Made by a program: the position numbers and the translations under genes. A model generated the notes under the pieces. The model was not told where the DNA came from, searched no databases, and was given only the letters and a program-made list of their open reading frames with translations. 64,000 nt of DNA from NCBI RefSeq assembly GCF_016859285.1, contig NC_053408.1, positions 12,967,213 to 13,031,212 on the forward strand, read 5' to 3'. Each line of letters begins with the position of its first letter. Positions within the stretch are counted from its first letter, which is position 1. This document shows positions 1-64,000 of the stretch, in pieces. The stretch comes from Xiphias gladius. Its lineage: Eukaryota > Chordata > Actinopteri > Istiophoriformes > Xiphiidae.

Positions 1-3000
1 GTATAATGTGTGCGATGAGGACGAAAGCAACGAGAACGTCGCAGAGCAGATCACGGAAAAAAAATCCAGTCTTTCCGTTTCTCGGTTTCAGGCTATTTTT
101 CCCGGTTTCATAAGCAAGTCCTCAGGAGTGGAAAACAGCATATTGAAAGAGAAATGGAGGGGAGGAGGAGAAAGCTGGATGAAAAAAGAGGGGGGTCTAC
201 GGGGTTATAATCCAACCACCTCCAAAAAAGCCAGTCTTTCTCCTTTTCCTACGCTTTTCACATTTATCATTTCCACGAATGGAGATTTTGTCCAAAATCA
301 GTCTCGGTCATGATGAAGATGCGGCAGATTTGGCCGGTGATGGACGAATTGCTGATAAACATTTGATTTGAATGCGTCCTTTTTCACCGACTCTCCTCCC
401 CCTTTCTTTGGGCTAGTTTTTGCTACGGTGCTAGCACTATAAAGGATTGCAATCGTCAGGCCACGTTGGTAGCAACCATTCCCCACAGACGAGCAAAGAA
501 ATCCCCAATTTCAAAATCGTTTCTTTTTTTTTTTTTTCTTTGCATGCAAATGGTTCCCACCCCCCTCCGGAGCAGAGCTGTGGGCTAGCAGCAGAAGCTA
601 GCTGTCATTAACGACGCATCAAAATAAAACAGGGCTGCTTTAATTTCCCCAAATGCTCGCTCCTCGTATTTCTGCTTTCTTTGGTCGTTCAAGTAAAAGC
701 GACGACGAGTTTGCCCGCGCCGGGAAAAAATATAACCAGAGTACGAAAAATCTTAAAAAACGAACGAGGAAGTGTAAAGAAAGCAGGCCGCGTTTTAATA
801 TTTTTTTTACTCATTTTCCTCCGGAGACGCCATTTTTGAAGGCGGCTGGCCGCTGTCCGTCCTCCCTCTCCCCCTCTCTATCTCGCCGCTGAGACTCATT
901 CAGTGTCTGCGGTGACCTCCATTCACCGGCCCCTCAGTCTTCCAGCAAGCCCTGCATGCTTTTCCACGTTTTCATCTAATTGTTAGGCTAATTATTACTT
1001 TAGACTACATTTTCCACGAAGAGAAAATATTCAGCCGTTTGTCTTAAACGCCGCGATTGGCTGGGACGCATTCGAGTGCAGAATATTTCCAGTAATAACC
1101 GGGTTCATATAGGCCTTCCGCAGTCACTTTGCAAATTCACATCCAAATTGTGCAGCCTGTTTGAGAGACAGTCACATTTCCTGCCTCCAGTCAGATGCTC
1201 AGTTAATTAAATAGGGCTGCAGTTTGTCTATGATCAGTGGCATGCAAATACGGGGTATTTTTTTTTTATATTTGCCACAGTTCTTAAAGATACCAAGACT
1301 TGTTTAGGCCTTTTCCCCTCCTAATTCTCATAATTTGGAGAACCTGTCTGTCAGACCCCATGTGCATTTAATTTGTACGCCAGCAGATGGCACTCTGGGT
1401 TATATGGTCATTATAAAGGAGGAGGGATGACTGGGAGCTGAAGCTGGGAGATGCTTTGCTCTTGTTCATATTTCACATTTTTGGTGTTAGACTGTAGATC
1501 TGATCAGGGTTTTCTGAGACGCTGTAATTGGCGTAACCATCGTATTAACCGTAGTCATTATCTCCGTCAGGTAAGATAAGGTAATAGAAGGGCCGAAATA
1601 GGTTAACAGGCATTGGCTAGTTAGTGTTGCTGAATGTAAATGCGTTCCCTTTTGTTTACAGGTAATAATAATGCACACATTCTAGAGGCTCGTTTGTCCA
1701 GGATTCATTATTGTGTGTATACGAGTATTTGCTGCTCTCTAGTGGTAGGCTTCAAATGTGCAACCACAACCCTGTAAACACTTGACAGCAGCAGTTGCTG
1801 CAACATTTTATTAATTTGAATTGTGTACTTTTTGAGGCACTGTGTCATATGTGCAAAACATGGGATACAAAGTGTCTAAATATAAAATGCACAGGGGACA
1901 CATCTTGTACCTCTTTATTGTGCTGATTAAAAAATTCAAAAACACTTGATTTTTGCATCTCTACATCACTCACTTATTTTCCCTGTGCCATAATGAATGA
2001 GATGTAATTTTAGAAAATAAAATGCTGCAGTGACATATCATATTTTGTTTGATTGAGGAAGACTTGCTCAAAAATTTAAATTTAAAATCCACCAAGGTTA
2101 ACTTTAACACATAGGTTAACTTTATATATCATTTGCCAAATTATTTTACATTTTATTTAATAAAAATGGGATTGACATCTGAAAAAACTGATATTTATAA
2201 TCATTAGACCTTGATGACCCATAAATATCAATAAACTCTATATTCTAAGAATTGGTCTTACCTAGGGTGTTGGGAGTATCTCAGTGTTGAAGAGAATTAA
2301 TGTCTGTGCTACAAATATATAGGAAATATCTCAAGAAATCAATGTGACCAATTTTTTTTTCTCATTTTCAGTTGAATTTATAATATAATCATGAAATACC
2401 ATGGAGTACATGTGGTCATTGTTCTGAATTGCTGTCATTTCTTCTAACTTTGCTTAGTTGCTGGTGCTAAATATGATGGAAGATAAAACATTTTTTTGTA
2501 TTTTACTATGTTCAGAAAAAACTATTTCATATGCCTTGACAGTTGTACAATTATAATTATAATATATTGTTAAGATTTATTTATTTATGTTTTTATTTAT
2601 CCAACAGTAAAAAGCTATATCCATGTAAATGAACTAGCAGATGTGCTCTGCAAAGGTTTGTCGTTGTATAAGGAAAAACCTTTGACGGTGGGACAAGAAG
2701 TTAGTTTAGTAAACCCCAAAATGAAAGGTTGTTTCTCAAATGTATGATCTGTTAGAACTACACACTCTGGTCAGGATGAATTCAAAATAAGAAACAAATC
2801 TTTGTCCCTGTGGGGATTAACATCACTCATGCTACCGCCATCTGCTTATATTTTGTATATTTAAAAGCATCAAAATTATCGATTATTTCTAGAATATTAG
2901 TTGCATCTTTTCTGACGTCATGCTCAATGCTAGTTCAACATTTTATTGGTTAAACAAATGCCACAACTATCAGCTTGACCTCTTGAGCCAACAATACCTT

Positions 3001-3497
3001 CTAAAACAAACTCAGGCTCCCCAGTCTCTTTTCAGGGAGAAGCCCTCTGCCAGCTCCCCTGTAGTGAGTATTTTAGATGCACTATGAGGCCTTTGTAATG
3101 CATAATACTTGACTCAAAAGGCCATCCATCTGCATAGTCATTGGAAGGAGAATAAAACAAAAGACAGGAATTAAGGAACTCTCAAATTACTTAAATTATG
3201 TTGCTTGATGAACATAAATGGGACAGAAAAACGAAGAGAAACGGGCGAAGACGCAAAATGTAAACATGTAATAAATAGTAAAACTAGTCTTGAGTAATAT
3301 CTTGCATGTGATAATTTTTTCTCATCAGATCCCCTTGACTTCTACTTTTCTCAAGCTTATCATACAGTCACTGTGCATGCTCCCCCCTCCCTCCCTGCTC
3401 TGTCTGTCCCTCCATCTCTGTTACCAATCTGTAACCATACTTGACTGCAACCCTTGCAGCAGCACACCTCCACAAACTGCAGCTCGCTGCTGTCAAA
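1..3497. other. gene-free stretch, left edge of window
   Basis: I see no convincing protein-coding exon here. The first 1.2 kb is comparatively rich in CpG and GC (for example around 560-960) and could be a promoter or 5' untranslated exon of the neighbouring small gene or of a gene beyond the left edge. From about 1.9 kb the sequence turns AT-rich and looks like ordinary intron or intergenic DNA. Short open frames in this stretch have no recognisable domains and no consistent splice borders. Confidence 0.5.
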
Positions 3498-4558
3498 ATG
3501 CCAGATTATTTCGAAGCTGTGCCAGCATCATGCCAGGTAATCAAAGAGGACGTTGACAAATGGTGAGTTCTGACAGGAATAATGTACCATTGTAGATGCT
3601 AAAAATGGTATTTACACAAATGTACGTGTACATTCAAAATCTGAAATGAGTAATTACATTTTCTCTGGCCAATGTGATAGTCTTTGCACTTACAGAATGT
3701 CTTTGTATAACTCTGTGCCCTCAAGGACTATTCATTAACTGTGTTTGGGTTTCAGTTAAATACTAGTCACATTCCATTAAATCCTTTTGGCCATTCACAG
3801 TCATCGCTTACTGAGTTCTGTGCATGTCTTCCAATGTATTCATATTAACTTCTCATCTGGGCTCAACATGTACGAGCGCCTGCGGGGAGATCACTAACTC
3901 TAAATGGGGTTCAAGTAGAACACTTGGTCACAACTTTAGGTAAATCCACTCTACATCACAGGACGGAGGGAAACGACATTTACAGGGGGCCCTTACGCTA
4001 ACGTGAGACGTCTTGAGAAGCGTAAATAGACCTGAGGTTTAAAATTAGGCTTCCACATGTGTGACCTATTGCAGAGGACCAGCACATTCCAGGCTGCCGG
4101 TTCGTGTTACGTGCGCGCAAGGAGCGACAGCCGTTTGGTGCGTGCCCACGTGCAGCGGTGATTAGTGGCAGTGGAGCTGCTGTACAGATTACTCGCTCGT
4201 GCTCTCGCGCTGCACCGAGTGCAGATAAAAGCAGCTGTGGAGGTTCGGGTTGAAATGCATACATATTGAAATAATCCCCTGGGTGCACATGTAGATTAAA
4301 TTTAGAGTAAATTTAGAGATATTCCCTATGTGTTATTATACTGATGTCTCCACATTTACATAAAGCAATTTGCACAATTTTAACCGAAACGCTGTTATAT
4401 GTCAAAGGGGATAACCCAGCTGTATGTGGAGAGAGTGCTAAGATTGTTTCATAAATCTGGCTTTGTGTTTCAGTGTCAGAGAGAAGGGAGTGGAGCACTG
4501 TAAAGATCTGATAGATGCCTTCCAGGCCTGTGTAAAAACCCTGTCTGAGGGATCATAA
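3498..4558 (+). CDS. small twin-CX9C protein, COX17-like
   Basis: Two exons, 3498-3562 and 4474-4558, join in phase (a split Cys codon, donor gtgagt, acceptor tttcag) to encode 49 residues starting MPDYFEAVPAS. The product has two CX9C motifs, each two cysteines nine residues apart, separated by eight residues. That is the exact spacing of the COX17 helical hairpin, and the segment CVREKGVEHC resembles CIIEKGEEHC of COX17. The intron falls at the second cysteine of the first motif. COX17 delivers copper to cytochrome c oxidase in the mitochondrial intermembrane space. The Cys-Cys pair that holds copper in COX17 is absent here; the residues before the first motif read VPAS. A polyadenylation signal lies 22 bases after the stop, which supports a real gene. 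The start is the only ATG after an in-frame stop. It may be a diverged paralogue rather than the true COX17, and function is unproven. Confidence 0.6.
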
Positions 4559-4579
4559 CACATCAGGAAAATACATCTT

Positions 4580-4585
4580 AATAAA
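4580..4585 (+). terminator. polyadenylation signal of the COX17-like gene
   Basis: A perfect AATAAA hexamer lies about 22 bases downstream of the TAA stop. This would give a very short 3' untranslated region and supports the gene ending here. Confidence 0.5.
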
Positions 4586-6937
4586 ATGTAAGTTCACACA
4601 AATAACTACAAACTACTATCACTGTTTTTTCCCCTGTATAAAGAGTAAAAAAACAACAATAAAACAAAGGTCATGTGGTCTTGCACAGATAGTCAGTGCT
4701 TGTAAACCAGAATAACAGTCTCTAAAAGCTACAAAACCATCAACTGTGGTGCTAATCAGGCACTGACAAACAGGCAAACACAAAGACATGATGTCAAAAC
4801 TCATTAAATGATACTCTTTGTGCACGATTTCTTGCAGTTAATACTGTGGTGATTCTTTGGGTTTTATTCTATTTAAAAGCTATATTCTTGACATTTTGTC
4901 ACATATCTTTACTGGTTTGGCTAGCAGATAACCAAGAATGCCATCAGTGAGTTTATTAGGAGATAAACGCTGAGGCTTATGGAGGATCATTTTAACTAGA
5001 ATTAGACTAAAATTAAAAAGGGAAATGAAAATTGAAGGAGGAAATGGAAAATAAACAAGTATTATGAACTTTCCTAACTCTGACAAATCCCATGTGGTTC
5101 TATTCCATATTTTTATTTTACATAATTCTGCAGAAACTATAGCGTGAATATACCTTTGACGCCGCATTGTATTGTATTGCATCATATAGCATCTGCATGA
5201 TTTGAATCACATAATTCTGCTTCTTTTCCATCTTTTTTTTTTTTTGATCACAGCTTCACTTTATCAAAGTCCTTCACTTTCCCAGCATTCCCCTCCTTGC
5301 TTATTGCATTGGACTGAACCATCTGAAAAACTGAAGAGGGGGTGATGATATTAAACTGCGGATACTATATGCTTCTGTGAATGTGATCTTCTTCTTTCAT
5401 GAATGTTATAATTCTATTATGGACTATGTTATAAAACCGGTTATCCATTCACTGTAAATTGTTATGCACAAAAATACACAATACAACAACATTTCCACCC
5501 ACAGTATATATATATATATTGTTTTGGGGTTCTTTTTAGTAATCACAGATGTTATTATTCAGCAATTTTTGTGATGTTCTTGATTTATTAGATGCACTGG
5601 TTGCTGGAACCTCTCCACTGGCCGAGCATAGGCTTCTTCTGGAGTAGTTGCTCTTAATGGAATTAAGAACAGCTTGTTAATCTCTGCCTAATCCTCACAT
5701 TAGTACCTGCACCGAGCAGTTTAATGTCAGTTTTCCAGTCTGAGCTCCGGCAATGAGTGTGGGGATTGTGGGAATGCACAAAAATTTGACTGGAGAAAAG
5801 ACCTGGAAAAGAAGTGTGTCTGGAGTTAGTTTTCCTGTTCTCTGTGTAGATGGGAGGAAAAGTTGTTTACCCACAAGATGTATGTTATAAAATAACCTCC
5901 CTTGTATTTCTGGAGCGCAGACTGATCCTGGTGCTGTCAACTGGAAGGAGAGATTCAGGTCCAAGCTTTGGAGAGACAGAATTCACATGAAGGAGTGTAG
6001 TTAGTATTTGGACATTCATTTGTAAAAGAAAACTAAGGTATTAGGTATGCAGGTTTATGGATAAGGCAAACTTCATTCTGTTCTCAAAACCTACCACTGC
6101 AGACGAAGAAGTTTTGTCCTACTTTTCCCTTCCCTATCTCTTCTTGTTGGACTCTCTTGTTCCCTGCAATCTTTTATTTAAAATACTGCGTGTGGAAAAC
6201 CAAACAAAGCATGGTTTTTACAGTGTACCTGTCTTCAATGTTTATTTTCTCTTAAGGTAAGAAGACCATTTTCTCCTGCAAGGTGTGTCGTTCACAGCAC
6301 TGACGTAGCCCTACTTATTTTCATTGCACTGAAGTATTTTGATTTTAAAAGACCATAAGAACAAACCAGAAGATAGTAGAATGATTATCTTTCCTTTCTA
6401 TTTCTGCTCCATGGTTGGAGACAAATCCTTCTGGCTGCGTGCAAATCAACCAGCTAGGCGCAGATGAAGATGGGCTTTGGGGAATTATCCACCCACACAC
6501 AACATTTCAAATTGAGATTTTAGAGATTTTTCAAGGCACTTTACAGATGATACATTCAAATGTCCCACTTACTCTCTGTCTCTCTCTTTTTAAAAAAAAT
6601 AAAAATATCATATCTGTGCTAGTCATTTGAAACAGCACCACTTCCTCTCCAGATGAGGAGGTGGGTTGGGTCACCCTTCTTTAAGGAGCTGTGCTCATCA
6701 TAAATACTTTTTAGAGTGGGTTTCAGTGAGGTTTAAATGTCCCATGGCCTACATTGATTTGAAGGCTTTTTATGGGGCACTATGGGCAGTTAAATGGAAT
6801 TTGGCCATCATTATTTTTTGTTTATTTTCACCTGTGCTTTTCTTACTGTGACAGGTCTTAAGTGGCAATCAGCAAATATTAAATGAGGACACAGAAATGA
6901 ACCTCTACGTGAAGCCGTCTTAAGATACATTTGCTAT
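4586..6937. other. gene-free intergenic stretch
   Basis: AT-rich sequence with a short TA repeat near 5506-5519 and scattered poly-T runs. I found no exon with both splice sites and a recognisable product. Confidence 0.5.
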
Positions 6938-6938
6938 T

Positions 6939-7677
6939 AGTGTTTGAAAGCAACTGATTACAATTTCTCAAGTACTGCCCTAAAGTATAATTTTAAAATA
7001 CTTATACTTTACTTGAATATTTTCTATTTTATGCTATTGCATACTTCTACTCCACTACATTTCAGGAGGAAGTAATTCACATTTTTAAATCACTACATTT
7101 ATTTGACAGCTATTAAAAGTTACTTTAAACATTAAGATTTTACATACGATACAAAAAATATGGTCATTTTATGATGTATGATGCATTTTTATAGATTAAA
7201 ATAGTGTGTGTGTGTGTGTGTGTGGGAGGGGGGGGTGCAGTCAGGTCCTTTTGTAAAAGTAGAAATTCCACAATGTAAAAATACTCCATTACAAGTAAAA
7301 AGTCCAACTACTCATTAAACACAATGGTCCCTTTCAGGGTGTTATATTTATCATGTATTATTGTTTCATTATTATAAATGCTTTACGCAATGTTTTTACA
7401 TTACACTTGGTTAAGGTGGAGTTATTTTTAATTACATTACATACTCCTGGGTAGTTTCATCTTTAACAATGCACTGTAATGTATAACTTTATTATATGTT
7501 TTGCATGTAAAATATGGATCTGAAAAGTAGCAATAGTTAGCAAATAAATGTAGCGAAGTAAAAAGTAAAATATGTAACCCTTAAATGTAGTGGTGTAGAA
7601 GAACAAAGTAGCAGAAAAAAAAAAGAATTTGCTTAAGTAAAGTATTTGAGTAAATGAACTAGTTACTCTCGAACACT
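6939..7677. mobile_element. MITE-like non-autonomous DNA transposon, probably hAT type
   Basis: The ends form an imperfect terminal inverted repeat. The left end reads AGTGTTTGAAAGCAACT (from 6939) and the right end, read on the other strand, AGTGTTCGAGAGTAACT (7677 down to 7661), about 14 of 17 identical. Inside is the AT-rich text rich in TACTT, TTACTC and AAGTA words that is typical of a very common fish repeat. There is no transposase frame. A TG microsatellite sits in the middle. The hAT assignment rests on the end motif and on memory of similar fish repeats, so it is an inference. Confidence 0.5.
7204..7224. repeat. (TG)n microsatellite
   Basis: About ten uninterrupted TG units inside the MITE-like element, followed by a G-rich run. 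Confidence 0.9.
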
Positions 7678-7849
7678 GGTAATGGTGTATTTTTCTGTAT
7701 TTTTCAATTCTCCGTGCTACAAAGTTATGCTACACCTCGGATTTTTTACTTCATATCATCATATTCATAATCAGATTGAAAACAAAAACACCACCTATGG
7801 GACACCAGTGATTCTGAGAGGCCAGAGCTGTTTCACCCCAGCATCCCCC

Positions 7850-8700
7850 AAACAAGCAGCGTCCCATCCGCTGCCTCTGGCGATGCTTACAAATGTCTTT
7901 CCTAATAATACTGAGGGAGGTGCCCGCAGCAGCTCTCGGGGCCCACAGTGTGGCCGGTGCCGAGGTGAATGCAGAGATAAGCGTATTTTGAGGAGGGTGA
8001 TCAGGAGGAGGAGGAGGAGGAGGAGGAGGGCGGGGAAGAGAGGAGAGAGGATGGAGAGGGAGTGGGACCCGGATGCTGATGCGAGTGAGACGAAGGAAGG
8101 AAGAGGAGAGAGAAAATATCGATTTACGGCAAGAAAACCGAAGGGAGTATAATACAGGGGGGCCTTTACCCTGCGTGAACTATAATCAGAAGCGAGGAGG
8201 GGAATAAGGCAGCCGGTAGTAGTGCGGGCCGATCTCTGTGTTTTGTTTTTTTTTCACCTGTGTATCCGCCGGTGAGGGAGGAGGACACGCCAAAGGAGAG
8301 AGGAGAAGATGCTGTGATCCGCTACTTGCAGGGATGTAGAGAGGGAGAGACGGGGAGAGAGACAGGGAGGGGGAGGACTACGCCACGCTAAAGATGGTTG
8401 TTGTGCGAGGAATACGCGTTTCACCTCGAAATATTGTGAGAATGTGGCGGCCGTCCGATGAATCTTACCGTTTGGCGATGCCCAGAAACTTCAGGAGGTG
8501 TCGGTTTTTTTGACAGGCGGCGCGAGCGACACGGCCGTTGGTCAAGGCGTTGAGGCTAACTCAAGCTAGCCTCGCTGCTGTGTGGGAGAGCGGCGGCGAG
8601 GCTAAAATAGCATGTTGTTGCACCTGTAAAATAGGCCTGACAGAGAGAATAAAATTGATGTAATTTCCACTGCTAAAAATCCACTTCACGTATTTGACAT
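7850..8700 (+). promoter_or_regulatory. GC/CpG-rich promoter and 5' UTR region of brsk1
   Basis: This stretch is much richer in G, C and CpG than its surroundings. It contains a purine-rich GGA repeat and ends about 650 bases before the first coding exon of brsk1. It is the most likely promoter and 5' untranslated region of that gene. No TATA box or exact start site can be assigned from sequence alone. The open frame through the GGA repeat (poly-Arg) is not considered coding. Confidence 0.5.
8003..8030. repeat. (GGA)n microsatellite
   Basis: About nine GGA units within the GC-rich region upstream of brsk1. Confidence 0.85.
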
Positions 8701-9295
8701 TTTGTTGGTAGACTCAACCACCGAATGACATTTATCTTCTCAGCCGGCGTGAAAAAAACTGCTCGTTTTAAGGCTATATAACGTTAAACGTTACTCTGCG
8801 ATAATTTTCTTATTAACCGTCATATATAGTTAACGTCATACATTTAACAAAGTGCAAGTTATACAAATAAACTAATGTACAGAAGTAAAACTCATTAGTT
8901 TTCCTACCTTGTCATGTTTATCTTTGGGGTAGTGGTGGTTATTTAACGCATAAAACAGCCCAGTAACTTAATGTCATTTCAGTTTCTCTGCTTTAGTCTA
9001 CCACTAGCCAGCTGTTTTCGTTAAATATCAACGTTATACATGTTTACCGTGCTTCAGAACAAAAAAAAAAAAGCAAAGCTACTTAGCTATGTTTATTAAC
9101 CAGGTTTAGATGAGGAATGTTCATTTATCATCCAGATCAGCGACGGTTTGCATTTTTTTACATGTTCACCCAGTAACTTCAGAGTAGCAGTGTTATCACT
9201 GAAATAAAAGGTAGTCGTTCGTCTAAGTTGAGCACCATCTTGTATCCCACAATAACTTCTGTATAAGCTGTATAATATCCAAGTAATTGCAATAG

Positions 9296-21114
<11,819 letters not shown>

Positions 21115-21837
21115 GATAAAAGTGAGACCATGCAGCAGGATGCCTGAACTACACCAGAAAGAAGACAGTATAACTTCATCTCAAAGTATCCCTGCAAGCC
21201 ATGAGCTACTCTTAATCGTCCTTGAAGTTATTGAAGGTGCTTGAACATAGCGAGGATTGAGCGTTTCCCCCATCATGCTTTTTTTTTTCCAACTCGACGT
21301 TCTCTTGATCATTTGGATCACCAGGATTCCTACCCTTAAATGAGAAAGAAGTGTTAGGGAAACACCCTTTAATGAAAAAAAATAATATGTGAATGAGCAG
21401 AGTGGTATCCATCATAGATACAGCTTCACATATCAAACTAGCAATTTGAAGTGCTAATGTGCATGCCAGTTAGCAAATCAGCTGCTAAAGGATGCTGACA
21501 TGATCAGATAGGCTAGTCTACCATATCATTGTAATACAGTATCTGACACCAAAAAGAAATAATAGTCTTGTGATGGTTCTCAAGATTACTCTTAAAATTA
21601 ACCAGTGCACTCATCACTATCAAGCAACACGCAATTACCTATCCATACTAAGACATATAGATGTATCTCAGCAGATGAACCCTAAAGAGTTAGCAACCTG
21701 CTACCTTTCCAGTGAGTGCTGACTAGCTGAACAAAAGGTCCTGAATTTCTCAGGAGAAACAACATCCTGGAAATCCAGCACTGTCTTCTCCTGAGGTAAA
21801 GAAAACCAACAAAGTAAGCTAAGTAAGTGAATGTGAA

Positions 21838-21843
21838 AATAAA
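21838..21843 (+). terminator. candidate polyadenylation signal of brsk1
   Basis: AATAAA about 720 bases after the brsk1 stop. A second AATAAA occurs near 22299, so the 3' untranslated region could extend to about 22.3 kb. Confidence 0.35.
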
Positions 21844-24299
21844 TATTTTTTTATTTAGTTTTTATTTATGTTTACATATTTCTTTTGAAGATGTCAGTAG
21901 CACAGTGATAGCAGTAAAGACAGTAACTGAAAACACTCTGCAGTGTTAGAAAGGGGAAGCTGACCAGTTGCTTTTTGGCAGGCATTTGTTTCAAGTTAAA
22001 GGTTTTGATTCTTTTGTATTTTCTTTTTACTCAGAGACAGTATGAAACAATGCAGCTAAGATTTTCGCATTGGACCCCTGTTGCTCTGAAGAAAAGTATT
22101 TTTGATTTGAACAGAAATATGAACATTATTATATGGGAAAAAAAACACTATACGTGAATAGTTTCATGAACCTCATCACAGCTGTTTGTGCCCAGATTGA
22201 ATGAGAAGAGCATTCCTGACCTGTGGATCAAACAGAAGCCACCTTTCTTGTCGAGCTTGTCTCCTATTGCCATAGTATTCACGTACTGACTCAGAACAAA
22301 ATAAAACGAAAAGAAAAAAAAAATACACAAAAGAAATTCATCAATGGACATTTTCATAATGCCGGACTTTAAAGGCTTGCGATGTCAGTTCCTTGTTGAA
22401 TAGGACTTCAGAATGGGAAGCAAGCAAAGAGTGTCCTAACCCCACGCTCCTCAGTTCAGTGTTCACCAACAAGCCAAGTAGTCCATCACTGCACCCACGC
22501 TCATCACAGAGAGTCGCTCCCTTCAACAAACAGACGTAGCAGCTCAGACAGTCATGTATTACTCCTGTACTCTTTCAGACTAGTCGATGTTCATCACCAG
22601 TCTTCCATACAGCACAATATGCAACAAAAGTGCAGAATGTTTTCAGAGAGATACACAGTGCTACAGTTGTTTATTTTAATGGTATTTTTTTGTTTTTATA
22701 TTTGTCCACTTATCTATCCATCTATTTATTTTTATTTATCTATTTATATATTTATTTGGTCACATGGTTGTTTGTGTCAGGTATTTGTTTACAAACTAGA
22801 TTTTATGCCAACAGAAATATATCAAGAGCCAATTCAAGAAACCTGTTCTATTTCATTTCTCATTACCCACTCTTTTTGAGCGCTTTGATAGCAGTGCTGA
22901 CAAGTCCTACTTCTCTAGTGATCTTTGTTTATAGCTCACATCTCTTTTATCACGCTTATCTCTGTTAACTGTAATGTGTGTGTGAGACGGGTGGATAAAG
23001 GCTGATGGAGAGTGAGCTGAAAACTTTGCAGCTGATGCATTTTGAGCTGAGTAGGTACAGAGATTTTGACTTACCCAAGAATATTAAATTAATTAACATT
23101 GCCTAGCCCTAACAGGCACATAATTTATCTCACGTGCATTGAATGCTTGCTAGTTCGCTTCATCTCTTGCTTTTATGCCTTGTCCCTTTGACCTGTCTGT
23201 CTGCCTCTCAACCTGTTGTGTAGCCATCGTCACAAGAGACACTGTACGAAGTTGTTTGCCTCACTGTCCGTACACACTTTATGATTGCTCACCATCATCA
23301 GTTTCATCTGTCTCATCACCACATCACCTTCACTTTCATTGGCCCAACTCTGGCTAAGATTGTAAACTATTCTCCATTCATAAGGGTCAGTAGAATAAGG
23401 TGTTTAAAAAAAGAAATGTCTGTATCATAATTTAAATATAAAAAGTGCACTATTATAACTATTGCCTGTGATAAAAAGAACAATTATGATTGAATTGATG
23501 GTCAAAATAAAGAGAGATCCACCTTATTGTTATGGTTACAATAATAAACCCTAAATTCATGTGTGTGTATTTAGTTTCTGGGTTAAAATGGTGTGTGTTC
23601 ATTTTAAGTGGCTGTTTAGTTTACCTTGCAGTAATGCTGAGAAGGTTGCAGCATAAAATAGTTTCACTATTCGGCATAAGCATTATTTGTATTATTTGCT
23701 GTAACATCAAATAATATAAAAATAACATGAACCCAAATGGTCACTATTCTCAGACACGATAAAAAAATAGCAAAGTAACTCTGAAATTAAGCACAAAAGT
23801 TCATTCTTGACCTTGGACAAAGTAATTTGGCAAAAAAAAAAAAAAAAAAATGCTCAAGCTCGACTTACTACGTTTTCCTGGAGATTTCGATCATCTTATG
23901 ATGTTCCTTGACAAATGGAGTTTTTCCACATCAGAAAACCTACCATTATAACACGATTGCTAAGGAAGATCCTGAAAAGCAGTTGAAAGCTCCAGAAGAA
24001 TCTCGTAAATAGGCTTAAGATTTTTTTTTTTTTTTGTCAGGACTGGAAATGTGTACAATACTCATATATTGGCGTTATTCATCACAGTATCAAATATAAA
24101 AATGACATTGTAACAAGAAAAGCTTGGCATTATTTTTTAATTTTACTATAGAAAACAGGTAAGCTACGTGACGGATTTGTTAATGAATTTATGGGAAAAT
24201 ATGATAACCACGCGTTAAAAACACCGTATATTCCATGGAAGGTCAAATAAGTTATTACTTTTCTCATAGGTTATTGACATGAGCTTTCATACTCCCTCC
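21844..24299. other. gene-free stretch between brsk1 and cpt1c
   Basis: AT-rich sequence, possibly including the distal 3' UTR of brsk1 up to about 22.3 kb. It has a TATT-rich low-complexity stretch near 22.70-22.76 kb and poly-A/T runs at 23832-23851 and 24021-24036. No supported exon was seen. Confidence 0.5.
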
Positions 24300-24535
24300 G
24301 GTTAAACGCGAAAGCCTGGCATCAGAGAACTCACTGCCTCTGCGTGAATGCGAGGTTTCCCATAGTCTGTGAAGTCAGCATCGGCCCCTTCCAGGCGAGC
24401 TTCTGTTGCGGTTCAGGCGAGGGACGAGAGGAGGGCCGACCCCACAGCACCGGCCGCTTGGTCGACTTCAGAAGTTAACAATTCGTTCCCGTGTCTCTGG
24501 GTCCCCGACATTTCTGTTCCCGTAAACAACAACAG
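24300..24535 (+). promoter_or_regulatory. CpG-rich promoter and non-coding first exon of the cpt1 gene
   Basis: A short GC- and CpG-rich island ends at a good splice donor (aacaacag followed by gtatgc, exon end 24535). CPT1 genes commonly have an untranslated first exon, and the next supported exon downstream on this strand is the cpt1 start exon at 28281. The transcription start is not resolved. Confidence 0.5.
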
Positions 24536-27500
24536 GTATGCTAACATGGCTCTGAAAATTTTGCACTGCGTTGCAGTGAAGATACAAACAGTCGCATCTT
24601 TCCATGGACGCTAAGAAGCCATATCAGCAGCCGTTAGTGTGGGGCTCGGCTAGCGGCAATAGCAGCAGCTAGCGTTAATTTTCCAAACCTAGTGCAGTTA
24701 AAACGTCAGCTAGCGTTAATGTCCATCAACTGGCTTTCCGTAATTGTAGCATTAAAGCTAACATTAGAGTGAGGGTAACAGATATAGTAATGAATATACG
24801 AGGTTGATAAATAAATACGTAAAGCTAATATTACTGTTACTACAGCTGAATAAAATTTTTGCTTTGCGTTCACGACTGAACAGGACGTGTATCTGTTGTA
24901 GCACTAAGATGTAAATTTTAGTTAAATCAGCTAAGTTATAATAACCCTTTTTCTCAAATTTGGGCTGATTTTGCTGAAAGGGCTGGCGTGTCATTTTAAC
25001 TGTTACTTGTTTTGTTTGCTGACTTATTTTGGGAAATTGTCCCATATGTCTTATATAGTCAATGGTGCAGTGTGTGGCTTTACTAGTGTTTCTCTATAGA
25101 GTTTACATGTGATCTCCTTCCAGCCAGAAGTTTTCTGCTTGTTAAAGGCTGAGCATGCACAGCGCTGCCCTTCCTTGCCTCTTAAAACATCAACAGTAAA
25201 TAAGATACGGGCTTACAGTAGCACAGAGGAAACTTTGACTTCTGTTTAGTTAAAATGTTTGGTACATGTGTTAATGACTTAACAGTGTACAACCCTGAAT
25301 GCCGCCACTGAAGGACAACAACTTATATATATATATATAGAGAGAGAGAGAGTGGGTTTTTTTTTTTTTTGGTGTGTGTGGGTGGGGGGTCGGGGGGTAA
25401 TAAATATTTCCAAAACAAAATTACAAAGTTTTTCAAAACACCCAATAATAACCCAGCATATCTTAAAGTGTCATAAAGTTTGATTTTAAAAATGATAGTA
25501 ATCTCGGTACAGCTTTATAGTTAGGGACCTCCACAGTGAAAGACTGAACAGTGTAGGCCAAGTCACCTTTAGTAATGACACGTGCCATATGAGTAACAAA
25601 GAGTTCCCTGCCTGGGGATGTCAGGCTGATAAGAGACTACCATTTACCGTAATAAGGAGCCCTTAATGTTGTGAGTAAAATTTTGAAATTTACTTTAAAG
25701 CTACAGTGTGTGTGACCAGTGAAGACATTCTAGGTTAGTACAATGATCACTTGTTTTAGAATTGGTTAAAAGTAGCATCTGGTATGAGCTGGAGACGTTC
25801 TCTGACTGAGCCCTGAGCATAGGGATTTAAAGTACTGACAAGATTAAACCTAGTCTTTTCCATTGAAGGAGAGGTCAGAATCAAAAATTATGTCCAAATA
25901 ATGGCCAGTTTACCTAATATCAGACGATAAGTTAACACGATTCCAACCATGAATTACTTAATTGACGTAAACAATATCTGATTTTACATTCAAATCTGTT
26001 ATATTTTATCGTGATATCATTTTCTAATCTGTGTGTCTGAAATTATGTGAATGCTTCTGCCATGTGAGTATAATAACAATAACCTCAGGATATTACATTT
26101 TTACTTGATCTTCTACTAATTTCTTGTCGGGCAGACTGGCAGGAAACGGTTAGTAAAGATAAGTTATGATAAGGGAAAGCTTGATAAAACACTGAGAACA
26201 AAACTGTTCTCACTGCTGTGGGTTTGTGAAGTTCCAGTAACTCTTACTTGGAACTGTTTGTTCTTGGATGGCAAAAGGCCATAAAACAAACGGTAACTTT
26301 TGAGTAGTCCAGGCAATATTTTTTTCTCAACTTACTCAACATATGTTTCACATAAAACTGAAATCACTTGCATATCACGAAAAGACTAGATGCAATATTT
26401 TTTGTTTGGTTGAGGACTGGATCTCCCTTGAACAAAACAACAATTTGCAGAACTCTTAGTTAATAGTTTTAGAAGTTTCCTTCTATGCACTAGAACTAAA
26501 ATCTTTTATCATAGGTTAGTGAGCAGTGGCAGTAACCATGTCTCTGTTTTGTTAGGTATCAGACCTGAAATATGTGTCTCAGGTCTGGTGCATTGGGTAT
26601 TCCTATGGTCTTCCATGCTCCATGTATTTTGCTTATACTTTGTAGTGATTTAAATGCCTCAGGGGTGTTTACCTTTTATCTAGTTTACACAAACTGGCCT
26701 GTCTTCCTTTGTCCACACTTCCGGCTTTGAACTCACTGTCTATTGCTGATCCGAAGATCAAAATGCAAAGGTAGGAGCAAGTAAAAAAAATACATGCTTG
26801 TGTCAGTTCCTCAGACAAACCATTTGTTTTCTTTAAACTATAACATCCTAAAACAGACTTTACTATTTATAGCCTACTCCCCTTATTAATTACTCTATTA
26901 CTATACCTGTAGCCTAATAAAAATATCATTGTTAAGCTGTATCATTGTCTGGCAGTCTTTTTTTTTTCCTGTAAAAATATAAGCTCTAAAATTGGGAATC
27001 AAAGTTGCAGAGATGCAGAGGATTACTGTCAGTGTAGATTAAGCATTTCCAGCATTTAAAGCTGCTCCTTCAAACTGAGCATTTGTGTTGTCTGTTCTGG
27101 CACTGAAAGAAAGACGCTGATATTTACTGCTGTTAGTTCTTGGCACAGGCACGACTGTATCTGCCAAATCTGACCTAAAGAGCAGAACCTCAATGGGACC
27201 TGGGGATGATGAGGGAATGTGGGTTTGTGTGTGTGTTTGCCATATTTAGACACACACAATAAGAGCAGATGTAGCCTCCACATGGATGCAGTCCAGTGTC
27301 AGAGTGACTAAACCTCAGGGCATTATCAATAACCTATTTTTGGAGGAAAATCAATTCTCTTTGTGAAGAGAAGCAGTAATTGCGTTAAAAACAAAACAAA
27401 ACAAAAAAACCCTAATCAGATCAGCAGATAGTCAGCGCTTTCCCATTAAACTCTATCAATTTCAAGCTGACTTTGCATTTGAAAGGGGTCATAAATAATG

Positions 27501-28280
27501 TTTGCTTCTCTTAAAAATGGTCATGCATAAGATGGGTGTGTTTTGCCTGGCATACATGGAACAAACTTTGCAATACATCATCAGTTTGAGGAATCATCTG
27601 TAAGTGACCTCACAGCACTTGCTACCACCTTCAGGGCTCAGTTTCCCATCAGCTGCTGCAGTTTGGGTACATGTATGTATTGTGATCACAATTAAAAAAG
27701 CGTAAGGAATGTTGCTTTTGGCCATTCTTTATTTTTCTTGTTGATAGGTTGCATGCAGCTCTCAGTGTCCTGTTATTAAGTGGGTCATTTCATTGTATAA
27801 AAGGCAGCTGGTGAGATTTTGTTACCCACATGCCCCTCACTGTAATCTGCCTTAATGTCACAGGCAAGGTCTCGTCAGAGGTATTATGTATTGTTTTAAC
27901 CACAAACTCCCAAGAGCAGGCAAGACTTCCTCTACTGAACAGCAGTGAGAGAGTGCTCTTGGTGTCAAAGTAATACCCTTACTAGAGCAATCAAGCTAAG
28001 AATTTTCTTTCTTGTCTGACAGAAGAATTCATTCATTTTTGTTACAGAAATTGATGCTGTTCATTATTTCTGAATTTAAGGACTACTTTGAGATGTATAT
28101 TAGGTCTTTTACAATCATGTTAAACCGCAAATATTTACAAATCCTGCAAGTTTATATTGCCAATAACAACTTAAGAATGTTTAATATATGTGAATGATTT
28201 CCATTTTGGAGGTGAATAGTTCATTAATATTGTTATGTCTAAGGTGTTTGAGGTTTTTCACTTCGTGTTTCTGTGCACAG
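24536..28280 (+). other. large first intron of the cpt1 gene
   Basis: It contains a TA/GA compound microsatellite (25325-25352), poly-T and G-rich runs (25360-25398) and AT-rich sequence. The part from about 25.45 to 26.3 kb may be an old interspersed repeat, but I could not assign a family. No coding exon was seen. Confidence 0.45.
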
Positions 28281-28285
28281 TAATC

Positions 28286-31200
28286 ATGGCAGAAGCCCAC
28301 CAGGCGGTGGCCTTCCAGTTTACAGTCACCCCAGAGGGCATTGATCTGCAGCTGTCCCACCAGGCCCTCACTGAGATCTACCTCTCTGGTGTGCGCTCCT
28401 GGAAGAAGCGTATCATCAGACTCAAGGTATCTCCCCTCTTGTCACACCTGTTGTCTGTTTTGTTTGTTCATGCATACATGTGTTCATGTCTGCATCCCAA
28501 AACTTTCTGTAATAATCACAGCCATGTTTACATTGTACCTCTTCATTCTAGTTATTACTGCTTTTCCTCCTCTCAGCACTTAATCTGTGTCAGAGATAAA
28601 TGTTGAGGAATCTTTCACGTACACTGTCCTGTTGGCTTGTCCATATTGTGGTTAATGGTGTTGTTCATTAACTGCTCATTCTACTAATTTTTTTGAGGTT
28701 TTTTGCTTTCCTAGTCTGTAGGCGGTGAGTGCTAAAAACACAAACTTTTATTGGAGGATTCCTTTAAAACTAACCGGGGAAAATCAATTTTTAGTATCTT
28801 TGTACCTTGCAAAGAACATACAAATACAAATGAATCCATACAAATAACCTTAAGAATAAACTTAAACTTGGCAGAGTCATAAGGTTACTTAACCTTGTAC
28901 TTAAGTCAATGAAATATTGACAGGCTGAATGCAAGAGCTTTCATTTTTAGTTCTTGCCTTTAATTGTTGGCTGGACTGCAAGAGCGGGGCCCTGTAAATG
29001 GTAAAGTCTGTGATTGACTGACTGACTGGGTGCGTGATAAAGTTACACCATTGGTCAGCTGAAGGCCATGTGACTAAGTGCTGAAGTTACATCATTGGCA
29101 CTTGCTCTTTCAAAATAAATAGGTGCAAACAATCTCTATTGTGTCATCAGGAAGGTGTTTACTGGCACTGTTGCCATTTTAGCGTCTTTGTCGCTAGATT
29201 TACTGACTTTTCACACCCTTTTAGCGACGTTTGCTCACAAATGTACCTAGCAACAAATCCTGCAACGTTTTGGACAAACCTTAGCTAATTTCCGTAGAAG
29301 AGAGTCGTCAATATTGCCCAGCGAGCGCAAGGTCCGGCTTACCCTCCAGACCACACCTCTCTATGCGTCTCATTCTATATGACCGCACGGCAGCTGACAC
29401 ATGTGAATGAGCTTCTAACTTTCTCTGTGAGTGATAACTTTATAAGTAAATTTAGCCAAAATTAAAGCATTGCCGTTTACTGTAACTAATATGTATGGTG
29501 ATTTTGTCAGACGGCGTCATGGTTATAAAATCAGGATTTTAGCAGTGCAAAGTAGCAGACTGGAAATGGCTTGAAAGTGACTGCTGGTTAACATGTAGTC
29601 TTAATAGGCCGTGTTTCAGTCACTATTTTGTAGTTGTTCCATTGTCTGACAACAGAAACAGAAAAACATGTAAATGAGCACAGCTTTATGGGGAATACAG
29701 CTGTATTAAAATAGTGTATATGTGAGCACAGAGAGTAGGAAAGAAACAAACAGATAAAGGGCGGTCCAGCCACATTCTAGGTTTTGACCAAGTCTTGTTT
29801 TAATTGTAGTCTTTTAACAATGAAAATTAAATTGCTGTCATTTTATATCATATGTAATTATTAATTTGAAATGTTTTGTTTTCAGTTTTTTTGTTTTGTG
29901 TAATCCTGTATACTAGGATGCTCCTAAAAAATAAAAAGACTTGCAGCTTGCTCTGTGAGTTTTTTGTTATCATAATGTGTGGACTTAATATCAATCATTA
30001 ATGAATGTCACATATTATGACACAGTCTTAATATCTTTGTGTGATCTTCGTTGTCGTCAGTCATTCATTTACAGAAGCAGTGTTAATAAGAATTAAAGTA
30101 GTATTGCAAAAGCAACGTTACTGCTGCAAAAGCCTTAAACTAACGGTTAAATTACCAGAAATTTGTTGTGTAGATCAGGTTAATATCTGGACCTGTGCTA
30201 AATTCAGTTAAGACAATCAGAATAACGCATTAACATGTAAGTTATTACCTTAATCTAATCATAACTGAATTATCAGTGTGCATGTCAATGTACTGATTGT
30301 AAACAGGAAGAATGGGATTTAAAGTTAATCTCTCTTCTCTGACATTAACAGAACAGTGTGATAACAGGGGTATATCCTGCCAGCCCTTCCTCCTGGCTTT
30401 TTGTGGTCATAGCAATCCTGGCTACTATGTACACTCGCTCTGACCCCTCCATGGGCCTCATAGCCAAGATACAGGAGCACCTACCTGTCAGGTAACACAT
30501 CTCACGACTCCATGAAGTGGTAACAGTTAATGATAAAACTTATGATTAACCAGACAGCCCTGCAGACGCAAAATGTTCCTTTTCCCTGATTTTTCATTGT
30601 GTCACGGAGAGGACAGTATACAGTATATATAGGACATCTTTAGTGGGGTCTACATAGTCCTCACTCCTTCCCATTCTTCCTTTTTCATAGTCTTCTGTAA
30701 TATCTTTATCTTTGTCTAATTTTTTACAGTATGCTCCCCTTCTTGTTTCTTCCTCTCCCCTGCTGTTATCATATAAACTCGATTATGCATTCACTTTAAA
30801 GTGAAGGGATATTGCCCACAGCACTGATTTGACAAGATTAAAATACGACAAATTCGATTTAGATTTCCTAGCTTGTTATTACCATTGTTAAACAGCTAGC
30901 TCTTGTAATTAATATATTATTAATTAATACTTGTCGTTTCTCTTCCCACCCATCTTTATATTTGGTCTCTTTATGCCTGGTCATCTTCCCTCAATTTCTT
31001 TTTTTTTAATTCTGTCATTTGTTTCACTCACTGTTTTTTGTCTCCCTTTCCCCTTTATCCATCTATCCACCTTCTCCTACCATTCCCAGCCAGTCAATGA
31101 GTACCCAGTGTCAGGCAGTGGTGTCAGCAGTGCTCTTCAGCACCATGCTATGGCTCTTGCTCATCTTCACCATGCGCCTGTGCCTCAAGCAGCTCCTCTC

Positions 31201-34200
31201 CTACCACCGCTGGATGTTCGAGCAACACGGCAAGATGTCCAACACCACCAAAGTCTGGGTGGTCAGTGCTGTTCCACATTTTTTAAATACAACTTTCACT
31301 GTTCCTCAGTTCTGTAATCTTTGGTGTCTCTGAATAGTGACATGTTTATATGCTGTTGTTAAGTTCCAGTTCCAGTTAGCACAGTGTAATGTAATCAGAA
31401 GGCCATCAAATTTGTTTTTTTACTGTCATTTTTTTTTTTTTTTAAGAGTAGCAAAATAGTTTTTATGTCAGCATACTACAAAATGTTCATGTTTTATGTT
31501 CCAAGAAAGCACTGGTTACTTTACTTCTATAGTGAACGTTGTCCTCTTATTCAGAAAATGTTTCCAGTTACATAGTGAAGTGATAAATAGGTAAATAATA
31601 AGATTTTTTTTTTTCGCTGCACAGGGTATTTTTATATCACCTTATTTTTTTGAATAGATTTATTATTATATATGATATTCTGAAAAACTACTTGATGAAA
31701 AAATAAAACATAGATATGTTGTCACTTAAATATTTGAGTGTGTGTATATGCTTGTGTGTTTTTGCTAGGCCTTGGTGCGGATCTTTTCTGGCAGAAAGCC
31801 TCTACTCTACAGCTACCAGGGTTCGTTGCCAAACCTGCCTGTGCCCACCATTAAGGACACAGTCAAGAGGGTGAGACGTCACATGAAGCAGAGGATATGA
31901 CAACACGCTGATTACTGACCATAAAACAGATGGATCAGTTTCTCACATTCATCATTTTCTGCCTCTTTTGGACCAAATATCCTTTGCATTTGTAAATTTA
32001 TGAAACTGTTTTTATCCTGTTTCTAATTTTATTTCTGTAAAATAATGCTTGTTAATTTTCAGTTGAATTGTGGCTTAATTAGCATTTGTCTCTGGTTTAG
32101 TACTTGGAATCCGTGCGTCCCCTGATGGATGATATGCAGTATGAACGTATGACAAAGCTGGCCGCAGAGTTCGAGAGCAGCCTCGGTAACCGCCTGCAGT
32201 GGTACCTCAAACTCAAAGCTCTCTGGGCATCCAACTACGTAAGTGGTTGACCACAATACTCTGGTTAAGTGTGGCTACTTCAAACGTCACTTAAATGTCC
32301 AATTCAAAGCAGTCCAAAGGAAATTTAAAATTCCATTAAAATGCATATCTTTGTGAGGGTCTGTGGTTTTAGTTAATTCATCTTTTCTGCATAAGTAAGG
32401 GGTGTGACTGATAGTTGGCTGCAATATTAGCTTTCTCACTAAGATTTTTTGTGTGCATGTGTTTTAGGTTAGTGACTGGTGGGAGGAATACATCTACCTA
32501 CGGGGACGAAGCCCAATCATGGTCAACAGTAACTACTATGGCATGGTATGAAAACTTCTGTATATATTTCCTCTAAGAATTTTCCTTTCCACATGGTGTG
32601 GTCCTCACTTTGGATTACTTAAGCTGAATATATGATGTTATATGGCCTTTGAGATATTTAAGGATTCATTCTTTGAATCATTTGTGGGCAACTATTTGGC
32701 ATGAGAAGGGAAAAATAATGGATAATGTAATGTAATAATGGATTACTAGGCTAAGACAGGTACTTTTTGCTGCCATCAATTTATGTTCCTTTTCAACAAC
32801 ACTCTAGTTTATATCCACGTTCTGGAGCTACACAGGTGGTAATAATTAATCCCTTGATTTGAACATTGCTTTTACTGTATGTGATTTTTATAACATAACA
32901 TTAGCTTACCCCTCAAGCCTATTACATGTAAAATCGTTCCTGTGTTGACCAGAGCACATTAGCAATTCTATTTCTAATGCAGAACCTCTCCAAGGACTCA
33001 AACGTGATCTTTTAATCCCAGGTGTGCTCATGTGTTATTTTGTTTGGATAATATCGCTCGTTCATCCTCCTCCTGACTTCCTGTATGTGTTCGTTCTCTC
33101 CCCAGGACTTCTTGTACGTGACACCCACGCCCATCCAGGCGGCCAGGGCAGGCAACAGCATTCACGCATTCTTCCTGTACCGTCGCAAACTAAACAAAGA
33201 GGAGATTAAACCTGTGAGTTTAGCAACCAGTCATCCCTAGCTGCACAATATACATAGAGACATTCATTATTCATGTCTCTTTAGCTATGGCAACCGAAGA
33301 CTTGTTAATAAAATGTCTCAAATTTTGAGACATTGGGATATTTTGTTGTGGAAAAACAAAATATTATGTTCATGGGTAATATGAATATTACAGTAGACGT
33401 ATGAGGCCATACGTCTAATATGTGTTTTGATTGTGTTTTGACTATGAGATTAACATCGATCCATCAGTGTTTGTGTGTCTTGACTGTTTACGTTAGATTA
33501 TGTGAAGACATCTCCCTCATGGGCTCATACCATGCTCATTTCTCAATCCTTCCTTTTGTACTCTTTGTACCTCTCCTTCGATCGCTTGATTTCTTTTTAT
33601 TTACCTCCTCATTTTTCCTCTCGCTCTTTTAAAAAAAAAAAAAAAAAATCTCTTTCTTTTTGCTTGACTCTCCTTTTTTCTCCACTGCTCTCCTCTGTTC
33701 TTCTCCCTATGCCTTTGCCTTCATCTTCTCCTCTGTTTCCCAGAGTCGTATACCAGGCACTGTCATTCCTCTGTGTGCAGCTCAGTGTGAGAGGATATTC
33801 AACACCACACGCACTCCTGGAGAGGAGACCGGTAAAGAGACTGACATGTACACACACATAGACACACACTGTGGCAACGTGGTGTTTCTCACAGTGCTGA
33901 TATATGATACATAATATTGCCTGAACATGAGCAGTTAACGTCCAAAGGGAAGTGATGCTAACACACCACTGCTGCAGAAATGATGAGCGATACTGAAGGT
34001 GTCTGAACCCTCTGGAGTTTAAGCGTGGGATAGAAAATTGTGTGAAAGATAGTGTAAGTGTGTGTGTGCTCATCAGTGTGTATGGTCCCCTGAAGCAAGG
34101 CATCTGTGATTCACTGAGTCAGAATATGTCTGCTGTACAGCCCATCCTGTCATCTTCCATTTGTCTCATCTTACCTTCTGGTGTCATCTCAGGTCTGTCT

Positions 34201-37200
34201 GGGTTTCTGGGAAGGTTCTGTTGTAACTAATGTCTATTTTCTTCTGTCCACACATTTTTGTTTTCTTGTTTCTTTTCTCCCTGGTTTCTTTTCTATTTCA
34301 TCCCAAAACTCCTTTTTTTTTTTTTTTCTTTGATCCCTTTTGTTTCCTCTCTTTCTCGCCCATACTTTGTTTTTGTACTGGCCCATCCTTCTTTATCCTA
34401 CTCAGTGGTTGTTGAGGTCTGCAGTTCCTTGCTGTTCCTATCAGTTTGAGCGGATGTTTGACACTTGTCGAATCCCTGGAACTCTAACAGGTAGTATTTA
34501 TATTTTTACACAACTGGGCTAATCTAAGTTGTAGATGTCTAAATGTTAAAACCAGTTTGATGACAATACAAATGTGCTTAACATTGTTACAGTGTATAAT
34601 TAATAATTTAGGATAAGATACATCCCTGTCTCATACACAGTAAATGTTCATTGTCCATCATGTTAATGAGCCAACATCTTGATGGTCACCCTGTCAGTCA
34701 TTTCAAATCAGAAACCGCAAAGGAGAGAAACACAAATTGCATCCCTGCTCTCAGTATACAACACTGATCTTTACTCATGCAGGCCTCCTACAGTATGTTT
34801 TCATTCCTCCATTTGCTAAATAGGCCTTAAGCTATCCGTTTAGAGTCATCTCAGTCTTCCTTGTTGCACAAGGTAGGCTAGATTAATAACTGCTGGAGTT
34901 ATATTGTGAAGTTGAAGATGTTTCAATGTTCATCTGAATTCAGTGCAGTCAAGTGTGCGCCAGTGTGTCAAGTTTGTGCATATGGTTTGGGCCTTAATCG
35001 CTCAGGTTTGTTGTCTTTTTGGTAGAGTGGAGTCAGATCACACAACCAACATCCTTCCCATGTCACTCCACAAAACATTTGTCCACTTCTTTCTGGCAAA
35101 TGATGCTGAATATTTTAACAGGGTGGGTCAGGGATGTTGTGAAAATATCTCAGGTGTCTACCTGTGTGGTTGAAATTGTTGTTTGTCTACCTTTACCTAG
35201 TGGAAAGTGGTAAAGAAGTGTTCCTGTTTTCCAAAAATGTTTATATTCAAACGTATTTTATTTGGAGCTGCCCAGAGCAATACATTTTTCTGTATGAGGC
35301 CAGTAAGTAACTACACCAGAGCAAGAGGAGGGTTAAGTACCTCACTCAAGGGGACTGCAACTGTAGTCAGTAAGCGAAGTTAAACTGTTGCTGGTTCCCT
35401 GATTCTGACGGTTAAGCGGACAGCCTTGTGGTCGCATAATATTACAGGCAAAAGTATAGACTTGTTGTCAAAGTACTTAGATTTTAGTTTAAAAATATAT
35501 TTAGAATATTTTTTTGCTATATAATTTTATCCAATTAATGTCACAAGGGCATGTTGCAGAGTCAGTTGCTGTGTGCATCCCAACTAAAACTAAATTAAGG
35601 GTAAAATTTTTGAAAATGAATGCAGTCCTATAGGTAAATGACATGAATGTGAGAAAAATCCATGGCAGTAGGGTAGACAAAATGATGAGGTTCTGAATAA
35701 ATCTCAGCTAGAGGCACATCTAAATCCCTAAATTAAGTGCATCATCTATGATGTATTTTTGTTTCCATGACATGGTCTTGTTTTGAACTTCACCACCATC
35801 TACTCTAAATTGCAGAAATTCACACCAAATTTGGGCTTTTGACTCAATAACAAAATATTTACTTTGCTCTCAGCTTTTTTCCTACTTTCTTTTATATATC
35901 CGAAGATACTGTACAACATTGGCAGGACAGTGACTACATAGTGGTATACCACAGGGGTCGCTACTTTCGTCTGAGGGTGTACCAGGCAGGCAGACTCCTT
36001 TCCCCTAGGGAGATTGAATTCCAGATTCAGAGGATTCTTGACGACCCTTCACCTCCATCCAAAGGAGAGGCCAAACTCGGTGCCCTGACTGCTGGAGACA
36101 GGTCAGCTTGACAAGCCTCCAGTGTCTAAATCACATGGACCATACAGCACACTACATCCTTAATATAATCTCACCAATTTCCTCTGAAATGTTTCCCAGA
36201 ATTCCTTGGGCAAAAGCCAGGATGAAGTATTTCAGCAGTGGGGTCAATAAACGCTCTCTGGACTGCATTGAGAGAGCTGCCTTCTTTGTGACCCTGGATG
36301 ATGATGAACAGGGCATGTTGGGAGATGACCCTGTGGCCAGTTTAGATTGCTATGCCAAGTCCTTGTTGCATGGGAAATGTTATGACAGGTAATTTTTCAC
36401 TAAACTGATTACTGCCTTGTGAACTAATACGCTAACTCGTTTTTCCTGCTATGTTGTTGAATTGCTGGAATTTTCCATATAGCATTCAGACATTATCTTG
36501 GGTCGTCATGCAGGTGGTTTGACAAGTCCTTCTCAGTTGTTTACTACAAGAATGGAAAGAATGGCATAAATGGAGAGCACTCGTGGGCTGACGCACCAGT
36601 GTTAGCACACTTATGGGAGGTAAAGAGAATGAAAGAAAAGTATGTTGCACACTGTTGTCATCTGGCCCTGAGAAGAGGCTGTCACTTTTAATTGTTTTTT
36701 TAATTGTCTTTTCAGTACACCCTGGCCATCGACAGTTTCCAGCTGGGTTACAATACAGAGGGTCACTGCAAAGGAGACGTGGATTCATCACTACCACAAC
36801 CACAGAAGCTGAACTGGGAAATCCCTCCAGAAGTTAGTCATCTGTTCACACAGTATCCTTAAATCCTTTTCTTCTTTAGCTAAAGAACACAGGTTCTTGC
36901 TCCCCTGTCAACAACAATGCAAATTGACCTTTAATACATGCATCAAGAAGTCTGTTTTGAAATAATGCATGTACTGTAAACATCATAATTTATATTATGC
37001 TTATAGTGAACCTATAAGATCACAATTACTCCAAATTAAATTATTCCAATTTTAAGTAGGCACTGTAGCATGCAGACATTTTATTTTAATTTTGTCTTTC
37101 AAAGCATCACCAGATGATGCTGATATCACCAAAAATATAGCAGCAAGCAACATGTATCATTAGAATGGATGGTTTAGCAGATTTATTTGCATAATGACAA

Positions 37201-39748
37201 ACCTAGAAGTTATATATAGTAACGGTGTCAAAATAGTAAAGAATCCAAAACAGTAAGCTTTTTAATTAAAAAAAAGCAACAAAAAAGAAAACATCAAAAA
37301 CATACTATTTTTAAATACTACACCCATAGTAGGCTGGTAGCCTACTTTAGCATGAATAGCGGAAGCAGGAGGAAAGAAGTAGATTGGTTGAAAGAAAAAA
37401 AGAAAAGAAAAAAAAAAGAAACTATTTCTTGCAGTTACTTCCTGGGGTTTCATCTTGTTGCCTGGCACCCTACAGTAATGACAACACTCCAGCTTAGCTA
37501 GCTTCATATTAAGCATATAAACATGAGTTGTGTAGATCTTCTCATCCAACCCTTAGCAAGAAAGCAAATAAGCATAATTGCAAAAAATGTCTAAAAAAAA
37601 GTTTATTTAAGGTTTCAGTTGTACGCATAGTGCCATGCATTGTTGTTTTTGCAACCTGTCAATATGTCATTGACAGGTTGTTCATTTTGAAAATGACCAC
37701 ATGGGATGAAAAGACAAGAATGTAGCCAGTTGATACATATATTACTTGTTCAAATTAATGTGACATATAAAACGTATCTGAAACAATATGGAAGTATGGG
37801 TTATTTTTTTAAACCACAGTTGCAATTGTTATACAATCTCATCTTGCTGATGTTAACCATTTGGATATGTCTGTCTCAGTGTGAGGAGCAGATCTCCCAG
37901 TCCTTGGCAGTGGCCCAGGCCCTGGCTGATGATGTGGACTTCCACGTTTTCTCCTTCCAAGACTTTGGCAAAGGAAAGGTCAAGAAGTGTCGAGTCAGCC
38001 CAGATGCCTTCATTCAAATGGCTCTTCAGCTGGCCTACTACAGGGTGAGCCTCTCTGAAGTAGAAGAGATGTACAAACATACACTTACATAATCAACACA
38101 AGGGCAGTCTGTTGTTTGTAGTCCAGGTCACTGGATCTGAAGACAGTATTATCAGTATAATCTGTTGCATGTGAGTTTTGTTTCTGCGTTCCAGGACCGG
38201 GGCACATTCTGTCTGACGTACGAAGCTTCCATGACACGTTTGTTCAGGGAGGGCCGGACCGAGACTGTTCGCTCCTGTACCAGTGAGAGTAGTGCCTTCG
38301 TCCAAGCTCTGGAGGGTGGAGAGGTGAGACCAGTGAAACTGTCTCTTTATTTTCATCATTTTTGTACAGTGTTTGAGTACATTTTGGGTGGAGTATATAA
38401 CAGTTACTACAAAGGGGATAATTTCATGTTCTCTTATGAAAATACGCCTGCATTACTAATGATGATGTCTCATTACTATTTTCCTCACATAAATCATAGT
38501 GTCTATTTTTAATGTGTGCTATGCAAAGCAGTCATGCCGCTCATGCCATTCTCCACCAGGCAGCAGATGTGTGCAGGCGTTTGTTCCGTGCAGCGTCAGA
38601 AAAGCACCAGAATCTATACCGCATGGCCATGACTGGAGCTGGCATCGACAGACACCTCTTTTGCCTCTACGTGGTTTCCAAATACCTCGGAGTGGAGTCT
38701 CCTTTCTTGAAAGAGGTTTATTTCTTCCCTTTGTCACTTTAATCAGATAAATAATATCAGTCCAGTTCAGTGCGAGTATTTATTTCTTTAGTAGAACCAA
38801 TAAAGCATTGACTTCAGCAAACTGATGTTTTGGCTTCTTGTGGGTGTTTCAGGTGTTGTCTGAGCCCTGGCGGCTGTCCACCAGTCAGACTCCAGTCCAG
38901 CAGGTGGAGCTTTTTGACATGGTCAATCACCCAGAGTACATCTCCTGTGGTGGCGGCTTTGGTCCGGTCAGTGTAATGCTACAGTTTAATTATATTAGTT
39001 TTGTGTATGTACTCACATATTCATTTTTCATCATACAGTACCTTTGCCATTAGTGGAGACTCTTTCAGTCTTTCTTTGCAATGGAAACAACCCCTCTTAA
39101 TGGCTCCACAGAGTCTGAAAATTACCATACCATTCAATACTTTCTGCAGTCTTGACACAGGGGCTTCCTTTTTTTGGAAGTGTCTCTGTGTTCTGATATT
39201 CATAAAGCAGCCATGAGTATAAATATTGCTTGTATTTATTTCAGGTGGCTGATGATGGTTATGGGGTGTCCTACTACATTCTGGGAGACAGCATGATAAA
39301 CTTCCACATCTCGTGCAAGCACTCATGTCCAGACACTGTAAGTTAAAGGAAAGTAGTGATTTTACGCTGCATAAGGGAAGTGAACAAAATAAACTCCTCA
39401 ACCTGGGGTTGAGGCGTTAATAATAACTGCTAATAATACAAATAATAAATAAAAACAAACAAACAAACAAATAACAATAACATATTTTTAATTTGAGCAC
39501 AGCTTTTTTTTTTTTTTTTTAACCCTGTGCTTATAAAGTTATTTGGGCTTATCTTTATTATTATTTAGATCGATGAGAGCAGATGTGATGATATAAAACC
39601 TAATTTTGTGTCTCCCTTCAAGGATGCCCATAAGTTTGGTACACAGATCAGAAAAGCCCTGCACGACCTGATAAAGCTGCTGAGCCCCAACCAAAGAGAG
39701 CCCCACAAAACAGAAGAGAATCGGCCTGAGGTCAAGAAAGACCTGTAG
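28286..39748 (+). CDS. cpt1c: carnitine O-palmitoyltransferase 1, CPT1C-like
   Basis: Outer mitochondrial membrane (or ER, for mammalian CPT1C) enzyme that moves long-chain acyl groups from CoA to carnitine and senses malonyl-CoA. Coding exons: 28286-28426, 30352-30491, 31090-31261, 31769-31870, 32101-32238, 32468-32545, 33106-33213, 33744-33831 (9a) or 34406-34490 (9b), 35906-36101, 36200-36388, 36514-36619, 36716-36832, 37880-38044, 38195-38323, 38560-38715, 38853-38966, 39245-39337, 39623-39748. The product is 785 or 784 residues. It starts [16 protein letters not shown] as all CPT1s do and has two membrane segments (about 55-75 and 105-125). The catalytic His falls at residue 473 in GEHSWADAP, as in human CPT1[32 protein letters not shown] and LPQPQ are closer to CPT1C than to 1A or 1B. 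The tail after the last helix is short (ending PEVKKDL) and lacks the mammalian CPT1C extension. It could be annotated as cpt1a-like. Confidence 0.88.
33744..33831 (+). CDS. cpt1 exon 9a (alternative copy A)
   Basis: 88 bases, phase 0 in and phase 1 out, flanked by tttcccag and gtaaag. It encodes 29 residues ending with [15 protein letters not shown]. It resembles the CPT1A form [21 protein letters not shown] in both length and motif. Joining it to the next constitutive exon (35906) is in frame. Confidence 0.8.
34406..34490 (+). CDS. cpt1 exon 9b (alternative copy B)
   Basis: 85 bases, same phases as 9a, flanked by ctactcag and gtagta. It encodes 28 residues with [16 protein letters not shown], which resembles the CPT1B form CSYQMERMFNTTRIPG and has the CPT1B length. 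It is homologous to exon 9a and lies 574 bases downstream. It looks intact, with no stop in the reading frame. Confidence 0.75.
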
Positions 39749-42700
39749 ATGGTTACTCAGGGGAAAAGGGGTGCTGAAGGGAAAGTGTGCAAGCAAAAAT
39801 GTTACATTATTAAGTGAGGACAGACAGGTTATTTTTCCTTCTGCACTGGGAGAATTTTATAGGCAGGGAGATGATATTCAAGAGACAGCTCCATGGGGAA
39901 ACTGGTATTATGAAGGTGATGTTTTTACTGATGTGCATCTGTATTTGTGTGTTTGTATTAGCTGTGTGATTGGTGTGTGAAGAGAGAGAAAAAGTCATTA
40001 GAAATTAAGAGGTGGGATTCAAATACGGTACAGTTACTGGTTTAGTTTGTTTTAACAGTAAACCGTTGGAAAAAAAACATCATAAACACAAAATGAAAAG
40101 GTTATATATTGTGACATGGTTAGTTTATTATCAAAAGGCCAGTGTGAATTGCACCACTCAAAGTTAGGGTAGAAATCCCTAACATCACCTTACTGCAGGG
40201 AGGAATATAATATAAATTCAAGTGAAGTATGTTTTGACGGGATTAGGTAGGCCGCACTTTTTGTTCCACTAATTGTCTGTTGTTGGATTTGTTTGGAAAA
40301 TGCAATTGTAAGTAAATCTTGAGTCTTGGAAAATTAGCATGGAGAGCCAACGTGGAGGACTGTTGAGGTGACTTCAGTTTCTACTATCTGAATGCAACAT
40401 GGTCGCAACAGTGAGAACAGGTATTTTAAAATGTCGGAGGTCTGTGACTTCTCAGTGTTTACTCATTATGTATAAATCTGCTTTTTACATACATGATTGT
40501 GATGCTCTGCTGAGAGTTCCAGGCTGTTCATACATGTAGTGATATGACTTGGCTCTGTTAAATTAATGGGTTGGCATTACTGTTTGATTAGTATTATATT
40601 CAGTGGTAACTCACCCAGGAAATCACTTTTATTTTTTGAAGCAAATTCACATTGTACATATAGATGATGTTGGTCATTTTTTCTTTCAGTGGTTGTAGGC
40701 ATTTCAAACTTGAAGAGTTAAGAAGTGTACTGTAATGAACTCCAGTTATTTCTCTGCCATCTATAAATCTGTTTTGTATATTTTATTTTTCCTCACTGTG
40801 TTATTACACAAGCACCATAAAAATGCAAACTATATTTATGTGCATGACGTGTCACTCAGTCTCCAGCAGTGCTGCAGGTCAGATGTGGGTTACACGTTAA
40901 GTGACATTTTGTGGTCAAGCCATGTAATTTGAAGGATGGTACATTGCCAGTGACGCAGATTCCTGTTGTTCTCCATTGATTTACTGCCTTTTTTTGTTTT
41001 CAGTACAGATCAGTTGGGGTTGTTTAATTATATTGCTATTGTCAGCCTTTTTAATGCGATATTACAAGGGAACATAAAATCATTCTTACAGAAAAAAGGC
41101 CTAAAGTGTGTTTCTTTTTCTTGCCTTAAAGGACTACCCCACTGATTTAGCATTGCACTCCTATAAGATTGTCAGACTCACAATGGACAGTCAAAAATCA
41201 GCAGATTGCAGCAGAACCAGAAATATCTCCTCTCGTTATTCCCCACGAACTATGTCAAAACCTGGCGCCTACAATACTGCATTAACCGTAAGTGTGCTGT
41301 GTCCTTTTTCTGCAGGTCAAAGCACCCCTGTTATTAATAAATTATGAGAAATAAGGGTGAACATAAAACATTAAAGACAGCATGAAAAATGTAAAAATCA
41401 ACCCCATCAAAACATCCATAATATGTGTATGTACAAAGTCAAATAAATATCACTCCTATACTGACTGTAGGATATAAAAACTGGAGGAGTAATTGACTGT
41501 AAACATTCTTTTTTGTTGGAAAGCCTTTTTCTATGGGCAGTGCTTTAAATGGGATGTGTGCTGTCTTTCAAAATATCAAGCTTTGTTTTCAGTTCCAGTA
41601 GAGTACAAATTCCCCAAACGATTCTGGTTTTATCTCGGTAGTGATTTTGCACGCTATGTTTACCACTTTAGCTCGAGTATTTTTATGTTTACAGCTAAAG
41701 TGCGCATACATAGTGGCAGCTTGACTTAATGTCACATTATAACAGGAGGCTTCATTCACTTTCTGTACTTCTTTTCTGTGTTTCCAGTGTTTTAAAAAAA
41801 GCAACATTAATGTAACATTATTTTACCATTAGCAACACCTAAATTTCGAAATAAACTAAAACTTACTCGGTTCAAAATGGCATCACTCAGCAAAATCATG
41901 GAGGTTAAAGATTGAATTTGACTTTGGCTTTTCTGTCTGTTTTCTTTTTGCTGTGGTTGAATAAATAGAAATGAAACATTACATCATGCAGACGCTCACC
42001 TTGTTAAAACAATCGTGGTAAGGATGGATTTTTTTTAAATAATGTAATAACTAACATGGTATGTGGTAGAATGAGATATTACACGCTCACCGTTATAACA
42101 GGAATGTGAGAAGGAATGTGTGTTAGTACAACCTCCGTCACACCACGCCTGCGGGGGGGTTGAACAGACTCCATCATTATCTGGCTGAGCACTTTCCCAG
42201 TATCTGTCACTCCGGTCCAACCTTTTGGACCGTTTTAGACCATTATGGTCTAATCCTGTTTGAAAACCTCCTCTACACTGTCAGATATCTGTTTTGTTTT
42301 TGTTTGTTTTTTCAAAACAATACAATTTTAAGATATTTAGTCGGAAAATTATGATCAGAATTAGCCTTAAAAAAACATCCAACTTCTGTGAAAACACGGA
42401 ATCTAAACTTCTCTACATGTAATTTCCAAAAATAGTCACGTACATAATGAAAAACTTGAAAATAAGACAATAATATTCAACTAAATGTCACTTATTTTTT
42501 AGATTTCTCTCTTCTTGTTTAAACGGTTTTGCATTTCATTCAAAGATAAAGAACGATTACCCAGAACATCAGGGTGAGCAGCTTCCTGGGAAAAACCCCA
42601 GAGTCAGTCCTTTATTGATTAGTTGGTGAAAAGCAGAGGAAAAACCTGGAGAGCACTGAAATTAGTTTCCTCTCTTGAATGTTCAGTGTTCAAGGTTCCG

Positions 42701-43029
42701 CCTTACCGTCATGATAAATAACAGGATTGCACAATTAGCAATGGAGACCCGACGTGCCAGTGATGCTCAGAGTCTTTCCATCCAGGACCATAGACAGGAT
42801 CTCTTTGCGTCACTTTTTTGTCCTGAGAGAAACTGTCCAGCTTTCGCCTCGTTATAATTTGTCTCCCATCTCTCTCTCTCTCTTCTGCCACCTGTCTTTT
42901 TGTCTCTTATTTCAGCTGTGAGGTCACCAACAAGCCCTTCGCTCTTTATCCTGCTTGTCACACTTCAGCTTATGCTCCCATAATCCACACAGTCCCTGCC
43001 CCGCTTTTCTAAATCATACCCCCCCCCCC

Positions 43030-43063
<34 letters not shown>

Positions 43064-45589
43064 TTTTATTCCGAGTCACCTCTTGGAAACCCCAGAAAAC
43101 CCCTTATATAAAGCTGTCTCCCCCCCTCTCGTTGTTACTCTTATTTGTTTTCCTCATCATTGAACATCTTTCTCTTTTCCTGTGCAGGTAGGTGCTTTGA
43201 CTTTTCCTCTATGCTGCTGTTGCTGCTGACATTCAACCCTCTAGAGGCAGTAGTTTCTGTCTTTCTGAGATATTTAAAGTCAGTCAAAAAGCCATCAAAA
43301 CAGGATGTAGTTCTGTAATTGGGATGTAGTTCCACAATTTCCAGTGAAAATGCACACTCTTGGATAGTCTGAACATTTAAATTACATTATTAGATGAATT
43401 TCAAGGCAGTGAAACACTTTGCTAAAATTAGTTTGATTACAACCAATATTACTAATACAACAAATAATTTTTTATGATATGGTTGATGGATCAAATGACT
43501 ACGACTAATGTCAAAAAGGGTCCCTCATAACGATGAACCCAAATTATTACCAAATCTACAATTCCCCTTGGCACTACCTTTGCTTTTTAGCATCTTTCAG
43601 CTCATCGTTTTGATTTTTTGGGCGTTCAACTTGAATATCTTGATACACTTTCGCTGCTCTCACAGCAGGCATGTGTTTTTAGTAAAAAAAAAAAAAAAAT
43701 TCCTGTACATCACCTGCCCAGCAACAACTGAAAGTTAGCAACTAATGTTAGCTAGTGAACATAGTGGACCATTTAGCAATTAGAAGCTAAAGAGCCAGAT
43801 ATTTTTAACAGGAGTTGGTAGGAAAAAAAAGCGGAAATAAAAGGAGAGTGAATATTGAGCTTAAATTCATTATGTGGCCAGAAATAATGACTCCAAATGA
43901 ATGCTAATGTTGCTCCATGTCTGCTGGATGTGTAAATGGCAGCTGCTTGCTAACAGGTTTGCCATATTATACTTAAAAGAGGCTAATATGTCATTGCTGT
44001 TTGCAAGGCTTGTTTCAGTTGCTTGTAATTGACCAAAAAAATCGCTTATTGTGCTTTTAACATTTAAATGACAGTGACTATACAGCCAGTTAGATTAAAG
44101 ATGCTGTAAAACATCCAATCAACTGATGAATGACTGAATTTTCTAGTCTAAACACTGTTATCCTAGTTAAGTAGTCACAGAATTATTTTTTTTTTAAATA
44201 TTGTACAGTGTCACATATACATTTTACAGTATTCTATGTTTTCATGGTGCCAAACAGAAAAATCTGCAATTTAATAGACATTTTAGGCCTGCAGGATTTG
44301 GCATCTTTGGAAACTTTTGGATTTCAACTAAATTACAATGAATTTTGTGGGTTTATTTTATTTATTTTTTTTAAATCAAAACTTAACAGTGTGTTAAAAC
44401 ACTTGACCCACCACTGGGTGTTGAGAAGGGTGTATTATATCTCTAAAGTTATTCTTGGTACCCTTGGCCCCTCTGTCCGTCCGTCCTGCTGAATGTGACT
44501 CTGTCAGTCAGTTTGGCCAGAAACATTAAACAGAGAAGGGATGCGATGAATTCCGCTCCCAATCCCTCATCTGCCTTTTGTCCATGTGCCCATGTTTATT
44601 CAGATTCACATGCTCATGCCCTGAGATCTTGGCTAAAAACTAACAATGAGAGGATCTGAGACACTCGGGCGGCCTCGGGGTGTGATCTACCACGTTAATA
44701 CACTCAAAGACAGGCAGTCTGGGGGGGGGGGGACTCCCAGTTGTTGCATTGAAAATAGTGTTTTAAAATTTGATCTATTGCTGGTGTGTCTGGCCAGACA
44801 CCCATTTTTCTGTTTGTTCAGTTCAACTGCAGCTCGTCAGACGGTATTGACTCTGCGCCCTGTAAGAGTATAATACTGTAACTGCTGTAACATGTCGCAA
44901 CCAAAAAACATTCATAAACTGCTGAAGTAATGGTGAGGAATGCTAAAATATTTATGGGGCTCCGCACACATTGACATATCCCTTCAGTTCATGGAGACTG
45001 TGAGTAGATGAAATGATAATAGAGGACTTGGCTGGTGTTAATAGCGGCCAGTCGACCAGCCTAATCTCTCCATCCCTCATCCTCCCCTGCAAATCAAATT
45101 AAACAACAGGGATCGGCCAGCTGATACCTCGTCCTTATCCTGGGTAACAGGACACTGCTCCCTCGGAGTCCTTCTGGCCTCTTCTATTCCTAGATCATTA
45201 GCTACAAATGGCCTTTCCCTCTAATCTTATTCTTTGAACAAATGCATTGGGCCTGCGTTGCACGTGTAGTGCATCTTCGGCGGCCGCCTCGCAGTCACTC
45301 GTGAATTTTTTCTCTCACAAGTTTAGATTTGAACTTTAGCAACAAAAGTGTATTTTTAAATACAGCAGTTATAAAAACTCAGCCATCCAGGAGCTCACAG
45401 TTACATATTATTTAATTAGAAGGTCTAGTATTGAAATTAAATGGAAGGATCTCAACTCCGGGAATTCAGATTTTCATCCGTTTATAAGTGTGTGTAACCA
45501 AGTATGTGATGTAAATACTGCAGATTTTTTTTTTTTTTTATCAGTTTATATTTATGCTTAAAGTGAAACGGGTGGACCTTTGCTAAACA
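39749..45589. other. cpt1 3' UTR and gene-free intergenic stretch
   Basis: The first part is probably the cpt1 3' untranslated region; candidate AATAAA signals occur at 41336-41341 and further on. The rest is AT-rich, with a C run followed by CA repeats at about 43021-43064 and G or C runs. I looked for a troponin I gene next to tnnt1, as in mammals, and did not see one. Open frames near 41.1 and 42.7 kb show no recognisable domain. Confidence 0.45.
43021..43064. repeat. poly-C and (CA)n microsatellite
   Basis: A run of about ten C followed by CA units with one interruption. Confidence 0.85.
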
Positions 45590-45840
45590 GCGACCCCCCC
45601 TGGCCGCTAGGGGGCAATCACAGGGTGAGGACGCGTTGAAATTCCGTCCTTCACGGTGTTTAACGGCGCGGTGGGGGCAGGCGACCCGACCGGGCCGGAA
45701 AGTTGGGTGGCAGCGGCGCAGGCAGAGGAAAGAGCCGTGAAGTCCAGCGACGTGACCCGGAAGCCACGGTTGCACGGCAACGTCGCCAGTGTCTAAAGTT
45801 AGCGGGCGTAAGCTGCGGGTAATACCAGGCCAGGTGAGGC
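45590..45840 (+). promoter_or_regulatory. CpG-rich promoter-like region upstream of tnnt1
   Basis: A sharp GC/CpG-rich island about 0.5-0.7 kb before the tnnt1 start codon. It contains an ETS-like acccggaag word (45756-45764) and an X-box-like inverted repeat (45769-45781), and it ends at a donor-like ccaggccag/gtgagg. It may drive a non-coding first exon of tnnt1 or a separate transcript; the sequence alone does not decide. Confidence 0.4.
45769..45781. promoter_or_regulatory. X-box-like RFX site
   Basis: GTTGCACGGCAAC is a near-perfect inverted repeat that fits the RFX half-site pattern (GTTGCA, one base, GGCAAC) with one deviation from the strict consensus. It sits in the CpG-rich region before tnnt1. 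Confidence 0.35.
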
Positions 45841-46298
45841 CGCAGCAGCGAAACCCCCTCAGGGCGTTGGACGGAGGAGGGTCGCGAGTTATCGCTTGTG
45901 AATTCGGCTTTTCATTTGTAACCGGAAGATTGTGTTATTCATTCTTCCAGAAGGGGCATGTGCTGGCTTTAAAGTTCGTCATGTTGAGGAGTCAGCGCAT
46001 CACAGCCGGACGGGGTCTGTGTCTGCTGCTCAAACCCCATCTATTCATGTCAGCTTGCTGAATGTAATGCTGGACAAACCCATGCTGTTGGCATATTAGG
46101 AGCCTATTTTATCTTTGTCTAAGAAGTGTTCTACAAATGTACAGCATGCAGCTGTTACTCTTCTTAGCAGAACCACATTTAAAAAAAATTCAAGAAATAA
46201 ACTAAATAACATGAGACCTTTCATGTATTGGGCAAATGCTGTTGCACATCTGTAACAACATCTTTTTTTTCATTTATGAGTTTCTCTCTAGTGTCACC

Positions 46299-49006
46299 AT
46301 GTCTGATTTCGAAGATCATGGGTGAGTCAATCCAGCCCTACCAGTTAACTTGTTATTTATTCTACATTCATAATACACAAGCTTATGTTCTAAAGCATGT
46401 CTGATGTGTTCTTTCAATTCTTTTTTTATTTAGAGGGCACCAGGAGGGTAAGGACACTCATCCATTGATTTAATAAATCTAGCAATTTTAATTGTCTCCC
46501 CTCGACTCAGTTGCTCTGCCACTCTTTCTTTCTCCAGAAGAAGATGAGGAGCAGGGAGAGGGAGGTGAGACTGTGATGCTGAACTGTGTTGATGTGTATG
46601 GACCTCCTCTTGGACATAACACACTCGGGAACAAGCTATGTCGGCAGCCTGTCATTGAGAGTGTCTGCACACTGCCAAATCCAAAATGTAAATGTTGATT
46701 TACATGGCGAAATGCATCCAGTGTTTACTTGTAGCGTTCGGTTATGTGTTTGTGGGCCCCTCATCAGTAGCATGGCAAAACACAAGAACTTAATGTTTCC
46801 CTTTTGTAGGGAAGTACACAAGTCATTGTTAAGAACAGTGGCTATGAACTGTGGGTTTTCTAATGTATTAAAACATTATTCAAATTTGCCTTATTTCTCT
46901 ATGACTGTTAGAGTTAAACTTGGATTAACCTTTTCTGATGTTTTAAAATCTAACTGTGGTTTTTAAAACACCAACTGATTCACTGTTTCATGGCTGCTCT
47001 GGCCGTCGTGTTGAAGAAGAACGCCCCAAATACAAGTAAGATTACATGAAAATACTAAACATCAAAAAAAATATTCTTAGATTTTACCACAAAATGCACT
47101 GCAAAAAAAGTGACTTATCTGATCAGTTAAAAAAAACAAAACATATGTTGATGTGCCTTTATGTTATTTTACAGGCCTGTGGTTACACAGCTTGCTGCCC
47201 CTAAAATCCCTGAGGGCGAGAGGGTCGACTTTGATGTATGTTCCTTCAAGACTGTTGTTAATCGAACAATTACACGATTAAAGCACCAACAATGGTATTA
47301 AATACTCATAGCCTGTGTATCCACTGGTTCCTGTTAGGATATCCATAGGAAAAGGATGGAGAAAGATCTTCTGGAGCTGCAGACTCTGATTGATGTCCAC
47401 TTTGAGCAGAGGAAGAAAGAGGAACAGGAGTTGATTGGGCTCAAAGAAAGGATTGTAATGCCCTTCCCATACTGTTTTTTCCCCCCATTTGTTCATCTGA
47501 AAGAGAGATTTGTCAGGATACAGTGACTATTCAGAATAATAGTGATTAATGAGCCATGTGTAGGTGTCTAGCTGATGTGTTTTTTCTGTTGTAGGAGAGC
47601 CGGCGGGCGGAAAGAGCTGAGCAGCAGCGAGTGAGGGCTGAAAAAGAGCGAGACAGACAGACACGGATTGCGGTAATTAATGTTTAACATTGTGACGTAT
47701 GTTGTTTAATACATGCATGATAACAATCAACTCAAAGATCACAGTATTTTGACCCTACACACTCTAAAAGAGCAATTTAAGTAAAGGAAGATTTCTTCCA
47801 TAGGAGGAGAGGCAGAGGAAAGAGGATGAAGAGGCGAAAAAGAGAGCAGATGATGAGGCCAAGAAGAAGAAGGTGCTCTCTAACATGGGTGCTCACTTCG
47901 GAGGGTTCTTGGTCAAGGTCAGAATACTGTACTTGCAGGCAGACGTGTCACTGTACACTGCAAGTATGCGGAGTGCATATAATTTCTTGTGCCCTCTGAA
48001 AGAAGCACTCTACATGACAGTCAGCGCACGTGTGTGTGTGATCGTCCTGGAAAAAGATGTGTGTTTGTTTGCTGCAGGCAGAGCAGAGGCGAGGCAAAAG
48101 GCAAACTGCGAGGGAAATCAAAAAGAAGACTCTGGCAGAGAGACGCAAGCCACTGGCTATCGAGAACTTGAGAGAGGATGGCCTAAGGTCAGTGAAAGGT
48201 TAAAGATTTGGGTTAACCTTAAATAAGTTTTTTTTTCTTTTTTACATTTTAAACCAGTCCTATGTCGTAGGAAGGCCAGTTGGGCCAGCGTGGCACATAT
48301 AACTTGAAAATGCTGCAAAAAAGAGTAGCTAATCACATTTCATTAAGATTTTAGACGGTGTGTGTTTCTGTCTTTTCAAGTTGTTAATGCTGTTGTGATT
48401 TAGAGAGAGAGCCAAGGAGATGTGGGAATGGATCTACCAGCTGGAGTCAGAGAAATTTGACCTGACTGAGAAGATGAAGAGGCAGAAGTACGAGGTGAGC
48501 CAATCAGCTGAGAATATACAAAACTGGGATTTTAAAAATGGCTCATTTGTGAAGTCAGAATCTTTTTTTTTTTCTTTTTCAGATAAATGTTCTCCTGAAC
48601 AGAATCCAACATGCTCAGAAATTGTGAGTCAATCTGCTCGTCTCAGTGTATCATGACACAAGACCCACACTACAAAAAAGAAAAAGCAGAGCATTGCGGA
48701 GAATTACTTTGCATCAGCTATGCAGATATACCATAGATGGATGGCAGCCAACATCTGCAAAGTCACATGTGCAAAGGAAAAGCCAAACTCAGATCTTTTT
48801 AACATTTACCACTTTATTTACAGGATGCACTTGTCTAAAATATTTACATATGGTAATAGAGGAGAAAGGGAACTTCCCTTTTTATCCCCAGTGAGTCACA
48901 CTTGTTGGTCATTTCTGTGAGCAATTGTTCATAATTTACAATTTTCCTGTCTCATTGCAGCAAAAAGGGCCATGGAAAGGGGAAAGTGGGAGGACGCTGG
49001 AAGTGA
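46299..49006 (+). CDS. tnnt1: troponin T type 1 (slow skeletal)
   Basis: Thin-filament protein that anchors the troponin complex to tropomyosin and passes on the calcium signal in slow muscle. Twelve coding exons (46299-46321, 46434-46447, 46538-46564, 47017-47035, 47175-47235, 47338-47454, 47595-47672, 47804-47917, 48078-48187, 48404-48494, 48583-48623, 48961-49006) give 246 residues. The N-terminus is short and acidic ([12 protein letters not shown]). The core has the tropomyosin-binding [20 protein letters not shown], then a highly charged coiled coil, [14 protein letters not shown], the heptad region [22 protein letters not shown], and the family-typical end [10 protein letters not shown]. 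The [15 protein letters not shown] segment and the lack of the cardiac N-terminal extension favour TNNT1 over TNNT2 or TNNT3. The tiny 14-27 base exons near the 5' end are of the kind that is alternatively spliced in this family. The start lies 7 bases into the exon. Confidence 0.93.
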
Positions 49007-49117
49007 ACTCGCATAGGAGGCGCGAAGAAACAAGAAGAGGGTTCAGGATTAGATTGCAACAGTTTTGCAGTGTCCATCACTTAAGCTGAGAGAGATAAGA
49101 TAGATATTCTTGTGGCA

Positions 49118-49123
49118 TTTATT
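49118..49123 (-). terminator. candidate polyadenylation signal of dnaaf3
   Basis: TTTATT on the plus strand is AATAAA on the minus strand. It is the first perfect hexamer I see downstream of the dnaaf3 stop, and it lies within the likely tnnt1 3' UTR. Confidence 0.35.
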
Positions 49124-49173
49124 GAAAAAGAGCCACTTGCAATTGCATCTGTAATTATTAAAAAGCATGTATA

Positions 49174-49179
49174 AATAAA
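49174..49179 (+). terminator. polyadenylation signal of tnnt1
   Basis: AATAAA 168 bases downstream of the tnnt1 stop codon. Confidence 0.55.
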
Positions 49180-49491
49180 ATGGACATTTTCGATCATTGT
49201 CAATCAAATTGGAAACTAAATTTTCTTGAAGATTGAAACATGGGAAAAGCAGCTACAAACAAAAAAGGCATCAGTAAAATAATTAAAAACCAGATTAGAA
49301 TAAATTGCGTTGAGTTGCAACTCATTACCTGGTAAACTTACTTGTCAAGGACAAATAAATTCTGTCTGCATAAGATCTTGTAGATTGTCTGTGAAACAGT
49401 ATCTCCTTGACTGTCAATCAGTTGCATCATGTGAATATTAAAGATACTGACAGTGGGAGCAGAGTAACAGCTGTGCTGAGAGGAACCACTT

Positions 49492-52400
49492 CTACTTCTT
49501 CTGTCGTATGAAAACAGCATGGACGTCATCACTCTTCCCCTCACGCCATGGTTCAAATCCAGCCTCTACAGCGATGCTCACCGCTTTCTTTGCAAAGCCT
49601 GCTTCTTGCTCTTTGTTCAGATCCAAAATGTACCTTGGATATACAGTGACACACAGATGCAACTTAATTGCGAAGATGCCAATCACAGCCATTATTAACT
49701 TTCAAAAATAGTCCTGATCATTGAACTTAAATTTGGGATATGTAGCAAACACTAAATATCTGATACACAAAAGAAAATTACTTGGCAGAGTCACTGTACT
49801 CTTGGTGACTGTACTGTCACCATGGTAACAAGCCCTGTTACTATAAAAACCCTCACTTGGCCAACTCCATGACAACCACAGCGTCTGGTGCTGCAATCTG
49901 TCTCATCGTCGGGCCCAACTGGTGCACGCAGCTTTACAGCATAGATGGATAGAGAAACAGAAACACAGAAATGAAACACGGTCAGCAGTCATATCAGTAG
50001 TCTGGATAGTGAAGGGATATTATTTTATCTTAAATTACTACTTGATGAAATATAAATATTTATTATTTAAAAGGATATTTGTAGTAATTAGGGAAATAAA
50101 AGCTCTCACCTGGTAGAGAAGTAAATGGTGTTGAAGAATTGGAAGTATTTCTGTTTTTCTGGCAGTTTGTAAAGTGAGTCCAAAGGCAGGAAGGTCACAG
50201 AGATCCCATTCAGATGCATCAAGTCTGAGGAGGATTTGAGAAAATTCAGTACTAAAACCATCAAGTTTCATACAGTTGGTGATTTCACTGCTGAACATCA
50301 AATCAGGCTTCACGAGTCTGGGAAGCGATCTACCATACACTGAAAAGCTTTAAGATCCAGTTCCAATTTTCATTTCTATCTAAACGTGCATTAAAACTCA
50401 CAGAAACAACGAATTATGCAACATAAACAAAATCAGCCTTTCACGTCAGTCTGAACCTTTTCCCTTGCTTTTGTCATTTTGCTACCTTGGTCCTAAAATG
50501 CACTATATTGCCAGTTATTTAAAGCCACAGGCCTGCTGGTGTTAATGGCCATTTACCATTAATGTTAACGGATATTTGGTCAATCTGTGTGAATGGCTCC
50601 TCTCCCTCTGCATCTGACTGAGAAGTAGAGGGGCAGCCCCGTCTGCTGGACAGGGATTGGAACAATGCCTGCACATTTGCAAAGGAGATATCCTGGGCTG
50701 TCTGTGGATGTGAGGAAAGGGAGGGAGGACAATAAAACATTCATTAATAAGGTATAATCAAACATATAATCCGTGCCATTACATATGTATATTTTACCTT
50801 GATATGTTGCCCATTCTGTGTCTTCATTAGGCTCTTGTCCTCGGTTTCAATGCCAAAGGAGAGGTAAGGACTGGATACTATGTCTCCCCAGTAACCCGTC
50901 ACAGCCACTTTGTTCCCTCTCTATCAACACATACACAAAGTTAAATTCTTTCAATCTATCATCTTCTTGCTGCATTGTATAGCATCTCGAAGCAGTTACA
51001 CTTACCTGACTGAATACTCTTAATGAGAGCAAACTTGGATTGGTTACTTGGTAGACACCTTCCCTCATTTCAAACGCCAAACCCCGTTCCCTCCATTGCA
51101 CATAATGTTGTTTGTTGATGACACCACACTGCCGAAAGAGAATTAGTACAGAATGTGCTTCCATCACTGTACAACATACTGTATAAGGGTCCAAATTACT
51201 GAAAAATTATCATTTCTGTGGGCAAATGTTTCTTATCAACAAATTTTGGCCGCATATTTTAATAGACAAACAAAGAAAAGTAAAAAAAAATTTAAAATAC
51301 CCCTTTCTCATGCAGTTTCATTGTAAGGTCCCAGTCGAAGCAGCCTTTCTTGGAGTCATAGCGCGCACCAAGGTGCTGCCTGACCCGATAATCCCAGGCT
51401 TTGGACATGAGGATAGGAACAGAACGCTCAGATGAAGATGATGAAGACTGAGGATTGTTCCACAATTTGAATATTCTGGCCAGCTCATCTCGCTCCTTGA
51501 ACTGTAGAAATATTCAAAGAGGATGAAATTAGAAGACTTTAACCAAATTTGTGGAGCAATTACACTGCAGCATTTGAGAAAAAAGATCAGTCACAAGGTC
51601 TTACAGAAATAAAGAATGATACGCTTGTTCAACAGATTACTGTACCTTGAGAAGAGTTGTGTTCAGACAGGGGTGTGTGGCCATCTCCAGTGTTTCGGTA
51701 ACACTTAGAGACAGTTGTGATGCTGCGCGTCTCAGTATTTCCTCTGTTTGACTGCGGATCTCACTGTTCCCAAACACCTCCAGGTAAACCTCTGTCTTCT
51801 CTGTGAATAAAAACCAGCACAAGACAACCTATGGGTTTAGGACACATCTAGGTTTTAAAGTTAATAATTTAGCAAAATCCCACCCACCATTAAGTCCCAT
51901 GCTTTCCTGGGGTATCAGTGCCAGGTAGAGGAGCAGCAGCTGTCTAGCCACCACCTCCATGCTGTTTTCTATGACCCACATCTGCAGGGGAGTAGAGAGG
52001 AGAAGTCTGCAGCTCACAGTGGAGCATACCAAAATGTTTTCAGGATTAATTAAGAGGCAGAGGCTCACATGAAGGCTTTCTTCATTCCGCAAACCAGCAA
52101 TCGTCTTCAAAATATGCCGTGGATCTCCACTGCCAACAAGTAAAATATTGACCTCCCCGTCATGTCTCACAGGACCTAGACAGAGAGAGACCATACAGTA
52201 GCATCAACACTGCTTTTTAAAAAAATTTGTCTGTAGCACTGAGTATCAAAAGTTGGTATTGAATGCGGTCAGATTTGTAGTCTTGTTTACTTATTAATAT
52301 GCAGATATTTAAATGAGATATATAGACCATAATTTTGCCAATTTCATGTTTTATTATTTAGGTAGTGTTCTTTTACAGCTGTTTGTATTTAGGAATCATG

Positions 52401-53537
52401 TACCACTGGAGGAGTTTGGCCTGTATTCTTAAATGAACAATAATTTTTTTTTTGGTTTTTTTTGGGAAAAAAATGTATAGGTCCCAAAGTAAGGCAATGA
52501 AAAAAACTATTGTTTTGATATTGGTATTGTAGCAGCAAAAGCATCTGAAACATTTCAAAAGATACTCAGCCCTACATATCTCCTACGCTATTTAATGGGA
52601 TGGACAGAAGTGTAGTAACGCTGCAGTAGATACTAATTGATATTATTACAGTTTTTTTTTTTTTAAGCAGGAAGTTATAGTTAAGTTTGAGGCCACCGTT
52701 TAGTTAAACAAATATGTTTAACTAATTTATAGCCTGTTAAGGCAGTTCTATATCTAACATCATGTGTACAGATTGTCTCTGTTTACATGAATGATTTGTC
52801 TGGATTTGTGTACATAGTTAATTTGATCAAAACTGTTGTTTTTGGCTACTGTTATTGAAATGCATTATCTACCAGTATAACATAAAACCTGTGCCATACT
52901 GTAGCATACTCCATTACAAGTACAAGTCCTGCATTCAAAATTTTACTGATGTAAAAGTAATATACAAAAGTATTACTGACAAAATGTACTTATTATGCAG
53001 AATGGCCCCTGTAATTGTTTAAAAGTTATATTATTGGGTCATTATTACTGATCCTTTAAGTGGTGAAGAGGTGAAGCTAACTGCTTAGTCTACCATTGGA
53101 CAGTTTGATTTATAAAAATGCATCATATTTTAAGTTGTGTTGATTTGTTGTCAAGTGGTGTTTTTTATCTAATTGCTTCCACTTTATCTCTTTCTCAAGT
53201 AACTAACACAAACACAAACCTAATTGAAGGCAGTATTATTCCATCAAAGAGGGGTTGTAAGGCTGCAACCAACAATTATTTGCATTATCAGTGTGTCAGC
53301 CAAGTATTTTCTTTCTTCTTATTTTCTTACTGACTAATTGTTTAGCGTGTAAAATTTCAGAAAATGTTGATTTTTTTTTTTTTTTTCCTTTGGTCAATAG
53401 ACTAATCGATTAATGAATTAAGCATTTCAGGTCCTCGTGCAGTATAGGCTCTCACCAGTACTCAGCAGGTCCAGCGCAGGACTGTAGCCCCACCAGGTGA
53501 TGCAGCCGGCTCCCTCAGATGTACGTCCGGCACTCAT
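49492..53537 (-). CDS. dnaaf3: dynein axonemal assembly factor 3
   Basis: Cytoplasmic factor needed to pre-assemble axonemal dynein arms; loss causes primary ciliary dyskinesia in humans. Eleven coding exons read right to left (53537-53456, 52175-52069, 51981-51888, 51800-51646, 51501-51301, 51128-51006, 50920-50798, 50701-50557, 50224-50110, 49931-49857, 49633-49492) give 453 residues. Matches to the family include ITWWGYSPALDLL at the start, VNILLVGSGDPRHILKTI, IENSMEVVARQLLLLYLAL, EVFGNSEIRSQTE, WDYRVRQHLGARYDSKKG, the very conserved VTGYWGDIVSSPYLSFGIE, and SVTFLPLDSLYKLPEKQKYF. The end AVVVMELAKYILDLNKEQE aligns with human LIVELARYLVDVRQEQL. It lacks the long Pro-rich tail of human DNAAF3. 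A non-coding first exon (to 53840, donor gtgagt) with an X-box upstream fits a ciliary gene. It converges with tnnt1. Confidence 0.93.
52885..53130. mobile_element. fragment of a dispersed fish repeat (related to the 6.9-7.7 kb MITE)
   Basis: This part of dnaaf3 intron 1 holds the words ACTCCATTACAAGTA, AAAGTCC-like and TACTTATTATGCAGAATGG, which belong to a common fish repeat. The MITE-like element at 6939-7677 shares the string actccattacaagta near 7286-7300. Ends are not resolved. Confidence 0.4.
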
Positions 53538-53839
53538 CCTGTAATGTGACAGAAAGAAAGACCAAGGAAGCCGTACACCTGGCTGTACGTGGTTTACATC
53601 ATATTGTTGATGTCTTACCACGTTGTCAACGGGCTCAGTGCTCACGAGAGCTAGTTTAGCTTATCAGAACGTTAACTAACGCTAGCTAACGTTACTTAGG
53701 CAAAAGAACATCACGTTAGCTAGCTTATAAATGTAGCCGTTTTCCAGGGGGGCAAACCCGTCGCTAACATCGATTTGGTGATAAAACCTGCCTTAAGCTG
53801 CGACCAGATATTATCAAAACAAAAATGGGGAAAACTCAC

Positions 53840-53938
53840 CTCACAGCCTGTATTATGACGGAGTAAGACTTTATTATGTTGAGCAATGTTTGCAGCTAAT
53901 CGTCTGAGCAGAAAGTTTGGGTTCTGTTGCCAAGCAAC
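53840..53938 (-). promoter_or_regulatory. dnaaf3 promoter with X-box and non-coding exon 1
   Basis: GTTGCCAAGCAAC at 53926-53938 is an inverted-repeat RFX X-box (GTTGCC, A, AGCAAC). It lies just upstream of a non-coding exon that ends at 53840 with a strong donor (GAG/gtgagt), which splices to the start-codon exon at 53538. RFX factors, with FOXJ1, are the known regulators of motile-cilium genes. Confidence 0.65.
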
Positions 53939-54255
53939 AGTTTTCAAATGGGGAGGACAGACGCCCTCTACCGGTGATGTGGTTGGATTTGCTAGTATAC
54001 TTACCCATGTCTAACGTTAAAGACCAATATATTGTCATATTGTAACATTGTTGGAATGATATTCCAGTAATATTCTTCTCCTTTCAACAACATCCACCTC
54101 TCTACAGTAAATTCTACAACTCCTAAAACTTTTTTTCATTGCTTCCTACAGCAAAAAAAAGTAAGAAAATCAGCTAATTCTAAGTACCTATTACATTAAT
54201 TCGATTCAAGGTAGGATAGCAAGAGAAGCAATGATGTGAAATTGTCCATTGCGGG

Positions 54256-54261
54256 TTTATT
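54256..54261 (-). terminator. candidate polyadenylation signal of syt5
   Basis: AATAAA on the minus strand about 495 bases after the syt5 stop codon. Confidence 0.5.
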
Positions 54262-54754
54262 TGCATTTGAAAAGATCCAAAGCATTACAAGAAGGACTTT
54301 TCAGGACTCTGGTGTACCGCGGGGCTACAAAATGAGCAAACAGGCCCAGCATACAAAACATAAGAATAAGAAGCTCCATCGTGTCTCCAGAGTCAATTAA
54401 CTTTTCAGGAAAACGGAGTAATCTTGAAATCCTTCCTTTATGCCACAGAAGTTTACTAGGCCTTTGCAAAAGCATACACAAAAGATGCACATTTACATTT
54501 TTGTGTTTTCAATGTATACAACTACAGTCATATTGGTTTAAAGGTGTTACAGGTATGTAAGGGAGGGGGGTTTAAATAACAACTAAATATCAAAAAAAAT
54601 ATCAATACATCACACCTGTACACGTACAAAAGTGTTCAGTACCTCAAAAGAAACAAAATGTATTGAAAACTGCAACGTACAATTGTGAAAACATCAGGGG
54701 TAACACAGAGAAACATGTCAACAGTATGTTTTCCGAACCGAGACACGTGTGACT

Positions 54755-57700
54755 CTAGCGAGGCTTTGCTTTGAGTGCCGCATCGACTTCTTCTTCTGGC
54801 AGGAGAGTGTGCCACTGGGCTACTGGTCGTCTGGGATTGGCAAGCATATCTGACCAGTGGCGCAGGCCGACTCCTGTAGCTCCATATCCCATAAAGGTCT
54901 TTCCAATGGGGTCATTGCTCCCAAGTTTATCATAGTCAAACACTGTGATGACGACCTGCACTTTCTGAAACAAAAAAGAAAAACCTGTTATCTAACATTA
55001 TTATTATTATTATTATTATTCCCCACATCAACATCTGCTGTCTGTTAGAGTTCAAACTAATAATTAATGTGATGACACAGCCTACCTGTATCTGCTCAAA
55101 GGGGACCTCAAAGCTAAAACTTTCATTAAAGTAGGGATTGAGCGTGTTTTTCTTGACAGTCGTCTTTTTCTTCTTAATGCGTTTTCCATTTTGCTGTAGA
55201 ACAATCTTCACATATGGATCTTTTGGAAATGGAAAAGAAGGTGATATAGTTGTGTTTTTTGGGGCAATTTAACTTCTTCATGTCGCTGACATTTGCTGAA
55301 GTTGTACATTCTATTGAGACATGAAACAAACATCTGAGATAGTATGAATAAATGGCAAGAGGCGAGAATACCTGACAAGCCACCAACATCCATTTTCTTC
55401 AGATTCTTTGCCTCCATGATGTTCACTGTCAGTTTCCCAGCAGTAGGTACATACCGTAAAGAAATGCAAATATCACCCAGTTTTTCTTGCTGAAAGGAGA
55501 TGTAATCTATTACTATCATATCCCATCAAATTAAACTTTTATAAAACTGCCGATTATTATGACTTATTAATTTTTGGAATCAAGCACATACAATCTATTA
55601 TTTCATTCTAATAAATACCTAAAAAATTATGTGCATTCATTATTGTTTATAATGAAAACCTTTATATTCCAAATTTGCATTAATTGGAGCAAGGTGGAAT
55701 GCAAACACAGTATATCATACCTCCTCCTTCTCACCACTCTCCAAGTCTCTCCATTGTTGCATTGGCTGGCCCAAATCAACACTGTTCATGGGAATCTTTA
55801 TCTCACCAATCATGTCATGCTTGGAGAAACGATCAAAGTCAAAAACTTGCAACACCAAGGTCTTTCCGCCCAACTCTGCATACGGGATCTAGAAAGAGAG
55901 GTTATTAAACATTGGGATGTACAGCAGGTCAAAGTAGACAGTCTACTGTTTACATGTAACAAAACATACCAATCCAGGCAATAACAGAGAACATATAGCG
56001 ACGGGATACAATTAAAAACATACTGCATTGTTATTTTTTGGGGAGGGATACCTTGACAGATGCCATTCAAGGAATGAAAGACTAAAGATGAGGGAAAGCA
56101 GATACATAGGCCAAACTTCTGCCTCATGAGGGGTAAAAAGTGATAAGTCATCAACAACCTGGAACACAACACAAGCTGCGACAGAGACATAAAGAGAAGA
56201 AAAAGAACAAACAAAACACAGACAACGTCAAGTTGACGAAGGCACGGTGTTAGGCACACAGTACCTTGAAAATGAAAGTCTCGTTGAAAACAGGGCATAA
56301 ATTCTTGCGTTGAACCTTGGTCTCGTACTTCTTCTTTTTGTCTGGCAACAAAAAGACTTTGACATAGGGGTCTGAGGTTCCCCCCATGTCCATAGCGGCA
56401 AGGTCCTGAGCCTGAAGGATACCCACTATGAGCTTCAGAGGGAAGAAAATAGGTGTCAGAATGACCGGTGAAAGGCAAAGGTTTAAGTGGCCATGAAAAT
56501 TATGTAGGAATTTATTTCTGATAGTCATAGTCTTCAAATCATTGCTATTAAGGATTTTGTTTTCACACAGGACCTACCTGGGAATCTGTGAAGTTGTAGT
56601 CCAAGGAGAACTCCAGCTTACCCAACTTTTCCTGTTCTTTCTCCTCTTCCTCCCCTTCCTTCTTCACCTCCCCCTCCTACAAGATAAAAACATCAGTGTG
56701 TTGGAGAGTGGTCATGAAAATCTAGATCAGGTATGATTAGGCAACAACGAATTACTGTAAATCAGATACCTTCTCTCCAGCCTCTCCTTCGCCTTCCTTT
56801 GCCTTTCTGCGGCGACCTGCCTTCCTCTCCCTCACTTTCTTTGGCTTTTTCTTTTTACCAAAGCATTTTTTGAAAACACAGAAGATGAAGCATGCCACCA
56901 AAACCAGGACCACCACGACAATGGCTCCTACTGCCCACATGGGAACTGCAAAATAGAAATAGGTGTATTCACTCTTCAGTATTCGCTTTACACAGAATGG
57001 GGCTACGCTTATCATGGCAGAAAGGACTGGATGTTTGACAACACAAATCCCCCCCAAAAAATAAAAAAAAACATGTATTTGAATCTGATCTTTATTTATA
57101 CATCTTAAGTTTTAAACACGAACCTCTCTATCAAAGGCTTTGTAAAACCTTGTTGATCCTACACATTGCAATTTTCAAGAGCATTTAAATCTTTCACATC
57201 TCGACATTACATTGAAGAAAAAATTTGCTTTGGTAAACCAGTTTACCCCTATAATCTATATCAGTTCCAACAATATCATTAAACATAAACTGCTTTGCAT
57301 AATATCACTGAAGTACAACATGATACTTCACTTCTTTATCTGGGGATGGTTTGCTGAGCCTGCGTATGCGTTGTCAGCCGCACCCTTCTTAATCAGATAA
57401 CAGCACTCTCCCAGCTGGGAGTGGCACTGTTCAACCACAGCCACCAGCACCACTGAGGCAGTTTATCATTAAGTGCTTTACTCAGGGCCCCTCCGAAATC
57501 ATTGTTTGTTGAAGGGAAAACAATTCTCACTGTATTTTTCTACTTAGATTCAAATATGTCAAAAACAGTTTGTCAGTATTACTAACCGTGTGGGAATTTT
57601 CTGCTCATATCTACAATATCTTGAACCTTTAGGAACAACTTAATGTTCATCAGAAAAAGCTAAACTGGTCAATACAGATATGAAATAATATTTATGTATC

Positions 57701-58008
57701 ATATTGTGAAGTCTGTAAAAGGGTGCATTTCCTCTTCTAAAAAATAACCAAAGATACTCACTTTATTACAACAAGTAAATTAAGTTTTGTTTTTCTAGAA
57801 GTGGCTTACTTGGCAGATGGCTAATTTCATTCATGAACTTTTCCTTCATGTGGTTATAGTCGTGGCCAGGGTGATGTTCTGTATGGGAGTGCTCATGGTG
57901 TTCTGAATGGGAGTGCTCATGATGAACCGGCTCCGTTGCCTCCTCTGGCTCTGGTTCGGACGGCTCCGCAGCCCTCCGGGCCCGGACCCCAGCGCTGACC
58001 AACCTCAT
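54755..58008 (-). CDS. syt5: synaptotagmin 5
   Basis: Vesicle membrane calcium sensor for regulated exocytosis. Eight coding exons (58008-57810, 56945-56770, 56676-56578, 56432-56265, 55888-55721, 55489-55372, 55219-55086, 54964-54755) give 423 residues. The order is a luminal N-terminus of about 66 residues rich in His, one membrane span (about 70-90, [19 protein letters not shown]), a Cys/Lys-rich linker, an acidic stretch, C2A, then C2B. The calcium-binding Asp residues are present in both C2 domains ([14 protein letters not shown] with [10 protein letters not shown], and [14 protein letters not shown] with [10 protein letters not shown]). C2B keeps the polybasic KRIKKKKT patch and the WHTLL motif. 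The C2B ending with [20 protein letters not shown] points to SYT5, and its place beside dnaaf3 agrees with human gene order. A 5' non-coding exon must exist upstream but was not located. The fish a or b paralogue is not resolved. Confidence 0.92.
54996..55020. repeat. (ATT)n microsatellite in syt5 intron
   Basis: About eight TTA units in the last syt5 intron. Confidence 0.85.
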
Positions 58009-58013
58009 GTCAG

Positions 58014-59890
58014 CTGTCAAAACAGCAGAATCAGTGCAGTTATTCACGTTGCGTTGGTTTGTTATGCCCTCTGTAACACTGGCTCCTACAGTGAGAGATA
58101 ACCCAGCTTCGTATGTATGCTGTGTAATCCCTAAATCCATGCGTTGCAGTACAGTACAAGAGCATAGGACATCCCCAAGCCAGATGCTCAACATGGCTGA
58201 ACCTAATCCCTCTGTTACTCTCATTCCCTCTGTCATCTCCCCCGCCCCATAGCCCATGCTTTCGCTCCCCTGCTCCTCCCATCCCATTTTTCTCTCATCA
58301 CTGTCTCTGCATGTAACTGGATTAAACTCTGGCGACTAGCACTACAATATTAATCCAAAATCCCAGATCCTCAAAGATTAAATAAATAGGGTTTGGTCCT
58401 CTCCCTGAATTTTCCTCACCCACAGCCACTGTTTGAGTCCCTCTTAACTACTTTGGAAGGTTTTCTGGAATGGCAGTTGTTTATTAAGGCATTTCAAAGG
58501 AAGCCCGGTATACTATGGCGAAGACTGAGGTCGAAACCCTGGTTTTGTTATTTGTAGTTTTCATGAATATTTATCCAGACATTCGTATTTAGATAAGAAA
58601 AAAAAATAAATCAGTTTTTTAAAATAGTGTGTATGAAGTAACATGTAACTGACAATGTGTTTTATTGGAATCAGAAATTTCTTTAAATGCAATTATCATA
58701 TTTGTATTTTTCCAGCTTATTTAAATAGAGGAAGATGATGAATGAAGTAAAAACATTATTGGCATCTATTTAGTTATAAAGGTAACTTTTATCTGCCATT
58801 TATTAGGGGGTGATGATCATGTTCAGATTCACAGGGAACTAGGAAAGTCATCACATTGAAAGAACCAGCCAGGAAATCAACCACTCCTTTAAGTAGGTGT
58901 GTTCAAAACCAAATGTGAATTTATCATTTAAAAAAAAAAAACTAGCTTTTTCTCATTCGATAATTTTTTTTTGCAATGTAATGCTCTTGCACTTGATCAC
59001 AACAGAAATGTTTGCAATCTTGTGCATATTTATCTTACCTGTGGATATGTTCCTTTAATTTCCTCTATACCAAAAGGGTTGTTGGAGCAACTCTAAGCTG
59101 TAGATGGAAGTGTCTGTCTTGTTGCTTCCCTTTTGGCTTGTTGGAGCCCTCACGCACCCATCGTCCCTTCGGTATGCGGCTGACTCTGACAGGCTCTCTA
59201 CAACCCTTTCCATCAAAGCCAAAGCGCTGGCAAATCACTAGAGCAGTGTAGTGATTTAATCCCCCCTGACCCTCCTCCCGATATTAGAACGCTGACAACA
59301 CATCTGTTGCTTTATGTCTCTGACTGAAGATGCACGAGGAGCAAGTCACCTTTTCATATATTGCTGCTCCACTGTTAACAATGTCACACATGTTGAATAA
59401 TTTAAGGCTTTTCTTTGTTGAGAAGGAAAAATAACTGTTTATTAAGACTGATGAATTGATGAGGCATGGCTGTGGTGGTTGTGTTCATCCATTAGACTGA
59501 AGAGATTGTAGCACATCCGGCTCTTCACTAATCCCCTCAGCATAGCTGTGCTCGCAATCGTCAATCTAGCAACAACTTCCATTGCGAGTGGATATTCCAG
59601 CCTCCCCATCCCTTGGCCGACCGTTTTACTGTACAAAACGCATACCCGTATTTAGAGCACTGTGCACAGTAATCCCCAGGCATACTGCCACGTACTTGCA
59701 CTGCTACATCTGCAGATCTCGGTGGCTCCTATCCAACATACAGCAGCCTCATTCAATAGTTAACTCCCTAAAATGCAGAGGGAAATAAAAAAAATTGCAA
59801 AAAATTGTAGAATATTAGTGAAATTTATGTAGGGTGTGTTGCAATGCTGTATCACTAATTAGATGCTGAAACAGAGTAAAGCAGGTACTA
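58014..59890. other. upstream region of syt5, gene-free
   Basis: AT-rich sequence that should include the syt5 5' intron and promoter. No reliable first exon could be picked. Open frames overlapping the syt5 start exon on the other strand are shadows. Confidence 0.45.
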
Positions 59891-61048
59891 CAGTCATGTG
59901 AAAATATAAGTAGATCCCATGGAAATTGTTGACTTTTTCAACATATTTGACCAAGCCAACATTTAATCATCTTTGATACAGTGCCTACAGATAAAGGTAC
60001 ACCCTTAGCCTCAGAAGCTACTATTGCCCCATTTAGCAGAAATAACTTGTTTTAGGTATTTGGCATAATTGTCAACCGGTCTCTGACATCAACTTGCTTC
60101 TTCCGTGCAAAATTCCTTCAGATGCAAGACTTTCAAGGGTTTTCTTCCATGTACTGCCCATTTAAAATCCCCCCACATTTCAATGGTATTCATATCTGGG
60201 CTTTGACTAGGCCACTCCATAACCCTCCATTTCTTCTTTTGCAACTGTTCCATGGTGAATTTGCTAATGTGCTTAGGATCATTATCCTGTTGAAAAGTCG
60301 ACGTCCAGTTGGACTTTAACTTCAACTTTCGGACAGGGGTCCCCACATTATCTTCAAGCACTCTTTGATAGCGATGTACAGTTGAAAGTTAAATTAATGG
60401 CTGCAAGCTGCCCAGAGAACATTATCCAAAAGGCCTGGCCTTTCCCTATATGTTCACTGGCAAACTGCAGTCCTGCTCTAATGTTCTTTTTGGACAACAA
60501 AGTCTTTTTCCTGGCATGCCTCCCGTGCAGGTCAAATTTTTGCAATCTCTCTCTGATTGCAGACGCTTGCACTTTGACACCAACTGCTGCAAGAGTTACC
60601 TGCAGACACTGATGAAATTTTGGGGTTCTTGGAGACTTCTTTTTGCATCAGAGAGTCTGCTCTTGGGCTGAGTTTGCTGGGGCACCCAGTCCTGGACAAA
60701 TTGGCAGTCGTTTGAAATCTATGCCACTTGTAGATGATTTTCCTTACAATGGAATGATTTCAAATAATTTGGTGATTTTTTTTAAACCCCTGCCAGACTC
60801 ATAGCATCCACAACCTTCTATCTGAAGGCCTTAGAGAGCCATTTAGCGCTTGGCATGATAACACCACACTCTTCAATAGCAAATAGAACACCAGAGTCTA
60901 GATGTCAGACGTTTAAATAAGACAGGTTCCACCTGCACTCCCTAGGAGGTACTAATCACAGGCACCTAATCTGAAACACCCGATTCTAATTTTATGGATT
61001 TGAGGGTGTGAAAGATGTTGGGGTGTACTTACTTTTTTGATGGGACTG
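59891..61048 (-). mobile_element. Tc1/mariner DNA transposon, decayed
   Basis: The left end cagtcatgtgaaaatataag follows a TA dinucleotide. The right end, read in reverse, gives cagtcccatcaaaaaagtaa, so the element has imperfect inverted repeats about 30 bases long and a length near 1.16 kb. On the minus strand, transposase pieces are readable: RERLQKFDLHGRHARKKTLL (about 60555 down), and WTSTFQQDNDPKH with PSQSPDMNTIE (about 60300 down), which carry the second Asp and the Glu of the DD34E triad. The first catalytic Asp region has decayed (FSGQ instead of WSDE), and the frame is broken, so it cannot make transposase. It lies between syt5 and the ferritin gene. Confidence 0.85.
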
Positions 61049-61440
61049 ATCTGACTACAAAATTTGAAATTTTATGTCATTTTATGTGCAACTGGCTGTG
61101 ACGTGATCTGTTTACAGACTTGTGCAACTGAATCTTATCTTTGCTGAAACATACAATTTACTAAGAAGCAGCATGGGTATTTTCAACCACAAGCTGTCTG
61201 GTATACTGAAGTTACACATTAAGCTTCCACCCAATAGTGAGTAAGCAAAGTCCCACTGTTATCTTTTTACGGTGTTCTATATGCACAGACATGACATTAA
61301 GAAAAGCGCAGAAAGTATGTTTAAACTGCATGACAAATCAGATGATTATCTGTGTAAAAAGTTGGACGTAGACTTTAACTTTTTAACTGACTTAAAAAAA
61401 AAAAAAGACTAACAAAAACAAGGTATTAGCATAATCTGAC
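61049..61440. other. short gene-free spacer
   Basis: AT-rich sequence between the Tc1 remnant and the end of the ferritin gene, with a poly-A run near 61393-61406. Nothing else is seen. Confidence 0.5.
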
Positions 61441-61446
61441 TTTATT
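61441..61446 (-). terminator. polyadenylation signal of the ferritin gene
   Basis: AATAAA on the minus strand about 415 bases after the ferritin stop. Confidence 0.5.
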
Positions 61447-61861
61447 CAATGTTTCCATGATCATCCAAATTTTAAAGTCTTTAAATCATTTTGACTGACT
61501 CAAAATAGTATGCGTTTTTATAAAACATTTGTGAAGGTTCAAACCTCTGACACAATGGAATGCATGACACATGACACAAATGAGAGTAAATGAACAAGTG
61601 ACCATAGGAAAATTGTAGTTTTTAGCACCATATTAGTGAGAACATTATTTTTTCACTGTGGTTTTCAGAAAAACTGAGGTATTTTCTGTTATTTTGCTTC
61701 TAACTTCTCTTGTGCCATAGGTACAAGAATTAAGTTTGGGGTGTAGAACTATTTTCTGTTTTAACGGAAAAAAAAATACTTGCATTGTGAGGGGCTATTG
61801 CCCTCTTGACTCTGTGTATCTTTCGAAATGTGTAGCTTGTGTCACTGTACTGCTGTGACCT

Positions 61862-62904
61862 TTACAGAGTGTGTTTATCAAAGAGGTATTCTCCCAAAGG
61901 ACCATGTGTCTCAGACGCAGTGATGCGGGTCAGACTTCCAACGTAATCGCCCAGCTTCTTGATGGTGTCGTGGCTGTCGGGGAGGAAGTGCTGCTCGAGG
62001 AAGTCACACAGCTACAAAGAAGTAAAACGGAAAAAAGTGAGTAAGATGTGAAATAATTCTATAAAAAGGTGGTAAAATAGGTAAAAAATTAGGAAACAGT
62101 TAACATTTAATAGTATATTAAAGACCCCTGTGACCCCATCTGTGATATTGCTTAATACATACAGAACTCACACACAAAAAAGGTATTTTAATGTGCAACA
62201 GTGCAATAGTGTAACTGTTTTTACCATATTCATAAACTAAAAGATAAACAACAGCTTTAGAACAAGAAGCAGTTATGTCCAACAGTGCCAGACATACGTG
62301 AGGGTCAGTGTGGATGCTAGCTCTGCGGTGCACATCAAGAATACACGTGTTGAGGGACTTCTGGTAGTCGAGGGAAAAAGACATTGTGTCCAGACCACCT
62401 CTCCAGTCCTCTCTACTTGGTTTCTAGAACAAAAAGTTGATATTTATTTGTATCAACAAATATACCAATCTCAACAATAATGGCCTGATAATGCCACCTG
62501 TAACTGGACATTTTGGACTTACAGCAATAGTCTGAAGCAAAATTCGGCCTCCTCTCATGTTTTGATATTCCAGCAGCTTTTCAGCCTGTTCTCTCTCTTT
62601 CACTGAGCGCTCCAGGAAAAAACTGGAAAATTTTGGCAAGGCAACATCATCCCTGTCAAAATACATCCCCTAAAATAGTTGGGGGAAAAAAAAAAAACAA
62701 CAGGATTTTGGGATTACAGTGCAGACATGTGAGAAGAAAGATATCTAGCAATATACACGGTATAACAAATGCTACTAGTCATACAGCGACTAGAAATCGT
62801 ACCAGGGCAAGGTAGGTGTAGGATGCACCGAGCTTCAGGTTGATGAGTTTGTTAATGTCTCCCTCGGTCTCCGAATGGAGGTTCTGTTTGACCACAGACT
62901 GCAT
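61862..62904 (-). CDS. ferritin subunit lacking most ferroxidase residues (L-like)
   Basis: Four coding exons (62904-62803, 62669-62523, 62423-62298, 62011-61862) give 174 residues of a complete four-helix ferritin subunit, the building block of the 24-mer iron-storage shell. Family words include [22 protein letters not shown], split over two exons, then [25 protein letters not shown] and the end [10 protein letters not shown]. Set against human H-chain numbering, the iron-oxidation site is mostly lost: Glu27 is Lys, Glu61 is Lys, His65 is Gln, Glu107 is Gln and Gln141 is Ser. Tyr34 and Glu62 remain. This fits a non-catalytic, light-chain-like subunit that co-assembles with H chains. Exon borders match those of vertebrate ferritin genes. 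The start codon lies 2 bases after an acceptor (cttttag), so the 5' UTR must be in an upstream exon. No signal peptide is seen, so it should act in the cytosol. Confidence 0.9.
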
Positions 62905-63252
62905 TTCTAAAAGACAGAAACAGGCTGCAATCAACGTGACTGGTATTAGGGTAAACCAATGCCAGTTCAAGACCAAGCCACTACTTTTAACTTCAGACAG
63001 AAAAACAGTCCAGACGAAAAAGAAATCTTCCTTACCTTTCCTTCCTCAGACAACAGACTTAGCTAACAAACGCTTCTGTTCACTCGCCCTCTGAAGTTAG
63101 TAAAGTTCTGCACTTCTTTCCCAGCCTGCTATTAAGCAACCTATGTTTACCAGCTCCAGTAAAACATCAGCCAGACTACTGTCATTTGCGGTGAGGTGAG
63201 TTCAAGTGGGCTGTAACGTTTCCAGCCAGGTGCTGAGAAGAGGTCGCGCTAA

Positions 63253-63293
63253 CAAGCTTCAGTTGACGCACTTCGTGCGTCAACTGAAGCTTG
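63253..63293. repeat. perfect 19-bp inverted repeat (hairpin) with 3-base loop
   Basis: The arms 63253-63271 and 63275-63293 are exact reverse complements (starting CAAGCTTCAGTTGACGCAC) around the loop TTC. It lies about 350 bases upstream of the ferritin start codon, in promoter or 5' intron sequence. It is not part of the Tc1 or any other element seen here. Confidence 0.85.
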
Positions 63294-63299
63294 GTCAAC

Positions 63300-63760
63300 G
63301 TCGTCCGCTAAGGCGCTCGAGCACCAGCTCCTAACGCTATCTTAACAAGTTATCGCGGGACCTAGCCGAGGTCGTATGCCGAGTGTTTAGTTGGCTAACG
63401 TTAGCGCCAACTAAACATTTAGCTAGTTCACGTAACGCACCGGAGAGACATGACAGCTCAGCCTGACTGTGGCTGAAGTTTAGTTGGTTTAACACAAGGC
63501 AGTGTTACCTTTGCCTCGTCGCTCACTTGCCCCGTGAAAGTAACGCTGCTCCACTTCGCCAACAATGTGTCTGGCGTGCGCCTCTTGTTTACACCCCAGG
63601 AAACAGCGATCCTCCCCCTGCTAACGTTGGATTCACGTCGTTCACCTCGTTTGTCCGTTCATACGCTCCGTGGATCTCTACTGCCACACTTTGTATTGGA
63701 GACACACGACACATTTCAATTTGTTTCAATTAATGTGGAATAAAGATGACTATATACTGC
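63300..63760 (-). promoter_or_regulatory. CpG-rich promoter and 5' UTR region of the ferritin gene
   Basis: The region is richer in CpG than its flanks and contains a good minus-strand donor (ggcaaag/gtaaca, exon end near 63511) that could end a non-coding first exon. A second donor (ggaaag/gtaagg) lies near 63035. I searched the minus strand from 63720 to 62906 for the CAGTG core of an iron-responsive element and found none. Confidence 0.4.
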
Positions 63761-64000
63761 TGAGCTATAATGCTATAACGCACACGTATTTCACATAACG
63801 TTACATGACCAAAAACTCGATTTTTGATACAGTGTTCGAAAAAGGGCTGCACACTGATCAGACACTCAGTGTAGATGGTAGGCAGACCCTAGTTGGTAAT
63901 AGGTTCATCAATATACATGGTTGTATGATAGATTATATGCCAAAAGCCAGCATATGTATTGTATGTCAGCAGTTGGCAGGGTTTAAAGTAAGTCCTGCGG
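63761..64000. other. right edge, nothing recognised
   Basis: AT-rich sequence with no exon, repeat or regulatory motif that I can support. Confidence 0.5.

Follow-up and report, generated by a model that had tools for sequence, protein, structure and literature searches.

Two adjacent homologous exons, 9a and 9b, of the cpt1c gene of the fish Xiphias gladius are likely mutually exclusive alternative exons under one regulated choice, and the pair is probably ancestral. Judged from the DNA sequence, the fish could probably make two versions of CPT1 from one gene. In the window (the whole 64,000-nt stretch of DNA that was analysed), the initial annotation had described the two exons as intact, homologous and equal in phase, and our recomputed coordinates and lengths agreed with it (Table 1). 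Either exon used alone gave a full protein, of 785 aa with 9a and 784 aa with 9b. Joining both exons shifted the frame, which 14 codons later ran into a TGA inside 9b (stop at codon 337), and skipping both led to a TAG 11 codons on (stop at codon 305), as had been claimed. Only one copy at a time leaves the frame of the window gene open, so that the choice swaps a segment of 29 or 28 residues and leaves the rest of the enzyme unchanged.

Table 1 Features of the cpt1c gene and its surroundings in the window
Feature	Position	Strand	Remark
cpt1c gene, coding part	28286..39748	+	computed exons and splice sites; full reading frame
Coding exons, 5' block	28286-28426, 30352-30491, 31090-31261, 31769-31870, 32101-32238, 32468-32545, 33106-33213	+	computed
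Exon 8	33106..33213	+	ends in phase 0
AG-free stretch before exon 9a	33508..33741	+	234 nt, 76% pyrimidine; last AG ends at 33507
Exon 9a (copy A)	33744..33831	+	88 nt = 29 codons + 1; phase 0 in, 1 out
AG-free stretch before exon 9b	34215..34403	+	189 nt, 80% pyrimidine; last AG ends at 34214
Branch-point-like TAACTAAT	34224..34231	+	motif match only; ~176 nt before 9b, 399 nt after 9a donor
Exon 9b (copy B)	34406..34490	+	85 nt = 28 codons + 1; phase 0 in, 1 out; weak donor GTAGTA
Exon 10	35906..36101	+	accepts 9a or 9b in phase 1
Coding exons after 9a/9b	35906-36101, 36200-36388, 36514-36619, 36716-36832, 37880-38044	+	computed
Coding exons, 3' end	38195-38323, 38560-38715, 38853-38966, 39245-39337, 39623-39748	+	computed
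Stop codon TAG	39746-39748	+	read from sequence
Troponin match	47804-48223		2.5e-7
DUF4471 match	51295-51513		1e-26

Identity of the gene and place of the segment

The isoform-B protein matched the Pfam families CPT_N (1.5e-27) and Carn_acyltransf (1.6e-188), and the window gene has all the features by which a CPT1 is recognized: the CPT_N regulatory domain, the Carn_acyltransf domain and the catalytic His473. Seventeen of 18 landmark residues of human CPT1A (site numbers from PMC10076611), including His473, were found at the identical number in isoform A, the exception being A275.

The description of the gene as CPT1C-type was borne out by its neighbours. A troponin match and a match to DUF4471, which we take to be the domain of DNAAF3, both lie inside the window. 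Tnnt1 and Dnaaf3 are the genes named at the Cpt1c locus (PMC4589379), and on the basis of these two neighbours the window gene is identified as cpt1c (Cpt1a2). It should be noted that its N-terminus is nearer to that of CPT1A than to that of mammalian CPT1C, since the first 42-45 residues scored 71.0 bits against human CPT1A (2LE3) versus 47.2 bits against human CPT1C (2M76). N-terminal closeness to mammalian CPT1C was considered, but was not taken as a defining feature of cpt1c. Mammalian Cpt1c is rapidly evolving (PMC4589379), and a CPT1A-like N-terminus is therefore expected in a fish cpt1c.

The segment had been placed just before the catalytic region; instead, it falls within the stretch matched by the Pfam acyltransferase family (174-753). 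It contains Cys304, Thr314 and Arg316, which are sites of human CPT1A-deficiency mutations (PMC10076611) and belong to the 11 residues that are invariant across the six segment copies of the genome.

The segment in the other cpt1 genes

A genome-wide search for the segment, a first look at 7 candidates that gives minimum counts, found at least six copies at E up to 10, all within the four cpt1 genes found. The cpt1a gene on contig C8 carries the same pair, an 88-nt exon followed by an 85-nt exon in the same phases. Its frame behaves in the same way: either exon gives a full frame (772/771 aa), both together lead to a stop at codon 359, and neither to a stop at codon 300. Adjacent homologous copies, identical phases and a frame that tolerates exactly one copy, which are marks of mutually exclusive tandem-duplicated exons, were found in both the window cpt1c and cpt1a. 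A second cpt1c on contig C3 has a single 88-nt copy and cpt1b, also on contig C8, a single 85-nt copy; a second copy was searched for in these two genes, and none was found above noise. As a control, profiles of the 16 other coding exons, made from the very exons that they were meant to find, recovered each exon once per gene on the strand of the gene (64/64 in the four genes, 69-141 bits), and the extra matches at E up to 1 reached at most 10.7 bits. New here are the same exon pair in a second gene, cpt1a, and the presence of four cpt1 genes with six copies of the segment in the genome.

The cpt1a gene was assigned by its N-terminus, which is identical to the human CPT1A peptide 2LE3 at 39/42 residues (alignment count). 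Synteny gave no neighbour: the sole listed match to PF03638, presumably the family of the cpt1a neighbour Mtl5, is at C8:0.48 Mb, away from the gene. No animal CPT1 was found in genome_contigs or viral_contigs, where none of the 25 and 31 pattern stretches, respectively, was confirmed.

Homology and divergence of the copies

Copies A and B of the window cpt1c are identical at 11/28 residues, and their likeness is more than chance. A tblastn search within the cpt1 loci aligned 24 aa of the two with 46% identity (E about 5e-4), and with A as the query in the whole genome, window B was matched only at E 2.2. When the profile was built without one of the six copies at a time, the omitted copy was still recovered in place, with 34.3 to 58.1 bits (34.3 bits and E 4.6e-10 for window B, 50.4-58.1 bits for the other five). 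The best unrelated stretch reached ≤5.3 bits with the same profiles on both strands of the four gene regions. An assembly artefact or a recent duplication was rejected, because A and B share so few residues and each is listed at one genome place.

The A copies of the window cpt1c and cpt1a agree at 16/29 residues, more than A and B do within cpt1c, which suggests an old pair, unless B has evolved faster; judged by these identities, A and B are an old or a fast pair. Window A and the A copy of the C3 gene, the second cpt1c, differ at 9/29 third positions and 3/58 first and second positions, a mostly third-position pattern that argues for selection on A, this comparison covering A of the two cpt1c genes only. 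Of the six copies, window B has diverged furthest (PCC, FDT, GTLT), and it breaks just one otherwise invariant column; copy A likewise breaks one.

The initial annotation had also called A the CPT1A version and B the CPT1B version of the segment. By length this stood, as 88 nt are shared with A of cpt1a and the C3 gene and 85 nt with cpt1b. By raw identity it did not, as window B is nearest to A of cpt1a (17/28), followed by cpt1b (15/28).

Window B has no close partner among the six copies. The residue after the conserved Pro is Met in B of cpt1a and cpt1b and Cys in window B; it is Leu in 9/9 other sequences (three A copies and six other acyltransferase genes).

Origin of the pair

From the sequence comparisons, we think it somewhat probable that the pair predates the split of cpt1a, cpt1b and cpt1c, in which case cpt1a and the window cpt1c would have kept both copies, the second cpt1c A, and cpt1b B. 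Five topologies of the six copies were compared, three grouped by copy type and two by gene, and none of them was rejected. The best tree was by type for protein (1.4 log units over by-gene) and for codons (2.4), and by gene for DNA (0.4). The summed weights of the type trees were 0.73 (protein), 0.79 (codon) and 0.50 (DNA), values that are raised because three of the five topologies are by type. Quartet-informative sites numbered 0 by type, 0 by gene and 1 crossed in protein, and 1, 4 and 4 in DNA.

We give an appreciable, if minor, chance to the alternative that 9a and 9b are real alternative exons, but that the copies arose separately in cpt1a and cpt1c and match in length by chance. Grouping by gene was not rejected by the tree tests (p-AU 0.22 to 0.58), and both the best DNA tree and the DNA quartet sites are in line with it. 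Moreover, passages of a study report that tandem exon duplication arose independently in many human/fly orthologues (PMC9741552). However, separate events would have had to hit the same exon among the 17 scanned and to arrive at one order and one set of lengths, 88 and 85 nt, which also recur in the other two genes as the lengths of their single copies. The lower identity between A and B of cpt1c than between the A copies of cpt1c and cpt1a likewise argues against separate origins.

A common origin could reach further back. We suggest, with slightly less than even confidence, that the ancestral CPT1 gene of vertebrates was already giving two enzymes by a choice between A (29 residues) and B (28 residues) ahead of the two early genome duplications, and that the two were later shared out among the genes.

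Splice signals and possible control of the choice

Regulated exons often have long AG-free, pyrimidine-rich stretches. Among 69 introns of the four cpt1 genes, the AG-free stretches before 9a and 9b ranked 1 and 2 (median 36), and CU-motif density before the two window copies ranked 2 and 3, with both measures picked after the sequence had been inspected. The two AG-free stretches of cpt1a are shorter, at 74 and 41 nt (ranks 13 and 28 of 69), and its A exon has few CU motifs (rank 35); the ordinary exon 4 of the window gene has a 188-nt AG-free stretch (rank 3). The apparent regulatory signs at the pairs are thus mixed. By a donor-strength matrix built from the same 70 sites that it ranks, the B donors of both paired genes are weak, coming 9th (window) and 11th when the 70 are counted up from the weakest; the donor of the lone B in cpt1b is of ordinary strength (55 of 70).

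Three mechanical causes of exclusion were unsupported. The intron between the copies is 574 nt in the window cpt1c and 472 nt in cpt1a, which speaks against steric exclusion, and the six donors examined, three from each paired gene (exon 8, A and B), are all U2-like, which speaks against U2/U12 incompatibility. As for competing RNA pairing, the longest perfect complement was within the control range in 5/6 intron pairs, and the sixth had a 15-nt poly-A/poly-T match in the window only. The mechanically enforced sub-class is therefore not indicated, and exclusion would rest on regulation and decay.

We propose that exactly one of 9a and 9b would be spliced in, swapping a segment of the acyltransferase domain. 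A splicing regulator may act on the pyrimidine-rich AG-free stretches before each exon, by PTB-like repression with distant branch points, and may set the choice by tissue or state. The mRNAs with both exons or neither would be removed by nonsense-mediated decay, which is expected because their early stops lie many junctions before the end. The isoforms might behave differently towards substrate or malonyl-CoA, as has been reported of CPT1 in insects.

The weak donor of window B and its standing as the most diverged copy would also suit a gene in which only one copy is used and the other, most likely B, is a relic open by chance. We consider this unlikely: the pair looks old, the same arrangement is present in cpt1a, and the copy missing from the C3 gene has left no remnant there, nothing besides its A copy having risen above noise. 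Furthermore, under neutrality all 22 first and second positions in the 11 invariant codons would have stayed unchanged with a chance of roughly 3e-4, an estimate that borrows its neutral rate (9/29) from third-position change between the cpt1c A copies and assumes that B already had these residues when the two cpt1c genes parted. It is very unlikely that the pair mainly sets the amount of enzyme by sending double-inclusion and double-skipping mRNAs to decay: both wrong products have early stops in both paired genes, but a single poison exon would suffice, and two genes would needlessly have retained, in a second copy, the 11 invariant residues along with splice sites and the correct phase.

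Relation to known systems

Our preferred reading, mutually exclusive exons under a regulated choice, has precedents. Homologous neighbouring exons are swapped for each other in PKM (9/10) and KHK (3a/3c), and as in those genes the functional residues are kept in both copies here. For insect CPT1, exons 6A/6B were reportedly described by Price et al. 2010. The statement in the initial annotation that such CPT1 exons are known in insects agrees with passages on the alternative exons 6A/6B of Drosophila withered (PMC3793950, PMC7767417; reference entry PMC10352773). As far as these passages go, the likeness is of two alternative exons in one CPT1 gene, with insect enzymes that differ in kinetics and tissue use; however, the insect gene is the animal's only CPT1 gene, whereas here two of four genes carry the pair.

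In vertebrates, exons 4a/4b of OGDH are described, in the passages available, as an ancient duplicated exon whose copies are mutually exclusive, with PTBP1 inhibiting the inclusion of both (PMC7969005). The likeness to our case is a duplicated exon in a mitochondrial metabolic enzyme with a long pyrimidine tract and distant branch points, which are putative here. According to the same passages, the OGDH branch points are close to the donor of the intron that separates the two exons, whereas the branch-like site here is 399 nt from the 9a donor, so that proximity would not be expected to block splicing.

Our search of open papers found no report of paired CPT1 exons in a vertebrate, and the string CPT1 is absent from the main text of PMC9741552. 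RefSeq or Ensembl isoform models of fish cpt1 genes may already contain both exons. Passages of studies on duck and Tibetan pig refer to alternatively spliced CPT1A or to several CPT1A isoforms and name no exon; those of a cow study list CPT1A as differentially expressed, and those of a cattle study describe an alternative 5' splice site in exon 7 of CPT1B.

Fat burning is gated by CPT1 under the control of malonyl-CoA. Two natural enzymes differing only in the 28-29-residue segment around Cys304-Arg316 would allow a clean test of the role of this segment towards substrate and inhibitor, and measurements of fish 'cpt1a' or 'cpt1c' mRNA might sum two enzymes. If the pair is ancestral, alternative exons would have turned into separate genes, which would simply explain some of the difference between CPT1A and CPT1B. 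If, in addition, mammalian CPT1A carries the 29-residue and CPT1B the 28-residue version of the segment, part of the difference between the liver and muscle enzymes would be a frozen old splicing choice. The insect pair may then be the same switch. The variable stretch of insect CPT1 is said to be 21 residues long, as is the segment core here from the conserved Pro302 to Thr322 (21 residues), a coincidence that we regard as a lead, not a test.

Two probably alternative ninth exons in a cpt1 gene

The window contains, on the + strand, a complete cpt1 gene that runs from an ATG at 28286 to a TAG at 39746-39748, each mRNA form of which has 18 coding exons. Exon 8 ends in phase 0 and is followed by two homologous candidate ninth exons, 9a (copy A) and 9b (copy B), for which the computed exon model agreed with the coordinates and phases of the initial annotation. 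The gene gives a protein of 785 aa with 9a alone and of 784 aa with 9b alone. With both included, the frame stops at codon 337 (a TGA within 9b, after 14 shifted codons), and with both left out it stops at codon 305 (a TAG after 11 codons), the counts of 14 and 11 codons being those that the initial annotation had read from the sequence.

Coordinates of the alternative exons and their counterparts (L010, L011: fetched cpt1a and cpt1b loci on contig C8)
Feature	Position	Strand	Remarks
Exon 9a	window 33744-33831	+	88 nt, phase 0 in, 1 out
Exon 9b	window 34406-34490	+	85 nt, phase 0 in, 1 out
Exon 10	window, start 35906	+	downstream of 9a/9b pair
cpt1a exon pair	L010 (C8:11571500-11581000), 1582-1669 (88 nt) and 1025-1109 (85 nt)	-	alternative exon pair
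Exons with shared codons	cpt1a A, L010:1582-1669; cpt1b, L011:5341-5425	-	3 Mb apart on C8; old paralogues

Identity of the four cpt1 genes

The isoform-B protein of the window gene matched CPT_N (1.5e-27) and Carn_acyltransf (1.6e-188). Its neighbours included a troponin match (2.5e-7), a match (1e-26) to DUF4471, which we take to be the DNAAF3 domain, a protein kinase that resembles BRSK by eye, and a synaptotagmin-like gene with a C2 domain. We took the window gene as cpt1c because the troponin and DUF4471 neighbours fit the vertebrate Cpt1c locus, which includes Tnnt1 and Dnaaf3 in the relevant passages of PMC4589379. Its closest relative in the genome, with 593/744 aligned residues, was a gene on contig C3, which we took as the second teleost cpt1c; this contig also has troponin matches, at C3:0.66 Mb. 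The N-terminus of the window gene scored 71.0 bits with human CPT1A versus 47.2 bits with human CPT1C, as would be expected of a fish cpt1c if mammalian CPT1C evolves fast, which passages of the same paper describe (PMC4589379).

At C8:14.54 Mb lies cpt1b, identified by choline kinase matches beside it (C8:14.556-14.564 Mb; the genome has several such loci), since Chkb adjoins Cpt1b in those passages (PMC4589379). We took the gene at C8:11.57 Mb as cpt1a on the strength of its first 42 residues, which gave the best match to the human CPT1A peptide 2LE3 (81.6 bits, versus 71.0 for the window gene and 61.9 for cpt1b). The single synteny marker tried for cpt1a was not found near this gene. Elsewhere in the window, ferritin-like open frames were seen by eye on the minus strand (61865-63045); two of these, searched as single frames, had no Pfam match.

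Copies of the segment in the genome

A first-look search of the whole 691-Mb genome located the segment in at least six places, all within the four cpt1 genes among the matches listed. The cpt1a gene carries an 88-nt copy followed, after 472 nt, by an 85-nt copy; either alone gives a full protein (772 and 771 aa, respectively), and the frame stops at codon 359 with both and at codon 300 with neither. The C3 gene has a sole 88-nt copy and cpt1b a sole 85-nt copy. Within the regions of the four genes, a profile built on all six copies located no further one, scoring 59-67 bits for its own six (by construction) and 3.3 bits for the next match; the cpt1b copy appeared twice owing to overlapping scan pieces. 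In a control run of the same scan on the gene's strand, 16 further coding exons (the last exon left out) gave one match per gene in each of the four genes (69-141 bits), with 10.7 bits for the highest extra match. That extra was a weak second exon 17 match in cpt1b, at about position 6360 of the reverse complement of L011. The last coding exon of the C3 gene was absent from the exon model within the fetched stretch (L012-L015), and is either diverged or beyond that stretch.

When profiles were built from five copies and the sixth was sought among 846 translated pieces, all six copies were recovered in their own places. B of the window gene scored 34.3 bits (E 4.6e-10), the five others 50.4-58.1 bits, and the top unrelated stretch 3.3-5.3 bits. 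With A alone as the query of a whole-genome search, B of the window was listed at E 2.2 only. By these comparisons, B is clearly homologous to A, though distant.

Selection and age

Eleven residues are invariant across the six copies, and B of the window retains all of them. They include Cys304, Thr314, and Arg316, the sites of the human CPT1A-deficiency mutations C304W, T314I, and R316G listed in passages of PMC10076611; the residue mapping is direct, since 17 of 18 landmark residues, all but A275, carry the human number in isoform A. Each window copy departs from a single column that is invariant in the remaining copies: B has D for N, and A has I for M. Between the two cpt1c genes, the A copies show differences at 9/29 third positions versus 3/58 other positions, an excess that is a sign of selection on A, the only copy covered by this measure, B having no close partner.

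A-B identity inside one gene was 11/28 in cpt1c and 16/28 in cpt1a. Between genes, A-A identity was 16/29 (cpt1c versus cpt1a), and B-B identity was 18/28 (cpt1a-cpt1b), 15/28 (cpt1c-cpt1b), and 14/28 (cpt1c-cpt1a). These figures suggest that the cpt1c copies date back to the separation of the genes or earlier, unless the evolution of B accelerated, a possibility with which its low leave-one-out score is compatible.

One origin or two

We lean towards a single origin of the exon pair. In its favour, the pair falls on the same exon, out of 17 scanned, in cpt1a and cpt1c, with identical order and equal lengths (88/85 nt), and the lone copies match these lengths. The residue after a conserved Pro also counts for one origin, being Met in B of both cpt1a and cpt1b and Leu in all three A copies as well as in six further acyltransferase genes of the genome. 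Against one origin, or neutral, are the Cys at this position in B of the window and the fact that this copy is nearest, by identity, to A of cpt1a (17/28).

None of five tree topologies, three by copy type and two by gene, was excluded. The top tree was by type for protein and codons and by gene for DNA, each time by a small margin (1.4, 2.4, and 0.4 log units, respectively); the summed weights of the three type trees were 0.73, 0.79, and 0.50 for protein, codons, and DNA, respectively. Quartet sites did not help in choosing between the groupings. A of cpt1a and B of cpt1b have identical codons at 13 of 18 comparable sites, versus 194/436 in the two genes' other exons, and sequence exchange (gene conversion) between them is possible; if real, it would blur the record of origin.

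Splicing signals and probable mutual exclusion

Two measures, selected once the sequence had been inspected, set 9a and 9b apart among 69 introns of the four cpt1 genes. Upstream of the acceptor, the run without AG measured 234 nt at 9a and 189 nt at 9b, the two highest values against a median of 36 nt, and upstream CU-motif density ranked second and third (B of cpt1a fifth). Long AG-free stretches are a mark of distant branch points, and a branch-point-like motif match, TAACTAAT, lies 176 nt upstream of 9b. Both paired genes have a weak donor at B (9th and 11th weakest of 70), and the lone B of cpt1b has an ordinary donor (rank 55 of 70). In cpt1a, A combines the strongest donor of all (70 of 70) with an acceptor among the weakest (3 of 69); the AG-free stretches of this gene are 74 and 41 nt, and CU motifs at the A exon are few (rank 35). 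In the window gene, the intron before ordinary exon 4 (30492-31089) has a 188-nt AG-free stretch, third of 69, and exon 4 may possibly be another regulated exon. The cpt1a AG-free and CU values, the exon 4 stretch, and the after-the-fact choice of measures count against a general rule.

The signals of 9a/9b resemble those of OGDH exons 4a/4b, which, in passages of PMC7969005, are both inhibited by PTBP1, with exclusion enforced by distant branch points. No physical bar to the joining of 9a to 9b was found, so mutual exclusion would rest on regulation and on decay of mRNA with a shifted frame. Upstream of 9a, a run of 18 A (33631-33648) could pair, across that exon, with a run of 15 T before 9b (34313-34327); the 15-nt perfect match is of low complexity, and 0/40 controls were equally long. 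No match of that kind was present in cpt1a.

Relation to known CPT1 exons

Alternative insect CPT1 exons were reportedly described by Price et al. in 2010. The initial annotation had mentioned mutually exclusive CPT1 exons in insects, and passages of PMC3793950 and PMC7767417 describe alternative exons that differ in kinetics and tissue use. Splicing-focused searches of the open literature showed no vertebrate CPT1 exon pair among the titles and passages covered. The main text of the vertebrate Cpt1 family paper (PMC4589379) has no words starting with splic or exon, and that of a human tandem-exon paper (PMC9741552) does not mention CPT1. Passages on duck, pig, and cattle mention splicing variation of CPT1A or CPT1B and name no exon 9 counterpart. 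An unusual twist of the arrangement is that two of the sister cpt1 genes share the pair and each of the remaining two holds one half of it.
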